A program made the translations under genes and the position numbers. DNA of 64,000 nucleotides from Actinomadura rudentiformis (GTDB lineage Bacteria; Actinomycetota; Actinomycetes; Streptosporangiales; Streptosporangiaceae), in NCBI RefSeq assembly GCF_008923185.1, contig NZ_WBMT01000005.1, positions 62,001 to 126,000 on the forward strand, in the 5' to 3' direction. The notes under the pieces are model-generated. The model did not search any database, had not been told where the DNA came from, and saw only the letters and a list, made by a program, of their open reading frames with translations. Of this stretch, positions 1-64,000 are shown piece by piece (positions within the stretch are counted from its first letter, which is position 1; each line of letters opens with the position of its first letter).

Positions 1-1
1 G

Positions 2-325
2 ACCTGGACGATCCCCGGTGATCCCGCGCTGGTGCCGTGGGTCGGCCGCCGCACCGGCCACGACGAGATCCGGGTCTTCTTCACCGAGCTGTTCAAGGCG
101 GCCGAGCCGCTCGCGTTCGAGGTTCAGAACATGGTCGAGATAGGCGACCAGGTGCTGATCCCGGGCCGTTTCGCGTACCGCTTCCAGCCTTCGGGACTGG
201 TCCTCGACGACGAGTTCGTCATGCGCTTCACGGTGACCGACGACGGCCGCGTACGCGCGTACCAGATCTTCGAGGACTCGCTCGCCCTGGCCCGCGTCTA
301 CCTCGGCGAGGCCGTGTCGGCGTAG
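2..325 (+). CDS. SnoaL-like (NTF2-fold) protein, 5' end missing
   Basis: The frame is open from the left edge of the window, so the N-terminus is lost and 107 residues remain. An in-frame GTG at 32 lies inside the fold and is probably not the start. The remaining part shows the pattern of a cone-shaped NTF2/SnoaL domain: a helix (DEIRVFFTELF), then long strands (VLIPGRFAYRF, DDEFVMRFTV) and a closing strand ending in YQIFEDS. Members are small enzymes or ligand-binding proteins, often acting on polyketide- or steroid-like molecules, but no catalytic assignment is possible here. The last 28 bp overlap the 3' end of the convergent amidase gene. Confidence 0.72.
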   Translation, partial: TWTIPGDPALVPWVGRRTGHDEIRVFFTELFKAAEPLAFEVQNMVEIGDQVLIPGRFAYRFQPSGLVLDDEFVMRFTVTDDGRVRAYQIFEDSLALARVYLGEAVSA

Positions 326-1725
326 ATGGCGGGCTTGCGGTCGTGCCAGGGCACGGCCTGCTCCAGTTGAGCGGCGACCCGCAGAAGCAGGTCCTCCCTA
401 CCCTGGGCGGCGACCAGTTGCACGCCGATCGGCAGGCCCTCGCGGCTCTGGCCGAGCGGCAGGCTGATCGCCGGGTTGCCGGAGACGTTGAACGGCGCGG
501 TGAACGGCCCGTACTCGAAGATGTGCCGCAACCAGGAGCGCGTCGAGTACTTCGGATCGTTGTAGTCGAGCGTGCCGTGCCGCGCCGGGAGCCGTCCCAG
601 CGTCGGCGTCACCAGCAGGTCGTGATCCTCGAAGAACAGGCCGACGGGCCGGGTCACCTGATGTTGCGCGTCGACCGCGGCCATCATGTCGAGCGCCGTG
701 AACGACTCGGTCTCGGCGATCACCTGGCGCGTGACGGCCTCCAGCAAGGCCGGGTCGGGTCTCCTGGGCGCCCTCAGCAGCGCGGCGCCGGCCGCGATGA
801 AGCCGAGCATCATCGCCTCGACCAGCAGATCGGGATCGACGGCGGGGCTTGCCTCGGTCACCGTGTGCCCGATCCAGTCCAGCACCTTGCCCGCGTTCAC
901 CGCGACGGCCGCGACCTGCGGATCGACGGCCACGCCTGACCATGCGGCCGTGGTGAGCGCGACGCGCAGCCTGCCGGGATCGGCGCGGAGCTCGTCGGTG
1001 TACGGGCGGGACGGGGGTGGCGCCGCGTACTTCTCGCCCACGGGCGGCGCGCCGATGGCGTCGAGGAGGTGCGCGGCGTCGCGAACGGTACGCGTGACGG
1101 CGAACTCGGCGGAGTGCCCGAACGCGGCCTCGCCGATCAGGGGCCCGCAGGGTATGCGCCCGCGGCTCGGCTTCAGGCCGACGAGCCCGCAGGCGGCCGC
1201 CGGAACGCGGATCGACCCGGCACCGTCGTTGGCGTGCGCGAGCGGCACCGCCCCGGCCGCGACGAGCGCGGCCGCCCCGCCGCTCGACCCGCCGACGCCG
1301 CGCTCCAGGTCCCATGGGTTACGGGTCAACCCGTACCGCACGGATTCGGTCGCAAAGCTGAGCGCCATCTCCGGAGTCGTCGTCTGGCCCAGCGTGACGA
1401 GCCCTGCGGCGCGGAAGCGAGACATGAGCTCGTGGTCGACCCCGGCGACGGCACCGCGGATGGCGCGGCTGCCGATGGCGAACGGGACGCCCCGCGCGAA
1501 CGGCTGGCTGTCCTTGATCAAGAACGGCACGCCCGCCAGCGGCCCGGCCGGATCGTGGGCGAGCGCGGGCTCGAAGAGCGGCAGCGCCAGCGCGTTGAGA
1601 TCGGCGTTCACCAGCTCGATCGCGCGGCGCGCCGCCGCCTCGACCTCGGCCGCGCCCACGGCGCCCGACCGGATCAGCTGTCGCAGGCCTACCGCGTCCT
1701 GACCTGCGTATTCATGTGGTTCCAC
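298..1725 (-). CDS. Amidase signature family hydrolase
   Basis: A 475-aa member of the amidase-signature family, which hydrolyses carboxamides with a Ser-cisSer-Lys triad. The triad is visible: Lys71 in FLIKDSQP, Ser147 in GGSSGG and Ser171 in GAGSIRVPA; the 24-residue spacing between the two serines is the family standard. There is no signal peptide, so it is cytoplasmic. The start is GTG at 1725, chosen because a GGGGGAGA ribosome binding site precedes it and the N-terminus matches family length. The substrate cannot be read from sequence: there is no GatB/GatC partner, so it is not the tRNA amidotransferase subunit. The gene stands alone; its 3' end overlaps the convergent SnoaL-like gene. 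Confidence 0.9.
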   Translation of the reverse strand: MEPHEYAGQDAVGLRQLIRSGAVGAAEVEAAARRAIELVNADLNALALPLFEPALAHDPAGPLAGVPFLIKDSQPFARGVPFAIGSRAIRGAVAGVDHELMSRFRAAGLVTLGQTTTPEMALSFATESVRYGLTRNPWDLERGVGGSSGGAAALVAAGAVPLAHANDGAGSIRVPAAACGLVGLKPSRGRIPCGPLIGEAAFGHSAEFAVTRTVRDAAHLLDAIGAPPVGEKYAAPPPSRPYTDELRADPGRLRVALTTAAWSGVAVDPQVAAVAVNAGKVLDWIGHTVTEASPAVDPDLLVEAMMLGFIAAGAALLRAPRRPDPALLEAVTRQVIAETESFTALDMMAAVDAQHQVTRPVGLFFEDHDLLVTPTLGRLPARHGTLDYNDPKYSTRSWLRHIFEYGPFTAPFNVSGNPAISLPLGQSREGLPIGVQLVAAQGREDLLLRVAAQLEQAVPWHDRKPAIYADTASPR

Positions 1726-1789
1726 GGCTTGGTCTCCCCCGGGTGACTGTGCTCAGCGTCGCGCATGACCTTCCGGGGAAGCGAGCCAA

Positions 1790-1825
1790 TTTCTCCGCCG
1801 GCTTCAGTTTCTCCGCCGGCTTCAG
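1790..1825. repeat. 18-bp perfect tandem duplication
   Basis: The unit TTTCTCCGCCGGCTTCAG occurs twice head to tail (1790-1807 and 1808-1825). The second copy includes the stop codon and last residues of the GyrI-like gene, the first lies just downstream of it. It looks like a recent slippage duplication; no function is evident. Confidence 0.85.
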
Positions 1826-2319
1826 CCGGCGAGCTTGAAGGCCAGCTCGGTCTCCCACTTGCCCATGTCGGGCTGCTCGGCCGGGTCGGAGTGGTAGAGC
1901 TCCAGGCGGCAGGCCCAGTGCTCGCCCTCGTCGTCCTCGGACATGTCCCAGGTGAGACCCTGCTCGGCCGCCCAGCCGAGCAGGTCGGTGGTGACGCCGG
2001 CGAGCTGGTCGGGATGGCCGACATGGGTCACGGACGCGTACCGCCCCGGGGGCAGGACGCCGGCGTAGATGTCGCCCTCGCCCTCCACCGGCGCCGCGAC
2101 GGGCACGCCCGCCTCCACCTCGCCGTCCTGCTCGCCGCCGATCGTGACGTACCGGAAGAACGGGGCGCCGGCCGGCTGGATCCCGCGGGCGGCGAGCCAG
2201 CCGATGATCTCCGGCAGGCGGTCGGCGATCACCGGGAACTCCGTCCAGGCGATCCACCGCTTGACGGCCACGTACGGCTGCTCCGCGCGTTCCTTGATCT
2301 CAGGTGTGTCGATGCTCAT
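1822..2319 (-). CDS. GyrI-like effector-binding domain protein
   Basis: A 165-aa stand-alone GyrI-like/SOUL-type small-molecule-binding domain, the ligand pocket that in other proteins is fused to AraC or MerR DNA-binding domains. Typical elements are the N-terminal strand with AVKRWIAWTEFP, a helix ending LPEIIGWLAARG, the PFFRYVTIGG strand, and the second half-repeat starting LPPGRYASVTHVGHP with its conserved basic/aromatic pattern. No DNA-binding segment is present, so it may sequester or hydrolyse a small cation or drug rather than regulate directly. I see no good Shine-Dalgarno before the ATG at 2319. It is transcribed alone or with the metallo-hydrolase upstream (45 bp apart). Confidence 0.82.
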   Translation of the reverse strand: MSIDTPEIKERAEQPYVAVKRWIAWTEFPVIADRLPEIIGWLAARGIQPAGAPFFRYVTIGGEQDGEVEAGVPVAAPVEGEGDIYAGVLPPGRYASVTHVGHPDQLAGVTTDLLGWAAEQGLTWDMSEDDEGEHWACRLELYHSDPAEQPDMGKWETELAFKLAG

Positions 2320-2364
2320 ACGCCGATAGACCCGCCGCCCGGGTGAAACTCATCGTTCCCCGGC

Positions 2365-3135
2365 TCATAGTTCGATCTGTTCACCCGGCTTTGGCAGGTG
2401 CAGGAGACCGGCCAGCCCGGCTTTCTGGAAGGCCGCCACCAGGGTGTCGGCGCCCTGGCTGAAGTGTTCCCACTGCTCGAAGTGCAGGGGGACGACGTGG
2501 CGGGCGCCGAGGATCTTCGCGGCCTCGGCCGCACCCTCGCTCGGCAGGGTGAGGAAGGCGTCGCCGAGCAGTGGTGTCTGCGCGCCGCCCGCGAAGAGCA
2601 CGGCGACGGCGATGTCGCCGATCCGGTCCGCGATGCGCTGGACGACGTCCAGCGAGGCGTTGTCACCGCTCACGTAGACGGTCGGCACGCCCTCCCCGGC
2701 CAGGACGAACCCGGTGACCTCACCGGTCCACTGCTCGGTGCCGTCGGGGCCGTGCTGCGCCGGGACGCCGATGACGCGGAGCATCCTGCCGTCCGGGCGG
2801 GGCAGCTCCACCTCGTCCCAGTTGGGCAGCGTGCGGACGGGGTCGCCGACGCGTTCGCGCGCCGAGGCGGTGGAGAGCACGAGCGGGGCGGACGCCAGGT
2901 ACGCGCGGCCCTGGGTGTCCAGGTTGTCGGGATGCTGGTCGTGCGACAGCAGCACCGCGTCCACGGTCCCGATCTCGGCAGGGCCGAACGCCGGTCCGGC
3001 GGTCTTGACCAGCGCGCGGTCGCCGATCGGATACTCGCCGGGCCCGTCGAACGTCGGGTCGACCACGAACCGCAGCCCGCCGAGCTCGAGGACCGCGGTC
3101 GGCCCGCCCACGTACCTGATCTTGAATGCGGCCAT
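2365..3135 (-). CDS. UlaG-like MBL-fold metallo-hydrolase
   Basis: A 256-aa metallo-beta-lactamase-fold protein of the UlaG-like L-ascorbate-lactonase/hydrolase branch. The zinc/manganese motif is SHDQHPDN at residues 64-71 (His65, His68, Asp70), preceded by the strand LRFVVDPTFD typical of this branch; later YVSGDNAS and VVPLHFEQWEHF supply further metal ligands. The reading frame extends farther upstream, but the start is placed at the ATG at 3135, where a GGGAGGGGCGGG ribosome binding site lies just upstream and homology-like sequence begins (MAAFKIRYVGG). Cytoplasmic; substrate unknown. It is divergent from the small ABM-type gene at 3248. Confidence 0.88.
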   Translation of the reverse strand: MAAFKIRYVGGPTAVLELGGLRFVVDPTFDGPGEYPIGDRALVKTAGPAFGPAEIGTVDAVLLSHDQHPDNLDTQGRAYLASAPLVLSTASARERVGDPVRTLPNWDEVELPRPDGRMLRVIGVPAQHGPDGTEQWTGEVTGFVLAGEGVPTVYVSGDNASLDVVQRIADRIGDIAVAVLFAGGAQTPLLGDAFLTLPSEGAAEAAKILGARHVVPLHFEQWEHFSQGADTLVAAFQKAGLAGLLHLPKPGEQIEL

Positions 3136-3247
3136 CGTGTCCCGCCCCTCCCACGTCGTCCCGCTGCGCACAACACGATCTCCGGTCCGGCGATTCCGGG
3201 GCAAGCCGCTGTGGTGGAATCGTCGAGGCTGATGAGAGGAGCCGTAG

Positions 3248-3559
3248 ATGATCGCGAGAATCTGGAGCGCCATCGCCACGGAGAAGGGCGCGGAGGCCTA
3301 TCGGAGCCACTTCGAGGGGTCGGTCGTACCGAGCCTGCGGAGCGTCCCCGGCCATCGCGGCGCCTATCTGATGGAACGGGACAGCGAGGGGTCGGTCGAG
3401 ATCGAGGTCGTCACACTCTGGGAGTCGATGGCGGCGATCCGCGCCTTCGCCGGGTCGGACGTGGACACGGCGGTGGTCGAACCGGCGGCCCGCGCGGCGC
3501 TCACCGGTTTCGACGACACCGTCACCCATTTCACTGTGGCGGTCGACACCGTCCAGTGA
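3248..3559 (+). CDS. Small dimeric alpha/beta-barrel (ABM-type) protein
   Basis: A 103-aa protein with the pattern of an antibiotic-biosynthesis-monooxygenase/EthD-type ferredoxin-like fold: MIARIWSAIA strand, a helix around AEAYRSHFEGSVVPSL, the strand GAYLMERDSEGSVEIEVVTLW and the helix ESMAAIRAFAG. Such proteins dimerise into a barrel and either oxidise aromatic substrates without cofactor or act as accessory proteins. No catalytic residue can be singled out. The ATG at 3248 follows a GAGAGGAG ribosome binding site. Its 3' end overlaps the convergent MFS gene by 29 bp. Confidence 0.75.
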   Translation: MIARIWSAIATEKGAEAYRSHFEGSVVPSLRSVPGHRGAYLMERDSEGSVEIEVVTLWESMAAIRAFAGSDVDTAVVEPAARAALTGFDDTVTHFTVAVDTVQ

Positions 3560-4706
3560 CGCGCACGCTGGGGCGTATGGCGGGGCGTACGGTGGCGGCG
3601 GCCAAGAGCGCGAGTGCGCCGCCGAACCACATGACGCCGGGCAGGGCGATGTCGGCGATTCGGCCGCCGGTCAGCGCGCCCAGCGCGATGGCCACGTTGA
3701 ACGCGGACACGAATACCGCCGACGCCGCCTCTGGCGAGGCCGCCCCCGACTTGAGGAGCCAGGTCTGCGTGGTGACCGAGACCCCGCCGTAGGCGAGCCC
3801 CCACACCACCAGCAGCACGATCGCGCCAGGCGGCACCGTCCCGGCGACCGGAACCAGCAGGACCACCATCCCGAGCAGCGCGGCGATCAGGAACAGCGTC
3901 CGGCGGGGCCTCCGGGCGGCGGCCACCCCCGCCGCGAAGTTACCGATGACGCCGGCGGCCCCGTACACCAGCAGGAGCCCGCCGATCAGTCCGGCGCCGA
4001 TGCCCGAGATCTGCTCCAGCGCGGGCCGTACATAGGTGTAGGCGGCGAAGTGCCCGGTGACCAGCAGCAACGTCACCACCAGCCCGGTCCGGGCCCGGCG
4101 GTCGCGCAGCAGCCGGGGCACCTCGCCCACCCGGAACGGCGCGTTCGGCGGCAGCGGGGGCAGCAGCAGGGCGAGCCCGGTCAGCACCGCGAGCGCCAGG
4201 ACGCCCATCGCCGCGAACGCGCTCCGCCAGCCCGCCAGTTCGCCGGCGAAGGCCCCGGCGGGGACGCCGAGCACCGAGGCGACCGCCACCCCGCTGAAAA
4301 TCGTCGAGGTGGCCGCGCCGACCGAGCGTTCCGGTACGAGGCGCACGGCCAGCCCGGCCGCGATCGCCCAGAACCCCCCGATGCTGAGCCCGACCAGGAT
4401 CCGGGAGGCCAGCAGCACCTCAAATCCGGGCGCCGCCGCCGACAGCAGATTCGCCGCGGCCAACAGCGCCATCAAGGCGCACAACACAAGCCGCCGGTCG
4501 AGCCTGCCCGTGCAGAGGGTCACCGCCGGGGCGGCAACGGCCGCGACGAGCCCGGGCAGGGACATCGTCAGGCCTGCGATGCCGCCGGACACCCCCATCT
4601 CCGCCCCCATCGGGGTGAGCAGGCCGACCGGGAGCATCTCGGTGGTGACGATCGAGAACGTGCCGAGGGCGACGGCGCCGACGGCGGACCAGGAACGAAA
4701 AGACAT
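3531..4706 (-). CDS. MFS transporter, DHA1-type efflux pump
   Basis: A 391-aa integral membrane protein with about 12 predicted helices. It begins SWSAVGAVALGTFSIVTTEM, the TM1 signature (TE motif) of DHA1-type drug or sugar efflux proteins such as AraJ/NepI-like pumps; the loop 2-3 motif is reduced to GRLDRRLVL. RILVGLSIGGFWAIAAG in TM4 and GVPAGAFAGELAGWR in TM5 (motif C-like) support antiport efflux. The C-terminus is short and basic. It is divergently paired with the LysR regulator at 4795, with an inverted-repeat operator between them, so expression is probably under that regulator. Substrate unknown. Confidence 0.88.
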   Translation of the reverse strand: MSFRSWSAVGAVALGTFSIVTTEMLPVGLLTPMGAEMGVSGGIAGLTMSLPGLVAAVAAPAVTLCTGRLDRRLVLCALMALLAAANLLSAAAPGFEVLLASRILVGLSIGGFWAIAAGLAVRLVPERSVGAATSTIFSGVAVASVLGVPAGAFAGELAGWRSAFAAMGVLALAVLTGLALLLPPLPPNAPFRVGEVPRLLRDRRARTGLVVTLLLVTGHFAAYTYVRPALEQISGIGAGLIGGLLLVYGAAGVIGNFAAGVAAARRPRRTLFLIAALLGMVVLLVPVAGTVPPGAIVLLVVWGLAYGGVSVTTQTWLLKSGAASPEAASAVFVSAFNVAIALGALTGGRIADIALPGVMWFGGALALLAAATVRPAIRPSVRVTGRCRPPQ

Positions 4707-4761
4707 GAGTCAAGCCTTTGATCAGACCTGACCGGGAACAATGACGAAGTGCCCATCCTTG

Positions 4762-4782
4762 GATTAACCAGGCTTATCAATC
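4762..4782. promoter_or_regulatory. Candidate LysR operator between the MFS and LysR genes
   Basis: GATT at 4762-4765 and AATC at 4779-4782 form short inverted arms around an AT-rich core that contains a T-N11-A motif, the usual LysR recognition pattern. It sits in the only 88-bp intergenic space between the two divergent genes. The arms are short, so this is a candidate only. Confidence 0.4.
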
Positions 4783-4794
4783 TCAGGGGGAACC

Positions 4795-5670
4795 GTGCTC
4801 GACCTGCGAGAGCTGGAGTGTTTCCTGATCCTCAGCGAGGAACTGCATTTCGGCCGCACCGCCGAGCGCCTCTACGTCAGCCAGGGCCGGGCCAGCCAGC
4901 TCATCCGGTCGCTGGAACGGCGGATCGGGGCCCGTCTGTTCGAACGCACGAGCCGCCGCGTTCGCCTGACCCCGCTCGGCGAACGGCTCCTGAGCGACCT
5001 GCGCCCCGCCTACGACTCCCTGCACGGCGCCGTCGAGGGCGCCCGCGCCGCCGCCCGCGGCGTCGAGGGAACGCTCCGCGTCGGTTTCCTCTCCGGCACC
5101 ACGCACGAACGCGTGACCGGCATGATCGGTGCCTTCCAGGCGGACCATCCGGACTGCGAGATCCGGCTCGCCGAGATCCCGCTGTCCGACCCGTTCGGCG
5201 CCCTCCGCCGCGGTGAGCTCGACGTCGCCATCGTCATGCTCCCCGTCGTCGAGCCCGATCTCACCAGCGGCCCGCCGTTCTCCAAAGAACCCCAGACCCT
5301 CGTCGTCTCGACCCGCCACCCCTTCGCGGGCCGACCCTCGATGGACGCCGAGGAACTCGCCGAGTGCCGGCTCCTCGACCTCAGCCCTCCCGCCCCGGCC
5401 TACTGGCGCGAGCTCACCGCCCCGACGAGGACCCCGGACGGGCTCCCCGTCCCGCGAGGCCCCCAGGTCTCGACGCTGCAGGAGGCGCTGACCCTGATCG
5501 CCGCCGGCGCGGGCGCCATGATCTTCTGTGCGCCGACCGTGCGCACCCAGGCCCGTACCGACATCACCTACGTCCCGGTGAACGGCATCCCGGACTCCTC
5601 CCTCGGCCTCGTCTGGCGCAAGGACGACGAGACCGCGCTCCTCCGCGCCTTCAGCGAGGCCATCACCTGA
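4795..5670 (+). CDS. LysR-family transcriptional regulator
   Basis: A 291-aa LysR regulator. Residues 1-60 are the winged helix-turn-helix (LRELECFLILSEELHFGRTAERLYVSQGRASQ is the first part, followed by the wing ARLFERTSRRVRLTPLGERL); the rest is the periplasmic-binding-protein-like effector domain starting at GTLRVGFLSGTTHERVT. The start is GTG at 4795 behind CAGGGGGA. The gene diverges from the MFS pump, the usual arrangement in which the regulator controls the neighbouring transporter and itself in response to a small-molecule ligand. The ligand is not predictable. Confidence 0.92.
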   Translation: MLDLRELECFLILSEELHFGRTAERLYVSQGRASQLIRSLERRIGARLFERTSRRVRLTPLGERLLSDLRPAYDSLHGAVEGARAAARGVEGTLRVGFLSGTTHERVTGMIGAFQADHPDCEIRLAEIPLSDPFGALRRGELDVAIVMLPVVEPDLTSGPPFSKEPQTLVVSTRHPFAGRPSMDAEELAECRLLDLSPPAPAYWRELTAPTRTPDGLPVPRGPQVSTLQEALTLIAAGAGAMIFCAPTVRTQARTDITYVPVNGIPDSSLGLVWRKDDETALLRAFSEAIT

Positions 5671-5764
5671 GGGGCCGGTCGCCCCAATGTGGCCACGGGG
5701 AGGGCGTTCAGCGGCGCGCACGACGGCATAACGTTGAGAGCACCCCCAGTCGCAGGGAGTGACC

Positions 5765-7288
5765 ATGGCTGCGGACATCGAGCACGTCGTCGTCCTCGCT
5801 CTGGAGAACCGCTCGTTCGACCACATGCTCGGATTCGTCGCGCATCCGGACCCCTTGTTCGACGGGCTGCTGGAGGGCGGGCCGTACGTCAACCCGGGCA
5901 CCAGGCGCGGGGAGACGATCCCGGCGACGGCTGACGCGAAGAGGGTGCTGCCGATCGATCCGGACCATTCGCACCAGGCGATGCTGGAGCAGCTCAAGGG
6001 CAACGCCGGATTCGTGCGGTCGTACGAGAAGAGGGGACGCGGGAAGCCGCCCGGCGCCTGGGGCGGGTTGCTCGGGCCGGTCGTCAACCTCGCCGGCCGC
6101 CTCCGGCAAGGACGCACCGTGGAAAAGATCAAGGGCAGGGGGCCGCTCATCATGCGGTGCCAGCCACCTGAGAACGTGCCGGTGCTGGGCACGCTGGCCA
6201 CGCAGTTCGGCACGTTCAGCAAGTGGTTCTGCTCGGTCCCCGGCGAGACCTGGCCCAACCGCAACTTCCTGCACGCCGCGACGTCCGACGGCGACACCGA
6301 GATCCAGCCGCGCTTCTACACCAATACGACGATCTTCGAGGTGCTGGAGCGGGCCGGGGCGGACTGGCACGTCTACTTCGACGACATCCCGCAGGTGATG
6401 GCGTTCGTGAAGCTGTGGACCGAGCCCCGGCGCCTGGCCAACTGGTACGCGATGGAGGAGTTCGCGCGGCATGTCGAGAACGGGACGTTGCCCGCGTACT
6501 CCTTCCTCGAACCCAACCACCGGCCTCCCGTGCGGCTGGCGGCCGGGCACCCGAGCAACAGCCAGCACCCGGGCAACGCCCTGGTCGCCGACGACGAGTA
6601 CGACACCTTCACGAACGACGGGACCGGCGACTTCGCGCGGGCGGAGGCGCTCCTCGCCCACGTGTACGAGGTGCTGCGCGCGCATCGGGAGGTCTTCGAC
6701 AAGACCGTCCTGCTGGTGACGTACGACGAGACCGGCGGGTTCTACGACCACGTACCCGCCGCGCAGGGCATGGCCGACCCAGGTCGCGCCCCGACCCCGC
6801 TGACCGGGCTCCTCCGTTTCCTCCTCCATCGCAAGAGCGCCGCGTTCGACTTCACCATGACCGGCGGCCGCGTCCCCGCGGTGGTCGTCTCCCCGTTCGT
6901 TTCACCTGGCTCAATCGGACCAGAGACCCGTGACCACGCGAGTGTGCCTGCGACACTGCGCGCGCTTTTCGCGCCTACGGCAGAGCCGCTGACAGCCAGG
7001 GACGCGGCGGCCGCCCGGTTCGACACGTTGCTGACCCTGGCCGAGCCACGCCGGGACCTCCCCGACTTGTCGGAATACACCGCACCAATGTCATTGGCAG
7101 CACCGGCCGGGGCGAATCAGGATGTGCCCGAGCACTACGCGCCCTACGTTCAGCTTGCGGACAGGGTGGCCGGGATGCTGAGCCAGGTGAACTTGGCCGG
7201 CGTCTCCGACCATCCCTCCCGTGAACGCGCCGACGAGCTCCGCACCGCGTTCCTCAACGCCGCCGAGCTGGCGCGTGCCGAACTCTAG
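5765..7288 (+). CDS. Phospholipase C-type phosphoesterase, cytoplasmic form
   Basis: A 507-aa member of the phosphoesterase/phospholipase C family (alkaline-phosphatase superfold). Visible family motifs are ENRSFDHMLGF (metal ligands Glu14 and Asn15), PNRNFLHAATSDG around the expected nucleophile region, SFLEPNH, and TYDETGGFYDHVPA, the conserved C-terminal metal-binding block. It hydrolyses a phosphodiester, but lipid substrate is not proven. Unlike secreted PLCs it has no Tat or Sec signal and lacks the long C-terminal extensions. The ATG at 5765 is preferred over the GTG at 5759 because AGGGAG is spaced 5 nt before it. It is a single gene downstream of the LysR gene. Confidence 0.88.
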   Translation: MAADIEHVVVLALENRSFDHMLGFVAHPDPLFDGLLEGGPYVNPGTRRGETIPATADAKRVLPIDPDHSHQAMLEQLKGNAGFVRSYEKRGRGKPPGAWGGLLGPVVNLAGRLRQGRTVEKIKGRGPLIMRCQPPENVPVLGTLATQFGTFSKWFCSVPGETWPNRNFLHAATSDGDTEIQPRFYTNTTIFEVLERAGADWHVYFDDIPQVMAFVKLWTEPRRLANWYAMEEFARHVENGTLPAYSFLEPNHRPPVRLAAGHPSNSQHPGNALVADDEYDTFTNDGTGDFARAEALLAHVYEVLRAHREVFDKTVLLVTYDETGGFYDHVPAAQGMADPGRAPTPLTGLLRFLLHRKSAAFDFTMTGGRVPAVVVSPFVSPGSIGPETRDHASVPATLRALFAPTAEPLTARDAAAARFDTLLTLAEPRRDLPDLSEYTAPMSLAAPAGANQDVPEHYAPYVQLADRVAGMLSQVNLAGVSDHPSRERADELRTAFLNAAELARAEL

Positions 7289-7380
7289 AGCGCGTTCTCG
7301 GCCGCCTCGTGCAGCACCGGCCAGAGCTCCACCGCGCGGACCGAGGCGAACGGCGGATATGGAGTGAATGATCGCCGGCA

Positions 7381-7422
7381 CCTAAGGCCTCCTGAGCGGT
7401 TCCTTAAGCGGGTCCTAAGGGG
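7381..7422. repeat. Four CCTnAG-type repeats at 10-12 bp phase
   Basis: CCTAAGG (7381), CCTGAGCGG (7391), CCTTAAGCGG (7402) and CCTAAGGGG (7414) recur at 10, 11 and 12 bp spacing, i.e. one helical turn each, immediately before the small sigma-region-4 gene. The last copy also supplies the AAGGGGA that could act as its ribosome binding site. Same-face repeats suggest cooperative binding of a regulator; this is inference. Confidence 0.45.
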
Positions 7423-7428
7423 ATACCG

Positions 7429-7722
7429 GTGGGGCGGTTACGGTGCGAGATTCATCGCGTGGCACTCCGATACGGCAAGAGCGCAGTCGACGAGACCGTC
7501 CCGCAGACGTACGTCCCCGGGGTGGCGACCGCTGGTCTCCGCCCCGCGGTCGTCGCACGGGCGTACCGGTCACTCGCCCCTGTCCACCGCGAGATCCTCA
7601 CGGAGACGGTCTTCCGTGAGCGCTCGGTGAACGAGGCCGCGGCGTTGCTGGGACTTTCGGTGGACGAGGTCAAGGTCCGCGTCTACCACGCCCTGCGCGC
7701 CTTGCGGGACGCCGTTGGTTAG
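7429..7722 (+). CDS. Stand-alone sigma-70 region 4 domain protein
   Basis: A 97-aa protein whose last ~50 residues are a sigma region 4/ECF C-terminal helix-turn-helix: AYRSLAPVHREILTETVFR, then SVNEAAALLGLSVDEVKVRV and YHALRALRDAVG. This module contacts the -35 element in full sigma factors. Region 2, needed for core RNA polymerase binding and -10 melting, is absent, and the ~40 upstream residues show no known domain. It may be a regulator, an anti-activator of promoter recognition or a sigma remnant. The GTG at 7429 follows AAGGGGA; a later in-frame GTG at 7459 is possible. It lies 79 bp upstream of pta on the same strand. Confidence 0.7.
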   Translation: MGRLRCEIHRVALRYGKSAVDETVPQTYVPGVATAGLRPAVVARAYRSLAPVHREILTETVFRERSVNEAAALLGLSVDEVKVRVYHALRALRDAVG

Positions 7723-7765
7723 TGCGGGTTCGGACGCCGCCCACGCCGAAGTCCAGGTGGCGGCC

Positions 7766-7804
7766 GGGAACGGTCCAGACCCGTCCCGTACGATCGATCA
7801 AGTG
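7766..7804 (+). promoter_or_regulatory. Promoter of pta, probably giving a leaderless transcript
   Basis: TACGAT at 7789-7794 is followed by exactly 7 nt and then the GTG start at 7802; there is no Shine-Dalgarno. GGGAAC at 7766-7771, 17 bp upstream of the -10-like box, resembles ECF-type -35 elements. Transcription would begin at or next to the GTG. The box spacing is seen directly; promoter activity is inferred. Confidence 0.5.
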
Positions 7805-9838
7805 ACGCACGCGGTGTACATCGCGGCCAGTGACGCCGCCACCAAGAAGGCCGCGATCGCGGTGGGGATGACCGAGCTGCTCTCGCGCCGGGTCGGGCGG
7901 GTCGGGGTCTTCCGGCCTGTCGTACGGGCCGGGCGCCCAGATCATCTGGTGGAGACGCTGCGGTCCCGCTTCCGCCTCGCCCACACCGCCACGGGTGTGA
8001 CGTACGAGGACGTGCACGCCGACGCGCGGAGGGCCACGGCGGACATCGTCGCTCGTTACCGGGGCCTCGCCGACCAGGTCGACGCCGTGGTCATTGTCGG
8101 CACTGACTACACCGATGTGGGGGCGCCGACGGAGTTCGGGTTCAACGCCAAGCTCGCCGCTCATCTCGGCGCTCCGCTGCTCCTGGTGGTGAACGGGCGT
8201 GGCCGCACGCCGGCGGAGAACGGCGTCGCCGTCGAGCTGGCGCTGACCGAGATCAAGGCCGAGCACGCCACGGAGCTGGCCACCGTCGTCACTCGCGTAG
8301 ATGCCGCTGACGTTCCGGCGGTGGCACGGCCTGAGCAACTCTTGTTCGCGCTGCCCGAAGTGCCGCGGCTGTCGGCGCCTACCGTGCGCGACCTGATGGA
8401 GGCGTGCGACGGGCAGTTGCTGCTCGGCGAGGAACGGCTGCTCGGCCGCGAGGTCGGCGCCATCCTGGTCGGCGCGATGTCGCTGCCCAACATCCTCACC
8501 CGCCTGACCGAGGGCGCCGTGATCATCATTCCGTCCGACCGTGCCGCCGGGCTGCTGCCCGGGCTGCTCGGCGCGCACACCGCGCCCACGTTCCCCGCGC
8601 TGTCGGGGATCGTGATGAGCGGCGGGATGGAGCTCCCCGAGCCGGTCGCCCAGCTGCTGGACGGCATGTCGGCCCGGCTCCCGGTGGTCATCACCGAGGA
8701 GGACACGTTCGAGACCGCCATCGACCTGTCGAAGGTCGAGGGCAGGTTCACCCCGGAGGCGGACGGGAAGGTCGAGACGGCGCTCGGGCTGTTCGACGAG
8801 TACGTGGACGGCGACGCGTTGCTCGACCGGCTGCAGGTGAGCAAGACCGCGGTCACGCCGCTGATGTTCGAGTACGACCTGCTCGAACGAGCCCGCGCCG
8901 CCCGCCGTCACATCGTTCTGCCGGAAGGTGAGGACGAACGCATTCTGCGAGCGGCCGATCTCCTGCTGCGCCGTGGCGTCGCGGAGCTGACCCTGCTCGG
9001 GAACGCCGCCGAGATCGAACGCCGCGCCGCGATGCTCGGGCTGGACGTCAGCGGCGCCCATGTGGTGAGCCCGTTCGACCCGGCGCTGCGCGAACGTTTC
9101 GCCGAGGAGTACGCCCGCGTCCGCGCCCACAAGGGCGTCAACCTGGACCTGGCCCGCGACACGGTCACCGACCTGTCGTACTTCGGCACGTTGATGGTGC
9201 AGCTTGGTCTGGCCGACGGGATGGTGTCGGGCGCCGCGCACACCACCGCTCACACGATCCGGCCCGCGTTCGAGATCATCAAGACCGAGCCCGGCACCGA
9301 GCTCGTGTCCAGCGTCTTCTTCATGTGCCTGCCCGACCGGGTGCTCGTCTACGGCGACTGCGCGATCAACCCCGAGCCCGGCGCCGAACAGCTCGCCGCC
9401 ATCGCCATCTCCGCCGCCGCGACCGCCGCCCGGTTCGGCGTGGAGCCCCGGGTGGCGATGCTGTCGTACTCCACCGGCGACTCCGGCCACGGCGGCGACG
9501 TCGACAAGGTCCGCGCGGCCACCGCCCTCGTCCGCGAACGCCGCCCCGACCTGCTGATCGAGGGGCCGATCCAGTACGACGCGGCGATCGATCCCGGTGT
9601 CGCCCAGACCAAGCTCCCCGGCAATCCGGTCGCGGGCCGCGCCACCGTCTTCATCGTTCCCGACCTCAACACGGGCAACAACCTCTACAAGGCGGTCCAG
9701 CGCAGCGCCGGGGCCGTCGCCGTCGGGCCGGTCCTGCAGGGGCTGCGCAAGCCCGTCAACGACCTCTCCCGCGGCGCCACCGTCCAGGACATCGTCAACA
9801 CGGTGGCCATCACCGCCATCCAGGGGGAACTGCCGTGA
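7802..9838 (+). CDS. pta: Phosphate acetyltransferase
   Basis: A 678-aa long-form phosphotransacetylase, converting acetyl-CoA and phosphate to acetyl phosphate and CoA. Three domains are visible: an N-terminal BioD-like P-loop-derived domain (about 1-190), the DRTGG regulatory domain (about 200-310, with GREVGAILVGAMSLPNIL) and the catalytic PTA_PTB domain from about 360 (IVLPEGEDERILRAADLLLRR). The frame is open farther upstream, but the GTG at 7802 fits the usual N-terminus (VTHAVYIAASDAATKKAA). The P-loop of the BioD-like domain is degenerate, as in most Pta. It overlaps ackA by 4 bp (GTGA), so the two are translationally coupled and form the acetate overflow/assimilation pathway. Confidence 0.96.
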   Translation: MTHAVYIAASDAATKKAAIAVGMTELLSRRVGRVGVFRPVVRAGRPDHLVETLRSRFRLAHTATGVTYEDVHADARRATADIVARYRGLADQVDAVVIVGTDYTDVGAPTEFGFNAKLAAHLGAPLLLVVNGRGRTPAENGVAVELALTEIKAEHATELATVVTRVDAADVPAVARPEQLLFALPEVPRLSAPTVRDLMEACDGQLLLGEERLLGREVGAILVGAMSLPNILTRLTEGAVIIIPSDRAAGLLPGLLGAHTAPTFPALSGIVMSGGMELPEPVAQLLDGMSARLPVVITEEDTFETAIDLSKVEGRFTPEADGKVETALGLFDEYVDGDALLDRLQVSKTAVTPLMFEYDLLERARAARRHIVLPEGEDERILRAADLLLRRGVAELTLLGNAAEIERRAAMLGLDVSGAHVVSPFDPALRERFAEEYARVRAHKGVNLDLARDTVTDLSYFGTLMVQLGLADGMVSGAAHTTAHTIRPAFEIIKTEPGTELVSSVFFMCLPDRVLVYGDCAINPEPGAEQLAAIAISAAATAARFGVEPRVAMLSYSTGDSGHGGDVDKVRAATALVRERRPDLLIEGPIQYDAAIDPGVAQTKLPGNPVAGRATVFIVPDLNTGNNLYKAVQRSAGAVAVGPVLQGLRKPVNDLSRGATVQDIVNTVAITAIQGELP

Positions 9839-10992
9839 ACGTCCTGGTCCTCAACTGCGGCTCGTCCTCGATCAAGTACCAGCTCCTCGACGGCACGCGC
9901 ACCCTCGCGTCCGGCCTGCTGGAACGCATCGGCGAAGAGGCCGGCACCCTCACCCACGACTCGTCCAAGACCGAAGACCACTACCCCGACCACGAAACGG
10001 GCCTGCGCGCCATCCTCAGGGCCTTCGAAGACCACGGCCCGTCCCTGAGCGGCGTCGTCGCCGTTGGCCACCGCGTCGTCCACGGCGGCGACCGCTTCAG
10101 CGATCCCGTCCTGATCGACGACTCGGTCGAAAAGGCCATCGAAGAACTCACGCCCCTCGCGCCGCTCCACAACCCCGCCAACCTCGAAGGCATCCGAGTG
10201 GCCCGCGGCGCGTTCCCCGGCCTGCCGCACGTCGCGGTCTTCGACACCGCCTTCCACCAGACGCTGCCGCCCCACGCCCACACCTACGCCGTCCCCCGCT
10301 CATGGGCCGACCTGGGCGTACGCCGCTACGGCTTCCACGGAACGTCCTGCGCCTACGTCTCCCGTCGCGCCGCCGCACTTCTCGAGAACCCGCACCCCAA
10401 CACGATCGTTCTGCACCTGGGCAACGGCGCCAGCGCGACCGCCGTCTCCGGAGGCCGCTCCGTCGAGACGTCCATGGGCCTCACGCCCCTGGAAGGCCTC
10501 GTGATGGGCTCACGTTCCGGCGACGTCGACCCGGCCCTCCCGGCCTACCTGTCCCGCGTCGCCGGCCTGAGCCTCCTGGAGATCGACGCCGCCCTCAACA
10601 AGCACAGCGGCATGGTCGGCCTGGCCGGCGCGGGCGACCTTCGCGAAGTGTGGCGCCGAGCCGACGCCGGCGACGCCCAGGCCGCGGCCGCCCTGGACGT
10701 CTACTGCCACCGCATCCGCAAGTACGTCGGCGCGTACTATGCCGTCCTGGGCAGCGTGGACGCCATCGTCTTCACCGCCGGCGTAGGCGAGAACGACTCC
10801 CGCATCCGCTCCCGAGCCCTCGCCGGCCTCGACCGCCTGGGAATCGAGATCGACCCCGTCCGCAACGAATCCCCGTCCCGCGACGAACGAGTCATCTCAC
10901 CCCCCGACGCCGACGTGACAGTCCTGGTGATCCCCACCAACGAAGAACTGGAAATAGCCACCCAGGCCCTGGCCGTGACCAACCCCGGCTAG
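9835..10992 (+). CDS. ackA: Acetate kinase
   Basis: A 385-aa acetate kinase, making acetate and ATP from acetyl phosphate and ADP (reversible). Both family signatures are present: VLNCGSSSIKYQLL at residues 4-17 and RYGFHGTS at 164-171 with the catalytic His168; HLGNGASATAV and FTAGVGEN are nucleotide-binding blocks of the ASKHA fold. The length is normal. The GTG start at 9835 overlaps the pta stop codon (GTGA), giving a two-gene operon. No clear terminator hairpin follows within the 170 bp before the next gene. Confidence 0.97.
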   Translation: MNVLVLNCGSSSIKYQLLDGTRTLASGLLERIGEEAGTLTHDSSKTEDHYPDHETGLRAILRAFEDHGPSLSGVVAVGHRVVHGGDRFSDPVLIDDSVEKAIEELTPLAPLHNPANLEGIRVARGAFPGLPHVAVFDTAFHQTLPPHAHTYAVPRSWADLGVRRYGFHGTSCAYVSRRAAALLENPHPNTIVLHLGNGASATAVSGGRSVETSMGLTPLEGLVMGSRSGDVDPALPAYLSRVAGLSLLEIDAALNKHSGMVGLAGAGDLREVWRRADAGDAQAAAALDVYCHRIRKYVGAYYAVLGSVDAIVFTAGVGENDSRIRSRALAGLDRLGIEIDPVRNESPSRDERVISPPDADVTVLVIPTNEELEIATQALAVTNPG

Positions 10993-11161
10993 CTCGCAGG
11001 CAATCGCAATTTGTGATCGAAACAAGCAGAAAGAATCGTTTTTCATGTCGGCTGTGCCGCTCTAGCGTGAGCGTCATGACCAAATATGTCGCGCCACGCT
11101 TCCCCGGCCCGGGCGCAGACCATCAGATTCTTGCTGGACGTGACCACGAAGGCCGACGGGC

Positions 11162-11980
11162 ATGAGCACGCTGCGTTCGGCGCTCTGGCTGCCGCCCTTC
11201 GACGAACTCGCCGATCCTCGGACGGTCGTCCGCCTGGCCGCGGAGGCCGAGGCGGCAGGCTGGCATGGCGTCTTCCTGTGGGATCACCTGTTCTGGCGGG
11301 CGCCCGTCCAGCAAGTGGCCGACCCCTGGATCACGCTGGCGGCGGTCGCCGCGACCACCGAACACCTGCGGTTCGGCCCGATGGTCACGCCCCTTGCCCG
11401 CCGCCGGCCCGCGAAGGTCGCCAAAGAGACCGCCACCCTGGACGTGCTCAGCAACGGCCGCCTCACCCTGGGCGTCGGGCTGGGCAGTGACCGCTTCGCC
11501 GGCGAACTGTCCAAGACCGGCGAGCAACTCGACGACCGGGAGCGGGGCCAGATGCTTGACGAGTCGCTGGAGATCCTCACCGCCGCCTGGTCCGGTGAAC
11601 CGGTGCATCACCACGGCCGGCACACCACCGTCGACGGCGTCCGGTTCCTCCCACGACCAGTCCAACGTCCCGGCGTGCCGGTCTGGGCCGCGGGATTTCC
11701 CCGGAACATCAAACCGCTACGCCGGGCCGCCCTCTACGACGGGTTCTTCCCCATCAACCTCGACCACCCGGACCACGTTGCCGAAGTCGTCACCACCATC
11801 AACCCCCTCCGTCCGAATCCGGCCATGCCGTACGACATCGCCATCGCCCTCCCACCCGGCACTGATCTGGCGCCTTACGCCAAGGCCGGTGCCACCTGGT
11901 GGCTGACGGAGTTCGACCCGGACGAGCTGACCCTCGACGCGGTCCGCGGCGTCCTCCGCGACGGCCCGGCAGCCGGTTAG
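11162..11980 (+). CDS. LLM-class flavin/F420-dependent oxidoreductase
   Basis: A 272-aa luciferase-like monooxygenase-family protein with a TIM-barrel pattern. Typical features are LAAEAEAAGWHGVFLWDH at strand 2, AAVAATTEHLRFGPMVTPL at strand 3, the ETATLDVLSNGRLTLGVGLG block, and the AALYDGFFPINL strand near the C-terminus. In actinobacteria such proteins use F420 or reduced flavin; the substrate cannot be inferred. It is slightly shorter than the 300-350 aa norm, lacking part of the insertion segment. The 170-bp upstream region after ackA shows no strong hairpin. Monocistronic by context. Confidence 0.85.
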   Translation: MSTLRSALWLPPFDELADPRTVVRLAAEAEAAGWHGVFLWDHLFWRAPVQQVADPWITLAAVAATTEHLRFGPMVTPLARRRPAKVAKETATLDVLSNGRLTLGVGLGSDRFAGELSKTGEQLDDRERGQMLDESLEILTAAWSGEPVHHHGRHTTVDGVRFLPRPVQRPGVPVWAAGFPRNIKPLRRAALYDGFFPINLDHPDHVAEVVTTINPLRPNPAMPYDIAIALPPGTDLAPYAKAGATWWLTEFDPDELTLDAVRGVLRDGPAAG

Positions 11981-12078
11981 ATCTACCCAAACGTGGGGGA
12001 CTGCTGGGGCCCGTTTTGACTACCGAGCGTAAGAATCTGTCGCGTACCGTAGCCTTCCCCCAGAAGTGAGGCGATGCG

Positions 12079-12327
12079 ATGAGGTTCCCCACCCGCCTGG
12101 CCGTGCTCGGCGTCAGCGGTGCCGCGCTGGCGTTCACGGCCTGCCTGGTGCCCGCTGCCGCGGCAGAGCAACGCGCGACGTGGCGCGACACCGGCGCCCG
12201 GTTCTACTGGTACGAGAGCTGCCGTGAGGCCGGCGAGGCCGGCGTCCGGAACGAGGGCTGGCAGGCCTGGGACTGCAAGGGCAGTTCCGCGCCCTGGTCG
12301 AAGTACCAGCTCTGGTCCCTGAAGTAG
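12079..12327 (+). CDS. Small secreted protein, Trp/Cys-containing
   Basis: An 82-aa protein with a clear Sec signal peptide (basic MRFPTR, hydrophobic LAVLGVSGAALAFTACLV, AXA cleavage near residue 28). The mature ~54 residues are rich in Trp and Tyr (FYWYESC, GWQAWDCKG, WSKYQLWSLK) with two cysteines that could form one disulfide. I do not recognise a family. The ATG follows GTGAGGCGATGCG and a TACCGT box lies about 30 bp upstream. A perfect terminator hairpin follows immediately, so it is a monocistronic unit. Confidence 0.72.
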   Translation: MRFPTRLAVLGVSGAALAFTACLVPAAAAEQRATWRDTGARFYWYESCREAGEAGVRNEGWQAWDCKGSSAPWSKYQLWSLK

Positions 12328-12334
12328 GTCGGAA

Positions 12335-12366
12335 GGGCCGCGCCGCATTTTCCCGCGGCGCGGCCC
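12335..12366 (+). terminator. Perfect 12-bp stem hairpin after the small secreted protein gene
   Basis: GGGCCGCGCCGC at 12335-12346 and GCGGCGCGGCCC at 12355-12366 pair perfectly around an 8-nt loop, 7 bp after the stop codon. No U-tract follows, which is common in high-GC actinobacteria. Confidence 0.8.
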
Positions 12367-12444
12367 CCGTATAAATGCGTTGCCTTCAAGGAACCGCTTT
12401 GGCAGAGTGAAAGTCGAACGCAGCAGACCGGAGAGGAGCACATC

Positions 12445-12495
12445 ATGCGAATGCATAGTCGTCTCTCTGGGCCCGGGAGCAGCCGCCGAACGTGA
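12445..12495 (+). CDS. Putative 16-aa leader peptide upstream of the tRNA array
   Basis: ATG at 12445 is preceded by a strong GGAGAGGAG and opens a 16-codon frame reading MRMHSRLSGPGSSRRT. Its TGA stop (12493-12495) forms the loop of a perfect 6-bp hairpin (CGAACG at 12487-12492 with CGTTCG at 12496-12501). A second, terminator-type hairpin follows 6 nt later. The peptide has no Cys run or repeated amino acid that would mark a classical attenuator; it is Arg/Ser-rich (four Arg, four Ser, one His in 16), the same residues whose tRNAs lie downstream. Whether it is translated is unknown. Confidence 0.4.
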   Translation: MRMHSRLSGPGSSRRT

Positions 12496-12507
12496 CGTTC
12501 GCGCCTG

Positions 12508-12540
12508 CCGCCCGTGTCCACACGGGCGGTTTTTCTTTTC
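12508..12540 (+). terminator. Rho-independent terminator (or attenuator) directly before the tRNA array
   Basis: CCGCCCGTG at 12508-12516 pairs perfectly with CACGGGCGG at 12521-12529 around TCCA, followed by TTTTTCTTTTC. This is a textbook intrinsic terminator, rare in such a GC-rich genome. It ends only 3 nt before the first tRNA, leaving no room for a separate promoter, so tRNA expression must either read through it or come from a promoter inside the hairpin region. Confidence 0.85.
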
Positions 12541-12543
12541 CCC

Positions 12544-12629
12544 GGAGGGTTGGCCGAGAGGTAAGGCAGCGGCTTGCTAAGCCGTCGTCAGGGTCACCCC
12601 CTGCGTGAGTTCGATCCTCACACCCTCCG
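12544..12629 (+). tRNA. tRNA-Ser (GCU)
   Basis: An 86-nt cloverleaf with acceptor GGAGGGT/ACCCTCC, discriminator G, anticodon loop TTGCTAA (anticodon GCT) on a GCGGC/GCCGT stem, a long class II variable arm (GTCAGGGTCACCCCCTGC region) and T arm GTGAG-TTCGATC-CTCAC. All canonical for serine. CCA is not encoded. It is the first and most normal member of a four-gene array. Confidence 0.95.
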
Positions 12630-12630
12630 C

Positions 12631-12703
12631 GCCGGGTACGGAGGCTGGTGCTTCCGGTGGCTTCATATCCCACATCAGGCAGGTTCGATTCCTGCACCCG
12701 GTA
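12631..12703 (+). tRNA. tRNA with CAU anticodon (Met or Ile2 type), unusual
   Basis: A 73-nt cloverleaf starting 1 nt after tRNA-Ser. Acceptor GCCGGGT/ACCCGGT, D stem GGAG/TTCC, anticodon loop TTCATAT (CAT), T arm GCAGG-TTCGATT-CCTGC, discriminator A. Odd points: position 8 is A instead of the near-universal U, and the last anticodon-stem pair is C-C (GTGGC/CCCAC). It could decode AUG or, if lysidinylated, AUA, or be a decaying copy. Confidence 0.7.
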
Positions 12704-12704
12704 C

Positions 12705-12777
12705 GTCTCCGTGGCGCAGTGGAAAGCGCGTCGGGTTGCGGACCCGAAGGGCGCAGGTTCGAATCCTGCCGGAGACA
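12705..12777 (+). tRNA. tRNA-Arg (GCG)
   Basis: A 73-nt cloverleaf, 1 nt after the previous tRNA. Acceptor GTCTCCG/CGGAGAC is perfect, D stem GCGC/GCGC, anticodon stem TCGGG/CCCGA with loop TTGCGGA (anticodon GCG), T arm GCAGG-TTCGAAT-CCTGC, discriminator A; U8 and A14 are present, and A20, an arginine identity element, can be placed in the D loop. A GCG anticodon is unusual, since bacteria normally read CGU/CGC/CGA with an ACG tRNA edited to inosine. Confidence 0.88.
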
Positions 12778-12778
12778 C

Positions 12779-12851
12779 GGCGTTCGTGGTGTGGTGGTCT
12801 GCACGCCAGGTTGTGGTCCTGGAGGTTCCGGTTCGATACCGGGCGATCGCC
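12779..12851 (+). tRNA. tRNA-His (GUG), divergent
   Basis: Begins 1 nt after tRNA-Arg. G at 12779 can serve as the histidine-specific G-1 opposite discriminator C at 12851. Acceptor GCGTTCG/CGATCGC has one T-T mismatch; D stem GTGT/GCAC; anticodon stem CCAGG/CCTGG perfect with loop TTGTGGT (anticodon GTG); T arm TCCGG-TTCGATA-CCGGG. The histidine identity elements are intact although the acceptor is imperfect. The last base abuts the stop codon of the convergent SRPBCC gene. Confidence 0.8.
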
Positions 12852-13325
12852 CTAGGTGAGTTGCTCGAAGTACGCCTTTTGCGCGGGGTAGTAGTCGTCG
12901 AAATTGGGCTGGGGAGTGCCTTCGCGAGACGATACGAGCATGTCCAAGTAGTACTCCCAGCCCGGGCCCGTCTCGCCGATTCCCTCTGTGGTGGTGAGAT
13001 GCTGGATGAGTTTCAGCTCAGTGACGCCGTTCTGGTGCGTGAGGAGGAGTTCCAGGCGCCAATGCCCTGCTTCGTCGTCGGCGGTGACCAGTAGGCGTTC
13101 GGGGGGTTCGCAGACGTCGATGCGCATGTCGCTCCATGGCTCGCCCTCTTCGAAGAGCAAGCGGACTTTTACGGTGCGGCCGGGACCGGCGTCGCCTTCC
13201 CAATGGCCGAACCAACGGGCCGTTCGCTGGGGCTCGGTGACGCTGGCCCAGACGTCGTCGATAGGGGCCTTGAACGTGCGGGTGAACACGAGGTCGTTGC
13301 CATTGAGCCGGGCGGTGGGTTTCAT
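12852..13325 (-). CDS. SRPBCC (AHSA1-type) domain protein
   Basis: A 157-aa START/Bet v1-like fold protein of the AHSA1 group often encoded next to ArsR regulators. The pattern is clear: LVFTRTFKAPIDDVWASVTEP, then TARWFGHWEGD, VKVRLLFEEGE, and a C-terminal helix WEYYLDMLVSSREGTPQPNFDDYY. Such proteins bind hydrophobic ligands; function is unknown. The frame extends upstream but the ATG at 13325 is chosen for its AAGGAGAACACC ribosome binding site and because it overlaps the stop of the ArsR gene (ATGA). Its stop codon touches the end of the convergent tRNA-His. Confidence 0.88.
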   Translation of the reverse strand: MKPTARLNGNDLVFTRTFKAPIDDVWASVTEPQRTARWFGHWEGDAGPGRTVKVRLLFEEGEPWSDMRIDVCEPPERLLVTADDEAGHWRLELLLTHQNGVTELKLIQHLTTTEGIGETGPGWEYYLDMLVSSREGTPQPNFDDYYPAQKAYFEQLT

Positions 13326-13666
13326 GCGGTGTTCTCCTTTGGTGTGGAGCGCTCCCGGGTGGTGCGCCGGACTTCGGTCTCCAGCGCGTCCAGGCGGTGT
13401 TGCCAGCCGGCGGGGGAGCGCAGGAAGGTGATCCACTCGGCGAGGTCCGTGAGCGGCGCGGGGTCGAGTGTGTAGAGGCGCTGCCTGCCGACGAGTTCGT
13501 CGTGGACGAGGCCGCTCTCGCGCAGGATCCGGAGGTGGCGGCTGATCGCCGGGCGGCTGATCGTGAACCGCGACGCGATGTCGCTGACCGTCCGGGGCTG
13601 CCCGTGGAGCAGCGCCAGGATCTCCCGGCGTACGGGATCCGCGATCGCGTTCACCACCTCCTCCAT
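13322..13666 (-). CDS. ArsR-family winged-helix repressor
   Basis: A 114-aa ArsR regulator: IADPVRREILALLHGQP, the recognition helix region TISRPAISRHLRILRESGLV and the wing ELVGRQRLYTLDP. No CxC metal site is visible, so it belongs to the non-metal-sensing group that is co-transcribed with SRPBCC proteins. There is no Shine-Dalgarno; a TACGCT box lies 7 nt before the ATG at 13666, fitting a leaderless mRNA, and a perfect palindrome overlaps that box. It therefore probably represses its own two-gene operon. Confidence 0.92.
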   Translation of the reverse strand: MEEVVNAIADPVRREILALLHGQPRTVSDIASRFTISRPAISRHLRILRESGLVHDELVGRQRLYTLDPAPLTDLAEWITFLRSPAGWQHRLDALETEVRRTTRERSTPKENTA

Positions 13667-13674
13667 GGGCTAAA

Positions 13675-13694
13675 GCGTAACCCAGAGGTTACGC
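13675..13694. promoter_or_regulatory. ArsR operator overlapping a leaderless promoter
   Basis: GCGTAACC at 13675-13682 and GGTTACGC at 13687-13694 are perfect 8-bp inverted arms around CAGA. On the minus strand one arm overlaps the TACGCT -10-like box that sits 7 nt before the ArsR start. This is the geometry expected of an autorepressor site. Confidence 0.7.
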
Positions 13695-13834
13695 GTTTGG
13701 ACAGGCCGGTGTGTCCGGATGCGGCCAGCGAGGCCGGTGGGATGCGTTCTTGCACGGTTGCGAGGTTCGACTTACGGTCCATTTGTTGAGTGGGGCAACG
13801 TATTACGGTTCCCGAGCTCCAAGCGGAGGCGACG

Positions 13835-15673
13835 ATGCACCGCAGACCACCCCGGATCCTCGCGGTAGGCCTGACGACGACGTTCTTGCTGGGCGGTGGT
13901 GCCGTTGCGGGAGTTCCCGCAGCGAACGCGGCCACCTACATGGACACGAAGAAGCCGGTGCGGGAACGGGTCGAGGCGCTGCTCAAGAGGATGAGCCTGG
14001 ACGAGAAGATCGGCCAGATGACGCAGCCCGAACGGGGGGCCGTCACAGGAGACGACATCACCCGGTACAGGATCGGCTCGGTCCTGTCGGGCGGCGGGTC
14101 CACGCCGACACCCAACACTCCGGTCGCGTGGGCCGACATGACCGATGGGTTCCAGCGGCAGGCCCTGGCGACGCCGCTGAAGGTGCCCCTCATCTACGGC
14201 GTGGACGCGGTGCACGGGCACAACAACGTGGTCGGTGCGACGATCTTCCCGCACAACATCGGGCTCGGTGCGACGCGCGATCCCGGGCTCGTGCGGAAGA
14301 TCGGGCGGGCCACCGCGGAGGAGGTCACCGGGACGGGCCCCGACTGGACGTTCGCGCCCTGCGTGTGCGTGGCGCGCAACGACCGGTGGGGACGCACGTA
14401 CGAGTCGTTCGGCGAGGTGCCCGAGCTGCCGTCGGCGATGTCGACGATCGTGGACGGGTTCCAGGGGCGGCGGCTCGACGGGCCTGCCTCCATCTTGGCG
14501 ACCGCCAAGCACTACGTGGGTGACGGCGGGACGACGGGGGGCGTCGACCAGGGCGACACGCAGATCTCCGAGGCCGAGCTGCGGCGGATCCACCTGCCGC
14601 CGTTCCGGGCCGCCGTGCGGCGGGGCGTGGGGTCGGTGATGATCTCGTTCAACTCGTGGAACGGCGTCAAGCTGCACGGCCACCGGTACCTCATCACCGA
14701 CGTGCTCAAGCGGGAGCTGGGCTTCTCCGGGTTCGTGATCTCCGACTGGAACGGCATCGACCAGATCGACGGGCAGCCCGGATTCACCCCCGCCGAGGTC
14801 ACCACGGCCATCAACGCCGGGCTCGACATGATCATGGTGCCGAACGACTGGAAGCGGTTCATCGACACGCTGCGCGCCGAGGTGCAGGCGGGACGGGTCC
14901 CGATGGCCCGCATCGACGACGCCAACCGGCGCATCCTCACCAAGAAGTTCGAGCTCGGGCTGTTCGAGCGGCCGTTCGCCGACCGGCGCTACCTCGCCAC
15001 GGTCGGCAGCGCCGAGCACCGCGCGCTCGCGCGGCACGCGGCGGCCAAGTCGCAGGTGCTGCTGAAGAACGAGCGCGGTGTGCTGCCGCTCAAGCGGAAC
15101 AACAACAAGATCTTCGTGGCGGGCAAGAGCGCCGACGACATCGGCAACCAGACCGGCGGCTGGACCATCACATGGCAGGGCTCGTCCGGCGACATCACGC
15201 CGGGGACCACGATCCTGCAGGGCATCCGCCAGAACGCCGGGCGGAACACGACGGTCACGTACGACAAGGAAGGCGACGGCATCGACCGTTCCTACAAGGC
15301 GGCGATCGCGGTCGTCGGCGAACTCCCGTACGCGGAGTTCATGGGCGACCGGCCCGGCGCGATGGGGCTCGACGAGGCGGATCTGGCGACCATCGCCAAG
15401 CTGCGGGCGTCCGGCGTGCCGGTCATCGTGGTCCTGGTGTCAGGGCGGCCGCTGGACATCGCCGCCGAGCTGCCGAAGTGGAACGCGCTGCTGGAGGCCT
15501 GGTTGCCGGGCACCGAGGGACGCGGAGTCGCGGACGTGCTCTTCGGTCTCACGCGGCCGACCGGCAAGCTCCCGGTGACGTGGATGAGGAGCGCCGACCA
15601 GCAGCCCATCAACCGGGGTGACGGCAAGGCTCCGCTGTTCCCGTTCGGCTACGGCCTTACTTACCGGCGATGA
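13835..15673 (+). CDS. Secreted glycoside hydrolase family 3 beta-glucosidase
   Basis: A 612-aa GH3 enzyme of the exo-beta-glucan glucohydrolase type. A Sec signal peptide (about residues 1-32, ending AANAAT) directs export. The N-terminal TIM barrel contains KIGQMTQPER and the nucleophile Asp304 in VISDWNG; the C-terminal alpha/beta sandwich contains GELPYAE with Glu501, the expected acid/base, and ends LFPFGYGLTY. It releases glucose from the non-reducing end of beta-glucans or cello-oligosaccharides. The ATG at 13835 is chosen for the GGAGG just upstream and the signal peptide. No additional CBM. A hairpin between it and the convergent gene acts as terminator. Confidence 0.93.
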   Translation: MHRRPPRILAVGLTTTFLLGGGAVAGVPAANAATYMDTKKPVRERVEALLKRMSLDEKIGQMTQPERGAVTGDDITRYRIGSVLSGGGSTPTPNTPVAWADMTDGFQRQALATPLKVPLIYGVDAVHGHNNVVGATIFPHNIGLGATRDPGLVRKIGRATAEEVTGTGPDWTFAPCVCVARNDRWGRTYESFGEVPELPSAMSTIVDGFQGRRLDGPASILATAKHYVGDGGTTGGVDQGDTQISEAELRRIHLPPFRAAVRRGVGSVMISFNSWNGVKLHGHRYLITDVLKRELGFSGFVISDWNGIDQIDGQPGFTPAEVTTAINAGLDMIMVPNDWKRFIDTLRAEVQAGRVPMARIDDANRRILTKKFELGLFERPFADRRYLATVGSAEHRALARHAAAKSQVLLKNERGVLPLKRNNNKIFVAGKSADDIGNQTGGWTITWQGSSGDITPGTTILQGIRQNAGRNTTVTYDKEGDGIDRSYKAAIAVVGELPYAEFMGDRPGAMGLDEADLATIAKLRASGVPVIVVLVSGRPLDIAAELPKWNALLEAWLPGTEGRGVADVLFGLTRPTGKLPVTWMRSADQQPINRGDGKAPLFPFGYGLTYRR

Positions 15674-15721
15674 GCCTGTCCTCCGGGCGATACCCGTCCT
15701 ACCGGCGATAGCGGAGAGGGA

Positions 15722-15754
15722 CCCCGCCTTGCCATACGCGGTGGCACGGCGGGG
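15722..15754. terminator. Bidirectional hairpin between GH3 and glutaryl-CoA dehydrogenase genes
   Basis: CCCCGCC-TT-GCCA (15722-15734) pairs with TGGC-AC-GGCGGGG (15742-15754) around a 7-nt loop with one internal mismatch pair. It lies between two convergent stop codons (15673 and 15763). Confidence 0.65.
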
Positions 15755-15762
15755 CTTCCCCG

Positions 15763-16935
15763 TCAGCGGAAGGCGGCCTCCCCCGTCAGCGCACGGCCGA
15801 TGACCAGCGTGTGCACCTCGCTGGTGCCTTCGTACGTGAGCACCGACTCCAGGTTGTTGGCGTGCCGGATCACGGGATATTCGAGCGTGATCCCGTTGGC
15901 TCCCAGGATCGTGCGGCACTGGCGGGCGATGTCGAGGGCCTCGCGCACGTTGTTGAGCTTGCCCAGGCTGACCCGTTCGGGCGGGAGCTCGCCGGCGTCC
16001 TTGAGCCGTCCCAGGTGGAGCGCGAGCAGCATGCCCTTGCCCAGCTCCAGCGTCATGTCGGCCAGCTTCTGCTGGGTGAGCTGGTACGAGGCGAGCGAAC
16101 GGGTGAACACCTCGCGTCCGGCGGCGTACGAGAGCGCGGTCTCCAGGCAGTCGCGGGCCGCGCCGAGGGCGCCGAAGATGATGCCGAAGCGCGCCTCGTT
16201 GAGGCAGCCGAGCGGGCCGGACAGCCCGCGCGCCTCGGGCAACATCGCGTCGGCCGGCAGCCGGACGCCGTCGAGCACGAGCTCGCTGGTCACGCTGGCG
16301 CGCAGCGACAGCTTCTTCTTGATCTCCGGGGCGGAGAAGCCCGGCGTGTCCGTGGGCACCAGGAAGCCGCGCACGCCCTCGTCGGTCCGCGCCCAGACGA
16401 CCGCCACGTCGGCCACCGAGCCGTTGGTGATCCACATCTTGGTGCCGCTGAGCACCCAGTCGGTGCCCTGGCGCTTGGCGGTCGTCCGCATCGAGCCGGG
16501 ATCGGAACCCGCGTCCGGCTCGGTGAGCCCGAAGCAGCCGATCGTGTCGCCGGCGGCCATGCCGGGGAGCCACTGCTGCTTCTGCTCCTCCGACCCGTAC
16601 TTCCAGATCGCGTACATGGCGAGGGAACCCTGCACCGACACCAGGCTGCGCAGGCCGGAGTCGACGGCCTCCAGTTCGAGGCAGGCGAGCCCGTACGACA
16701 CGGCGTTGGTGCCCGCGCAGCCGTAACCCTCCAGGTGCATGCCCAGCACGCCGAGCTCGCCGAGCCGTTTGGCCAGGTCCCGCGCGGGGATCTGGCCTTC
16801 CTCGAACCAGTCCGCGACGTGCGGGCGCAGCTCGCGCTCGCCCATGGTGCGGACGGTGCGCTGGATCTCCAGCTCCTCGTCGGACAGCAGACCGTCGATC
16901 GCGAAGAGCTCGAACGGGTGGACGGACGACGCCAT
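15763..16935 (-). CDS. gcdH: Glutaryl-CoA dehydrogenase
   Basis: A 390-aa acyl-CoA dehydrogenase (FAD). The family blocks are present: IGCFGLTEPDAGSDPGSM, TKMWITNGSVADV, and the catalytic base Glu369 in TYEGTSEVH. Whole-sequence style (LRSLVSVQGSLAMYAIWKYG, RQCRTILGANGITLEYP) matches glutaryl-CoA dehydrogenases, which oxidise and decarboxylate glutaryl-CoA to crotonyl-CoA in lysine/tryptophan/glutarate breakdown. The ATG at 16935 is the start; longer upstream frame is non-homologous. It diverges from a class III CoA-transferase gene, the arrangement expected of a glutarate pathway (compare gcdH-gcdG of pseudomonads), with a shared 81-bp promoter region holding a palindrome. Confidence 0.9.
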   Translation of the reverse strand: MASSVHPFELFAIDGLLSDEELEIQRTVRTMGERELRPHVADWFEEGQIPARDLAKRLGELGVLGMHLEGYGCAGTNAVSYGLACLELEAVDSGLRSLVSVQGSLAMYAIWKYGSEEQKQQWLPGMAAGDTIGCFGLTEPDAGSDPGSMRTTAKRQGTDWVLSGTKMWITNGSVADVAVVWARTDEGVRGFLVPTDTPGFSAPEIKKKLSLRASVTSELVLDGVRLPADAMLPEARGLSGPLGCLNEARFGIIFGALGAARDCLETALSYAAGREVFTRSLASYQLTQQKLADMTLELGKGMLLALHLGRLKDAGELPPERVSLGKLNNVREALDIARQCRTILGANGITLEYPVIRHANNLESVLTYEGTSEVHTLVIGRALTGEAAFR

Positions 16936-16964
16936 CGGAGCCTCCCAGGCTTTTTGGATCCAGT

Positions 16965-16979
16965 ATCCGATATTAGGAT
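16965..16979. promoter_or_regulatory. Candidate operator in the gcdH / CoA-transferase divergent promoter
   Basis: ATCC-GATATTA-GGAT is a 15-bp inverted repeat centred in the 81-bp divergent region. TAGGAT (16974-16979) can serve as -10 for the plus-strand operon and TAATAT (complement of 16970-16975) as -10 for gcdH, so a bound protein would block both. GGATC also recurs 20 bp apart (16956 and 16976). The FCD regulator encoded two genes downstream is the likely binder. Confidence 0.5.
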
Positions 16980-17016
16980 CTCTGATGACCGCACGTCGAC
17001 CGTAGGGAGGGGCCGG

Positions 17017-18168
17017 ATGGGATCGCTGGACGGCATCGTCATCGCCGACTTCAGCCGCGTGCTGGCGGGGCCGTACGCGACCATGCTGCTCGCCGACCTC
17101 GGCGCCGACGTGATCAAGATCGAACGACCCGGCAGCGGCGACGACACCCGCGCCTGGGGCCCGCCCCACGCCGCCGGCGAGGCGACCTACTTCCTGGCCG
17201 TCAACCGCAACAAACGGTCGATCACCCTCGACCTGCGCGACGGGCACGACCGGGCGACCGCGCACGCCATCGTGGCCCGCGCCGACGTCCTGATCGAGAA
17301 CTTCCGGCCCGGCACGATGGACCGGCTCGGCTTCGGCTACGAGGAGCTGCGGAAGGCCGATCCCGGGCTCGTCTACTGCTCGGTGACCGGCTTCGGCGCG
17401 GCCGAGGGGTCCCATCTCGCCGGTTACGACCTGCTCGTGCAGGCCATGGGCGGTCTGATGAGCGTGACCGGCGAGCCCGGCGGCGACGGCACCAAGGCGG
17501 GCGTCGCGCTGGTCGACGTGATCACCGGCCTGCACGCCGGGCTCGGCATCCTCGCCGCGCTCCGGCACCGGGACCGGACGGGGGAGGGCCAGCGGATCGA
17601 GGTCGCCCTGCTCACCTCGCTGCTGTCCGCGCTCACCAACCAGGCGTCGGCGTACGTGGCGGCCGGGGTCGTGCCGCGGGCCATGGGCAACGGCCATCCG
17701 AGCGTCGCGCCGTACGAGGTGTTCACCGCCAAGGACCGGCCCCTCGTGCTGGCCGCCGGCAACGATCGGCAGTTCCGCGTGCTGTGCGATCGGCTCGGCC
17801 TTCCCGGGCTCGCCGATGACGAGCGCTTCGCCACCAACTCGGTGCGGGTCGCCCACCGGGAGGAGCTGGTGGCCGCGTTGTCAGGGCCGCTCGCCGCCAG
17901 GACGGCGGACGAGTGGTTCGCCGAGCTGACCGAGGCCGGCGTGCCGTGCGGGCCGATCAACGACCTGGCCGCCGCGTTCGACCTGGCGGGCCGGCTCGGC
18001 CTGGACGCCGCGGTCGCGCTCGCCGATCCCCGCAGGGACGAGCCCGTCGGCCAGGTCGCCAACCCGATCACGATGAGCGCCACGCCGCCGGTCTACCGGA
18101 CGGCACCGCCGAGGCTGGGCGAGGATACCGGCGACGTGCTCGCCGAACTCGAAGGGCGGCTGCGGTGA
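17017..18168 (+). CDS. Class III (CaiB/BaiF) CoA-transferase, probably glutarate/dicarboxylate-specific
   Basis: A 383-aa CaiB/BaiF-type CoA-transferase. Signature blocks: VIADFSRVLAGPYATMLLADLGADVIKIE would begin the fold (quoted in part as LAGPYATMLLADLGADV), ENFRPGTMDRLGFGYEEL, and GYDLLVQAMGGLMSVTG, in which Asp138 is the likely acyl-anhydride-forming residue. These enzymes move CoA between carboxylic acids; human SUGCT and pseudomonad GcdG activate glutarate. The divergent gcdH makes glutaryl-CoA the logical product. The ATG at 17017 follows AGGGAGGGG. Its stop overlaps the next start (GTGA), so it leads a three-gene operon with the regulator and TAXI lipoprotein. Confidence 0.88.
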   Translation: MGSLDGIVIADFSRVLAGPYATMLLADLGADVIKIERPGSGDDTRAWGPPHAAGEATYFLAVNRNKRSITLDLRDGHDRATAHAIVARADVLIENFRPGTMDRLGFGYEELRKADPGLVYCSVTGFGAAEGSHLAGYDLLVQAMGGLMSVTGEPGGDGTKAGVALVDVITGLHAGLGILAALRHRDRTGEGQRIEVALLTSLLSALTNQASAYVAAGVVPRAMGNGHPSVAPYEVFTAKDRPLVLAAGNDRQFRVLCDRLGLPGLADDERFATNSVRVAHREELVAALSGPLAARTADEWFAELTEAGVPCGPINDLAAAFDLAGRLGLDAAVALADPRRDEPVGQVANPITMSATPPVYRTAPPRLGEDTGDVLAELEGRLR

Positions 18169-18869
18169 GCATCGATGGGACGAACGCGGCTGGGACGAGC
18201 ACGGCTGGGACGAGCACGGATCGCCGGCCCCGGCGGCCGCCGACCGCGCAGCAGTTCGTGCTGGCCGAGCTGCGTCGCGCGATCACCACCGGCGAGCTGA
18301 AGCCCGGCGCGCCGATCCGCCAGGACGCCCTGGCCGAACGGCTCGACGTGAGCCGGGTGCCGCTGCGCGAGGCGCTGAAGATCCTCGAAGGTGAGGGCCT
18401 GGTCGAGCACCAGGCGCACCGGGGTTACTTCGTCGCCGTGCTGTCCATGGCCGACCTGCGGGAGATCTATCGCATCCGCGCGTTGCTGGAGGCGGAGGCC
18501 GTCCGCGTCGCCGCCCCCCATCTGACGCCCGAGGTCCTCGCCGCGCTGGAGGCCGCCCAGGACGAGGTCGAACGGGCGGGGGAGGCCGGGGACGTCACCG
18601 CCATGGCCGCGGCCAACCGGCGCTTCCACTTCATGCTCTTCGAACGTTCGGGCATGCCGCGCCTCGTCCGTCTGATCACGACCCTCTGGGACTCGACCGA
18701 CGCCTACCGGTCGCTCTACTACGGCGGCACGCCCAACCGGGAACGCGTCGTCCACGAGCACCGGGCCGTGCTCGCAGCCCTGCGCGACGGCGATATCGAC
18801 GCTGCCGTCGCCTGGCTCGACCGCCACCGCGCCCACGCGGTGAGCACGCTTCAGGAAGTCCTGGGATGA
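18165..18869 (+). CDS. GntR-family regulator, FCD subfamily
   Basis: A 234-aa regulator. After a low-complexity N-terminal stretch made of three GT-rich pentapeptides, residues ~30-95 form the GntR winged helix (LKPGAPIRQDALAERLDVSR then VPLREALKILEGEGLVEH) and residues ~105-230 the all-helical FCD ligand domain with the metal-binding His residues (NRRFHFMLFERSG, HEHRAVLAALRDGD). FCD regulators typically sense organic acids. It is translationally coupled on both sides (GTGA with the CoA-transferase, ATGA with the TAXI gene), so it likely regulates this operon and divergent gcdH in response to glutarate or a related acid. Confidence 0.9.
   Translation: MSIDGTNAAGTSTAGTSTDRRPRRPPTAQQFVLAELRRAITTGELKPGAPIRQDALAERLDVSRVPLREALKILEGEGLVEHQAHRGYFVAVLSMADLREIYRIRALLEAEAVRVAAPHLTPEVLAALEAAQDEVERAGEAGDVTAMAAANRRFHFMLFERSGMPRLVRLITTLWDSTDAYRSLYYGGTPNRERVVHEHRAVLAALRDGDIDAAVAWLDRHRAHAVSTLQEVLG
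18176..18220 (+). repeat. Three tandem 15-bp units inside the regulator gene
   Basis: TGGGACGAACGCGGC, TGGGACGAGCACGGC and TGGGACGAGCACGGA follow one another in frame and encode three GT-rich pentapeptides in the N-terminal tail of the FCD regulator. A slippage-prone microsatellite; copy number may vary between strains. Confidence 0.85.
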
Positions 18870-19828
18870 ACACGCCCAGCCGCCGTACGGTCCTCAGGTT
18901 CGCCGCCGCCCTGCCCGTCCTGCCTGCTTTGGCCGTCGTGCCCGGATGCTCGCGCGGTTCGGAGCGGCACAGGCTCACGCTGGCCAGCGGGCCGGTGAAC
19001 GGGCCGTACGCGATCTTCGGCAAACGGCTGGCGGACGTGCTGGAGCGGCGCGGGGACGGGATCACCTTGCACGTCCGCTCCACGTCGGCGAGCGTGGAGA
19101 ATCTGCGCCTGCTCGGCTCAGGACAGGCCGACTTGGCCATGGGCCTTGGAGACAGCGCGGCGGACGCCGTCGTGGGGCTCGGCCCGTTCTCCTCTCCGCA
19201 ACCGGTGACGGCGCTGGCGCGGGTCTACCTCAACTACACCCACCTCGTCGTGGCCGCCGGGTCGCCCGTGCGCAAGGCGGCGGACCTGGCCGGGCGCAAA
19301 GTGTCGCTGGGCGCGGACGGGTCCGGGACGGCCGTCGTCGGCGAGCGTGTCCTGAACGCCGCGCGCCTCTCCACGCCGGTGCGGGCAAGCCGCCTCGGCC
19401 TGGATGAGTCGGTCGAGGCGCTCGCGAACGGGGAGGTCGAGGCGTTCTTCTGGTCCGGCGGCGTCCCGACGAGCGCCATCGCCGGGCTGACCGGGCGCAT
19501 GCCGATCCGGCTGGTTCCGCTCGACGGGCTCGCCGCGGAGCTCAGCCGGGCGCACGGGCCGACCTACGTCAGCGTCTCGGTGCCCGCCGGGACGTACGGG
19601 CAGCGCGCCGAGGTGCCCACGGTCGGCGTTCCCAGCTACCTGATGGCGCGGCCAGGCCTGTCGAGCACGGTGGCGTACGAGGTGACGCGGGCGATGTTCG
19701 AGTCGAGGGACAGCCTCCCGGGGCCGGAGAGCCCGGGCGCCTACCTGGACGAGCGGTACGCCATCGGCACGGGCACGGTGCCCCTCCATCCGGGCGCCGT
19801 GCGCTACTACCGTTCCGTTTACGGCTGA
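18866..19828 (+). CDS. TAXI-family TRAP-type solute-binding lipoprotein (orphan)
   Basis: A 320-aa TAXI-type periplasmic-binding protein. The N-terminus has an SRRTVLRF twin-arginine-like stretch and a lipobox VVPGC, so it is probably a membrane-anchored lipoprotein. Mature sequence shows TAXI blocks: LASGPVNGPYAIFGKRLADVL, STSASVENLRLLGSGQADLA, AGRKVSLGADGSGTAVV and VEALANGEVEAFFWSGGVP. TAXI proteins normally feed a TRAP permease, but no DctQ/DctM gene is in the window. It is coupled to the FCD regulator by an ATGA overlap and ends just before a convergent sensor kinase gene, which suggests a role in sensing as well as, or instead of, uptake. Confidence 0.88.
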   Translation: MNTPSRRTVLRFAAALPVLPALAVVPGCSRGSERHRLTLASGPVNGPYAIFGKRLADVLERRGDGITLHVRSTSASVENLRLLGSGQADLAMGLGDSAADAVVGLGPFSSPQPVTALARVYLNYTHLVVAAGSPVRKAADLAGRKVSLGADGSGTAVVGERVLNAARLSTPVRASRLGLDESVEALANGEVEAFFWSGGVPTSAIAGLTGRMPIRLVPLDGLAAELSRAHGPTYVSVSVPAGTYGQRAEVPTVGVPSYLMARPGLSSTVAYEVTRAMFESRDSLPGPESPGAYLDERYAIGTGTVPLHPGAVRYYRSVYG

Positions 19829-19844
19829 TCGGCCTCTGGTCCCT

Positions 19845-21218
19845 CTACTGCTGATCAGCCAGCGGCAGGCGGAGCTCCACGATCAGCCCATGGGGGTCGG
19901 CGGGGAGCAGTGCCAGGCTTCCGTCCGCAGAGCGGGCGAGCTCGTCGGCGATGGCCAGGCCCAGCCCGCTGCCCTCCACGTTGCCGTGCCGGGGCGAACG
20001 CCAGAAGCGGTTGCGGGCGGCCGCCAGCTCCTCGGGATCGAGCCCCGGACCGTCATCGGTCACGCGCAGCACCGCGGACTGCCCGTCGGCCGACAAGCCG
20101 ACGGCGACGGCGCCCCCGCCGGGCGCGAACTTGATCGCGTTGTCGATCGCGATGTCGGCGATGCGGCCCGCGGTCTCCGGCGGGCAGACAGCCACCAGCC
20201 GCGATGGCAGTTCCGCACCCAACGTCACGTCGCGGGCGGACGCCACCTCCTCCCACGCGGCGAGCCGGGGGCGCAATTCGGCCACCAGATCGACAGGCTC
20301 TGCGACCGCGGGCGTCCCCGCCTCGATCCGGGCGAGCGCCAGCAGGTCGTCGAGCAGCACGCCGAGCCGGTCCATTTCCTCCATCGCGCGCTCGTACTCC
20401 TCGGTGCCCGCCGTGCCCAGGTGCGGATGGAGGTTCTCCAGCCGGAGCGACAGCACTGCCAGCGGTGTCCGCAGCTCGTGGGACGCGTCGGCGACGAAGG
20501 CCCGTTGCCGTTCCAGCGCGGCCGCGACGGCGTCGGCCATCGCGTTGAAGCGGACCTCCAGCCGCCGCAGCTCGGACGGCCCGGGGCCGGTGGCCGTCGT
20601 CCGGGCCGTCATCCGTCCCGCGGCGATCGCCTCGGTGGCGGCGTCGAGCTCGGCGACGGGGCGCAGCGCCCAGCGGGTCAGCCGCCGGGCGGCCACGGCG
20701 GCGACGGTGAACGCGAGGGCCGCGGCGGCCGCCAGCGCGCCCCAGACCACCGCGATGTCCCGGCGGGCCGCAGCCGTCGGGGCCGCGAGCAGTACCGTGC
20801 CCGTGACCTGCGCGTCGCGGCCCGCGGGTTCGGCCACCACGACCCGGTCGGGGCCGAACGGCGTGACCAGCGGGAGCCGCTCGGTGGTCCGGCCCGCCAG
20901 CGCGCGGCGGGTCGCGGCCCCGGCGCCCGGGCCCGGCGCCGCCGCCCCCGCGCGGATGAGCACCGCCCGGGTGTTGTCGCGCACCTCCACGGTCGTTCCG
21001 TAGAGCGAGGCGTAACGCCGGACTTCGGACAGCACGGAGGTGTCGCCCTCGCGGACGGCCTGGTCGGTCAGCTCCGCCATGTGGGTGGCGTCGGCTCGCC
21101 GGTCCAGCAGCAGCTCGCCGGTGCGCTGCTGCGCGTACGCCAGGCCCAGCGGCACGGCCAGAGCCAGCAGCAGCCCGCCGATGAGCGCCAGGTAGGTGAT
21201 CAGAAGCCGGCGCCGCAT
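19845..21218 (-). CDS. Sensor histidine kinase (HisKA, OmpR-type system)
   Basis: A 457-aa transmembrane kinase. TM1 spans about residues 7-28 and TM2 156-178, bracketing a ~127-aa extracytoplasmic sensor; then HAMP, the H box VADASHELRTPL with His247, and the ATPase domain with DNAIKFAPGGGAV (N box) and TDDGPGLD/GSGLGLAIADEL (G boxes). The frame runs on upstream through the regulator gene, but the true start is the ATG at 21218, which overlaps the regulator stop as TGATG. Partner of the upstream response regulator; context suggests control of the KgtP-like permease and possibly the TAXI operon. Confidence 0.93.
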   Translation of the reverse strand: MRRRLLITYLALIGGLLLALAVPLGLAYAQQRTGELLLDRRADATHMAELTDQAVREGDTSVLSEVRRYASLYGTTVEVRDNTRAVLIRAGAAAPGPGAGAATRRALAGRTTERLPLVTPFGPDRVVVAEPAGRDAQVTGTVLLAAPTAAARRDIAVVWGALAAAAALAFTVAAVAARRLTRWALRPVAELDAATEAIAAGRMTARTTATGPGPSELRRLEVRFNAMADAVAAALERQRAFVADASHELRTPLAVLSLRLENLHPHLGTAGTEEYERAMEEMDRLGVLLDDLLALARIEAGTPAVAEPVDLVAELRPRLAAWEEVASARDVTLGAELPSRLVAVCPPETAGRIADIAIDNAIKFAPGGGAVAVGLSADGQSAVLRVTDDGPGLDPEELAAARNRFWRSPRHGNVEGSGLGLAIADELARSADGSLALLPADPHGLIVELRLPLADQQ

Positions 21219-21907
21219 CAGCCCTCGATGCCGAGCCGGTAACCGGCCCCGCGCAGCGTGCGCACCAGCTCCGGGCGGCCGGTCTTGGCCCGGATCCCGC
21301 GAATGTGCACGTCCAGCGAACGGGACGCGGCCAGGAACGCGTCGCCCCAGACGGCGTCCAGGATCTCCTCCCGGCTCCGGACGACACCGGGCTCGCGGGC
21401 GAGCATCGCCAGGACGTCGAACTCCCGCCGGGTCAGCGTGACCGCCGTGCCGGCCACGTCCACCGTCCGGGCGCGCAGATCGATCAGCACGTCGCCGACC
21501 GTGACCGCCGCGGCGGACGCCTCTCCCGGGCCGGGCCCGGCGCCGGACCCGCCGCGCGGAAGGCGGCGGGCCACGGCGTCCATCCGGGCCAGCAGTTCCA
21601 TGATCCGGAACGGCTTGGTGAGGTAGTCGTCGGCGCCGGCCCGCAGGCCCTGGAGGACGGTGCGCTCCTCGGTCCGCGCGGTCAGCACGATCACCGGGAC
21701 GGCCGACACGCGGCGCAGCCGCCGGAGCATGTCCAGCCCGTCCATGTCGGGGAGCCCGAGGTCCAGCAGCACGAAGTCGGCGCCGTCCTTGAGCCGGAGC
21801 CCGTCGTCCGCCCGGGTCACCCGGTCGACGCGGTGGCCGCGTTCGGTGAGGGCGGTGCCGAGGGCGTCGGCCAGCCGGTCGTCGTCCTCGACCAGTAGCA
21901 CCCGCAT
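21218..21907 (-). CDS. OmpR-family response regulator
   Basis: A 229-aa response regulator. The receiver domain has the acidic pocket VEDDD, phospho-acceptor Asp49 in LLDLGLPDMDG and the conserved Lys in DDYLTKPF; the C-terminal winged helix is recognised by TLTRREFDVLAMLAREPG and VDVHIRGIRAKTG-type residues (SLDVHIRGIRAKTG). The ATG at 21907 is preferred over an upstream in-frame ATG at 21991 that adds Pro/Gly-rich sequence inside the intergenic hairpin. Organisation as regulator-kinase with TGATG coupling resembles TctD/TctE-type systems that control tricarboxylate or dicarboxylate transport. Confidence 0.94.
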   Translation of the reverse strand: MRVLLVEDDDRLADALGTALTERGHRVDRVTRADDGLRLKDGADFVLLDLGLPDMDGLDMLRRLRRVSAVPVIVLTARTEERTVLQGLRAGADDYLTKPFRIMELLARMDAVARRLPRGGSGAGPGPGEASAAAVTVGDVLIDLRARTVDVAGTAVTLTRREFDVLAMLAREPGVVRSREEILDAVWGDAFLAASRSLDVHIRGIRAKTGRPELVRTLRGAGYRLGIEG

Positions 21908-21925
21908 GGCGACCTTTCCTCGGCT

Positions 21926-21980
21926 GGATCCACCCTGGCCCCCTGGGTAAGGGTAGGGCCCGGGGGCCCAAGGTGGATCC
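21926..21980. repeat. Long inverted repeat between permease and response-regulator genes
   Basis: GGATCCACC at 21926-21934 is perfectly repeated inverted as GGTGGATCC at 21972-21980, and the pairing continues inward imperfectly for a further ~8 bp (CTGGCCCC against GGGGGCCCAAG). On the minus strand it lies after the permease stop and before the response regulator. It can act as terminator of the permease transcript, as regulator-binding site, or both. Confidence 0.65.
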
Positions 21981-21987
21981 TGGCAGG

Positions 21988-23361
21988 TCATGCCCGTGCG
22001 AGCCGCTTGTCCCCGGACGGTTCGGCCGCCTCCTTCTCGGCGCGCGACAGGGCGGCGTCACGCGTCTCGCGCATTGTGAAGTAGACGATGAGCGAGACCG
22101 CCGCACAGGCCGACACGTACCAGTAGTAGCCGGACTCGGCACCCGCCTTCTTGAACCACAGCGCGACGTACTCCGCCGTGCCGCCGAACATCGCGTTCGC
22201 GATCGCGTACGGCAGCGCCACGCCGAGCGCCCGCACGTGGGTGGGGAACAACTCCGCCTTCACGACGGCGTTGATCGAGGTGTAGCCCGTGATGATCACG
22301 AGCCCGGACAGCATCAGCAGCAGGGCCGGGACGAAGCCGTCCACATCCTGCAGCGCCGTCATGATCGGAACGGTGCCGAGCATGGAGCCGATGCCGAACG
22401 TGATCAGCAGCGGCCGTCGGCCGATCCGGTCCGACAGCGCCCCGGCCAGCGGCTGCAGCAGCATGAAGATCGTCAGCGCGCAGAAGCTCACCAGCGTGGC
22501 GTCGTTCTTGCTCATGCCCGCGGTGTTGGACAGGTACTTGGTGAGGTACGTCGTGTAGGTGTAGTACGCCACCGTGCCGCCCATGGTCAGGGCGATCACC
22601 AGCGCGAACTCCCGCCGGTGCGCGAACAGGCCGCGCAGGGTGCCGCGCTCGGCCGCCGTGGCGGTCGCCGTGCCCTCGTTCTGCTCCTCTTCGTACACCT
22701 CCGTCTCCAGCAGGTTACGGCGCAGGTAGAAGACCACCGCGGCGCCGAGCGCACCCACGATGAACGGGATGCGCCATCCCCACGACTGCAGGGTGTCCTC
22801 CGACATCGTGCGCTGGAGGATGATCTGCAGGCCGAGGCCGCACAGCTGGCCCGCCGTCATCGACACGTACTGGAAGCTGGACGAGAATCCGCGCTTGCCG
22901 GGAGCCGACGCCTCGGTGAGGTACGTGGCGCTCGCCGCGTACTCGCCGCCGACGGAGAGCCCCTGGAGCAGCCGCGCCACCAGCAGGACGGCGGCGCCGA
23001 AGTACCCGACCTGCCCGTACGTCGGCGCGATCGCGATGAGCAGCGCGCTGACCGACATCAGCGTCACCGTCGCGGTGAGGGCGGCCTTGCGGCCCTTGCG
23101 ATCGCCCAGCCGGCCCAGCAGCCAGCCGCCCACCGGCCGCATGAAGAAGCCGACCGCGAAGATGCCCATCGTGTTGAGCAGCTGCGCGGTGGAGTTGCCC
23201 TTGGGGAAGAAGGCCGAGGCGAAGTAGATGGCGAAGCTGGAGTAGACGAACCAGTCGTACCACTCGACGAGGTTGCCGATCGAACCCCCGATGAGCGCCT
23301 TCCATGGGCTCCGCGCCGGTTTCGGACGGTCGTTCGCGGTACCGGAGAGCGTCGTCGTCAC
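21988..23361 (-). CDS. MHS-family dicarboxylate:H+ symporter, KgtP-like
   Basis: A 457-aa 12-TM major facilitator of the metabolite:H+ symport family. It closely follows the pattern of E. coli KgtP (alpha-ketoglutarate permease): GNLVEWYDWFVYSSFAIYFA, GFFMRPVGGWLLGRLGDRKG (motif A), LLQGLSVGGEYAASATYLTE (motif B region), and GFSSSFQYVSMTAGQL. The GTG at 23361 is the likely start, with AGGAGG 6 nt upstream; a longer frame exists. Substrate is probably a C5 dicarboxylate such as 2-oxoglutarate or glutarate, consistent with the neighbouring glutaryl-CoA genes. It is upstream of, and on the same strand as, the two-component genes. Confidence 0.9.
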   Translation of the reverse strand: MTTTLSGTANDRPKPARSPWKALIGGSIGNLVEWYDWFVYSSFAIYFASAFFPKGNSTAQLLNTMGIFAVGFFMRPVGGWLLGRLGDRKGRKAALTATVTLMSVSALLIAIAPTYGQVGYFGAAVLLVARLLQGLSVGGEYAASATYLTEASAPGKRGFSSSFQYVSMTAGQLCGLGLQIILQRTMSEDTLQSWGWRIPFIVGALGAAVVFYLRRNLLETEVYEEEQNEGTATATAAERGTLRGLFAHRREFALVIALTMGGTVAYYTYTTYLTKYLSNTAGMSKNDATLVSFCALTIFMLLQPLAGALSDRIGRRPLLITFGIGSMLGTVPIMTALQDVDGFVPALLLMLSGLVIITGYTSINAVVKAELFPTHVRALGVALPYAIANAMFGGTAEYVALWFKKAGAESGYYWYVSACAAVSLIVYFTMRETRDAALSRAEKEAAEPSGDKRLARA

Positions 23362-23499
23362 CGGGCACCTCCTGGTGTTCTCGGGGTGGGCTGAAGTGAC
23401 CTGCGTCACCACAAGTCACCGCAGCTTCACCGAGGTCAGAAGGCGCTTACAAGCGCAGGCGGCCATATCTAACCTGCGCTTAACACTCACGGACCCGAT

Positions 23500-23513
23500 G
23501 TTCGTCAACGAAC
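23500..23513. promoter_or_regulatory. Perfect inverted repeat GTTCGT-CA-ACGAAC
   Basis: A 14-bp perfect palindrome in the 266-bp region between the permease start (23361) and the 24-codon peptide gene (23628). It could serve either divergent unit. No other strong structure is seen in this gap. Confidence 0.4.
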
Positions 23514-23627
23514 TTGTCAAGCTCTGTCAGGTGTCCGGATGAGGTCACCGGCCGGTTACTCAATGTGGCAGGTGTTCACGCATGATGGTCTGCGTTCGGA
23601 AGTTATCCACCAGGGAGGGACCCCGAC

Positions 23628-23702
23628 GTGAAGAAGATCATCGTGCACCGCACGGGCACCGTCACGATGAGGGGGCCGGCCAGCGCCAAGCACTTCGGCT
23701 GA
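23628..23702 (+). CDS. 24-aa peptide, possible small signalling or precursor peptide
   Basis: GTG at 23628 follows AGGGAGGG at good spacing and encodes a 24-aa basic peptide (MKKIIVHRTG then TVTMRGPASAKHFG). The frame ends at a TGA 17 bp before a very strong terminator hairpin. The strong ribosome binding site and dedicated terminator argue for a real gene even though it is too short for ORF callers. It lacks cysteine and has a KKII/Arg start and a short Ser/Ala/Gly-containing tail. I do not recognise the family. It directly precedes a large TPR protein on the same strand. Confidence 0.5.
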   Translation: MKKIIVHRTGTVTMRGPASAKHFG

Positions 23703-23719
23703 CCGGGATCTTCGAGACC

Positions 23720-23758
23720 GGCTCCCGCGGCGCGTGGTTGGGCCGCGCCGCGGGAGCC
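23720..23758 (+). terminator. Perfect 15-bp stem terminator after the peptide gene
   Basis: GGCTCCCGCGGCGCG at 23720-23734 pairs perfectly with CGCGCCGCGGGAGCC at 23744-23758 (9-nt loop), followed by TTTCCTT. It separates the peptide gene from the TPR gene, so peptide mRNA should be much more abundant than read-through mRNA. Confidence 0.88.
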
Positions 23759-23805
23759 TTTCCTTCCGCCCCTGGAGGCCGTTCCGTGCTACTGGAGGAT
23801 CCTGC

Positions 23806-25641
23806 GTGAACCGCGATCGTGTTGTCAGGATCAGCGCCGACCGCCGGTTGCGAGGCCCCTACACGGCCGGCAGCGCCCTGCTGCACATGCTCGTTCCCGA
23901 GGCGCTCGAGGCCTGGCCGGGGCCGGTGGCCGAGCACGACATCGAGATCCGCGCGGTCGCTCCTGACCTGCGCGACCGTGTGCACGCCCGGCGGCAGCCG
24001 ATCTCCGCACACCGGCCCCGGGCCGAACGCATCCTGGTGCCCGCGCCCCGCCGGACGCTGCGCATCGCCAACGGCATCGCCGAGTTCGTCCGGGACCACC
24101 TCTCCCGCACCGGCCCGCTGACCGTCGAGCTGCTGGACTACGCCGAGGCGGATCCGGCCGACCGCGAGCTCGTCGCCGTGCTCTGCCGCCGGGTCCCGCG
24201 CGAGCTGCTCACGATGGACACGCTGCGGCGCACCGGCGCCCGGCGCGGCGGCCCGGAGCCGACCCCGGCAGGGCACGATCTGCGAGCGGACGAGCTGGTC
24301 GCGCAGGGGCTGATCGGCCCGCGGCTGGGCGCGGTGCCGCGGCACCGGGAATGTGGGACCGATCCACGGCGCGCGGCCGAGGCTTACCATTTCGCCACTC
24401 AGTGGTGCCTGGAGCAAGGCTGCCATCACGCCGTGGCCGAACTCGGGTTGCGCGGACTCACTCTCGCGGACCCGGATGCCGCGCCGGAGACCTGGTGGGG
24501 CCTGGTGCACGACACCGCCATCGCGCTCGGTGCGCTGGGCCGTGAAGACGAGGCCGAACAGGTCCTGATGGAGGCCCGGGTACAGACCACCTCCCCGCTC
24601 TGGCACTCGACGATCGCCTACACGCTGGCGATGCACACCACCCGGCACCATGATCCGGCGCGCCGGGACCTCGACGCCGCGCTCGGCTGGGTCAACACCG
24701 GCATCGCGCTGTGCGGCCTCCTGCCCGATCGAGCCGAGCGCGCGGTCAAGCTCGGCTTCGACCTCAACGGCAGGGCACTGATCGAGGCACGCCGCGGCCA
24801 TCCCGACCGCGCGCTCCGCCTGGTTCAGGAGGCCATCGACATGGCCGACCGTGACCTGCCGGGCGACGTCCAGCCGGTCCACAAGATGGTGCTGCGCGCC
24901 AACCGGGCGCAGCTGTACGAGATGCTCGGGCAGACCGCCGACGCCCTGCGGGAGTGGGACGCGGTCATCGCCGCCGACCCCGCGTACCCCGACTACTACA
25001 TCGACCGCGGAAACCTGCTCTACAAGCTCGGCCGCGTGGGCGCCGCGGTCGCCGACTACGAGACGGCGATGGAGACGGGCCTGCCGTTCCCCGAGCCCTA
25101 CTTCAACCGCTCGCAGGCCCGGTTCGCCGCGGGCGACCTCACCGGGGCGCTCGCCGACCTCGACCACGCGCTCGAGCTCGACCCCGCGTTCGCCGACGCG
25201 TACCCCAACCGCGCCGGGATCCTGGCCGCGCTCGACCGTTACGAGGAGGCGCGGGCCGCCTGTGACGCGGGACTGGCCCTCACACCGGACGACCCGTACC
25301 TCCGCTGCGTGCTCGGCCAGGTGGAGACCGCGGCGGGCCACCACGACCGGGCGCGCGACGCCTTTGACCGGGCCATCGCCCTGGACGCGTCGATGGCCAC
25401 CGCGTGGGCGTGCCGGGGCGAGCTCGCGTTCACGACGGGCGATCTCTCCGGCGCCGTGCAGGATCTGAGCCGGGCGCTGGAGCTCACCGACGAGGCGGCG
25501 GCCGAGACCCCGGCGTTGTTGTTCAACCGCGCCATGGCATTGCGCGCCACCGGCCGGGAGAACGAGGCGCTGGCCGATCTGGAACGAGCGGGCAAACTGG
25601 CGCCGGGCGATGAGGAGATTCAGCGGGAGCTGACGCGATAA
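23806..25641 (+). CDS. TPR protein with degenerate NTPase-like N-terminus
   Basis: A 611-aa cytoplasmic protein. The C-terminal half (about 285-600) consists of tetratricopeptide repeats, e.g. YPDYYIDRGNLLYKLGRVGA, EPYFNRSQARFAAGDLTGAL and AYPNRAGILAALDRYEEA. The N-terminal ~190 residues resemble the end of a LuxR/STAND-type ATPase: ELLDYAEADPADRELVAVL recalls the Walker B/sensor segment (DDxHxADPxSLELLxFL) of those proteins, but no Walker A loop precedes it. It is probably a scaffold, not an ATPase. GTG start at 23806 behind GGAGG. Context: immediately after the 24-aa peptide gene and its terminator, which suggests that the two act together. Function unknown. Confidence 0.8.
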   Translation: MNRDRVVRISADRRLRGPYTAGSALLHMLVPEALEAWPGPVAEHDIEIRAVAPDLRDRVHARRQPISAHRPRAERILVPAPRRTLRIANGIAEFVRDHLSRTGPLTVELLDYAEADPADRELVAVLCRRVPRELLTMDTLRRTGARRGGPEPTPAGHDLRADELVAQGLIGPRLGAVPRHRECGTDPRRAAEAYHFATQWCLEQGCHHAVAELGLRGLTLADPDAAPETWWGLVHDTAIALGALGREDEAEQVLMEARVQTTSPLWHSTIAYTLAMHTTRHHDPARRDLDAALGWVNTGIALCGLLPDRAERAVKLGFDLNGRALIEARRGHPDRALRLVQEAIDMADRDLPGDVQPVHKMVLRANRAQLYEMLGQTADALREWDAVIAADPAYPDYYIDRGNLLYKLGRVGAAVADYETAMETGLPFPEPYFNRSQARFAAGDLTGALADLDHALELDPAFADAYPNRAGILAALDRYEEARAACDAGLALTPDDPYLRCVLGQVETAAGHHDRARDAFDRAIALDASMATAWACRGELAFTTGDLSGAVQDLSRALELTDEAAAETPALLFNRAMALRATGRENEALADLERAGKLAPGDEEIQRELTR

Positions 25642-25784
25642 CGGTCATCGTGCGGTTCTCCTGGACATTTCCACTCGCTGTCAAGGTATTCAGTTTCGAC
25701 CGTTTCCGGCCATGCACTACCCATGATCGAACGAGCTCTCTACGGTTCCTGTGGGGGCAACCCAGACGACAGAAACGAGGGGAA

Positions 25785-26294
25785 ATGAGAACGATCCAGA
25801 GGTTCGCCATCGGTGCGTGCACGGGCATCGTGGCGCTCACGTCGTTCGCCGGAACCGCGAGCGCGGGCACGGGCGCCGACACGGTCACCGTCCGGTCGGA
25901 ATCCGCCGCCGCTCCCAAGATCATCAAGTGCCGGGCGGTCGCGCACAATCCGCACTACTCGCACCATGCGCACGCCGCGGACAAGCACCGGGTGAACATC
26001 GTCGGAACGGTGAAGTGCGACAAGAAGGTCGCCAAGCTCCGCATCAAGGTCGTTCTCTACAAGGGCAAGAGCAAGAACAGGCTGTACAAGTACAAGGAAA
26101 GCGCCTGGAAGACCAACTACGGGAAGTCTTCCATCAACCACAACGCCGCCCGCCGGTGTGTGAAGAAGCAGTACTACAAGGGCGTCGCATTCGTACAGGT
26201 CGTATTCCCGCCCGGTTACAAGCCCCCGGCGGGCTCGGCCAAGCCCTGGAGCAAGACGGTCTACATCAGCGCCTGCAAGAAGCAGGGCAGCTAG
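25785..26294 (+). CDS. Secreted basic four-cysteine protein of unknown function
   Basis: A 169-aa protein with a Sec signal (cleavage after TASA, about residue 27). The mature 142 residues are very basic (many Lys, a His-rich patch HNPHYSHHAHAADKH) with four cysteines at about 49, 78, 125 and 164 that can form two disulfides. Lys/Tyr repeats (LYKGKSKNRLYKYKES) give a lower-GC, AAG-rich codon pattern than neighbours. No family recognised. The ATG at 25785 follows GAGGGG closely. A terminator hairpin shared with the convergent next gene follows. Confidence 0.75.
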   Translation: MRTIQRFAIGACTGIVALTSFAGTASAGTGADTVTVRSESAAAPKIIKCRAVAHNPHYSHHAHAADKHRVNIVGTVKCDKKVAKLRIKVVLYKGKSKNRLYKYKESAWKTNYGKSSINHNAARRCVKKQYYKGVAFVQVVFPPGYKPPAGSAKPWSKTVYISACKKQGS

Positions 26295-26314
26295 GCGCAT
26301 CCATAAAGCACATA

Positions 26315-26347
26315 GAAAGGCCCTCCCCTATCCGGGAAGGGCCTTTC
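26315..26347. terminator. Bidirectional terminator with 10-bp stem
   Basis: GAAAGGCCCT at 26315-26324 pairs with AGGGCCTTTC at 26338-26347 around a 13-nt loop. The A-run/T-run flanks give U-tracts in both directions, suiting the two convergent genes ending at 26294 and 26354. Confidence 0.85.
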
Positions 26348-26353
26348 GAATGG

Positions 26354-27127
26354 TCAGCCTGCCTCGATCGTGAACGCTTCCAGCCGCTCGCCGGCGACCA
26401 GCTCACGGATCAGCTCGGCGCTGCCGCCCACGTACGTTGAGTCCAGGTCGATGTCGGTCGCCACGCACCAGGCCCGGTCGTCAGGCCAGAAGAGATTCGG
26501 CGACTGGGGGAAGAAGAAGTAGCTCTCGGTCGCCGCCCCCAGCCCGTACGCCGCCTCCAGCGGGCCGGTCAGCAGGTAATAGTCGCGCGTCGGCAGATGG
26601 ATCAGGGGAGCGTCCCGCAGCCGGCCCTCGAACGTCAGTCGAAGCCGATCCTGGTCCGGCCCGGGTGCCGGCTCATCTCCCTCGCTCGCGGCGACGACGA
26701 TCGACGAGGTCTGGTCGTCCTCGTCGTCCAGCCAGCCGAATCCGTCCCACAGGCAGAACCAGCACCGCTCAGGTGTCTTGGTATGCCTGGCGAGCACCTC
26801 GCCCAACTGTGGCAGCACGTCGAGCGGGAAGGACCCGGCGTTCGGGGGCTCTTCCCACGGCCTGGCTCCCGTTCCGCCTTCAGGGCCGGGCGCCGAGATC
26901 TCCTCGAAGTCCGAACGCGCGTGCAGGTCGCGCCCCGCCCACTCGGCCACCTCCGCCCACTGGACGTACCGCTCCGACTGATCAAGCGCCGGATGCAGAA
27001 CGCGGGCGTAGGCCTCGAAGACCTCGGGCATCTCCCACTCCCCGACGCCCTGTTCGAGCCATCGGGCCGGAGCAAGATCGGTGACCAGACGCGCCCGCGC
27101 GGACGTGTTCTTCGTGTCGGATCCCAT
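26354..27127 (-). CDS. Conserved actinobacterial protein of unknown function
   Basis: A 257-aa acidic cytoplasmic protein with no signal or membrane segment. Distinct features are RCWFCLWDGFGWLDDEDD, the strand LPTRDYYLLTGPLEAAY and SPNLFWPDDRAWCVATDIDLDS, which alternate hydrophobic strands and Trp/Asp-rich loops. Such proteins are widespread in actinomycetes but I know no assigned role. ATG at 27127 behind GAGGGGCGG; a TATAGG -10-like box lies about 20 bp farther up. It faces the secreted protein gene across the shared terminator. Function cannot be inferred from neighbours. Confidence 0.78.
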   Translation of the reverse strand: MGSDTKNTSARARLVTDLAPARWLEQGVGEWEMPEVFEAYARVLHPALDQSERYVQWAEVAEWAGRDLHARSDFEEISAPGPEGGTGARPWEEPPNAGSFPLDVLPQLGEVLARHTKTPERCWFCLWDGFGWLDDEDDQTSSIVVAASEGDEPAPGPDQDRLRLTFEGRLRDAPLIHLPTRDYYLLTGPLEAAYGLGAATESYFFFPQSPNLFWPDDRAWCVATDIDLDSTYVGGSAELIRELVAGERLEAFTIEAG

Positions 27128-27294
27128 GGACCGCCCCTCGTCGACACAAAAAGCCTATACAGACCTCTGGACACCCAGCGTCGCCGTCCAGTGGCAGAGG
27201 CGGCGGCGGGCCGTGCGCCCACCGCGTTCGGTCAGATGAACCTTCGCAGGTCAGCGCCTGTCTAACCAGGTGCGCACATCTGCGGGGGGATGGC

Positions 27295-28431
27295 ATGGCA
27301 CGAGTGTCCAAACTCGACACTGCACGGCGGGTCCAGATCTTCACGGTCCACGCGGTGACCGTCTTCTTCGGCCTGGCGGTGGCCGCCGAGAAGCTCGTCT
27401 TGACCGCCCGGGCCGACCAGGCCTACGTGGTGCGGTCCTGGATCACCGGAATCCTGCTGATCGTCGTCTATGGCTTCTTCTGGCGGTTCCACCGTGCCGC
27501 GTTCCGGAGGGATCCCCGGCCGACCCGGGATCTGATCATCGCCGGGATCGTCGCCTTCGCGGCGTTCGGCGTTCAGCCGCTCGGCGGCGAGTTCGCCCCC
27601 GTCATCTGGGCCATGGGATTCGTCCTGTTCGTCTCTCTCCGCACGGGCGTGGTCCTGGTCCTGCTGGTCGTGGCCTCGTGCCTGTCCTACCTCGCGTTCG
27701 CGTACGACGAGGCGCGGACCCTGGGGATGGTGCTGCACAACGTCTTCTCCATGGGCGGCTACACGGCCGTCACGTGCGGGCTGATGGTGTCATTGCGGTG
27801 GTTGTGGGCCGTGACACAGGAGTTTCATGCGGGGCAGGAGGCCAAGGCGAAGCTCGCCGTCTCGGAGGAAAGGCTCCGCTTCGCCCGCGACCTGCACGAC
27901 CTCCTCGGTCACGGCCTCGGCGTGATCAGCCTGAAGAGCGAGCTGGCGGCGAAGGTCGGCGACCGGGACCCCGGCCAGGCGGCCGCGGAGATGCGCGAGG
28001 TACGGCGGCTGGCCCAGGACGCGCTCACGGAGGTGCGCGCGGCGGTGCGCGGATACCGCAGGCTCGACCTCGGCGAGGAGCTGGCCAGCGTCTGTGCCGT
28101 CCTGGAGGCGGCCGGCATCCGGTGCACGCTGAACGCGCACTTCGACGGGCTTCCTCCGGAACGGTGCACGCTGCTGGCCTGGGCGGTGCGCGAGGGGGCC
28201 ACCAACGTCCTCAAGCACAGTTCGGCGACGCACTGCGACATCACCATCGAGAAAGGGGTGCTTGAGATCCGCAACGACGGCATCGACGGCGAGGGCATCG
28301 ACGGCGTGGCCGGCCGTCCCGGGAACGGCCTGTCCGGGCTGTCGGAACGGATGGCCTCCGCAGGGGGATCGTTCACCGCCGTTCCCACGGAGACCGGGGA
28401 GTTCCTGCTGCGAGCGGCGGTGCCGGCATGA
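27295..28431 (+). CDS. DesK-type sensor histidine kinase (HisKA_3)
   Basis: A 378-aa kinase with five or six predicted TM segments in the first ~170 residues, a short coiled linker, the HisKA_3 motif RFARDLHDLLGHGLGV with phospho-His201, and a short HATPase domain (WAVREGATNVLKHS; GNGLSGLSERM G box). The polytopic membrane sensor lacks a large external domain, as in kinases that sense membrane state or membrane-active compounds. ATG at 27295 behind CGGGGGGA. Its stop overlaps the start of the NarL-type regulator (ATGA), and an ABC exporter operon converges on the pair, the classic arrangement of antibiotic/lipid-responsive modules. Confidence 0.93.
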   Translation: MARVSKLDTARRVQIFTVHAVTVFFGLAVAAEKLVLTARADQAYVVRSWITGILLIVVYGFFWRFHRAAFRRDPRPTRDLIIAGIVAFAAFGVQPLGGEFAPVIWAMGFVLFVSLRTGVVLVLLVVASCLSYLAFAYDEARTLGMVLHNVFSMGGYTAVTCGLMVSLRWLWAVTQEFHAGQEAKAKLAVSEERLRFARDLHDLLGHGLGVISLKSELAAKVGDRDPGQAAAEMREVRRLAQDALTEVRAAVRGYRRLDLGEELASVCAVLEAAGIRCTLNAHFDGLPPERCTLLAWAVREGATNVLKHSSATHCDITIEKGVLEIRNDGIDGEGIDGVAGRPGNGLSGLSERMASAGGSFTAVPTETGEFLLRAAVPA

Positions 28432-29024
28432 TCCGCGTGCTGCTCGCCGAGGACGAGCACCTGGTGCGGGAGGCGCTGGCCGCCCTGCTGAACCTGGAGG
28501 ACGACATCGAGGTGGTCGCGCAGGTCGGCAGCGGCGACCTGGTCGTGGCCGCCGTCGCCGAACACCGGCCTGACGTCGCCGTGCTGGACATCGAGATGCC
28601 CGGCCTGGACGGGCTCAGCGCCGCCGAACGCGTCTCCGGGCAGTGCCGGGTCGTGATCCTCACCAGCCTCGGCCGCCCCGGCTATCTGCGCCGCGCGATG
28701 GAGGCGGGAGCCGGCGGCTTCCTCGGCAAGGCCTCCTCCTCGGACGAGCTGGCCGCCGCGATCCGCAAGGTCGACGCGGGCGGCCGCCATCTGGACGCCG
28801 AGCTCGCCGCCGAGGCGATGGCCGCGGGGGACAACCCCCTCACCGACCGGGAACGCGACGTGCTCCGGCTGGCCGCCGACGGCGCGAGCCTCGGCCGGAT
28901 CGCCGCCGAACTCCATCTCGCCGAGGGCACCGTGCGCAACTACCTGTCCAGCGCCATGACGAAGCTGGGCGGCCAGAATCGCCTCGAAGCGATCCTGACC
29001 GCCCAGCGCATGGGTTGGCTCTAG
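28428..29024 (+). CDS. NarL/DesR-type response regulator
   Basis: A 198-aa regulator: receiver with LAEDEH acidic pocket, phospho-Asp54 in VLDIEMPGLDG, conserved Lys in GGFLGKASS, and C-terminal LuxR-type HTH (LTDRERDVLRLAADGASLGR and VRNYLSSAMTKLGGQNRLEA). Translationally coupled to the kinase gene by ATGA. Its likely target is the ABC-2 transporter operon ending 8 bp away on the opposite strand, or itself; a perfect 12-bp palindrome upstream of that operon (30929-30940) is a candidate site. Confidence 0.94.
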   Translation: MIRVLLAEDEHLVREALAALLNLEDDIEVVAQVGSGDLVVAAVAEHRPDVAVLDIEMPGLDGLSAAERVSGQCRVVILTSLGRPGYLRRAMEAGAGGFLGKASSSDELAAAIRKVDAGGRHLDAELAAEAMAAGDNPLTDRERDVLRLAADGASLGRIAAELHLAEGTVRNYLSSAMTKLGGQNRLEAILTAQRMGWL

Positions 29025-29031
29025 CGCCCGC

Positions 29032-29859
29032 TCAGGCATCGCGCCGGTTCGCCAGGAACAGCGCAGCCGCGAACAGCGCCACCACCCATGCGACGAGGAT
29101 CGCCATCCCGCCCATGGGGCTGTCCATCCACGTAGCGGGGTCCTTCGCGGCCGGGGGCTGCATCGCCCCGAGCGCACCGCCCGGCAGGAACGGGAGGATC
29201 TTCTCCTCGACGGAATCGGGGGCGAAGCCGAGCACCATCTGCGGCAGCAACAGCCCGCCGATCGCGAGCGTGATGGCCCCGGCGGTGTGCCGCACCAGGG
29301 CGCCGACGGCCATCGCGAGCAGGCTCACGAGCCCGACGGCCAGCGCGACGCGCGCCAGCCCCCAGAACACCCCGGGATCGGTGATGGACACGCCGATGTC
29401 CTTGGTCGCGAAGAGGGCCTGCCCGATGGCGAACGACAGGAAGACCATCAACGCCCCTGCCCCCAGAGCCACGGCGCCCACGACGCAGGCCTTGGCGCTC
29501 AACAGCATCGAACGGCCGGGCACCGCCGACAGCGAGATCCGTATCTGCCCGCTGGCGTACTCCGAGGTGACGACCAGGACACCGAAGACCATCATCGTGA
29601 TCAGGGTGATGAGCAGGCCGCCGGTCGAGGCCGGCACCGCCTCGAAGTCCGCGCGCTCCTCGGGCTTGAGGTCGTTCCAGATCGCCACCGTGCCCCAGGC
29701 GGTCAGCGCGCTCACGCCGATTCCGGCGAGCACCGCGACGAACAGCGTCCAGTACGTGGAGCGGACGGACCGGGTCTTGGTCAGCTCGCCCCGGAGCGCG
29801 CGGCTCAGGCTCGTGTGCAGGTATCCGAGCCGTCCCTGGTCGAACGTGGTCGCGGTCAT
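29032..29859 (-). CDS. ABC-2 type transporter permease
   Basis: A 275-aa permease with about six TM segments (e.g. WTLFVAVLAGIGVSALTAW, GLLITLITMMVFGVLVVTSE, VVGAVALGAGALMVFLSF). The TSEYASGQIRISLSAVP segment after TM2 is the hallmark of bacterial ABC-2 permeases. It partners with the ATPase encoded upstream, overlapping by ATGA. Together they form a DrrAB-like exporter, probably for a lipid or antibiotic-like compound. Its stop lies 8 bp from the convergent DesR-type gene. Confidence 0.92.
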   Translation of the reverse strand: MTATTFDQGRLGYLHTSLSRALRGELTKTRSVRSTYWTLFVAVLAGIGVSALTAWGTVAIWNDLKPEERADFEAVPASTGGLLITLITMMVFGVLVVTSEYASGQIRISLSAVPGRSMLLSAKACVVGAVALGAGALMVFLSFAIGQALFATKDIGVSITDPGVFWGLARVALAVGLVSLLAMAVGALVRHTAGAITLAIGGLLLPQMVLGFAPDSVEEKILPFLPGGALGAMQPPAAKDPATWMDSPMGGMAILVAWVVALFAAALFLANRRDA

Positions 29860-30836
29860 CGGGTGCCTCCCTGAGCCTCGTACGCGGCCTGTCCCCTGTG
29901 GTCGCCATGTGTCCTGTGGTCGGTCTGTGACTGGTGGTGGACCTGTGCCTTGTACTCGACACGGTCGGCGGTGAGTTCCATGAACGCCTCCTCCAGCGAC
30001 GACTGGGGGGAGAGCTCGTGCACCGGCAGCCGGTGCTCGGCTGCGAGCGTGGCGATCTGAGCGATCTCCATGCGCGTCACCCGGAGCTCCTCCGGGCCGC
30101 CCGTGACGTTCGCCCCGGCTTCGGTCAGCAGGGCCGACAGCCGGGCGTGCTCCGGGGTGCGGACCCGGATGTAGCGCTGCGAGCTGCGCTCGACCAGTTC
30201 CTTGGTGCCACAGTCGGCGACGAGCTCGCCGCGCGCGATCACGATCATGTGGTCGGCGGTGTACTCCATCTCGCTCATCAGGTGGCTGGAGACCAGCACC
30301 GTCCGTCCCTCGTCGGCGCAGGCCCGCAGCAGGGTGCGGATCCAGCGGACCCCCTCCGGGTCGAGCCCGTTGACGGGCTCGTCGAACATCAGCACGCCCG
30401 GGTCGCCCAGCAGCGCGGCGGCGATGCCCAGCCGCTGCGACATACCGAGCGAGAAGCCCTTGACGCGCTTGCGGCCAACGCTCGCCAGCCCGGTCAGCTC
30501 CAGCACCTCGTCCACGCGCCGCTGCGGGAAGCCGTTGCTGTGTGCGAGCGCCAGCAGATGGGCGCGTGCGGAACGGCCGCCGTGGAACGCGCGGGCGTCG
30601 AGCATGCATCCGACCTCGCGCAGCGGGGTCCGCAATTGCCGGTAGGGCCGGCCGTTCACCGTCGCCGTGCCGTGGGTCGGCCGGTCCAGGCCCATGATCA
30701 GGCGCATCGTGGTGGTCTTCCCGGCGCCGTTGGGTCCCAGGAAGCCGGTCACGACGCCGGGCCTCACCTGGAACGACAGCCCGTTCACCGCCCGGGTCTT
30801 CCCGTAGTGCTTGGTCAGCTCGGTTATCTCGATCAC
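29856..30836 (-). CDS. ABC-2 transporter ATP-binding protein
   Basis: A 326-aa ATPase with Walker A GPNGAGKT (34-41), signature FSLGMSQRLGIA, Walker B VLMFDEPVNGLD and the H-loop SSHLMSEME. GTG start at 30836 behind GGGAGGG. The last ~27 residues form an odd His/Gln/Asp-rich tail (HHQSQTDHRTHGDHRGQ) encoded by an imperfect DNA repeat (around 29885-29945) that is not part of the ABC fold. Cotranscribed with the permease; upstream region carries a palindrome suitable for the neighbouring DesR-type regulator. Confidence 0.94.
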   Translation of the reverse strand: MIEITELTKHYGKTRAVNGLSFQVRPGVVTGFLGPNGAGKTTTMRLIMGLDRPTHGTATVNGRPYRQLRTPLREVGCMLDARAFHGGRSARAHLLALAHSNGFPQRRVDEVLELTGLASVGRKRVKGFSLGMSQRLGIAAALLGDPGVLMFDEPVNGLDPEGVRWIRTLLRACADEGRTVLVSSHLMSEMEYTADHMIVIARGELVADCGTKELVERSSQRYIRVRTPEHARLSALLTEAGANVTGGPEELRVTRMEIAQIATLAAEHRLPVHELSPQSSLEEAFMELTADRVEYKAQVHHQSQTDHRTHGDHRGQAAYEAQGGTR

Positions 30837-30928
30837 TGTGATCCCTCCCGAGGAGATTCCGATTGCCTGGTTCGAGAGTCCCCTCGGGCGGCGGATCGCG
30901 GGTAGTGGCCGCAGTCACTGACCGTTCG

Positions 30929-30940
30929 TGACAGCTGTCA
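30929..30940. promoter_or_regulatory. Perfect 12-bp palindrome TGACAGCTGTCA
   Basis: Located in the 186-bp divergent region between the ABC-2 operon (start 30836) and the TAP-like hydrolase gene (start 31023). A related half (GTCACTGA) lies just to its left. Candidate binding site for the NarL-type regulator encoded at 28428. Confidence 0.5.
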
Positions 30941-31022
30941 TACGCGGGCCGGGTGGAATCCACGCCGCGCCGATGACTCTGATGACTACTGCCGGGCAGC
31001 CGATCAAATCACGCTTTTTGGT

Positions 31023-32588
31023 ATGAAACCGACAAACAAGACAAGCAAGAAGGCCGGGCAGGCGGTCGGCATCGTCATGGTCACGGCGTTGGTCTCAGCC
31101 GGCTGTTCGTTGATCGGCTCCGACGACGGCGCCGATGCGAAGAGGCCCCCGGCCGCCGCGCTCGAACAGTTCTACACACAGAAGATCAGCTGGAAGGACT
31201 GCGGCCAGGGCTTCCAGTGCGGGACGCTGAAGGTCCCCCTCGACTACTCCAAGCCCGGCGGGGAGAAGATCGACATCGCGGTCAACCGCCTGCGCGCTTC
31301 GGATGAGCGGCAGGGTTCGGTGCTCCTCAACCCCGGCGGCCCCGGCGCGTCGGGCCTCGAGGCCGCGAGGGGTTCCGGTCCGGCCATGGACAGGCAGCTC
31401 CGGGAACGGTTCGACATCGTCGGCTTCGACCCGCGCGGCGTCGGGAAGTCGACGCCCGTCAGCTGCCCTTCGGGCTCCACCGGCGACGGGGCGACCGCAG
31501 GGACCACGAGCGGCACTGGCGCCACCGACACCACAGGCACCACCGACACCGACGTCCAGCTCGACACCGAGACCCGCCTGGAGCTTCAAGCCGCGCGGCT
31601 GACCGCCGCCGCGTGCCAGAAGACCTCGGCTCGGCTGCTGCCGCATGTCGGCACGGTGAACGCCGCGCGCGACATGGATGTGCTGCGTGCCGTCCTGGGA
31701 GACCGTCGCCTGAACTACGTGGGCTGGTCGTACGGCAGTGAGCTCGGCGCCACGTACGCCAACATGTTCCCGGACCGGATCCGGACCATGGTCTTGGACG
31801 GCGCGACCGACCTGTCACAGGGATACCTGCAGCAACAGATGGCCCAGGCCAAGGGGCGCGAGGCCACGCTGCGAGCGTTCGTCGCGGACTGCCTCAAGAT
31901 CGCCGACTGCCCGCTGAAGTCCGCCGGAACGGTCGAAGCGGGGGTCAAGCGGATCACCGAGCTGCGCGAAAGCGCGGATCTGAACCCCCTGTCCAACTCC
32001 ACCACGGACGGCACTTCGCTGGACGGCTTCGCTGTCACCAACGCCATCGGCGCCGCCCTCTATGACAAGGCGAATTGGCCATTGCTCAGCGAGGCGCTGA
32101 CCTCGGCGATAACAAACCGCGACGGCACCGCCCTCTACCAGTTCCTCATCGACACCGAGGGCCTGATCGGGATCGGGCAGTACGAGGCGGTCACCTGCGC
32201 CGACCATCCGCGCTTCGACCGTGCGACCGCGCTCCAGGCCGCGGAGAACGCCAAGCGGGAAGCGCCGAACTTCTCCGACGCCCTGGTGAAGACGGCATGG
32301 ATGACCTGCGAGTCCTGGGCGGCTCCCGCCACCAAGAAGGTTCCCGTGCCGCGCGCCGAGGGGTCCGCGCCGATCCTCGTCGTCGGCACGGCGAACGACC
32401 CGGCGACGCCGTACGAGGCGTCCAAGGCGCTCGTCAAGCAGCTGGACAACGCCAGGCTGATCAGCTACGACGGCTCAGGGCACAGCGCCTATCTGAAGGC
32501 CGGCTCCAACTGCATCAACGACCGTGTCCACAGGTACCTCATCGAGACCGAGCTCCCCAAGGAGGGCCTCCACTGCCCAGCGATCTGA
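31023..32588 (+). CDS. Secreted TAP-like alpha/beta hydrolase lipoprotein (tripeptidyl aminopeptidase type)
   Basis: A 521-aa exported hydrolase with a lipobox (LVSAGC, Cys28). The alpha/beta-hydrolase triad is visible: Ser236 in GWSYGS, Asp459 in TANDPATP and His487 in SGHSAY; LLNPGGPGASG forms the oxyanion region and the C-terminal TAP-like domain carries the last two residues. The family includes SlpD/SlpE and Tap, which cleave N-terminal tripeptides outside the cell. A 25-residue Thr/Gly/Asp-rich insertion (about 158-182) is low complexity. There is no Shine-Dalgarno before the ATG; CACGCT sits exactly 7 nt upstream, so the transcript may be leaderless. Confidence 0.9.
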   Translation: MKPTNKTSKKAGQAVGIVMVTALVSAGCSLIGSDDGADAKRPPAAALEQFYTQKISWKDCGQGFQCGTLKVPLDYSKPGGEKIDIAVNRLRASDERQGSVLLNPGGPGASGLEAARGSGPAMDRQLRERFDIVGFDPRGVGKSTPVSCPSGSTGDGATAGTTSGTGATDTTGTTDTDVQLDTETRLELQAARLTAAACQKTSARLLPHVGTVNAARDMDVLRAVLGDRRLNYVGWSYGSELGATYANMFPDRIRTMVLDGATDLSQGYLQQQMAQAKGREATLRAFVADCLKIADCPLKSAGTVEAGVKRITELRESADLNPLSNSTTDGTSLDGFAVTNAIGAALYDKANWPLLSEALTSAITNRDGTALYQFLIDTEGLIGIGQYEAVTCADHPRFDRATALQAAENAKREAPNFSDALVKTAWMTCESWAAPATKKVPVPRAEGSAPILVVGTANDPATPYEASKALVKQLDNARLISYDGSGHSAYLKAGSNCINDRVHRYLIETELPKEGLHCPAI

Positions 32589-32604
32589 CCGGGTTCCATA
32601 GCGC

Positions 32605-32633
32605 GGCGCCAGTGGACATCGGCCACTGGCGCC
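32605..32633. terminator. Bidirectional hairpin, perfect 11-bp stem
   Basis: GGCGCCAGTGG (32605-32615) pairs with CCACTGGCGCC (32623-32633) around a 7-nt loop, between the convergent hydrolase (stop 32588) and SARP (stop 32657) genes. Confidence 0.8.
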
Positions 32634-32656
32634 GAACCATGAGCGGGCGGTCATGG

Positions 32657-33424
32657 CTACCAGAGGCAGGCGTCGCGGGCGGTGGATGAATCGAGGGCCG
32701 GGTCGTAGGTGAGCATCGCCAGCTCCAGCCGCCGCAGTGCGGGGCCTGGATCGAGCCCGAGCTCGTCGGCGAGCAGCGTGCGGCCCGCACGGCAGACGTC
32801 GAGTGCGTCGGCGACGCGGCCGGTGCGGTAGAGCGCCAGCATGAGCTGGATCCGTAGGCGTTCCCGGAACGGATGCGCCGCGACAAGGCCGCGTAGTTCG
32901 CCGGTGAGCGCCGCGTGCCGCCCCAAGGCGAGCTCGGTGTCGAAGAGGTCTTCCAGTACCTCGAGCCGCATCTCAGCCAGGCGGATCGCTTCGGCGTGGA
33001 CCGTGGCGATGTGGTCCTGGCCCTCGTACGGCTCGCCGCGCCAGAGGCCGAGCGCGGATCGCAGCAGGTCTGCTCCCTTCTGCGGGTGGCCGGCCGTGAT
33101 CGCCTCCCGGCCTTGCCGGACCCGTTCGTGGAAGAGGCAGGAGTCCAGGTCTCCTCGATCGAGGAGCAGGGCGTATCCCGGGGGCCTGTGGAGCAGACCG
33201 GCTCCGTGCAGCGTCCTGCGCAACCGGTGAATGTGGATCTGCAAGGACTTCATAGCCGATCGCGGAGCGGCGGTTCCCCACAGGCACTCGATCAGGCGTT
33301 CGGCGGAGACCGTCGCGCCGTCCGTGCAGAGCAGTGCGGCCAGGAGGTCCCGTTGCTTCGGCGGCAGCTTCACCAACGCCGCGCCCTCACGAACCTCAAG
33401 CGGCCCCAGTACGTGGAATCTCAT
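32657..33424 (-). CDS. SARP/AfsR-DnrI-type transcriptional activator
   Basis: A 255-aa small SARP regulator: N-terminal OmpR-like winged helix (MRFHVLGPLEVREG; LPPKQRDLLAALLC; SLQIHIHRLRRTL) followed by the bacterial transcriptional activation domain with helical repeats (AIRLAEMRLEVLEDLFDTEL; FRERLRIQLMLALYRTGRVA; DALDVCRAGRTLLADELGLD). Such proteins activate secondary-metabolite or stress genes from direct-repeat operators. The frame is open for hundreds of codons upstream, but the start is the ATG at 33424 where the domain begins. It diverges from the STAND-WD40 gene; no biosynthetic cluster is present nearby. Confidence 0.92.
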   Translation of the reverse strand: MRFHVLGPLEVREGAALVKLPPKQRDLLAALLCTDGATVSAERLIECLWGTAAPRSAMKSLQIHIHRLRRTLHGAGLLHRPPGYALLLDRGDLDSCLFHERVRQGREAITAGHPQKGADLLRSALGLWRGEPYEGQDHIATVHAEAIRLAEMRLEVLEDLFDTELALGRHAALTGELRGLVAAHPFRERLRIQLMLALYRTGRVADALDVCRAGRTLLADELGLDPGPALRRLELAMLTYDPALDSSTARDACLW

Positions 33425-33586
33425 CGGTCGAACCCCCGTGTCGTCATGAACGGATCGCCGGTTCCGCGCGGGTTGGCAACCGTTTTCCCGTGGACATGCC
33501 CCGGCGGTGATCGGCCCTCTAAGGTTTAGATCGTTTCGGGATTTGTCCGTCATGGGTGGGCGCGAGCGCCGGACAACGGGGGTGAC

Positions 33587-36500
33587 GTGGGAAGACCGGA
33601 GCGACCGCTGGATCCGCACGCCGGTCCCGTCGAACGGCTCGCCTGGGAGCTGCGACGGCTCCGCGAGGAGGCGGGGCGCCCGAGCTATCGGGAGCTGGCC
33701 CAGCGCGCACACTTCGCGCGCAGCAGCCTCGCCGAGGCCGCCACCGGTCTGCGGCTCCCGACGCTGGAGGCCACGCTCGCGTACGCGACCGCCTGCGGTG
33801 CGGACCCCGCGGAGTGGGAGAGACGCTGGCGCGAGACCGAGGCCGAGCTGGCCCACACCCGGCGGCGGTGCCCCTACCCGGGCCTCACGCCGTTCGGCGG
33901 TGACGACGCCGATCTGTTCTTCGGCCGTACCGCCCTCGTGGAGGATCTGCGCAAGGCCGTCGAACGGGCCCGGCTCATCGCCGTCTTCGGGGCGTCCGGC
34001 AGCGGCAAGTCGTCGCTTCTGCTGGCCGGTCTGGTTCCGGCGCTGGCCGCGGAAGGGACTCCCACGGCGGTCATGACCCCGGGCGGCCATCCCGCCACCG
34101 AGCTCGCCCGTCACCTGGAGTCGCTGGGCGCGGAGGGCGGTTCGTCGCGCGAGAAGGCGGCCGCCGTTCTGGTCGTCGACCAGTTCGAGGAGATCTTCGC
34201 GCCCTGCGTCGGCCAGGAGGAACGGTCCGAGTTCCTCGCCGCGCTGGTCGCCGCGACCACCGGCGAGGAACAGGTCACGGTGGTCCTCGGCGTCCGCTCG
34301 GACTTCTACGGGCACTGCGCCGCCGAGCCGGCGCTGGCCGCGGCCCTCCCGGACGGCGTACAGCTGCCGGTCGGGCCGATGTCGCAGGAGGATCTGCGCG
34401 CCATCGTCGTCGAGCCGGCCGCCCGGGTCGGGTTGAGCGTCGAGCCGGACCTGGTCGCCACCGTCATCGCTGAGGCTGTCGGCCGGCCTGGGGCGCTGCC
34501 GCTCGTCGCGCACGCGCTTCGGGAGACCTGGCGACGGCAGCGCGGCGACACGTTGCGGCTGGCCGACTACGAAGCCGCCGGGGGCGTCGGTGGAGCGATC
34601 GCCAAGACCGCCGAGTCGGTCTACGAGGAGCTCGACGAGCCACGGCGCGAGATCGCCCGCAACGTGTTCCTGAGGTTGACGGTCCTGGGCGAGGATACCG
34701 AGGACACCCGCCGCAGGATCGACCGCGACGAGCTGACCGGCCTTGCCGACCCCGGCGAGATCGACACAGTGCTGGAGGCACTGGCAGGCGCGCGACTCGT
34801 CGTCATGGACGAGGGCATCCTGGACGTTTCGCACGAAGCCCTGATCGACGCCTGGCCGCGGTTGCGGGAGTGGCTCGACAAGGACCGCGAGGCACTGCGA
34901 CGCCGTCAGTGGCTGACCCATGCCGCCGCCGACTGGGACCGCAACGCGCGGGATCCGGAGCTCCTGTTCCGGGGCTCCCGGCTGGCCGAGTGGGACGACG
35001 GCGATTTCGCTGGGCTCAACGAGGTGGAGCAGGCGTTCCTCGCCGCGGGCAGGCTGGCAGAGACGGAGCGCGTCGTCGCCGCCCGCCGTCGGCGACGCCA
35101 GAGGACGGGCGGCCTGGGGCTCGTCGCGATGGTGGTCGCCGTGCTGGTGGTGATCGCTCTGGTCCAGGCGGACCGCGGCGCCGATGACCGTGACCGCGCG
35201 TTCTCCCGCAAGCTTGCCACCGAGGCGCGGCGGCAGCTCACCATCGACCCGTCGCTGGCGCTCCTGCTGGCGACCAAGGCTTACGAGACCGCGCCCACGG
35301 CCGAGGCCGACAGCGTGCTCCGCCAGGCCGTCCTCGACTCGCGACTGCGCTGGAGCAGCGCGACCGGGCTGCAGATCGCGCGGGGCATGGCGGCCAGCGC
35401 CGACGGGACCACGATCGCGGTGTGGGGTGACGGGCGCGAGCCCGGGACGACGGTGCAGCTCTGGCGCTGGAACGGCGGTGCCCTGGCCAAGGACGGCCCG
35501 GACCTGGCCCCGCGGCAGACCGTGACCGGTGTGGCGGTCAGCGCGGACGGGCGGCGCCTCGCCATCGCAGGAAAGATCGTCGGCGGGGCCCACGCGGTCA
35601 CCGTGTGGGAACTTGCCGGAGAACGGAGACGCACGAAGGTATTGAGCGTGGGCGGATCCGGCACGCTCGGCGCCGCGTTCTCACCAGATGGCCGCCTTGC
35701 CGGATTCCAGGGGCGTGTCCTGAAGATCTGGGACCTTGACGGAACGAGGAAGACAGCTGACCTCCGGGCCTTGGGGCCGTTCCAGTCGGTGGCCTTCAGC
35801 TCTGACGGTGACCGTATGGTGACCGGGGGCCTCGGGCTGCCGGCGCGCCTGTGGGACGTGACCGGCCCACGTCTCAAGGGCCTCCAGACCGCCGTCAGCG
35901 GGTCGCCGGAGAAGGTGGCCCTCAGCCCTGACGGCATCTGGGCCGCATCGGCCGAACTGCAAACCGCGTACCTGCGCACCGCGCGAGGCTGGCCGGCGCG
36001 AGAGGAATGGAAGCCCCAAGGGCAGTTGCGCGGCCATGGCGACACGGTGGGCGATGTGGTGTTCAGTAAGGACAGCGGACGGCTGGCGACGTTCGCCAAC
36101 GACCGGACGGTGCGGGTGTGGTCGACCGGAAGCACGCTCGACCCCTTCGTCTTGAGGATGCCGACGGAGAGTGCCAGAGGCGTGGCGTTCGCGCCCGACG
36201 GCCGGTCGCTGGCGGGTGTGTCCGGTGACGGCACACTGAACGTCTGGAACCTCGATGCCGGTGCGTCGCCCGTGACGAGCACGCTCGGCGCGCATTCCGG
36301 CCGGTACGGCCGGTCGATCAGCGCGGATGGCCGCTACGTGGCAGGCCTCGCCGCAGATGGTGATGACACGGTCGTGGTGTGGGACACCGTCCGCGGCGGT
36401 GCGCCGATCCTGGACCGGCGGCTGGCCCGGGGGGAAGCGCAGGCGGTGGCGCTCAGTCCCGACGGCCGCAAGGTCATCGCCGCGGGGAGGGGCCCGACCC

Positions 36501-37297
36501 GCATGTGGGATCTGCCCTCGGGCGGCGAGCCCATGGTCCTGCCGAGCAGGGGCGGGAGCGAACTCGTGTTCAGCCGGGACGGCCGGTCGCTGGCCGTCGC
36601 GGCGACCGCCGGCCCCAAGGTGTGGCGGCTTCCCGACCAAGGCCCGCCGGCCGAGGTCACCGGTTGGCGGCGTGCGAAAGAGGCCAGCAGCCATGTGGGC
36701 GGGCTCGCGTTCAGCCCCGATGGCAGTCGGCTGGCCGGAGGCCGCGAGGACAACTCCGTCTGGGTCTGGGATCTGACGCCAGGGAAGGAGCCGCAGATTC
36801 TGCGTGGCTCCCGCAGGAAAGTGGATGAACTGGCGTTCAGCCCCGATGGCCGCCTTCTCGCGGGCGCGGCGGACGACGGCGACGTCTGGATCTGGGACCT
36901 GGCCGAGCGAGGCGCGGTCCGCAGGGTTCTGAAGGGCGACGGAACGGACCTCGTCCTGGGGCGCCAGCTGGCGTTCAGCCCGGACGGGAACTGGCTCGCC
37001 ACCACCGAACCCGCAGGCGGGCTGCGCCTGTGGCCGGTCGACGGTGGTGCCGACCCCTTGGTGTTCAGCGGGATCGGCACCACCGTCGGGCTGCTGGCGT
37101 TCGACGGGAAGAAGGTCGTCGCCGCGCTCACAGGTGACGTCGGTCCGAGCGGCGCCGTTCTCTGGCAGCCGCCCGCGCGCGTCCGGATGTGGGAGTGCGA
37201 GGTGTGCGGGCCTGGTGACCAGGTGCTCGGCTTGGCCCGCCGACGCGCAATCCGGGCCTTCACTCCTGAGGAACGGCGCCTCTATCTGGAGCGCTGA
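33587..37297 (+). CDS. XRE-STAND-NTPase-WD40 protein, membrane-anchored
   Basis: A 1236-aa multidomain protein. Residues ~15-85 are an XRE-like helix-turn-helix (SYRELAQRAHFARSSLAEAA). From ~98 (YPGLTPFGGDDADLFFGR) begins an nSTAND NTPase with Walker A GASGSGKS (135-142) and Walker B VLVVDQFEEIF. A TM segment (GLVAMVVAVLVVIALVQ) lies near residues 508-530, and ~585-1200 form WD40 propeller repeats (FSPDGRLLAGAADDG, VWVWDL-type ends). GTG start at 33587. STAND proteins switch on ligand binding and often act as signal hubs or immune sensors; the trigger here is unknown. Divergent from the SARP gene. Confidence 0.9.
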   Translation: MGRPERPLDPHAGPVERLAWELRRLREEAGRPSYRELAQRAHFARSSLAEAATGLRLPTLEATLAYATACGADPAEWERRWRETEAELAHTRRRCPYPGLTPFGGDDADLFFGRTALVEDLRKAVERARLIAVFGASGSGKSSLLLAGLVPALAAEGTPTAVMTPGGHPATELARHLESLGAEGGSSREKAAAVLVVDQFEEIFAPCVGQEERSEFLAALVAATTGEEQVTVVLGVRSDFYGHCAAEPALAAALPDGVQLPVGPMSQEDLRAIVVEPAARVGLSVEPDLVATVIAEAVGRPGALPLVAHALRETWRRQRGDTLRLADYEAAGGVGGAIAKTAESVYEELDEPRREIARNVFLRLTVLGEDTEDTRRRIDRDELTGLADPGEIDTVLEALAGARLVVMDEGILDVSHEALIDAWPRLREWLDKDREALRRRQWLTHAAADWDRNARDPELLFRGSRLAEWDDGDFAGLNEVEQAFLAAGRLAETERVVAARRRRRQRTGGLGLVAMVVAVLVVIALVQADRGADDRDRAFSRKLATEARRQLTIDPSLALLLATKAYETAPTAEADSVLRQAVLDSRLRWSSATGLQIARGMAASADGTTIAVWGDGREPGTTVQLWRWNGGALAKDGPDLAPRQTVTGVAVSADGRRLAIAGKIVGGAHAVTVWELAGERRRTKVLSVGGSGTLGAAFSPDGRLAGFQGRVLKIWDLDGTRKTADLRALGPFQSVAFSSDGDRMVTGGLGLPARLWDVTGPRLKGLQTAVSGSPEKVALSPDGIWAASAELQTAYLRTARGWPAREEWKPQGQLRGHGDTVGDVVFSKDSGRLATFANDRTVRVWSTGSTLDPFVLRMPTESARGVAFAPDGRSLAGVSGDGTLNVWNLDAGASPVTSTLGAHSGRYGRSISADGRYVAGLAADGDDTVVVWDTVRGGAPILDRRLARGEAQAVALSPDGRKVIAAGRGPTRMWDLPSGGEPMVLPSRGGSELVFSRDGRSLAVAATAGPKVWRLPDQGPPAEVTGWRRAKEASSHVGGLAFSPDGSRLAGGREDNSVWVWDLTPGKEPQILRGSRRKVDELAFSPDGRLLAGAADDGDVWIWDLAERGAVRRVLKGDGTDLVLGRQLAFSPDGNWLATTEPAGGLRLWPVDGGADPLVFSGIGTTVGLLAFDGKKVVAALTGDVGPSGAVLWQPPARVRMWECEVCGPGDQVLGLARRRAIRAFTPEERRLYLER

Positions 37298-37304
37298 AGG
37301 CGGT

Positions 37305-38123
37305 TCAGGTACCGAGGTCCACCCAGAACGCGTCGTGGTCGGTGTAAGGCATGTGGGCGTGGTTGTGTCCCTTGATGGGAAGGCCCTTGTAAACGATCGC
37401 GTGCTGGACGTCGTTGTCACTCTTGCGGACGAACGCCGACGGAACGCATTGCTGGACCTTGTCCTTGTTGTAGCGCAGGTTGAGGTCGCCGATCAGGAAC
37501 ATCTTGTGGCTTCCAGCGAAGTCCCGTCCCCGGCGCATCGCCTCCTTGCATTGCCTGAGTGCTGTCTTCTTCGACTTGTTGGTGAGGTGGGTCGTGCAGG
37601 CGACCATGCTGGCGGTGTGGCGGCAGCCGATGGTACGGCGTTCACCCTTGGAAGACTGAGCGGTCAATACCCTGTAGAAGAGACGCTTGGCGCTTTCCTT
37701 GGTGAGAACCGCGTTGCCGAAGACCTGTTTGTTCTTGCATCTGACGTATCCCTTCTTGTTTTCTCTCTGTGTGGGGAAGAAGGAGTAGCGGAACTTGGTC
37801 GCCTTAGCGATCCTTGCGGGGTCGTTGCGGCAGACCTCATTAAGTGTGACGACCCAGGGCTTGCGCTTCTTGATCTGGGCGATGGCGGAGTTCACCGCCA
37901 ATCCGCCGCTATAGCACCCGGCTCCACCGCCGTTGCAGAGGTTCATCTGCAGGACTCTGCGGTCAGCGCCCAGCGTGGTGGCATCGTCTTTCGCGGCCGG
38001 TGCCGGGCTTGCGATGGGCGCCGCCGATTTGGCCGGCGTCGAGGGGGAGGCCTCAGCCATTCCCGCGGTTCCGAGCACCAGCAGCGGGCTGATGGCCGCA
38101 ACAGCGAGAGTAGTTGGTTTCAC
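37305..38123 (-). CDS. Secreted endonuclease/exonuclease/phosphatase-family protein
   Basis: A 272-aa exported EEP-superfamily (DNase I/sphingomyelinase-like) enzyme. Signal peptide about 1-25, then an Ala/Pro linker and the catalytic fold: Asn61 in LQMNLC, Glu96 in VTLNEVC (metal), His179 in CTTHL, Asp213/Asn215 in GDLNLRYN and Asp262-His263 in YTDHDAF. All catalytic positions of the family are there. Eight or more cysteines suggest disulfides. Substrate may be DNA, RNA or a phospholipid head group. AT-richer, Lys-rich coding sequence. The gene converges on the STAND gene with only 7 bp between stops. Confidence 0.88.
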   Translation of the reverse strand: MKPTTLAVAAISPLLVLGTAGMAEASPSTPAKSAAPIASPAPAAKDDATTLGADRRVLQMNLCNGGGAGCYSGGLAVNSAIAQIKKRKPWVVTLNEVCRNDPARIAKATKFRYSFFPTQRENKKGYVRCKNKQVFGNAVLTKESAKRLFYRVLTAQSSKGERRTIGCRHTASMVACTTHLTNKSKKTALRQCKEAMRRGRDFAGSHKMFLIGDLNLRYNKDKVQQCVPSAFVRKSDNDVQHAIVYKGLPIKGHNHAHMPYTDHDAFWVDLGT

Positions 38124-38189
38124 GTGATTTTCTCCTCACCTGGAAGGGGCGAGGAGAACGCTAGAAAGAAGCGGTTGCGAAGTGGTTGC

Positions 38190-38220
38190 TGATGGCCGCG
38201 GTTGTGGGCCGCGGCCATCA
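38190..38220 (-). terminator. Perfect 12-bp stem hairpin
   Basis: TGATGGCCGCGG (38190-38201) pairs with CCGCGGCCATCA (38209-38220) around 7 nt, 15 bp past the stop of the minus-strand gene ending at 38235. Confidence 0.8.
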
Positions 38221-38234
38221 CTACGGACGAGTGG

Positions 38235-39173
38235 TCAGCGGGTGAAGATGCCGAGGGCGTCGTAGACGTGCCAGGAGCCGATCTTCTTGTCGATGGTCAG
38301 CACGTTCTCACCGGCCTTCAGGGCGGAGGCCGGGACGGGGAGCTCCACATAGGACGGCTTGAGGGGGGTGCCGGGAACGGTGGCGTCGCCCTCCAGAGAG
38401 CCCCGGCTGGCGCCGCGTTCCAGCTGCACCTCGCTGATCTGCGTGCCGTTGACGGCGAGCGTGACCGCTCCGGCGAGGGAGGCGTGCGTGTCCAGCAGCC
38501 AGATCGCCAGCCAGGTTTCGGCGGTCGGAACGGCGTCCAGGGCGAAGCGGAAGGTGGCTCGGCTGGGCTTGTTGCCGGCCCAGGCGTCGGACGGGCCGGG
38601 CTGGATGTAGGACCAGTCGCTCTCGGGCTTGCTCGTGCCGAACGTGTAGTCCACACCGTTCGGGAACTTGGTGCGGTACTGCGCCGACAGGTTGGGGGCG
38701 AGCGCCATTTCCAGGCTCTTGTGGTCGAACGACCCCACGGTGGCGATCGGCTTGCCGGAGACGACGACCGATTCGGTGCTGTGGCCGGAGACCTCGGCCG
38801 AGGGGCGGCTGCGGTTGCCTGCGGCGTCCACCACCACGATCCGGTAGTGCCAGTCCTGGCGGTTGCCGCCCATGCGGTCGTGCGCGAACGAGGCGTAGAT
38901 GGTCTTGGCGATGAGCGTGTCCGGGCCGATCTTGAAGCCCGGAGTGCGGGCGCCGTAGACGGCGTAGTGGTCGACGAACGGCTTGTACGGGTCGCCCTCC
39001 CAGCTCAGCCGGATCCGGCCGACCTCGCCCTTGGCGCGGAGCCGTCGGACGGGACGCGGACCGGCCGCGGCGGAGGCCTCGGCGGGGAGGACGGCGAGAG
39101 GCGCCGCGGTGACGGCGGTGGCGGCGAGGCCGAGGGCGGTGCGGCGTGCCAGTGGCCGGTTCTGCTCAGTCAT
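38235..39173 (-). CDS. Exported protein with FnIII-like and PL4-type CBM-like domains
   Basis: A 312-aa protein with a Tat-type signal (RPLARRTALGLAATAVTAAP). Residues ~45-130 look like a fibronectin-III/jelly-roll domain (VGRIRLSWEGDPYKPFVDHY; WHYRIVVVDAAGN). The C-terminal half matches the beta-sandwich module of rhamnogalacturonan lyases (PL4 domain III): FKFA-type RATFRFALDAVPTAETWLAI, LAVNGTQI, SYVELPVPASALKAGENVL, WHVYDALGI. The catalytic lyase domain is absent, so it probably binds carbohydrate. It starts 1 bp after the stop of phoD, indicating one operon and possibly a joint role at a phosphorylated polysaccharide. Confidence 0.78.
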   Translation of the reverse strand: MTEQNRPLARRTALGLAATAVTAAPLAVLPAEASAAAGPRPVRRLRAKGEVGRIRLSWEGDPYKPFVDHYAVYGARTPGFKIGPDTLIAKTIYASFAHDRMGGNRQDWHYRIVVVDAAGNRSRPSAEVSGHSTESVVVSGKPIATVGSFDHKSLEMALAPNLSAQYRTKFPNGVDYTFGTSKPESDWSYIQPGPSDAWAGNKPSRATFRFALDAVPTAETWLAIWLLDTHASLAGAVTLAVNGTQISEVQLERGASRGSLEGDATVPGTPLKPSYVELPVPASALKAGENVLTIDKKIGSWHVYDALGIFTR

Positions 39174-39174
39174 C

Positions 39175-40764
39175 TCATACCTCTCGCATCAGGCCGGGCT
39201 TGCCGGCCTCGGTGACGAAGCGGGCCGCGGTCGTGACCGGGCCACCGGGACGGCTGACGAATTCGACGCGGCGGAAGTCCGAGGTGAGTGTCGTCGGCGT
39301 CATGCGGGCGGTGACGTAGCCGCGGCGGGCGTTGTAGTACTTGACGTGCGGGTTGGCCAGCCACAGCTTGGCGAAGCTGTCGGTCTCGGCGCCGTCGCCG
39401 TCGGAGCCGACCGAGCTGCAGACCAGCTCGGTGCCGATGGCGGGGGAGTCGGGGTTCTTCCAGTCGGCCTTGAGTTCGGCGGCGACGGCGCGGTGGATGT
39501 CGCCCGACAGGACCACCGGGTTGGCGATCTTGTGTTTGCGGAAGGCGTTCCACAGGCGGTCGCGGTTGGCCGGGAAGCCGTCCCACATGTCGTTGCTGTA
39601 GAGCTGTCCCGGACCGGTGTCGCGGTCGATCTCGGCCATGACGACGCCGGTGGCGAGGATGTTCCAGGTGGCGTTCGACTTGCCGAGGCCGTCGTACAGC
39701 CACTTTTCTTGTTTCGCGCCCAGCATCGTGCGCTTGGGGTCGTGCCGCTCGGGTGAGTTGTCGATCACGGCGCCCGCCGGGTAGATGTCGCGGTACTGCC
39801 GGTTGTCGAGCATGTCGATCTGGGCGAGGCGGCCCCACGTGAAGCGCTGGTAGAGCGCGAGGTCGGGGCCGTGCGGCTTGACGGTGCTGCGCAGCGGGAG
39901 GTTCTCGTAGAACGCGCGGTACGCGACGGCGCGGCGGCGCAGGAAGTCGGCGGGCGGGATGCCCGTCTCCGACCACTCGTCGGCGTAGTTGTTCTGGACC
40001 TCGTGGTCGTCGGTGGTGAACACCCACGGCGCGGAGGCGTGGGCGGCCTGCAGGTGGGCGTCGGTCTTGAAGAGGGAGTAGCGCAGGCGGTACTGCTCCA
40101 GCGTCACGATCTCCGTGCCGTGTTCGGGGCCCAGCGGCAGCGGCTCCTGGCGCCACCAGTTGTTCTTGGTGATGCCGTACTCGTAGATGTAGTCGCCCAG
40201 GAAGAAGACCAGGTCGAGGTCCTGCTTGGCCATGTCCTCGTACGCGGTGAAGTGCCCGTGGTACCACGCGGCGCACGACGCCGAGCCGAAGCGCAGCTCG
40301 GTGGGCATGGAGCGGGGGTGAGGCGCGGTGCGGGTGCGGCCGACCGGGCTGATCTCGTTGCCGACGCGGAAGCGGTAGAAGTACTCGCGGCCCGGCCGCA
40401 GCCCGTGCACCTCGGCGTGCACAGAGTGCGCCAGCTCCGGGGTGGCGAGGGCCTGGCCCCGCTTGACCACCTTGGTGAACGCCTCGTCCTCGGCGACCTC
40501 GTACCGCACGGTGTAAGGGCGGAGCGGCATGCCGCCGTGGCCGTCGGCCTCGATCGGCTTGGGTGCGAGGCGGGTCCACAGGACGAAGCCGTCGGGCCAC
40601 GGGTCGCCGGAGGCGACGCCGAGACCGAACGGATCGCCCGGAATCTTGCCGCCGGCGTTCTCCTCGGCGGCGGCATGGCCGGTGCCGAGTGCGAACGCGG
40701 CGGTGCTGACGCCGGTCATCGCCAGGAAGGAGCGGCGCCCGGGGGCGGGCAGGGGTGATCTCAT
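39175..40764 (-). CDS. phoD: Alkaline phosphatase D-family phosphodiesterase, Tat-exported
   Basis: A 529-aa PhoD enzyme with a Tat signal (APGRRSFLAMTGVSTAAFAL). An N-terminal FnIII-like PhoD_N domain (GVASGDPWPDGFVLWTRLAP) precedes the metallophosphatase fold: GSASCAAW (Cys ligand), FFLGDYIYEYG, TTDDHEVQNNY, and LSGDIHRA. These supply the Fe3+/Ca2+ site of PhoD. It cleaves phosphate mono- and diesters such as teichoic acid or phospholipid fragments. ATG at 40764. Downstream of the sugar permease genes (91 bp gap) and directly upstream of the CBM-like gene. Confidence 0.92.
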   Translation of the reverse strand: MRSPLPAPGRRSFLAMTGVSTAAFALGTGHAAAEENAGGKIPGDPFGLGVASGDPWPDGFVLWTRLAPKPIEADGHGGMPLRPYTVRYEVAEDEAFTKVVKRGQALATPELAHSVHAEVHGLRPGREYFYRFRVGNEISPVGRTRTAPHPRSMPTELRFGSASCAAWYHGHFTAYEDMAKQDLDLVFFLGDYIYEYGITKNNWWRQEPLPLGPEHGTEIVTLEQYRLRYSLFKTDAHLQAAHASAPWVFTTDDHEVQNNYADEWSETGIPPADFLRRRAVAYRAFYENLPLRSTVKPHGPDLALYQRFTWGRLAQIDMLDNRQYRDIYPAGAVIDNSPERHDPKRTMLGAKQEKWLYDGLGKSNATWNILATGVVMAEIDRDTGPGQLYSNDMWDGFPANRDRLWNAFRKHKIANPVVLSGDIHRAVAAELKADWKNPDSPAIGTELVCSSVGSDGDGAETDSFAKLWLANPHVKYYNARRGYVTARMTPTTLTSDFRRVEFVSRPGGPVTTAARFVTEAGKPGLMREV

Positions 40765-40855
40765 GCGCGGTACTCCAGAGGGGATTGGGCCCGATGGTGA
40801 GCAGACTGGAGGGAACGATGAAACGGGAGGTGAAGCCGGACCTAGCAGAAGATGA

Positions 40856-41713
40856 TCACTTGAGGCCGCCGGAGGTGAGCCCGGCGACGATGCGGCGCTG
40901 GAAGATGAGGACGACGGCCACCAGCGGCACGGTCACGATGACCCCGGCCGCCATCTGGGTGCCGAACGGCTGGTCGAAGCCGTGCTGGCCGGTGAACTGG
41001 GCCACGATCACGTTGGCGGTCTTGGTGGACTGCTCGTTGACCATGCTCACCGCGATCATGTACTCGTTCCACGCCACCACGAACGTGATGATCGCCGTGG
41101 TGAAGACGCCCGGTGCGGCCAGCGGCAGGATGACGCGCCGGAACGCCTGGCCCGCCGTGCAGCCGTCCACCATCGCCGCCTGCTCCAGCTCGAACGGGAG
41201 CTGCCGGAAGAAGACGGTCAGGTTCCAGACGGCGAGCGGCAGCGCGAACGACAGGTTGGGCACGATCATCGCCTGGTAGGTGTTGATCCAGCCGATGTCG
41301 GTGAACAGCCGCAGCAGCGGGACGATGAGCAGGCTGACCGGGAACATCGAGGTGGACACGATCAGCGCCAGCACCAGCCGCTTGAAGCGGAACTCCAGCC
41401 GGGCCAGCGCGTACGCGGCCGACACCCCGACGATCAGCGTGAGCACGGTGGTCAGCCCGGCCACGATGAGGCTGTTGCCGAGTGCCCGGACGAAGCCGTT
41501 GTCCGCGTCGAACACCGCCCGGTAGTTCTCCAGCGACCACGGTCGCGGCAGCGGGGACATGTCGAGGATGTCGTTGGTGCGGCGGAGGCTGGAGACGATC
41601 ATCCAGTAGAAGGGCGCCAGGCAGAACACCACCACGGCGATCATGGTCAGCGGGTCGGTGAGCCGCTTCAGCCCGCGCGGGCCACCGCGGCCGCTCATCT
41701 CGCGGGTGGTCAT
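40856..41713 (-). CDS. Carbohydrate ABC transporter permease (MalG/SugB type)
   Basis: A 285-aa permease with six TM segments and the EAA loop ELEQAAMVDGCTAGQAFRRVILPLAAPG. The frame runs farther upstream, but ATG at 41713 overlaps the partner permease stop (ATGA). Pattern (VVVFCLAPFYWMIVSSLRR; YALARLEFRFKRL) is that of MalG-like subunits of trehalose/maltose-type importers. Part of a Gfo/Idh - binding protein - permease 1 - permease 2 operon lacking its own ATPase; actinomycetes often use the shared ATPase MsiK. Confidence 0.93.
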   Translation of the reverse strand: MTTREMSGRGGPRGLKRLTDPLTMIAVVVFCLAPFYWMIVSSLRRTNDILDMSPLPRPWSLENYRAVFDADNGFVRALGNSLIVAGLTTVLTLIVGVSAAYALARLEFRFKRLVLALIVSTSMFPVSLLIVPLLRLFTDIGWINTYQAMIVPNLSFALPLAVWNLTVFFRQLPFELEQAAMVDGCTAGQAFRRVILPLAAPGVFTTAIITFVVAWNEYMIAVSMVNEQSTKTANVIVAQFTGQHGFDQPFGTQMAAGVIVTVPLVAVVLIFQRRIVAGLTSGGLK

Positions 41714-42774
41714 TTTGCGGTGCCCCTTCCGAATCGGGCTGTACGTCGGGGGGTGTGGGGGGTTGTCCCCCCTCGGGGGACAAAGTCGGCGCCCAGCAGC
41801 CGGACGAAGACGTACGCGGCGAGGATGATGTAGAGGAACAGGGCGATCGCGGAGGCCGCCGCCGGGCCGAACCGCAGGTTCATCGCCTCGTCCCAGGCCA
41901 GCTGGGACAGCGTCTCCACCGACGGCTTGCGGGTGCCGATGAGGACCTGCGGCACGTCGAACATGCGGAGCGAGTCCAGCATCCGGAACATCACCGCGAC
42001 CAGCAGCGCCGGCTTGACCATCGGCAGCGTGATGCTCCAGAACCGCTGCCACGCGTTCGCCCCGTCCACCCGCGCCGCCTCGTACACCTCCTGCGGGATG
42101 ATCTGCAGTCCCGCCAGGACGAGCAGGGCGACGAACGGCGCGGTCTTCCACGTGTCGGCCAGGATCACCGCGTACTTGGCCGCCGCGCCGTCGGCCGTCC
42201 AGAGCACCTCACGGCCGAGCACCGCGTTGGCCACGCCGTCCGCCGAGAAGATCCACCGCCACAGCAGCGCGGAGATGGCGGTGGGGATCGCCCACGGCAC
42301 CAGCACGCTCGCCCGGAACAGCGCCCTGCCCCGGAACGCCCGGTGCATCAGCAGCGCCATGCCGAGCCCGAGGATGGTCTCGAGCACGACGGTCGTGACG
42401 GTGAAGAACGAGGTGTTCCAGAGCGCGTTCAGGAACCGGTCGCCGGTCTCGCCCCGGAAGAGATCGGCGTAGTTCCTCACCCCGCTGAACCGCGTGCCCT
42501 CGACCACCAGGCCGTCCGCGTCGAGTTCCTCGCTGGTGGTGTGCAGCGAGTCCCAGACGGCCACCGCGATCGGGAACGCGATCACGACGCCGAGCACGGC
42601 GAGGGTGGGCGACAGCAGGGCGGCGGCCAGCCGCCCCTGGCCGTCCGCCCGGCGAGATCGTCCCCTGCCGGACCGTCCCTTGCCGGACCGCCCGCGGCCG
42701 GTGGGAGTCGGCCCGCCAGGGGACGCCGCCGGCGGCGACCCGGCGGGTGCGTGTCCGGTGCTCGTGTGGCTCAA
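41710..42774 (-). CDS. Carbohydrate ABC transporter permease (MalF/SugA type)
   Basis: A 354-aa permease with six core TM segments and EAA loop EAARVDGANAWQRFWSITLPM. The start is TTG at 42774 with AGGAG upstream; the first ~45 residues are a Gly/Ser/Arg-rich cytoplasmic tail with repeats (GRSGKGRSGRGRSRRA). The C-terminal tail (PRGGTTPHTPRRTARFGRG) is encoded by a GC palindrome (41763-41783) and looks like an inserted repeat rather than family sequence. Coupled to permease 2 by ATGA. Function: sugar uptake with the binding protein encoded upstream. Confidence 0.92.
   Translation of the reverse strand: MSHTSTGHAPAGSPPAASPGGPTPTGRGRSGKGRSGRGRSRRADGQGRLAAALLSPTLAVLGVVIAFPIAVAVWDSLHTTSEELDADGLVVEGTRFSGVRNYADLFRGETGDRFLNALWNTSFFTVTTVVLETILGLGMALLMHRAFRGRALFRASVLVPWAIPTAISALLWRWIFSADGVANAVLGREVLWTADGAAAKYAVILADTWKTAPFVALLVLAGLQIIPQEVYEAARVDGANAWQRFWSITLPMVKPALLVAVMFRMLDSLRMFDVPQVLIGTRKPSVETLSQLAWDEAMNLRFGPAAASAIALFLYIILAAYVFVRLLGADFVPRGGTTPHTPRRTARFGRGTAK
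41763..41783. repeat. GC palindrome in the 3' end of the SugA-type gene
   Basis: TTGTCCCCC (41763-41771), CTC loop, GGGGGACAA (41775-41783): perfect 9-bp arms, flanked by G-runs. It encodes part of an atypical Pro/Arg/Gly tail. Comparable G/C-run palindrome occurs inside the Gfo/Idh gene at 45359. Confidence 0.7.
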
Positions 42775-42817
42775 CGTGACTCCTGTGATCCGCGTCCGGT
42801 GACTGGTCCGCGCCGGG

Positions 42818-44113
42818 TCAGTCGGTCAGGCCGGACAGCGCCGTCTGCAGGTCGGTCGAGGCCTGGTCGACGGTCTTCTTGCCGGTGATGGCGGCGGTGA
42901 CGTTGTCCTGGATCGCCGCGCTGACCTCGCTGTACTTCACCGCGACCGGGCGCGGCTTGGCGGCTTGGAGGCTCTTCTTCAGCACGGGGAGGTACGGGTA
43001 GAGCTTGACCATCGCGGGGTCGTCGTACAGCGCCGTGCGCGACAGCGGGAACGACTGCTCCTTGCCGTACTCCCGCTGCGTCTCCAGGCTCACGATGTAG
43101 GTGATGAAGTCACGCGCGGTGGCCTGGTGCTTGGAGAACGCCGACACCGACAGGTTGTTGCCGCCGAGCGTCCCCGACCCCGGGCCGTCCTTGCCCGGCA
43201 GCGGGACGACGTCGAACTTGCCGTTCACCTTGGACGAGCCGTCCTTGGCCGAGGCCATCGCGTACACGTACGCCCAGTTGCGGTGGAAGACGAGCTTGCC
43301 GTCCTGGAACGCGCGGCGGCCCTCCTCTTCCTTGAGCGTCACGCCCTTGGACGGGATGGTGCCCTGCTTGAAGCCGTCCACCAGGAACTGCAGCCCCGCC
43401 TTGGCTTGCGGCGTCGTCACCTGCGGCTTCCCGGAGGCGTCGAAGACCTGGCCGCCCGCGGACTGGACCGCCTCGGAGAAGTTGACGGTCAGGCCCTCGT
43501 ACTTGTCGTACTGGCCCGCGAAGCAGTCGACGCCCTTGCCCTCGGGGGTCTTCTTCACCTTGGCGCAGGCGTCGGTGAGCTCCGTCCAGGTCGTGGGCGG
43601 GCTCTTCACCCCGGCGGCCTTCAGCAGGTCGGTCCGGTAGTAGAGGATGCCGGTGCCGGTCAGCCAGGGCGCCGCGTACAGCTTGCCGCGGTACTTGCCC
43701 GTCTCCAGCGCGGCCGGCACGAACGTGGACGGGTCGAGCTTGGACTCGTCCAGCGGCAGGACCCAGCGGCGCGCCGCGAACTCGGCCGTCCACACCGCGT
43801 CCAGCCGGATCACGTCGTACGCGTTGGACTTGATCTGCGCGTTCTGGACCAGCTGCTGCCGGGTCTGGTCACCGTCCTCCGGCAGCTCGATGATCCGGAC
43901 CTTCTCGTTAGGGTGCGCCGTGTTCCACTTGCCGACGAGCATCTGGATGGTGCCGGTCAGGTCCTTGCCGGTGGCGAACGTGATCGGGCCGCGCGCGTCG
44001 TTCGTCGCCGTGGACGAGGAGCCCTTGTCGTCGCTCCCGGATCCACATGCGCTGAGGGCCAGCGTCAGGGCGATCGCGGTAGCCGCGGTGCCCGTGAGGG
44101 TCATGGTGTTCAT
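42818..44113 (-). CDS. Sugar ABC transporter substrate-binding lipoprotein (LpqY/family 1 type)
   Basis: A 431-aa extracellular binding protein with lipobox ALSACGSGS (Cys at about 23). Family-1 sugar-binding features: TGTIQMLVGKWNTAHPNEKV, NAYDVIRLDAVWTAEFAARR, LYAAPWLTGTGILYYRTDLL, and GGNNLSVSAFSKH. The DVIRLDAVWTAEFA and PWLTGTGILYYR blocks resemble trehalose/maltose-binding proteins such as LpqY and ThuE, so a disaccharide ligand is plausible. ATG at 44113 overlaps the stop of the Gfo/Idh gene; an ATG at 44104 is an alternative. Expression is probably under the divergent ROK repressor. Confidence 0.92.
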   Translation of the reverse strand: MNTMTLTGTAATAIALTLALSACGSGSDDKGSSSTATNDARGPITFATGKDLTGTIQMLVGKWNTAHPNEKVRIIELPEDGDQTRQQLVQNAQIKSNAYDVIRLDAVWTAEFAARRWVLPLDESKLDPSTFVPAALETGKYRGKLYAAPWLTGTGILYYRTDLLKAAGVKSPPTTWTELTDACAKVKKTPEGKGVDCFAGQYDKYEGLTVNFSEAVQSAGGQVFDASGKPQVTTPQAKAGLQFLVDGFKQGTIPSKGVTLKEEEGRRAFQDGKLVFHRNWAYVYAMASAKDGSSKVNGKFDVVPLPGKDGPGSGTLGGNNLSVSAFSKHQATARDFITYIVSLETQREYGKEQSFPLSRTALYDDPAMVKLYPYLPVLKKSLQAAKPRPVAVKYSEVSAAIQDNVTAAITGKKTVDQASTDLQTALSGLTD

Positions 44114-45480
44114 TGGGCCGTGCCTTTCGCGGGGGATGTGGAGGAAGGGGAGGAGGAGGTCGGGGGGGAGGAGGTCACGTCGACTACGGTGCCGGAATGG
44201 CGTGCGCGTTCGGCCGCCCAGACCACCCGGTGGGCGGCCAGGCTCTCGCGCGCGTCGGAGGGCAGGAGGGAGGGGTCTCCGGTGGCGATCGCCGCGATGA
44301 ACGCGTCGGCGAGGGCGTCGTCGGCGTCGTCGTGGCGGCCGTCCGGCGAGCGGTGGTGGTCGGCCGTCTCGAAGATCTCCTCCTCGCCGGTGACGAAGTC
44401 GCGCAGGGTCAGCCGCGCGCCGTCGCCCTCGATGAAGCCCGCCGTGCCGAAGATCCGGGTCTGGCGCTGGACGTACGGGGAGAACGCCGTCATGGTGAAC
44501 GCCCCCGTCGCCCCGGACGGGAACTCCATGTTGACGACCTGGTGGTCGACCACGTCGTTGTCACCGGCGTACACGCACCGCCCGTAGGGTCCCTCGCGCA
44601 GCGCGGTGCGCACCCCGGCCTCGGTGTGGTCGGTGGTGACCACGCTCAGCGGCCACGCCCGCAGGTCGGGGTCGTCCAGGCAGGACAGGTAGAGCCGCGT
44701 GGCCGAGTACGGGCAGGTCGGCTCGACCTTGCAGTCCAGGCAGCGGTCGGCGGCGCCGGCCGGCCGGTTCTCCGGCCGGAAGTGTGAGAGCCGGCCGAAC
44801 GAGGAGACCCGGGCCGGGACCTCGCCCATCACATGGATGATCCAGTCGATGTCGTGGCACGACTTGGTCATCAGCATCGGGCCGGACTCGTCCTCGCGCC
44901 GCCAGTTGCCGCGCACGTACGAGTGGGCCTGGTGCCACCACCCGACGGGCTCCAGATGCTGGATGCTGATCGGGGTCCCGATCCGCCCCGCCGCGATCAA
45001 TTCCCTGATCACGGCCGTGTAGGGCGTATAACGGAGCACGTGACAGACCGCGAGCGTGGAGCCGTTCCGCTCGACGGCCTCCAGGATCGCGGCCGCGTCG
45101 GCCTCGTTGGTGGCCATCGGCTTCTCCAGCAGGATGTGGTAGCCGAGATCGGCGAACCGGACCGCCGGCTCGGCGTGCTCGGCGTCCTGCGTCGCGATGA
45201 TCATTCCGTCCGCCAGCCGTCCGGCGGCGGCGAGGTCGCGCCAGTCGGCGAACACCCGCTCCGGCGGGATGCGGTGTTCGGCGGCGAACCGCTCGCGCCG
45301 CACCGGGTCCGGTTCGGCCACCGCGACCACGGTCGCGCTGTGCCCGCCAGAGGGGGGAGGAGCCCCCACGCCCCCCGGCGTGGCTCCGCCGCGAGCGGAG
45401 GTGGCCAGGGCGCGGCGCGCGTACGTGGCGCCCCGGATCCCGGCCCCCGCCACGGCGAGCGTGACCCCCGATGCATCCAT
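44110..45480 (-). CDS. Gfo/Idh/MocA-family NAD(P)-dependent oxidoreductase
   Basis: A 456-aa sugar dehydrogenase-type protein: Rossmann start TLAVAGAGIRGATYARRAL, the catalytic EKPMATN motif, and DIDWIIHVMGE in the C-terminal domain. Two oddities: a ~20-residue Gly/Pro insertion in the nucleotide-binding fold encoded by a GC palindrome, and a cysteine cluster DRCLDCKVEPTCPYSA (C-x2-C-x5-C) with a further CVYAGDND segment, which looks like a metal site. Enzymes of this type next to trehalose/disaccharide importers (ThuB-like) oxidise sugars to keto-sugars. ATG at 45480 with AGGAGG; first gene of the operon, divergent from ROK. Confidence 0.9.
   Translation of the reverse strand: MDASGVTLAVAGAGIRGATYARRALATSARGGATPGGVGAPPPSGGHSATVVAVAEPDPVRRERFAAEHRIPPERVFADWRDLAAAGRLADGMIIATQDAEHAEPAVRFADLGYHILLEKPMATNEADAAAILEAVERNGSTLAVCHVLRYTPYTAVIRELIAAGRIGTPISIQHLEPVGWWHQAHSYVRGNWRREDESGPMLMTKSCHDIDWIIHVMGEVPARVSSFGRLSHFRPENRPAGAADRCLDCKVEPTCPYSATRLYLSCLDDPDLRAWPLSVVTTDHTEAGVRTALREGPYGRCVYAGDNDVVDHQVVNMEFPSGATGAFTMTAFSPYVQRQTRIFGTAGFIEGDGARLTLRDFVTGEEEIFETADHHRSPDGRHDDADDALADAFIAAIATGDPSLLPSDARESLAAHRVVWAAERARHSGTVVDVTSSPPTSSSPSSTSPAKGTAQ
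45359..45387. repeat. GC palindrome inside the Gfo/Idh gene
   Basis: GGAGCC-CC-CACGCC (45359-45372) pairs with GGCGTGGCTCC (45377-45387) except for a small bulge. It encodes the Gly/Pro-rich insertion in the Rossmann domain, and looks like a REP-type element that has settled in a coding sequence. Confidence 0.6.
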
Positions 45481-45510
45481 CGCGTCGTGCCTCCTGACCT
45501 GCGCGAGTAT

Positions 45511-45531
45511 TTACGAAAGTTCATTTCGTAA
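45511..45531. promoter_or_regulatory. Operator for the divergent sugar operon and ROK gene
   Basis: TTACGAAA-GTTCA-TTTCGTAA: perfect 8-bp arms with a 5-bp centre, 30 bp from the Gfo/Idh start and 52 bp from the ROK start. Typical size and AT-rich character for a ROK-family repressor site. Confidence 0.75.
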
Positions 45532-45582
45532 GTAGGTTGCGCAATAATGTTCCCGTACCCCCTATCCATGTCAAGAGGTCCC

Positions 45583-46776
45583 GTGTCCGAAGTTCCACTG
45601 CATGGGGGAGACCCGTCGGTGCTCCGGCGGCTCAACTCCGTGGCCACGCTGCGCGCGCTGCGCGGTGGCGGTGAGCCCACGCTGTCCGAGCTGGCCAAGC
45701 AGGTCGGGCTGTCGCGGCCCACCACCGAGGGTGTGCTCGGCGAGCTGGTGGAACGCGGGCTGGTCGAGGAGGTGCCGCCGCGTTCGGGCGCCGGCCTGGG
45801 CCGTCCCGCGCGGCGCTACCGGTTCCGCGCCGAAGCCGGCTACGCGCTCGGCATGGAGATCGAGTCGCACCGGGCCCGGATCTTCGTCGCCGATCTGGAC
45901 GGCGAGGTCGTCGGCGGCCACAGCGTGGAGCTGGACGTGGACTGGGAACCGCCCGAACGGCTCGCGGCGGTCCGCGCCGCGGTGAAGACCTGCCTGGCCC
46001 GGGCCGGCATCGAACGCTCGGCGCTGTGGGCGGTGGCCGCCGGGACCCCGGGCGTGATCGCTCCGGACGGCACCGTGGCGATCTGCACGGTCGTGCCCGG
46101 CTGGCAGGGGCTGCACCTCGCGCGCGAGCTCGGCCGGTCGTTCTCCTGCCCGGTGTACGTGGAGAACGATGCCAACCTGGCCACCGTCGCCGAACGCTGG
46201 CGCGGCGTGGCCAAGGACGTCGATGACGTGATCTACGTGCTGGCCCAGCTGCACACCGGCATGGGCGCGATCATCAACGGGCGCCTGCACCGGGGGCGCT
46301 GGGGTGCGGCCGGTGAGGTCGGCATGCTGCCCGAGCTGGGCCTGCGCGACACCACGGCCGCGCTGTCCGGCGCGATGTCGCCGCTGGACGCGGGCGCCGG
46401 CGAGGGCGGCGGGGAGAGCTCCGGCGGGGGCTCCGGCGGAGGCCGGGACGCCGGCGCCGAACGGGTGCTGGACGCGGCCATGCGCGGAGACCCCGAGGCG
46501 GTCGCGCTGGTGGAGCGGCTCGCCGCCCGCATGGCGCGCGGCATCGCCGCCATGGCGCTCGCGCTGGACCCGGAGATGATCGTCGTCGGTGGCGAGCTCA
46601 CCCACACCGGGGACCGGCTCGTGGAGGAACTGCGGCGGCACGTCCGCCCGCTGTGCCTCGGCCCCACCCGGATCGAGGCCTCGACGCTGGGCGACGAGGC
46701 GGTCGGGCTCGGCGCCGTGCGCCTCGCCCTGGACCAGATCGACGAACGGCTCTTCAGCATCGAGACGGCCTCCTAG
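45583..46776 (+). CDS. ROK-family transcriptional repressor
   Basis: A 397-aa ROK regulator: MarR-like winged helix (VLRRLNSVATLRALRGGGEP; ELAKQVGLSRPTTEGVLGEL) then the actin-like ROK domain (YALGMEIESHRARIFVADLDG; PVYVENDANLATVAERW; LDPEMIVVGGELTHTGD). The zinc motif CxCGxxGC normally found after the GxxGE segment is absent here (GEVGMLPELGLRDT) and a Gly/Ser linker (about 280-300) replaces it, so ligand response may differ. GTG at 45583 is favoured by AGAGG 4 nt upstream; ATG at 45568 or 45547 are alternatives. Probably represses the divergent sugar-uptake operon until sugar binds. Confidence 0.9.
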   Translation: MSEVPLHGGDPSVLRRLNSVATLRALRGGGEPTLSELAKQVGLSRPTTEGVLGELVERGLVEEVPPRSGAGLGRPARRYRFRAEAGYALGMEIESHRARIFVADLDGEVVGGHSVELDVDWEPPERLAAVRAAVKTCLARAGIERSALWAVAAGTPGVIAPDGTVAICTVVPGWQGLHLARELGRSFSCPVYVENDANLATVAERWRGVAKDVDDVIYVLAQLHTGMGAIINGRLHRGRWGAAGEVGMLPELGLRDTTAALSGAMSPLDAGAGEGGGESSGGGSGGGRDAGAERVLDAAMRGDPEAVALVERLAARMARGIAAMALALDPEMIVVGGELTHTGDRLVEELRRHVRPLCLGPTRIEASTLGDEAVGLGAVRLALDQIDERLFSIETAS

Positions 46777-46795
46777 GGCGTGTCCCGGCACGCCC
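46776..46795 (+). terminator. Short hairpin at the end of the ROK gene
   Basis: GGGCGTG (46776-46782) pairs with CACGCCC (46789-46795); the stem begins in the stop codon. No U-tract. Confidence 0.55.
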
Positions 46796-46953
46796 CAGGG
46801 ATCGCGTCAGCCCAATAGGATCAGGGGCCCCACATCGTTGACGGCGACGCCTTGTCGATCTAGCGTCCCAGGAGTACTTCTTCACCACAACAGTCGGAAC
46901 CTGTGCCGGGTGCAGTCAGGGGGCGCGCCCACCCACTGAGGAGGCGCGCAGTA

Positions 46954-49900
46954 ATGGCGCTACGTCCCCCCTTCCACTCCCTGACCGTTTGCCTGGCTGT
47001 CCTCGTCGCCGTGGCCTCGCTGGCCTGGCCGCGTTCCGTCTCGGCGGCGCCGTGGTCTGGTGCGGCATCTGCTCCGCCGTCCGACGTCTACACCTACCTC
47101 GACGACCCGCAGATGGTGGCCGAGGGGCAGGAACCCGCGCACGCCATGCTCCGGCCGAGCGAGCGGCGATGGTCGCGGACGCTGGACGGGGAATGGCGGC
47201 TCCAGATGGCCGAACGACCCGGTGAGGTGCCCGCCGGGTTCTACCGCAAGGGTTACGACACGTCCCGGTGGCCCAAGGTGAAGGTCCCGCACACCTGGCA
47301 GAGCGACCGCATTGACCATCCGGTCTTCCGCAACATCCCGACCGAGGTCTGGCCGGACAATCCGCCGAAGACCCCGCGCGACATCAACCCGACCGGCGCC
47401 TACGTCAAGCGCCTGGACGTGCCGGACGGCTGGGGCGACCGGCGCACGGTCCTCCGCTTCGAAGGCGTGACCAGCGCCTACTTCGTCTGGGTGAACGGGG
47501 AGTACGTCGGCTACGACCAGGGCGGCTACACGCCCGCCGAATTCGACGTCAGCGCTCACGTGCGCGAGGGTGCCAACACGGTCGCGGTGCAGGTCCACCG
47601 GTGGAGCGCCGGCTCGTACCTCGAAGACGTCGACCAGTGGCGCTACAGCGGCATCTTCCGTTCGGTGTGGGCGTACTCCACTCCCAAGACGTTCGTGCGC
47701 GACGCGTACATCACGACCGATCTGGACGCCTCGTACCGCGACGCCACCCTCAACGCCGATCTGACCCTCGCCAGCGCGCAGGGCGCCGCGCGGGTCGAAC
47801 AGGGTGGCGAGCACACCGTCCGTGCCACCCTGCTCGACCCGCGTGGCAAGCCGGTGCGGCGCTTCGCGGGCAAGGTCGACGTCACCGGCGACACGGCGAG
47901 CCTGCGGCTGTCCACGCCGGTCGCGAACCCGGCCAAGTGGTCGGACGAGACCCCGAACCTCTATCGGCTGGCCCTCGAACTGGTCGCTCCCGGCGGCCGC
48001 GTCACCCAGACCACGAGCGAGACCGTCGGCTTCCGCGAGATCGAGATCCGGGACCGGCAGCTGCTCGCCAACGGGAAGCGCATCCTGATCAAGGGGGTCA
48101 ACCGCGCCGAGACCGACCCCGACACCGGGCGGCACCAGACCAGGGAGCGGCAGGAGTCCGACGTCGCGCTGATGAAGCGGCTCAACGTCAACGCGGTCCG
48201 CACCTCGCACTACCCGTCCGACCCCTACCTCTACGAGCTGGCCGACCGCCGCGGGCTGTGGGTCGACGACGAGGTCGACATCGAGACCCACAACCTGGAG
48301 AACTGCGGCCTGCCCGCGGGCCATCCCCGGGACTGCCTCGCCGACCGGCCCGAGTGGCAGAAGGCGTTCCTCGAACGGTTCCAGGCGATGGTCGCGCGCG
48401 ACAAGAACCACCCCAGCGTCTTCCTGTGGGACACCGGCAACGAGGCGGGCCTCGGCATCGCGCACACCAAGATGGCCGAATGGGCACGGGCCGCCGACCC
48501 GACCCGGCCGCTCTACCACCAGTCGAACTCGCCGGACGGCGACGCCCCGTTCGCCCACGTCTGGGGGCCGCGCTACCCGACCCCGGCGCGCCTGGCGGCG
48601 CAGGCCCTCACCACCTCCAAGCCGATCATCATGGGGGAGTACGCCCATGCGATGGGCAACAGCCTCGGCAACTTCCGTGAGTTCTGGGAGGTCGTCCGCA
48701 AGTACCCGCAGGTCCAGGGCGGCTTCATCTGGGACTGGGCCGAGGCCAACATGCGGCATCCGATCATCACCACCCCCGACTCCTCACCCAGCAAGATCAA
48801 GAGTTGGCTGCAGGGGTTGCCGAAGACGGTGGACGGCCATCGCGGTAAGGCCCTGTACTTCTCCGGGCTGGACGACTTCGTGGAGGTCTACCGGGACCGG
48901 CGGCTCGACATCACCGGCGACCAGGTCACGCTGGACTCGTGGGTGAAGCCCGCGAAGCCCTGGACGGGCGACTTCACGATCGTCACCAAGGGCGACAAGC
49001 AGTACGGCCTCAAGATGTCGAACGAGACCACGCTGGAGTTCTTCATCTACAGCGGCGGCACCTGGCGGACCGTTCGGGCGCCGGTGCCCGCCAACTGGCA
49101 CGACACGTGGCACCGGGTGACCGGGGTCTACGACGGCCGCGCGGTGCGGCTGTACGTGGACGGCAAGGAGGCCGCGAACGTCCCCTACAGCGGCACCATC
49201 GCCTGGTCGTCCGCGGACGTCAACGTGGCCCGCAACTCCGAGATCATGCAGGACAACTACAGCGGCCGCATGGCCCACGGCTCGATCGACGACGTCCGGA
49301 TCTACAGCCGCGCGCTGACCGCCGCCGAGCTCGGCGCCGGCGCCGATCCCACCAAGGACGCGGTGCTGGCGCTCGACTTCGACGACTTCGAGCGGAAGGG
49401 GTCCTTCCTGTCCAACGGCCAGAGCCTGTCCGGCGTGGACGGCCTGGTCGGCTCGGACCGCTACCTCCAGCCTGAGCTGGCGCAGCTGTCCTGGGTGCAG
49501 TCACCGATCCGCGTCACCCGTACGGGCGAGCAGGTCTCCGTCGCCAGCGAGCGTGCGTTCGACGGAACCGGCGACCTCAAGCTGCGCTGGCGCTACACCG
49601 AAGGCCGCCGCACGCTGCGGTCGGGCAGCCTGCCGCTCAAGCTGGAACCGGGCGGCTCGGCGCCGGCGCCGGTGCCGCCGCCTCCCGCGAATCCGTCCGG
49701 CAACGAGCGGTGGCTCACGGTCGAGGCGGTGCTGGCGAAGCGGACCTGGTACGGCCCGGCCGGGCACGTGGTCGGCTTCGGGCAGTTCCCGGCCGGCGGG
49801 ACGGCGGTGCCGGGGATTCAGGTGCCGTCGAAGGGGAAGGTGGAGACGACGCAGAACGGCAAGGAGATCGTCGTGTCCGGCCCCGACTTCCGGTACGTGT

Positions 49901-50721
49901 TCGACCGGGCCAAGGGCACGCTCAGCTCGATGCGCCACAAGGGCGTCGAGCTGCTGCGCACGGGTCCGGAGCTGGACGTGTGGCGCCCGCCGATCAGCAA
50001 CGAGACCTACACCTGGGGCCGCGCCGAGGGCGAGGACTGGCGCCTGGTGGGGCTGGACCGGCTCGTCACCACACCCACGTCGATCACGGTCACCCCGGGC
50101 GACAAGGCCACGATCGGGATCACCAGCAGGGCATCGGCGCCCGGTTACGCCGACGCGTGGCTCGACCAGACCACGACGTACGTGGTGGACGGCTCAGGGC
50201 AGATCGAGCTGAGCCACCGGGTCAGCCCGCAGGGACGTGTCCGTGCCGTTCCGTACCTGGCGCGGGTGGGCTTCACGCTGAAGATGCCCGACACGTTCAA
50301 ACGCTTCTCGTGGTACGGGCGCGGACCTGTGGAGAACTACAACGACCGCAAGGACGGCACTCCCATGGGCGTCTGGTCGTCGTCCGTGGACGACCAGTAC
50401 GTCTCGTACTACCAGCCTCAGGATTACGGCAACCACGACGACGTTCGCTGGGCCACGCTCACGAACGCCCGCGGCAACGGTCTCCTCGTAGGCGGTGACC
50501 TGGAGGTCAGCGTCACCCCGTACGACGACCTGGACCGCGCCCTCTATCCGTTCGCCCGCGTACGCAATCCCGGGTGGAACACCTTCCACGTCAACCACGC
50601 CGTCACCGGCGTCGGGGACACTCCCAACCCCGTACGCCCCGAATACCAGGTCCGGCAGGACCGCGACCACGCCTACTCCGTTGTGATCCGGCCCGTGACC
50701 CGGGACTCCGCCCCCCGCTGA
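46954..50721 (+). CDS. Secreted GH2 beta-galactosidase with embedded LamG domain
   Basis: A 1255-aa exported GH2 enzyme. After the signal peptide (about 1-33) come the sugar-binding jelly roll (GAYVKRLDVPDGW; VWVNGEYVGYDQGGYTPAEF), an immunoglobulin-like domain, and the TIM barrel with RTSHYP, acid/base Glu497 in DTGNEAG and nucleophile Glu562 in MGEYAHAMGN. A LamG/concanavalin-like domain (about 610-793: WVKPAKPWTGDFTIVTKGD; RVTGVYDGRAVRLYVDGKEA) is inserted in the barrel before GLVGSDRYLQPEL. The C-terminal beta-galactosidase small-chain domain (FSWYGRGPVENYNDR) is complete. It removes beta-galactosyl residues outside the cell. ATG at 46954 behind GAGGAGG; 16 bp before the sugar dehydrogenase gene. 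Confidence 0.94.
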   Translation: MALRPPFHSLTVCLAVLVAVASLAWPRSVSAAPWSGAASAPPSDVYTYLDDPQMVAEGQEPAHAMLRPSERRWSRTLDGEWRLQMAERPGEVPAGFYRKGYDTSRWPKVKVPHTWQSDRIDHPVFRNIPTEVWPDNPPKTPRDINPTGAYVKRLDVPDGWGDRRTVLRFEGVTSAYFVWVNGEYVGYDQGGYTPAEFDVSAHVREGANTVAVQVHRWSAGSYLEDVDQWRYSGIFRSVWAYSTPKTFVRDAYITTDLDASYRDATLNADLTLASAQGAARVEQGGEHTVRATLLDPRGKPVRRFAGKVDVTGDTASLRLSTPVANPAKWSDETPNLYRLALELVAPGGRVTQTTSETVGFREIEIRDRQLLANGKRILIKGVNRAETDPDTGRHQTRERQESDVALMKRLNVNAVRTSHYPSDPYLYELADRRGLWVDDEVDIETHNLENCGLPAGHPRDCLADRPEWQKAFLERFQAMVARDKNHPSVFLWDTGNEAGLGIAHTKMAEWARAADPTRPLYHQSNSPDGDAPFAHVWGPRYPTPARLAAQALTTSKPIIMGEYAHAMGNSLGNFREFWEVVRKYPQVQGGFIWDWAEANMRHPIITTPDSSPSKIKSWLQGLPKTVDGHRGKALYFSGLDDFVEVYRDRRLDITGDQVTLDSWVKPAKPWTGDFTIVTKGDKQYGLKMSNETTLEFFIYSGGTWRTVRAPVPANWHDTWHRVTGVYDGRAVRLYVDGKEAANVPYSGTIAWSSADVNVARNSEIMQDNYSGRMAHGSIDDVRIYSRALTAAELGAGADPTKDAVLALDFDDFERKGSFLSNGQSLSGVDGLVGSDRYLQPELAQLSWVQSPIRVTRTGEQVSVASERAFDGTGDLKLRWRYTEGRRTLRSGSLPLKLEPGGSAPAPVPPPPANPSGNERWLTVEAVLAKRTWYGPAGHVVGFGQFPAGGTAVPGIQVPSKGKVETTQNGKEIVVSGPDFRYVFDRAKGTLSSMRHKGVELLRTGPELDVWRPPISNETYTWGRAEGEDWRLVGLDRLVTTPTSITVTPGDKATIGITSRASAPGYADAWLDQTTTYVVDGSGQIELSHRVSPQGRVRAVPYLARVGFTLKMPDTFKRFSWYGRGPVENYNDRKDGTPMGVWSSSVDDQYVSYYQPQDYGNHDDVRWATLTNARGNGLLVGGDLEVSVTPYDDLDRALYPFARVRNPGWNTFHVNHAVTGVGDTPNPVRPEYQVRQDRDHAYSVVIRPVTRDSAPR

Positions 50722-50737
50722 AGATTCGAGGACCGAT

Positions 50738-51805
50738 ATGAGGCTCCGCGCGCTCATCCTCGGAGTTGCCCTGACCGTCACACCCCTGTCCGCAGCCTCG
50801 GCCGTCGACGCCGCCTCGGCGGCCGAGCCCGAATTCGACTTCACCAAACCCGACGTGGTCGCCACCGGCCTCGTCGTGCCCTGGGGCTTGGCGTTCCTGC
50901 CGGACGGCAGTGCCCTGGTGTCCGAACGCACGAGTGCCCGCATCCTCCGCCTGGCCCCCGGCTCCCCACCCACAGAGGTCGCCCGGCTCACCGGCGTCCA
51001 GCCGGCGGGCGAAGGGGGCCTCCTAGGCCTGGCGGTCAGCCCGACCTACGCCCAGGACGGTTACGTCTACGCGTACTACACGGCCGCGAACGACAACCGG
51101 ATCGTCCGCTTCAAGCTCGCAGCCACACCCAGCCAAGAGGTCGTCCGCTCTGGCATCCCCAAGGCGTCCATCCACAATGGCGGGCGCATTCACTTCGGCC
51201 CTGACGGGATGCTCTACGCCGGAACGGGCGACGCGGCGCAGACCGCCAACGCCCAGAACCCTTCTAGCCTCGGCGGGAAGATTCTCCGGATGCGCCCCGA
51301 CGGCTCCGCGCCGCCGGACAACCCCAACGCGTCCTCCGTCGTCTACACGCTCGGGCATCGCAACGTCCAAGGCTTCGGCTGGGGCGGCGGCCATATGTAC
51401 GCCACGGAATTCGGTCAGAACACCTGGGACGAGGTCAACCACATCACAGCCGGAGCCAACTACGGCTGGCCCAATGTGGAAGGGAAAGGCGGCGAGCCCA
51501 CTTACCGCGATCCCATCGTCACCTGGACCACCGCCCAAGCCTCACCCAGTGGGGGCACCGTCGCAGGCGACACGTTCTACGCCGCCGCCCTGCGCGGCAC
51601 CCGCCTGTGGCAAGTCCCGCTGAACGGCACCGGCGGAACGTCCGGCACACCCACCGCAGCACTCACCGGCACCTACGGTCGCCTACGCGAGGTGGCCGTG
51701 GGACCCGACGGCCATCTCTGGATCGCCACCAGCAACCGCGACGGCCGAGGCAACCCCACCTCTGCCGACGACCGGGTGATCCGCTTCCCGCAGGTCGGCC
51801 GTTAG
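50738..51805 (+). CDS. Secreted PQQ-type (soluble aldose) sugar dehydrogenase
   Basis: A 355-aa exported six-bladed propeller enzyme of the glucose/sorbosone dehydrogenase family. Signal peptide ends near ASAAE (about 29). Motifs: VPWGLAFLPDGSALVSERTS, GEGGLLGLAVSPTY, IHNGGRIHFGPDGMLYAGTGD (catalytic His in HNGG), LGHRNVQGFGW, and GANYGWPNVEG. These proteins oxidise aldoses with PQQ and need Ca2+. It follows the GH2 gene by 16 bp, so it may oxidise galactose or other sugars released by it. Its last 4 bp overlap the convergent DinB-fold gene. Confidence 0.9.
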   Translation: MRLRALILGVALTVTPLSAASAVDAASAAEPEFDFTKPDVVATGLVVPWGLAFLPDGSALVSERTSARILRLAPGSPPTEVARLTGVQPAGEGGLLGLAVSPTYAQDGYVYAYYTAANDNRIVRFKLAATPSQEVVRSGIPKASIHNGGRIHFGPDGMLYAGTGDAAQTANAQNPSSLGGKILRMRPDGSAPPDNPNASSVVYTLGHRNVQGFGWGGGHMYATEFGQNTWDEVNHITAGANYGWPNVEGKGGEPTYRDPIVTWTTAQASPSGGTVAGDTFYAAALRGTRLWQVPLNGTGGTSGTPTAALTGTYGRLREVAVGPDGHLWIATSNRDGRGNPTSADDRVIRFPQVGR

Positions 51806-52536
51806 ACGGCGTAGTTGCGCAGGACGGCAAGTGCCTGCGCGCCGTGGGGCCCGGTCGCCTCCAGCCTGGAGGCGGCCGGAGCCAGGCGCCGTGCGCCGAC
51901 GCGGCAGAAGTCGCCGGCAGGCCCGGTGATTCTGGAAGGCGCGTCGGGATCGCCGAACGACCAGGTCTCGCCGTCGGGTGAGGTGAGCTCGACCCGCACG
52001 GGACCGCCTTCGATCCCCTCGGCATCGAAGGCATAGGGCAGCGTGCGGTGGCCGAGCCAGGCGATATGGCGCAGGCGAGCCGTGTCGGGATAGGGGATGC
52101 CGAGCGCGTCGGTGATGTCGTGCGCGTGCGTCCAGTGCTCGGCGATGCGGGTGGTGGCCAGCGCCGCCGCGGACATGCGGTTGGTGATCCAGCGCAGCCG
52201 CGTGCCCGGCGGAAGCCCGGCCAGCGCGTCCGGAATGCCGAAGGCGGCGGTGCGCCAGCGGGCCAGGATCTCGGCGGGGGAGGTGTCGCGCTGAGCGGCG
52301 ACGATATCGGCCGCCCTGGCGTCGACCTCGCCGGGCCGGATGGCGCTGAAGACCTCCTCGTCGCCCGCGATCGACGCGGCGGCGAGCTCGTCGGTCTGGG
52401 AGAGATGCAGGACGACGTCGGCGACCGTCCACCCCTCGGCCGCCGACGGGTGCGACCACTGCTCGGGCGAGAGCGCGGTGAGAACGGCGTCGAGCGCTTC
52501 GTACTCGGCCCGGAGATCCGCGAAGACATCCATCAC
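51802..52536 (-). CDS. DinB-fold, mycothiol-dependent maleylpyruvate isomerase-like protein (TIGR03084-type)
   Basis: A 244-aa four-helix DinB/MDMPI-type protein. The family pattern is MDVFADLRAEYEALDAVL, then WTVADVVLHLSQTDELA (metal His) and TRIAEHWTHAHDITDALG (two further His), with a C-terminal beta-rich segment (GPVRVELTSPDGETWSFG). Such proteins bind a metal and may use mycothiol; the substrate is unknown. A GTG at 52536 is immediately followed by ATG at 52533. TAACGT sits exactly 7 nt before the GTG and there is no Shine-Dalgarno, so the GTG with a leaderless transcript is preferred. Confidence 0.85.
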   Translation of the reverse strand: MMDVFADLRAEYEALDAVLTALSPEQWSHPSAAEGWTVADVVLHLSQTDELAAASIAGDEEVFSAIRPGEVDARAADIVAAQRDTSPAEILARWRTAAFGIPDALAGLPPGTRLRWITNRMSAAALATTRIAEHWTHAHDITDALGIPYPDTARLRHIAWLGHRTLPYAFDAEGIEGGPVRVELTSPDGETWSFGDPDAPSRITGPAGDFCRVGARRLAPAASRLEATGPHGAQALAVLRNYAV

Positions 52537-52577
52537 GGGGCCGACGTTACCGAATCAGATTCTGCTTGGGAATGCGT

Positions 52578-52610
52578 TGTGCCCGCCGCCCTACACCGGC
52601 GGCGGGCACA
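52578..52610 (-). terminator. Terminator of the pdh operon, perfect 13-bp stem
   Basis: TGTGCCCGCCGCC (52578-52590) pairs with GGCGGCGGGCACA (52598-52610) around 7 nt, just after the E2 gene stop at 52626 (minus strand). Confidence 0.8.
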
Positions 52611-52625
52611 CGCGCCTTCTCGTCG

Positions 52626-53927
52626 TCAGGCGACGATGAGGAGCGGCTGCTCCAGGAGCTCGACCAGGCGGGCCAGGAACTTGGCACCGGTCGCGCCGTC
52701 GATGGCGCGGTGGTCGAACGAGGCGGTCACGGACATGCGCTTGCCCGGGACGATCTGGCCGTCGCGGACGACCGGCTCGTCGCGGACGGCGCCCACGGCG
52801 AGGATGGCCGACTCCGGTGGGTTGATGACCGCCGAGAAGGAGTCGATGCCGAACATGCCGAGGTTGCTGACGCTGAACGTGCCGCCGCTCATCTCGTTCG
52901 CGCCGAGCTTGCCGTCGCGGGCCTTGGCGGCCAGCGCGCGGGTCTCCGCGCCGATCTCCGCCACGCCCTTGCGGTCGGTGTCGCGGATGACCGGGACCAG
53001 CAGGCCGCCGTCCACGGCGACCGCGACGCCGACGTGCACCCGCTTGTGGAAGAGCAGGTTCTCCTCGGTGAACGAGACGTTGATCTCCGGGTGCTCGCGC
53101 AGCGCGGTGGCACAGGCCTTGACGATCAGGTCGTTCACGCTGATCTTCACGGGGGCGAGCGCCTCGTTCAGCGTCGCCCGGAACGCCACCAGCGCCTCGG
53201 CGTCCACGTCGCGGGTCAGGTAGAAGTGCGGCGCGTTCCGCTTGCTCTCGGTGAGCCTGCGGGCGGCGACCTTGCGGAACCGGTTGAGCGGGACCGCCTC
53301 GGTGTCCTCGTCCACCTGCGGCATGACCGTCTTCGCGGGGGCCGCAGCCGGAGCCGCCGGAGCGGGTGCGGCTGCGGGGACGTCGCGGATCGCGGCCTCG
53401 ATGTCGGCGCGGACGATGCGGCCGCCGGGGCCGGTGCCGGTGATCGTCGTCAGGTCGAGGCCGTGGTCGCGGGCCAGCCTGCGCGCGAGCGGCGACGACG
53501 GCGGACGGGAAACGGGTGCCCCGGCCGAGCCGTTCTGTGCCGGGACGGCCGCAGGCGGAGCGGTCGTGGCCGGGGTCGCGGGAACCGGAGTGGCGGCCGG
53601 AGGCGTGGCCGGAGTGGCGGCCGGAGGCACAGCCGGCTCGGGCTTGGCCTCCGGAGCCGGGGCGGGCGCGGGGGCTGAGGGCGCGGCGGCGCCCTTGGGG
53701 GCGATGACGGCGATCGGCGCGCCGATCGCGGCGGTCTCGCCCTCGGCGACGAGGATCTTCTCGAGCACGCCGGCCTCGTACGCCTCGTACTCCATGACCG
53801 CCTTGTCGGTCTCGATGTCGACGATGACGTCGCCGATCGCGACCTCGTCACCCGGCTGCTTCTGCCAGGAGCTGATGACGCCCTCCTCCATCGTGTCGGA
53901 GAGGCGGGGCATGAGGATCTCTGTCAT
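52626..53927 (-). CDS. pdhC: Dihydrolipoamide acyltransferase (E2) of a 2-oxoacid dehydrogenase, probably pyruvate
   Basis: A 433-aa E2. One lipoyl domain (Lys42 in IETDKAVMEYEA), an Ala/Pro linker, the peripheral subunit-binding domain (SPLARRLARDHGLDL; GTGPGGRIVRADIE), a second linker, and the catalytic acyltransferase core ending with SVTASFDHRAIDGATG (His406, Asp410). It passes the acyl group from E1 to CoA. Overlaps pdhB by ATGA. Pyruvate is inferred from E1 similarity; branched-chain oxo acids are an alternative. No lpd (E3) gene is in the window, so E3 must be shared. Confidence 0.92.
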   Translation of the reverse strand: MTEILMPRLSDTMEEGVISSWQKQPGDEVAIGDVIVDIETDKAVMEYEAYEAGVLEKILVAEGETAAIGAPIAVIAPKGAAAPSAPAPAPAPEAKPEPAVPPAATPATPPAATPVPATPATTAPPAAVPAQNGSAGAPVSRPPSSPLARRLARDHGLDLTTITGTGPGGRIVRADIEAAIRDVPAAAPAPAAPAAAPAKTVMPQVDEDTEAVPLNRFRKVAARRLTESKRNAPHFYLTRDVDAEALVAFRATLNEALAPVKISVNDLIVKACATALREHPEINVSFTEENLLFHKRVHVGVAVAVDGGLLVPVIRDTDRKGVAEIGAETRALAAKARDGKLGANEMSGGTFSVSNLGMFGIDSFSAVINPPESAILAVGAVRDEPVVRDGQIVPGKRMSVTASFDHRAIDGATGAKFLARLVELLEQPLLIVA

Positions 53928-54940
53928 CGGACGGTCTCCTGCAGGCGGCGGCCACGCGCGCGGAGCGTCTCGCGCACGGCGGTGATCAGTGAATCGGCGG
54001 AGGGCAGGGCGGCCAGCTCCAGCGGCTTGGAGTAGGGCAGCGGCACCTCGGCCATGGCCACGCGGCGCACCGGGGCGTCGAGCCAGTCGAAGGCGCCCTC
54101 CTGGATGCTGGCGGCGATCTCGGCGCCGATGCCGTACGTCAGCCAGTCGTCCTCGGCGACCACGGCGCAGCCGGTGCGGCGGACGGAGTCGACGACGGTC
54201 TGCCGGTCGAGCGGGCGCAGGCTCCGCAGGTCCACGACCTCGGCGGAGATGCCCTCGGCGGCCAGCGTCTCGGCCACCTCGGTGGCGACATGCGCCATCC
54301 GTGAATACGCGACGATCGTGATGTCCGTCCCGGGACGGGTGACGGCGGCCCTGCCGATGACGGCGGGCTCGATGTCGGGGATGTCCGCGGGAAGCTCGCC
54401 CTTGGTGTTGTAGAGCGCGAGGTTCTCCAGGAACAGCACAGGGTCGTCGTCGCGGATCGCGGCCTTGAGCATGGCGGACGCCTCGGCGGGCGTGCTCGGC
54501 GCCAGGACCTTCAGGCCGGGGATGAACGAGTAGAACAGCTCGACGTTCTGCGAGTGCGTGGCGCCCAGCTGCTGGCCGCCGCCGCCCGGGGTGCGGATGA
54601 CCATGGGCACGCTGGCCTGGCCGCCGAACATCCCGTAGATCTTCGCCGCGTGGTTGACGATCTGGTCGAGCGCCAGCAGCGAGAAGTTGATCGTCATGAT
54701 CTCCACGACCGGCCGCAGCCCGAGCATCGCGGCGCCGATCGCGGCACCGACGAAGCCCTCTTCGGCGATCGGAGTGTCCCTCACCCGCCGCGGTCCGAAC
54801 TCCTTCAGCAGCCCTTCGGTGATCTTGTACGAGCCCTCGAAGACGCCGATCTCCTCGCCCAGGAGGAAGACGTTCTCGTCGCGGAGCATCTCGGCGCGCA
54901 GGGTCTCCCGGAGGGCCTGGCGGTAACTCGTCGTTGCCAT
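53924..54940 (-). CDS. pdhB: 2-oxoacid dehydrogenase E1 beta subunit (pyruvate type)
   Basis: A 338-aa transketolase-like pyrimidine/C-terminal domain subunit: TSYRQALRETLRAEMLRDEN, LLGEEIGVFEGSYKITEGLL, RVRDTPIAEEGFVGAAIGAA with the catalytic Glu of the ThDP site (GEEIG), and VVEDDW-type AVVAEDDWLTYGIGAEIA. Complete length. Second gene of a pdhA-pdhB-pdhC operon: 12 bp after pdhA and ATGA-coupled to pdhC. The GEEIGVFEGSYKITEGLL signature favours pyruvate (PdhB) over branched-chain substrates. Confidence 0.93.
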   Translation of the reverse strand: MATTSYRQALRETLRAEMLRDENVFLLGEEIGVFEGSYKITEGLLKEFGPRRVRDTPIAEEGFVGAAIGAAMLGLRPVVEIMTINFSLLALDQIVNHAAKIYGMFGGQASVPMVIRTPGGGGQQLGATHSQNVELFYSFIPGLKVLAPSTPAEASAMLKAAIRDDDPVLFLENLALYNTKGELPADIPDIEPAVIGRAAVTRPGTDITIVAYSRMAHVATEVAETLAAEGISAEVVDLRSLRPLDRQTVVDSVRRTGCAVVAEDDWLTYGIGAEIAASIQEGAFDWLDAPVRRVAMAEVPLPYSKPLELAALPSADSLITAVRETLRARGRRLQETVR

Positions 54941-54952
54941 GGGTCGCCCTCC

Positions 54953-56026
54953 TCAGGCCTGGAATACCGGGTCGGCGGGAAGGCGGCGCAGCTCGCCCTC
55001 GACCGGCGTCGCGTAGGTGTAGTCGAAGAGCGTCGACACGTCCGGGTGCGGGCTCTGGTCGGCGAACGCGGCGGCGTCCTCGACCTCGGCGGTCACCTCG
55101 GCGTCGAGCTTCTCGTGGTCCTCAAGGTTGAGGACCCCGGCCTCCTCCAGCTCCAGCGCCATGCGCGCAAGCGGATCGGCGGCCTTCAGGGCCTCCTTCT
55201 CCTCCTTGGAGCGGTAGCGCGCGGGGTCCACGACCGAGTGACCCTTGAGCCGAAGGCTCGTGGCCTCCAGCAGATAGGGCTTGCTCTCCTTGCGGGCGCG
55301 CTCCACGGCGAGCTTGGCGGCCTCGTGCACGGCGACCACGTCATTGCCGTCCACCCGGGCGCTCTCCATCCGGTAGGCCGAGCCCCGCCGCCAGAGCTCG
55401 GGCTCCGCAGCGGAGTTCTCCACGGTCGTGCCCATGCCGAGCCCGTTGTTGATGATCACAAAGACGACCGGCAGATTCCAAAGAGCGGCCATGTTGAGCG
55501 ACTCATGGAACGCCCCGATGGCGGCCGTTCCCTCGCCCATGTGGCACATCACCACGTCGTCGCCACCCTTGTACGAAACAGCCAGAGCAGCCCCGGTGGC
55601 CAAGGGCAGCTGCCCGCCGACGATCCCGTATCCACCGAGCAGCCGGGCCTCGGCGTCGAACATGTGCATCGACCCGCCCCAGCCCTTGGAGACACCGGTC
55701 GAACGCCCGTACAGCTCGGCCATCACCCGTCGCGGCTCGATGCCCTTGGACAAGGCATAGCCGTGCTCGCGGTAGTTGGTGAACAAATAGTCCGTGGGCC
55801 GCAGCGCCGACATCAGCCCCACGACGGTCGCCTCTTCACCCAGATTCAGATGGCAGTAGCCGCCGATCTTGGCCTCGGTGTAGGCCCGCGCCGCGCGTTC
55901 CTCGAAACGGCGGATCAGCAACATCTGCCGGTAGTAGGCGACAAGGGTCGCGGCATCGGTCGTGCGCCTGGCCGGGGTGCGGGCCTTGCGGGCCCGGGCC
56001 GGCTTGGCCTTGGTGGTCTCAGCCAT
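54953..56026 (-). CDS. pdhA: 2-oxoacid dehydrogenase E1 alpha subunit (pyruvate type)
   Basis: A 357-aa E1 alpha. A Lys/Ala/Arg-rich N-terminal tail (about 1-22) is followed by LVAYYRQMLLIRRFEERAAR, YTEAKIGGYCHLNLGEEATV, the loop GWGGSMHMFDAEARLLGGYG and the ThDP/Mg2+ motif beginning MGEGTAAIGAFHESLNMAAL and ending NN (GEG in place of the usual GDG), and the phosphorylation-loop-type YRMESARVDGNDV. Decarboxylates pyruvate on ThDP with the beta subunit. The frame extends upstream; ATG at 56026 is the start. The divergent FCD regulator and overlapping palindromes lie upstream. Confidence 0.93.
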   Translation of the reverse strand: MAETTKAKPARARKARTPARRTTDAATLVAYYRQMLLIRRFEERAARAYTEAKIGGYCHLNLGEEATVVGLMSALRPTDYLFTNYREHGYALSKGIEPRRVMAELYGRSTGVSKGWGGSMHMFDAEARLLGGYGIVGGQLPLATGAALAVSYKGGDDVVMCHMGEGTAAIGAFHESLNMAALWNLPVVFVIINNGLGMGTTVENSAAEPELWRRGSAYRMESARVDGNDVVAVHEAAKLAVERARKESKPYLLEATSLRLKGHSVVDPARYRSKEEKEALKAADPLARMALELEEAGVLNLEDHEKLDAEVTAEVEDAAAFADQSPHPDVSTLFDYTYATPVEGELRRLPADPVFQA

Positions 56027-56083
56027 CGCGTTCTTCTTCCGTGCGAGGGTGCGTGGCGCGGGGTCGCCGCCCACTAACCGATC

Positions 56084-56106
56084 ATCATTGATCAATGATC
56101 GATCAT
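56084..56106. promoter_or_regulatory. Overlapping palindromes in the pdh / FCD-regulator divergent promoter
   Basis: A perfect 16-bp palindrome ATCATTGATCAATGAT (56084-56099) overlaps a perfect 12-bp palindrome ATGATCGATCAT (56095-56106); GATC occurs four times in 25 bp. The site lies 58 bp from pdhA and 73 bp from the regulator start and is the most AT-rich stretch nearby. Likely operator of the FCD regulator at 56179. Confidence 0.65.
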
Positions 56107-56178
56107 TTAGGAGTCTACCAAGCCACGTCAAGGTTCACTTACGTCCACCGTCTGACCCGCACCTCTACGATGGTCAGC

Positions 56179-56814
56179 GTGAACGCCGCGACCGACGACG
56201 CTCCTTTGCTGCGCGCAGGACTCTCCCACCAGATCCGCGAGTTCATCGTGGACGGGATCTCCACGGGCCGCTGGGCACCCGGCGAGCGCATCGTCGAACG
56301 CCGCATCGCGACCGAGCTCGGAGTCAGCCAGGGCCCGGTCCGGGAGGCCCTCCGCCAGCTCGAGGCCCTCCGGCTGATCGAGTCGCTGCCCAACCGCGGC
56401 GCCCGCGTCCGCGCGTTCACCGAAAAGGACCTGGCCGAGATCTTCCCGGTCCGCGCCGGCCTGGAGCGCACCGCCGTCGAACTGGCCCTCCCTCACCTGG
56501 CCGACTGCCTCGACGCCCTGGAGGCCCAGAACCAGCGCCTCGCCGAAGCCGCCGAGACCGAAGATCTCCAAGCCCAGATGCGCCTGTCGATCGACTTCCA
56601 CCGCGAGATCGTCGAGGCCTCGGGCAACCGCCTGCTGACGTCGGTCTGGGAGTCGCTCGGCATCGAGCTCTGGACAACGCTCTCCCTGCGCATCCACAGA
56701 ACCGAGATCTACTCCAAATCGGCCGAGCACGCCCAGCTCATCGAGGCCTTCCGCCGCAACGACCCTGCTGCCCCCCAACTCCTCCACGACCACGTCATGA
56801 ACTACGCCCCATGA
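56179..56814 (+). CDS. GntR-family regulator, FCD subfamily, adjacent to pdh operon
   Basis: A 211-aa regulator with winged helix (GRWAPGERIVERRIATELGV; SQGPVREALRQLEALRLIES; GARVRAFTEKDLAEIFPVRA) and FCD ligand domain (DFHREIVEASGNRLLTSVWE; HAQLIEAFRRNDPAAPQLLHDH) carrying the metal His residues. FCD proteins such as PdhR and LldR sense organic acids like pyruvate or lactate, which fits its position opposite pdhABC. GTG at 56179 has TACGAT exactly 7 nt upstream and no Shine-Dalgarno (leaderless); ATG at 56170, overlapping that box, is the alternative. Confidence 0.9.
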   Translation: MNAATDDAPLLRAGLSHQIREFIVDGISTGRWAPGERIVERRIATELGVSQGPVREALRQLEALRLIESLPNRGARVRAFTEKDLAEIFPVRAGLERTAVELALPHLADCLDALEAQNQRLAEAAETEDLQAQMRLSIDFHREIVEASGNRLLTSVWESLGIELWTTLSLRIHRTEIYSKSAEHAQLIEAFRRNDPAAPQLLHDHVMNYAP

Positions 56815-56893
56815 TCGGCGCGCCTGCACCCTCTTAGCCCGTCCCTTGACCGCCCTCATGGGCCCCTGTACGGTTTGGCCGATTTCAAGATCA

Positions 56894-56913
56894 CTGTCCG
56901 ATATTTCGGACAG
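56894..56913. promoter_or_regulatory. Perfect inverted repeat upstream of the GH43 gene
   Basis: CTGTCCGA-TATT-TCGGACAG, 8-bp arms, 24 bp before the GTG start at 56938. The GATATT-like core could be part of the -10 region, so a bound repressor would block transcription. Confidence 0.65.
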
Positions 56914-56937
56914 CGCCGGGCCGTCGAGAGGACCGAA

Positions 56938-58302
56938 GTGAGTGCCCGTTCCAGAGCCTGGCTGCTGTTCCTCTCGATGCTGTCCGTGGCCCTGCTGGCG
57001 GCACCCGTGGCAGTCGCCGAAACACCGCCGTCCCGGGCCGTCTCCGGCACCACCCTCGACGGCCGCCTGAACGAGGCCGCCAAAGCGCTCACGGTCTGGG
57101 ACGCCCACGACGTCCGCGGCAACATCACCCTGCCGGACAGGGGCCTCCACGGCGCCCGGATCTCCTGGAAGTCCACCGATCCCTCGACCGTCACCCGGAC
57201 CGGCGAGGTGCGCCGGCCCGCGCATGGGAAGCGCCCCGCCACCGCGACCCTCACAGCGACCGTCAAGCTCGGGCACCGCCAGACCATGCGGCGCTTCGAC
57301 CTCACGGTGCGCCCGCTGCCGAAGAAGCGGCCGCTGAAGGGCTACTTCTTTCCCTACTTCGCCGGGGAGAAGTACGCCGACGGCGAGCAGGTCTTCTTCG
57401 CCGCCAGCCGCGGCAACGACCCGCTGCGCTGGGACGACCTGAACGGCGGCACGTCGGTCCTGACCTCGACGCAGGGCGAGAAGGGCCTACGCGACCCGTT
57501 CATCATCCGTTCCCCCGAGGGCGACAAGTTCTACCTCATCGCCACCGACCTGAAGATCCACGGTGGCCCGGGGTGGGATCATGCGACGAGGCACGGCAGC
57601 AGGCACATCGAGATCTGGGAGTCCACCGACCTGGTCCGCTGGTCCGAGCAGCGCCACGTGCGGGTTTCCGACGACACCGCCGGCATGACCTGGGCACCCG
57701 AGGCGACCTACGACAAGAGGCTCGGCGCCTACGTCGTCTACTGGGCATCGAACCTCTACAGCGCCGACGACCCGGACCACCAGGGCACCGTCAACACCCG
57801 CCTGATGTACGCGACCACCCGCGACTTCCGCACCTTCTCCAAGCCTCGCGTATGGAAGGACACCGGCGCGAACAGCATCGACGCCACCGTCGTCCGCGAC
57901 GGGGACTACTTCTACCGCATCAGCACGGACGACGGCGTCATCGGCTCCTGCACCGCCGACCTCGTCCTCGAGCGCTCCAAGTCCCTGACCGCGGTCGACC
58001 TCCCCGACACCAGGCCGCGGAACTGGCAGCTGGTGGACGACTGCATCAGGACCGACTTCGGTCTGGGCTGGCTGGAAGGCCCGACGGTCTTCAAGTCGAA
58101 CACCGAAGACCGCTGGTACGCCTTCATGGACGAGTCCTCTGGCCGCGGATACATCCCGTTCACCACCCGCGAACTGGACAAGCCCAGCTGGAGCATCCCG
58201 GACGACTACGACCTGCCCTCCCGGCCCCGGCACGGCACGGTCCTGCCGATCACCAAGGCCGAACTCGACCGCGTCCGAGCCGCCTTCCCGCCCGCCAACT
58301 GA
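56938..58302 (+). CDS. Secreted GH43-type glycosidase with Ig-like domain
   Basis: A 454-aa exported enzyme. Signal peptide about 1-27; residues ~38-130 form a bacterial Ig-like domain (NITLPDRGLHGARISWKSTD; TATLTATVKLG); the rest is a five-bladed GH43/DUF1861-like propeller: GYFFPYFAGEKYADGEQVFF, GLRDPFIIRSPEGDKFYLI (Asp of the DP motif), MTWAPEATYDK, and LGWLEGPTVFKS (acid Glu). It probably cleaves arabinan/xylan-type side chains. GTG at 56938 behind GAGAGG; an upstream in-frame ATG at 56875-region lies within the operator and is unlikely. Controlled by the inverted repeat just upstream. Confidence 0.87.
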   Translation: MSARSRAWLLFLSMLSVALLAAPVAVAETPPSRAVSGTTLDGRLNEAAKALTVWDAHDVRGNITLPDRGLHGARISWKSTDPSTVTRTGEVRRPAHGKRPATATLTATVKLGHRQTMRRFDLTVRPLPKKRPLKGYFFPYFAGEKYADGEQVFFAASRGNDPLRWDDLNGGTSVLTSTQGEKGLRDPFIIRSPEGDKFYLIATDLKIHGGPGWDHATRHGSRHIEIWESTDLVRWSEQRHVRVSDDTAGMTWAPEATYDKRLGAYVVYWASNLYSADDPDHQGTVNTRLMYATTRDFRTFSKPRVWKDTGANSIDATVVRDGDYFYRISTDDGVIGSCTADLVLERSKSLTAVDLPDTRPRNWQLVDDCIRTDFGLGWLEGPTVFKSNTEDRWYAFMDESSGRGYIPFTTRELDKPSWSIPDDYDLPSRPRHGTVLPITKAELDRVRAAFPPAN

Positions 58303-58335
58303 AGCGCCCTAGCCAGGAGCCACCAGGCATCGAAC

Positions 58336-58719
58336 TCAGCCGACACCGGCGGTCTGTCGCTCGGGCTCGATCACGGCCACGACGCGTTCCTGGCCTCGCG
58401 GGTAGGGCATGCCGGTGTACTTCGTGGCCAGCTGGTCGATGATCTCCCACCCCGCGTCGCCCTCGATCCATTCGACGACGCGGCCACGGATGACGACGGG
58501 CTCGAACGGGTTGTCGACGGGTGCGATGGACAGCGCCATCCTGGGATCGCGGCGCAGGTTGCGGGCCTTGCGCATGCCCGGACCGGTGAAGAAGACGATT
58601 CGGTCGCCGCGGGTGCCGACGTACACGGGAGTGGTGTGGGGCGAGCCGTCGGGGAGGACGGTGGCGAGGTGAGCGATCGAGGTGCCGTCGAGTACGCGGC
58701 GTACGTTCGGGTCAAGCAT
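58336..58719 (-). CDS. PPOX-class F420-dependent oxidoreductase
   Basis: A 127-aa split-barrel flavin/F420-binding protein: VRRVLDGTSIAHLATVLPDG, SPHTTPVYVGTRGDRIVFFT, RKARNLRRDPRMALSI and the C-terminal VVAVIEPER strand. Actinobacterial members use F420 rather than FMN to reduce small molecules such as biliverdin or quinones. ATG at 58719. It follows the AraC gene by 12 bp on the same strand, so they are probably co-transcribed. Confidence 0.9.
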   Translation of the reverse strand: MLDPNVRRVLDGTSIAHLATVLPDGSPHTTPVYVGTRGDRIVFFTGPGMRKARNLRRDPRMALSIAPVDNPFEPVVIRGRVVEWIEGDAGWEIIDQLATKYTGMPYPRGQERVVAVIEPERQTAGVG

Positions 58720-58731
58720 GGGTCTGCTCCT

Positions 58732-59532
58732 TCAGGGGTTGTCGGCGCGCCACAGTGAACTCGGCTGGATCAGGCACGCGTGCGACATTAGGAGCGGCGT
58801 GACGACGGAGTCTTGAACGAATCGCGCAGAGTCAGACTCGTAGCGGCCTGCCTGGTCGGCGTACCCCGCGTCAACCGCCAGTCCCGCCATGCCGTCCGCA
58901 CCACGCTGACCAGAGGACATGGGGCCGGCCTGCGCCAGCGCGAGGAAGCCCTGGAACCGCAACGTCCGCTGGAGGACCTTGGGGCTCACCCCGACCGCGT
59001 GCAGGCAGCGGCGGCGCAGCTGGCTCGCGGAGAGCGCCAGGTGGGTGGCCAGGGTGTCGATGTTGACCGGGTTCCAGGGCATCAGCGCTTTGACGGCTTC
59101 GCCCACCAGCGGATCCACGCATGGGACGCTTCGGAATTCCTGCACGAGGTGGGCCTGCACGAGCATGAGCGCCCGCTCGGGCGTCCTGGCCTGAGCCATC
59201 GCCTCCACGAGGCGGTCCCCCGAAGCTCCCCACAGCTCCGCCAGGGCCAGGCGCTGGTCCACCAGGTCGTCGAGCACCGTCGGAAGGGGCGGCGCGGTCC
59301 CTGGCCGGAACCGCACCCCCACGATGGTGGTGTGCGCCGGAATGACCTCGATCTCCGGACCGGTCAGCGGACCGGCCAGCTGGGGACGGCCACCGATCGG
59401 AAAGTGGATCTCGACCCCGCCCGTGGGCAGGTGCCGTTGCACGTACGCCGTCTCACCGGTGCGCTGGATCCAGACTGCCCGCACCATCCCCGCTAATTCC
59501 GGCAACGGCGGATGCTCAACGTAAGTCTCCAT
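58732..59532 (-). CDS. AraC-family transcriptional regulator
   Basis: A 266-aa regulator with an N-terminal DUF6597-like ligand domain (HLPTGGVEIHFPIGGRPQLA; VIPAHTTIVGVRFRPGTAPP) and a C-terminal double HTH (VNIDTLATHLALSASQLRRR; GVSPKVLQRTLRFQGFLALA; AGYADQAGRYESDSARFVQD). The second HTH is slightly atypical (a two-residue expansion after GYADQ) but in frame. ATG at 59532 behind GAGGGTGA rather than the upstream frame start. A GCACT-GA-AGTGC inverted repeat (59546-59557) lies upstream and may be its own operator. Leads an operon with the PPOX gene. Confidence 0.87.
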   Translation of the reverse strand: METYVEHPPLPELAGMVRAVWIQRTGETAYVQRHLPTGGVEIHFPIGGRPQLAGPLTGPEIEVIPAHTTIVGVRFRPGTAPPLPTVLDDLVDQRLALAELWGASGDRLVEAMAQARTPERALMLVQAHLVQEFRSVPCVDPLVGEAVKALMPWNPVNIDTLATHLALSASQLRRRCLHAVGVSPKVLQRTLRFQGFLALAQAGPMSSGQRGADGMAGLAVDAGYADQAGRYESDSARFVQDSVVTPLLMSHACLIQPSSLWRADNP

Positions 59533-59545
59533 TACGGTCACCCTC

Positions 59546-59557
59546 GCACTGAAGTGC
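59546..59557. promoter_or_regulatory. Inverted repeat GCACT-GA-AGTGC upstream of the AraC gene
   Basis: Perfect 5-bp arms, 14 bp before the AraC ATG. Possible self-regulatory site; short, so weakly supported. Confidence 0.3.
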
Positions 59558-59612
59558 CTGAGCGGAATCGACGTCAAGGCCCTCCAGCCTCCAACAGAAC
59601 CCTCACAGCGTC

Positions 59613-61427
59613 CTAGCTGACTGGCGTCGCCCGGTTCAGCGCCGGCGGGCTCACCGGGGACTTCCTCTCCAGGTAGCGCCAGAGGGCGTCGCCACCGTTG
59701 TAGAGGCTGCGGTCCTGCTTCTTCGCGTTGAACAGGGCGGTGAAGCCGGGGGTGGCGTGCTTGGCGAAAAAGTTATTCGCCAGGGTGGCGATCCGGTAGG
59801 TGGCGTGCGGCTTGACCGGCCGGTTGCCGATCCGGATGGAGGCGGGGGCGATCCGCTGGCCGACCGGTTTCGTCGGGTCGTAGGTGTAGCGGACGTTGCC
59901 GGAGACGGCCATCTGCCGGTATTTGACCGACCCGTCGGCGGCCTGCTGCCACTGGCTTTCCAGCAGCGTGTCGAGTTGTGCACCGGTGATGTCGCCGCGG
60001 ACCAGGCCGACGCCGATGCCGCTGTCGTAGACGGTGCCCAGGGCGACTTCGGAGAAGAGCACCCGGCCCGGGGCGTCGGCGGGGTTGGCCGGGTCGGCGG
60101 TGTGCCGGATGTCGCGGCGGAGGATGCCCGGCATCGCGACCGCGAGGTCGGCCCGCCCGTCCCGGTTGGCCGCCCGGTGGAAGGCGTCGGCGGTGACGTT
60201 GTACAGGGTCGATTCGGCGCTGTCGTTCGGTGCCCGGGTCAGGTCGGCGGTGACCTTCGCCACCGGAGTGTTGCCCCGGGGCACCATCTGCCGCCGCCAG
60301 TATTCGGCGATCCGCAGTGTCTGCGGGTCGGGCGGAACGTTCTTGGTGTTGGCGTGGTTGACCGAGGCGGTCCGGTCCCGCAGCACCTCACCGGTGCGCC
60401 GGTCGAGCTGGAGGTTGATCTCGTTGATCAGCCGGCCGTGGTTGGCCGCCTCCACCACGGGCCGAGGGTTGCCGGCAGGGTCGGGGAGCATGCAGTTGAC
60501 CAGCGCGTGCCAGTGCCCGGTGACGATCGCGTCGACGTCCGGGGTGATCCGGGCGTTGAAGTCCACCACGGGGCCGGACGGGTTGACGCACTCGTTGTAG
60601 CCCGCTCCGGACTGCTGGGAGAAGCCCTCGTGGATGACCGCCACGATGGCACGTACGCCCCGCTTGCGCAGGAGCGCGGCGTACTTGTTGACCGCCTCGG
60701 ACTCGTCGAGGAAGTCGAAGCCCTTCGGCGTGTAGGACATCTGCTCCTGCGAGGTCAGCGCGGTGGTGGCGAACACGAAGCCGACGGGGAGCCGGCCGCC
60801 GCGCCCGTCGTCGACGTACTCCACGTGGTACGGCGGCAGCGCCGGCTTCCTGGTGCGCTCGTGGACCAGGTTGCCGGAGTGGTAGCCGTAGTCAGCGCCA
60901 CGGAATCGCCGGCCGGTCGAGTCGGTGAAGCACAGGTCGTCGTCGGGACGCCCCTGGCAGGTGCCGTCGATCATGTGGCGCAGGAACGTGAAGCCCCGGT
61001 CCATCTCGTGGTTGCCGGCCGTCGAGAAGTCCAGCCCGATCGAGTTCAGATACTCGATCGTCGGCTCGTTCCAGAACCAGCCGGTCTCGTTCGGCCAGCC
61101 GGTGAAGTCGTCTCCGGCGGAGAACAGGATCGAGTTCCGCTTGCCGGCGCGGAGCCGCTTGAGATGGGTGGTCAGGTACGCGCCGCCACCGACCTGCTGT
61201 GCGGGCTCCCCGGACCGCGCCCCGGGCACCGTGGTGGTGTACTCACCGAAGTAGCCGTGCAGATCGGTGATCGACAGCAACTGCACCGGCACCCCGGCGG
61301 CCGTCGGCTGTGCCGTGCCTGCCGCTGAGGGGGCCGCGAGGGACAGGGTGAGACCGGCGGTGACCGCCGCGACCAGGGCGGAAGATCTCCGGCGCAGGGC
61401 CATGCCGGTTCGCGGTGCGTCGTACAT
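59613..61427 (-). CDS. Secreted 5'-nucleotidase / metallophosphatase (UshA-like)
   Basis: A 604-aa exported enzyme. Signal peptide about 1-37. The N-terminal calcineurin-like domain has SITDLHGYFGEY, SAGDDFTGW, STAGNHEMDRG (metal ligands) and IVTGHWHALV; the C-terminal 5'-nucleotidase domain starts near SAESTLYNVTADAFHRAANR and contains VGLVRGDITGAQLDTLLESQ and the substrate-stacking region YKY-type SGNVRYTYDPTKP. It dephosphorylates extracellular nucleotides for scavenging. ATG at 61427; ATG at 61403 is an alternative. Single gene, 35 bp from the AraC upstream region. Confidence 0.9.
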   Translation of the reverse strand: MYDAPRTGMALRRRSSALVAAVTAGLTLSLAAPSAAGTAQPTAAGVPVQLLSITDLHGYFGEYTTTVPGARSGEPAQQVGGGAYLTTHLKRLRAGKRNSILFSAGDDFTGWPNETGWFWNEPTIEYLNSIGLDFSTAGNHEMDRGFTFLRHMIDGTCQGRPDDDLCFTDSTGRRFRGADYGYHSGNLVHERTRKPALPPYHVEYVDDGRGGRLPVGFVFATTALTSQEQMSYTPKGFDFLDESEAVNKYAALLRKRGVRAIVAVIHEGFSQQSGAGYNECVNPSGPVVDFNARITPDVDAIVTGHWHALVNCMLPDPAGNPRPVVEAANHGRLINEINLQLDRRTGEVLRDRTASVNHANTKNVPPDPQTLRIAEYWRRQMVPRGNTPVAKVTADLTRAPNDSAESTLYNVTADAFHRAANRDGRADLAVAMPGILRRDIRHTADPANPADAPGRVLFSEVALGTVYDSGIGVGLVRGDITGAQLDTLLESQWQQAADGSVKYRQMAVSGNVRYTYDPTKPVGQRIAPASIRIGNRPVKPHATYRIATLANNFFAKHATPGFTALFNAKKQDRSLYNGGDALWRYLERKSPVSPPALNRATPVS

Positions 61428-61641
61428 TCAGCATGGCTCCTGAACTCGCCGAAGTGGATCTTGCTCCGGTGAGCTTGTCGATCATCGCCGAACGCCTGGT
61501 GAACGACAGATAGGGGCGACCTGGCCAAATGGTTTACGGACGTCCTCAGGCAGGGGCTCCACGACCACGGTGATGAGGACTTCGGGTGACCCAATGGCGG
61601 TCGGTGGGCTGGTGAAGGTCAGCGCGTGGGCGTGGTCCGGC

Positions 61642-63774
61642 TCACTCCTTGACCGCGTTGAGCATGTCCCGCACCCGAGTGACCTCCCACGGAGGGTCTT
61701 CGACGGGCCAGTTCGCATTGAGTTCCTCAAGCAAGGCGCGATGGTCCTCGATGACCTCATCCCACATCAGGCCCCATGCCGCTGCGGCCTGCACTTCTAG
61801 CTCGGGGCAGCGCGTTGCTCGCACTAGCGCGTCCACGGAGTTGGTTCCTGGTGACTCGTCCAGCAGTTCCAGTGCCCTGACGCGGTCATGCAGCGGCACG
61901 TTCTTGTCGCACGCGACGTTCCCAAGCGCTTCGACGAGCCGTAGGTCCGCCTCCTCAGCCTCCTCGAACACCGCTTGCACCGTGTCGAGGGCCTGGGAAC
62001 GGATCAGGTCGCTCGCGGCGGTCTCCACCACCTCCGCGACGAGAGACGGCTCCGCGGCGACGCGCAGCGCCGCCAGTGCGCTGAGGTGAAGGGCATCGGG
62101 CCCGTAGTGGCTGCTGAGCTCGGCCGGTGAGGGTGGTTGCCGCAGCATGTCGCGGATGCGATCGAGGACCATTGCCCTGTCGGGCTCTCGCGCCTCCTCG
62201 CCGCCGCGCTTCGCCGCGCCGTCGGGGCTCCACCAGTGGTCGAGGGCGATGCCCAGGGCTGCCTGGTCGTCACTTTCGAGCAGCGTGCGAAGCGCCTGGT
62301 GGTACGACTCGTCCACCGTTGGTGCCCTCAGCCTCTTGTGGGCCCGATGCAGCTCCGGGTCCGCCAGCCGGTGGCCTTCCCAATGGACGCTGTGCGGCTT
62401 GCCGAAGATCAGCTCAATGGGGTCCTCGCCCCAGGGATGCTGCGGAGGCCGGTCGCCCCAGCTCTCGGCGACCTCCTCCAGGATGGCGCGATGCCGATCC
62501 AGGCCGCCCGTCCTGACCAGGTAGTAGGACGCGTGGGCCTGCACCTTTGGCTCACCCTCGCGGAGTGCTCGGAGGAGAAGGTCATCCGCGTCGGCACCGA
62601 GGGTGTCGGCCAGGACGCGGATCGCCGTCTCCTTCGTGATGTAGAAGCCGACGGTAGGGTCGAGAATCAGGTCACCCAGGGCGGTGACCAACCTTCCGTC
62701 CTTCGCCTGGTCGAGGACGCCGTAGGCCGTCCAGATGGCCTCCTTGCGCACCGCGTCCGAGTCCGTGCGGGTGAGAACGTCCAGCAGGAGGTCGGCGTCG
62801 GCTGGCTCGGCGTGCTGCGTCCCGATCATGTTCAGGGCGCTCACCTCGGCGAGGGACATCGGCCGCCGGAGCACCTCACGAGCGCGGGCCAGCACCTCGG
62901 GCATGTAGGCCTCGGCACGTTCCTCGTCCTCCAGGACGTAACGCAGCCCTTCCGAGGACTCGTAGTGGTCGAGCGCGATGCCCACGGCGACCGGGTCCTC
63001 GCTGCGGAGCAGGGTGGCGAAGGCTTTCAGACATCCCTCGTCGGTGAGCGGGAACCTCAGTTCGTCATGGGCCTTCCGGAGTACGGGGTCGTCCAGCTCG
63101 GTGTCTTTCCAGTAGGTGCTGTGGAAGCCTTCGAGCGCTTCGCGAATGTGCTTGGCTTCCCAACCCGCGTCCTCCGGCCAGGACTCCGCGAGCTGTTTGA
63201 CGCGGTCGCGGTGAACGCGGAGCCGCAGAGGCGTCGCGAGGCAACCCGCCGCGTGCACCTGGAGTTCCAGTTCGGATGACTCACTGAGACGGACGAGGAG
63301 GTCCTCGGCCTCCGGGAGATCGAGACCCTCCAGGGGGTGCAGGGCGTCCTTGCGCTCCCGTACGTCAAGGTCCTCGTCCAGCGCCATGGCGGTGATCAGC
63401 GCCAGCAGCCGCCGGTTCGGCTCTTCGCCCTTCGCGAGGGCGGTGCCGGCCGCGAGAAGCGCCATCTCCCGCACCTCGGCGTCCGGGACGCCTTCGAGGA
63501 CGTCGGCGATCAGGTCCGCGTCCTCTTCTTCGGCGAGATGCAACATCGCGGTGAGAGCGCTCGCGTGGCTGCGGCCGGACGGAGGTTGCCCGAGGAGGTC
63601 TCGGGCGGCGAAGAGCACCTCGTTGGCCACGGGCCAGTATGGGTTGTCCACACCCCACCTGGTGTCCGCCTGCGCCGACTGGTAGTCGTCCAGAGCCTCG
63701 CGGACGACGTCGATGTCGTCGCTCTCCAGCCGAGCGCTGAACTCGCCGAGGCGGGACTTCTCGTCGTCGCTCAC
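61642..63774 (-). CDS. Large protein of three ~230-aa HEAT-like repeats
   Basis: A 710-aa acidic all-helical protein with HEAT/ARM-like helix pairs. Three tandem long repeats are evident: EALDDYQSAQ.. (about 27-250), IALDHYESSE.. (about 255-490) and IALDHWWSPD.. (about 490-705); each contains an equivalent 'A-R-xxLxxPxSxAExSAL' segment (LLGQPPSGRSHASALTAM, LRRPMSLAEVSALNMIG, LRQPPSPAELSSHYG) followed by a VQAHA/VQVHA/VQAAA strand-like stretch (ELELQVHAAG, PKVQAHASYY, LEVQAAAAWG). No signal, TM or catalytic motif. GTG at 63774 behind AAGGAGG. Role unknown; a protein-binding scaffold is the best guess. Confidence 0.8.
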   Translation of the reverse strand: MSDDEKSRLGEFSARLESDDIDVVREALDDYQSAQADTRWGVDNPYWPVANEVLFAARDLLGQPPSGRSHASALTAMLHLAEEEDADLIADVLEGVPDAEVREMALLAAGTALAKGEEPNRRLLALITAMALDEDLDVRERKDALHPLEGLDLPEAEDLLVRLSESSELELQVHAAGCLATPLRLRVHRDRVKQLAESWPEDAGWEAKHIREALEGFHSTYWKDTELDDPVLRKAHDELRFPLTDEGCLKAFATLLRSEDPVAVGIALDHYESSEGLRYVLEDEERAEAYMPEVLARAREVLRRPMSLAEVSALNMIGTQHAEPADADLLLDVLTRTDSDAVRKEAIWTAYGVLDQAKDGRLVTALGDLILDPTVGFYITKETAIRVLADTLGADADDLLLRALREGEPKVQAHASYYLVRTGGLDRHRAILEEVAESWGDRPPQHPWGEDPIELIFGKPHSVHWEGHRLADPELHRAHKRLRAPTVDESYHQALRTLLESDDQAALGIALDHWWSPDGAAKRGGEEAREPDRAMVLDRIRDMLRQPPSPAELSSHYGPDALHLSALAALRVAAEPSLVAEVVETAASDLIRSQALDTVQAVFEEAEEADLRLVEALGNVACDKNVPLHDRVRALELLDESPGTNSVDALVRATRCPELEVQAAAAWGLMWDEVIEDHRALLEELNANWPVEDPPWEVTRVRDMLNAVKE

Positions 63775-63856
63775 GAGACCTCCTTCGTGATCATCGCTTC
63801 AGGCTGGCAGAGCCGCTCGTGCCCTGTCTCCGCGATTTCCGATCACGCGGGCTCGG

Positions 63857-64000
63857 TCAGGGCTCGCGATGGTACGTCTGGAGGAGCTGTGCCTGGGCGG
63901 TGTTGAGGTAGTCGTTCAGCTCACGTTCGGCGGCCTCCAGCTCGCCGCGCTGCACCAGGGTCACCAGCTTCCGGTTGCGTTCCAGGTAGGGCGCGTGGAA
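63857..64000 (-). CDS. C-terminal end of an FCD-type GntR regulator (truncated by window)
   Basis: The last 47 residues are visible (FHAPYLERNRKLVTLVQRGE then LEAAERELNDYLNTAQAQLL). This matches the final helices of FCD domains, which carry the H-x-x-x...E/D pattern and RGELEAAExxLxxYL. The N-terminus lies to the right of the window. It is transcribed toward the HEAT-like gene, 82 bp away. Confidence 0.65.
   Translation of the reverse strand, partial: FHAPYLERNRKLVTLVQRGELEAAERELNDYLNTAQAQLLQTYHREP

Follow-up and report, generated by a model that had tools for sequence, protein, structure and literature searches.

Promoter strength and growth-rate control are the usual explanation for the output of a tRNA operon. 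RNA-based sensing tied to the state of a tRNA is known from T-box leaders. The his, trp and leu attenuators combine a short leader ORF with control codons, an intrinsic terminator and competing upstream pairings, and the locus described here has such an ORF, a terminator-like hairpin and predicted competing pairings. Streptomyces lividans has leader-peptide attenuators of the synthetase genes leuS, trpS, alaS and thrS, and the eight leader peptides in the available excerpts of that survey precede genes for biosynthesis, transport or synthetases, with no tRNA genes among them (PMC8079986). According to excerpts of two further reports, phage tRNAs replace host tRNAs cut by defence nucleases (PMC10264068, PMC11555353). 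Among the matches listed from the open-access literature, as far as their excerpts extend, no leader-controlled tRNA operon was found.

Organization of the tRNA Array and Its Leader

The locus lies in a 64-kb window (the whole stretch of Actinomadura rudentiformis DNA that was analysed). Sequence and ARAGORN bore out the compact array described in the original prediction: four tRNA genes within 12544-12852, with a single c between neighbours and no encoded CCA. The claim of unusual members also stood. Three of the four tRNAs were matched by the Rfam tRNA model at gathering score; the CAU gene was missed by this model and labelled SeC(tca) by ARAGORN. At Rfam gathering scores the 64-kb window gave tRNA matches only and no T-box match. 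The original prediction was silent on a leader ORF and terminator at 12445-12540, upstream of tRNA-Ser; this leader is an important feature of the locus and a larger finding than the array itself. The features, in window positions, are:

12380..12385, + strand: -35-like hexamer TTGCCT (sequence; a GTTGC element recurs upstream of homologous arrays)
12403..12408, + strand: -10-like hexamer CAGAGT, 17 nt past the -35 (sequence; counterpart in the alignment of homologous loci)
12428..12435, + strand: segment 1, predicted partner 12463-12470 inside the ORF (leader fold, swap test across loci)
12433..12438, + strand: Shine-Dalgarno-like GAGGAG, 6 nt ahead of the start codon (sequence, rule-based search)
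12445..12495, + strand: leader ORF, 16 codons plus TGA, MRMHSRLSGPGSSRRT (sequence, homologous leaders, third-position bias)
12448..12462, + strand: control codons CGA ATG CAT AGT CGT, i.e., Arg, Met, His, Ser, Arg (sequence, codon statistics)
12463..12480, + strand: segment 2 in the ORF, predicted partner segment 1 or the terminator 5' arm (fold, swap test)
12507..12540, + strand: intrinsic-terminator-like hairpin (10 bp, 4-nt loop) and T tract (terminator scan, fold; hairpin conserved)
12544..12629, + strand: tRNA-Ser(GCU) (ARAGORN, Rfam tRNA model)
12631..12703, + strand: CAU tRNA, likely elongator Met; D-stem of 6 bp, UGGU loop (ARAGORN with label SeC, homologue alignment)
12705..12777, + strand: tRNA-Arg(GCG) (ARAGORN, Rfam tRNA model)
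12779..12851, + strand: tRNA-His(GUG), G-1 encoded (sequence, ARAGORN, Rfam tRNA model)

The promoter-like site is proposed from conservation, since a strict consensus promoter scan reported no promoter at this position. As in known attenuators, a short leader ORF is preceded by a ribosome-binding site. The ORF reads ATG CGA ATG CAT AGT CGT CTC TCT GGG CCC GGG AGC AGC CGC CGA ACG TGA, and the four array tRNAs serve the codons that come directly after its start codon (Arg, Met, His, Ser, Arg). The window terminator has a predicted stability of -20 kcal/mol, equalled by none of 200 shuffles, and ends 3 nt short of tRNA-Ser.

Comparison With Housekeeping tRNAs

The A. rudentiformis genome (10.7 Mb, 50 contigs) gave 70 Rfam tRNA matches, and 72 tRNA genes were called by ARAGORN on the fetched stretches. 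Outside the array, ARAGORN called one more gene each for Ser(GCU) and His(GUG), an Arg(ACG) gene and another four CAU tRNAs; counterparts of all four array tRNAs are thus present, and the refuting condition named in the original prediction, that the array holds the only genomic copies, does not hold. Identity to the counterpart over aligned bases was 56/89 for Ser, 41/73 for His and 45/73 for Arg. The window CAU tRNA agreed with the other CAU types of the genome at 43, 45 or 51 of 74 aligned bases, the last figure being for the initiator. Given this low agreement with the housekeeping counterparts, the array is, by sequence comparison, a second, diverged tRNA set.

The alignment of the CAU tRNA comprised 49 homologues, hand-chosen out of 91. 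Stem cells were paired in 98.5% of cases, slid controls dropping to 34-59%, and covariation was strong, with both sides changed in 17 of 23 pairs. A 6-bp D-stem with a 4-nt loop can form in all 49 homologues, and the usual U8 and A14 are absent from nearly all rows; G1-U72 occurs in 20 of the 49 and position 31-39 is unpaired in 16. The oddities of this gene are family traits, not decay, and in the alignment the CAU tRNA looks as if it is kept by selection.

In bacteria such a D-arm is known from tRNA-Sec, and the SeC label of ARAGORN probably stems from this Sec-like stem. A selenocysteine tRNA was rejected: 48 of the 49 homologues read CAU and one reads GAU, in a 7-nt loop, and the leaders carry ATG. 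The initiator tRNA, nearest by identity, was ruled out since position 1-72 pairs in all 49 homologues. The Ile2 tRNA was rejected as well, the leaders using ATG and ATA being absent from 101 unique leaders. Given ATG in the leaders and no ATA, Met is the likely amino acid of the CAU tRNA.

Distribution of Leader-Bearing Arrays

To annotate the arrays, ARAGORN was combined with a profile for each of the four classes of tRNA. Leaders were sought by position, length and Shine-Dalgarno match, and codon content was not a criterion; ten leader homologues missed by the rule were located by hand. In total, 122 loci were processed, of which 16 were without a counted leader and 106 were leader-bearing. 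The 16 comprised duplicates (L154, L299), a lone His remnant (L061), weak or housekeeping-like CAU matches (L162, L294, L297, L298), and nine array-class loci without an accepted leader (L053, L060, L143, L147, L155, L157, L283, L292, L293); for L283 the candidate leader of the rule was rejected by eye. Pairing tests and codon counts used a set of 104, with L160 and L289 counted only in the 106. Seventeen loci had been dropped by eye ahead of the 122 (L140-L142, L180-L182, L184-L194) as ordinary tRNA clusters, single ordinary tRNAs, contig ends, sites without a tRNA, or, once, a duplicate. Among these, L142 is a lone His-type tRNA in G065. L062-L064 were likewise dropped by eye, and L105-L134 and L227-L281, which were duplicates or housekeeping-level matches, lay outside the study.

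Actinomadura belongs to the Thermomonosporaceae, Streptosporangiales, in the NCBI taxonomy. All 65 Actinomadura genomes in the set were searched, and 58 had both array and leader, most of these loci having been retrieved with a query that included the leader. Two genomes had an array without a leader (G001, G041), one had a lone CAU tRNA without a leader (G003), and in four of the 65 genomes searched no array was found (G036, G040, G046, G055). Other genera of the same family contributed 48 further leader-bearing arrays. The compositions among the 106 were Ser-Met-Arg-His (41), Met (18), Met-Arg (14), Ser-Met-His (13), Met-Arg-His (9), Ser-Arg-His (5), Ser-Met (2), and one each of Ser-Met-Arg, Ser-Arg, Ser, and Ser-Ile-Arg-His.

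With a covariance model of the CAU tRNA, E values below 1e-12 were found only within the family of the window under strict filters and for this one tRNA class; outside the family, 268 genomes of the class and 4 of the order gave E values no better than 6.5e-11, which is where housekeeping CAU tRNAs score. Since the filters were strict and one tRNA class was used, other leader-controlled arrays may exist outside the family. An exact leader pattern scanned over genome contigs gave 32 matches, 17 of them in records named Actinomadura. Three or four array tRNAs followed in all 17, compared with none of the other 15.

Several side observations were made on these loci. Nine metagenome-derived contigs (L205, L207, L212, L215, L218, L220, L222, L225, L226) share an identical 48-nt stretch, which lies within or beside a Ser(GGA) tRNA gene in eight of them; its match to the leader pattern is probably chance. 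Six of the leader-less loci (L053, L060, L143, L147, L155, L157) are natural controls, several with a promoter-like GTTGC a short way ahead of the tRNA. In five Actinomadura loci (L033, L034, L035, L039, L042) the Arg tRNA of the array has ACG in place of GCG, and in three loci of genus g4 (L158, L163, L296) it has CCG. Three array genes, uncalled by ARAGORN, are 92 nt instead of 74 nt long: the CAU gene of L029 (1696-1787), with the extra 18 nt in the T-arm of the alignment, and the Arg genes of L027 (1576-1667) and L028 (607-698). Insertion, duplication or decay may account for them.

Matching of Leader Codons and Array tRNAs

The control codons of an attenuator are cognate to what its operon supplies. 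Across the 106 leader-bearing loci, the cognate codon was present in the leader for 304 of 305 tRNA-in-array cases: Ser AGY 65/65, His CAY 69/69, Arg CGY 72/72, Met ATG 97/98, and Ile ATC 1/1. Fisher tests of codon against tRNA presence gave p = 1.8e-12 for Ser, 4e-11 for His, 3.2e-6 for Met, 0.031 for Arg, and 0.047 for Ile, values that overstate independence, since the loci are related and the statistics ignore kinship. Within Actinomadura p was 0.0025 for Met, 0.0036 for His, and 1 for both Arg and Ser; Ser has no contrast there, being present in 57 of the 58 leader-bearing arrays. The other genera gave 0.00089 for Met, 0.0003 for His, 0.0042 for Ser, and 0.089 for Arg.

The converse was weak. 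Among loci lacking a given tRNA, its codon was absent in 23 of 41 for Ser, 19 of 37 for His, 5 of 8 for Met, and 3 of 34 for Arg. Co-loss of the Arg codon was set aside as evidence, and the Arg part of the matching rests on presence and codon choice, since CGY was kept in 31 of the 34 leaders of arrays without Arg.

The clearest cases of matching were switches within genus g67, where a CAU tRNA and a leader ATG occur together in G130, G200 and G160. G181 of this genus has Ser-Ile(GAU)-Arg-His, with GAU at the position of the CAU gene; its leader has no internal ATG and has ATC twice, ATC replacing ATG and the second ATG position being GTG. In G215, also of g67, the CAU tRNA and the internal ATG are both absent, and no convincing tRNA was found in the 97-nt Ser-Arg gap of its locus (L138) by ARAGORN, profile, Rfam or folding; intron-permitting ARAGORN returned 297 meaningless matches there. 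Within Actinomadura, G021 and G059 have neither the CAU tRNA nor an internal ATG, and the leader of G005, which has Ser-Arg only, is without CAY and without internal ATG. The exceptions were L026, where a CAU tRNA is present and the leader site is GTG, and L037, L044 and L059, where the leader ATG is kept without a CAU tRNA. L037 contains a 49-nt stretch resembling a truncated CAU gene, which is consistent with recent loss.

Codon Choice and Coding Signature

Codons were counted in the 5' half of 101 unique leaders, and ten stretches of the window with Pfam matches supplied a background of 2,458 codons. Together, Arg, His, Ser and Met made up 80% of the 5'-half codons and 17% of the background. 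The joint enrichment of Arg, His and Met was absent from the two other reading frames of the leaders, and single differences between close Actinomadura leaders fell mostly on third codon positions (382, vs 192 and 163).

The choice among synonymous codons was also distinct. Ser codons of the 5' half were AGY 142 times and TCN 11 times (background 37:71, p = 1.4e-24). Among Arg codons CGA, CGT and CGC were favoured and CGG was avoided, CGG being 9% of Arg codons in the 5' half vs 45% of the background. CGA made up 125 of 340 CGN codons in the leaders vs 4 of 199 in the background, and it immediately precedes ATG in 83 of 104 leaders; CGT, CAT and AGT were enriched over background as well. CGA, CGT and CGC are the set read by an inosine-34 Arg(ACG) tRNA, and by the standard wobble rules Arg(GCG) does not read CGA, a point against the attenuation reading. 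In the model of Elf and Ehrenberg, as given in excerpts of the paper, rare control codons and a high fraction of them make attenuation sharper and more sensitive (PMC1183508).

Predicted Competing Pairings in the Leader RNA

Folding predicted pairing between the stretch before the start codon and the 3' half of the ORF, which is also predicted to pair with the terminator 5' arm. An intrinsic-terminator-like hairpin between leader and structural genes, a further feature of attenuators, is present in the window and by rule in 91 of 104 leaders (13 without); 86 of the hairpins are more stable than -12 kcal/mol. When segments were swapped among the 91 loci, the 1:2 pairing averaged -24.9 for own and -22.8 for swapped partners (sd 0.29; 0/100 swaps), and the 2:3 pairing -18.7 and -17.7 (sd 0.32; 0/100 swaps). 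For a control pair from the same 91 loci, own partners were not better than swapped ones (48/100 swaps). Kinship could inflate the 1:2 and 2:3 results; the control pair has the same ancestry. Both pairings of the window leader are weaker than the 91-locus mean (-20.1 vs -24.9 and -16.1 vs -18.7).

Folds were then computed for truncated RNAs ending before the terminator 3' arm, averaged over the control codons, with shuffled upstream sequence as control. Upstream engagement of the terminator 5' arm was 0.67 with the ribosome on control codons and 0.48 with the ribosome at the stop codon (86 loci), with 50 of the 86 loci in the expected direction and four opposite. Shuffled upstream sequence gave 0.63 and 0.56, with 30 loci vs 13, and the difference from the real leaders had p = 0.0015. 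For the window leader the contrast was modest, with 0.63-0.70 when the ribosome sat on control codons and 0.50 when it sat at the stop. A version using the best control codon (63 loci vs 3) was biased upward, so the mean over codons was preferred.

At equilibrium the full-length terminator showed little discrimination, forming at 0.86 with no ribosome, and with one at 0.90 (5' half), 0.95 (3' half) or 0.96 (stop codon); 21 loci went the expected way and 2 the opposite way. A mutually exclusive antiterminator governed by ribosome position is thus favoured by the swap test and the truncated folds, but the full-length folds give it only a small effect. Since the full-length terminator wins almost wherever the ribosome sits in these models, the switch, if real, must be kinetic, a co-transcriptional race as in classical attenuators.

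As a side observation, the leaders of Met-Arg arrays of other genera (L148, L149, L161, L175, L176) have a conserved TGACGATTGGCGACGTC in common at their end. It is part of a predicted hairpin (GCTCGCATG/CATGCGAGC or similar), which overlaps the terminator arm and would be a simple two-state antiterminator.

Proposed Regulation of the tRNA Operon

The anatomy of the leader, its conservation, its coding signature, the codon-tRNA matching and the competing predicted pairings were the observations at hand. The locus is very likely a tRNA operon under ribosome-mediated transcription attenuation, in which slow decoding of the control codons switches on the cognate tRNAs. We infer transcription of the locus, translation of the leader, stalling, read-through, aminoacylation of the tRNAs and a natural trigger. 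The four spare tRNA genes would form one transcription unit behind the leader. A ribosome would translate the leader ORF, whose 5' half is packed with CGA/CGU/CGC, AUG, CAY and AGY, codons that the array tRNAs and the corresponding housekeeping tRNAs would read. With these tRNAs plentiful, the ribosome would reach the end of the ORF and cover segment 2, the terminator would form, and RNA polymerase would stop just before the first tRNA. With any one tRNA missing, uncharged or over-demanded, the ribosome would stall in the 5' half, leaving segment 2 free to pair with the terminator 5' arm and allowing read-through. Read-through would supply more of the same tRNAs, which would make a closed feedback loop and an OR gate over several tRNAs.

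A tentative extension, possible but rather doubtful, is that the operon serves as a tRNA-repair reserve. The leader would sense that certain housekeeping tRNAs are being destroyed, for instance by an anticodon nuclease of a phage-defence system, a rival toxin or a toxin-antitoxin pair, and release diverged replacements that the nuclease would not recognise.

It is improbable that the leader answers general translation stress or starvation for Arg, His, Met or Ser, with the identity of the tRNAs incidental and the tRNAs part of a stress regulon. Starvation would stall the ribosome on the same codons, and excerpts of one report describe another bacterial uORF that senses ribosome-targeting drugs (PMC12121999). 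However, the codons match the array at the level of isoacceptors (AGY, not TCN) and change together with it (CAU to GAU, ATG to ATC), and under starvation more uncharged tRNA would presumably bring no relief.

An ordinary tRNA operon with an unrelated small ORF, the terminator belonging to an upstream transcript, is quite unlikely. An ORF does lie upstream at 12079-12327, and the nine array-class loci of the family without a leader fit such an arrangement, but the upstream ORF has a GC-rich inverted repeat of its own at 12335-12366 (no T tract), and leader ORF and array occur together in 58 of 65 Actinomadura genomes, with matching codons and tRNAs.

Gene Neighborhood and Mobile Elements

A Pfam scan covered 20 ORFs between 398 and 25641, in the left part of the window. 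Ten had matches, all of ordinary chromosomal kinds, including a luciferase-like monooxygenase, an AHSA1 domain, an ArsR-type regulator and an acyl-CoA dehydrogenase; the genes at the array include the first three of these. In agreement with the original prediction, no phage or plasmid genes were found among the 20 ORFs scanned. The kinship with mobile-element arrays that it had considered was not supported, as the phage and plasmid collections gave single-tRNA matches only, and array and leader were found instead in most Actinomadura genomes; neither mobile genes among the ORFs scanned nor the array within such elements was seen. A remnant of a phage or plasmid tRNA array is most unlikely: tRNA arrays do occur in phages, and single array tRNAs match phage tRNA genes, for instance tRNA-Arg genes of two Streptomyces phages at 83% over 72 nt and tRNA-Ser genes of Brevundimonas phages at 90% over 51 nt, but the best match in 50,697 phage and 72,556 plasmid records covered at most 19% of the leader-plus-array query at the sensitivity used, the ORFs scanned are free of mobile genes, and presence is nearly genus-wide.

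Comparison With Known Systems

Unlike the his, trp and leu attenuators, the leader precedes tRNA genes and mixes as many as four kinds of control codon, and what the operon makes is itself the molecule that would be sensed when scarce. The S. lividans synthetase attenuators, as far as excerpts of the survey describe them, are likewise actinobacterial leader peptides acting on the tRNA-charging machinery, but they precede protein genes and carry codons of one amino acid (PMC8079986). Unlike in T-box leaders, sensing here would be by the translating ribosome. If the codon-matched leader works as proposed, the tRNA set would register a lack of its own members at the level of individual codons, and tRNA supply would be tied back to decoding demand. 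Given the natural co-switch from CAU/ATG to GAU/ATC, simple codon swaps would test the attenuation reading directly.

Phage rescue tRNAs, in the excerpts available, are also spare sets that supplement host tRNAs (PMC10264068, PMC11555353), whereas the present array is chromosomal, genus-conserved and apparently inducible through its codon-matched leader. If the trigger is tRNA cleavage, a self-rescue arm would be added to the arms race over tRNA-cutting defences, and a tRNA-repair reserve would be a chromosomal counterpart of the rescue tRNAs encoded by phages.
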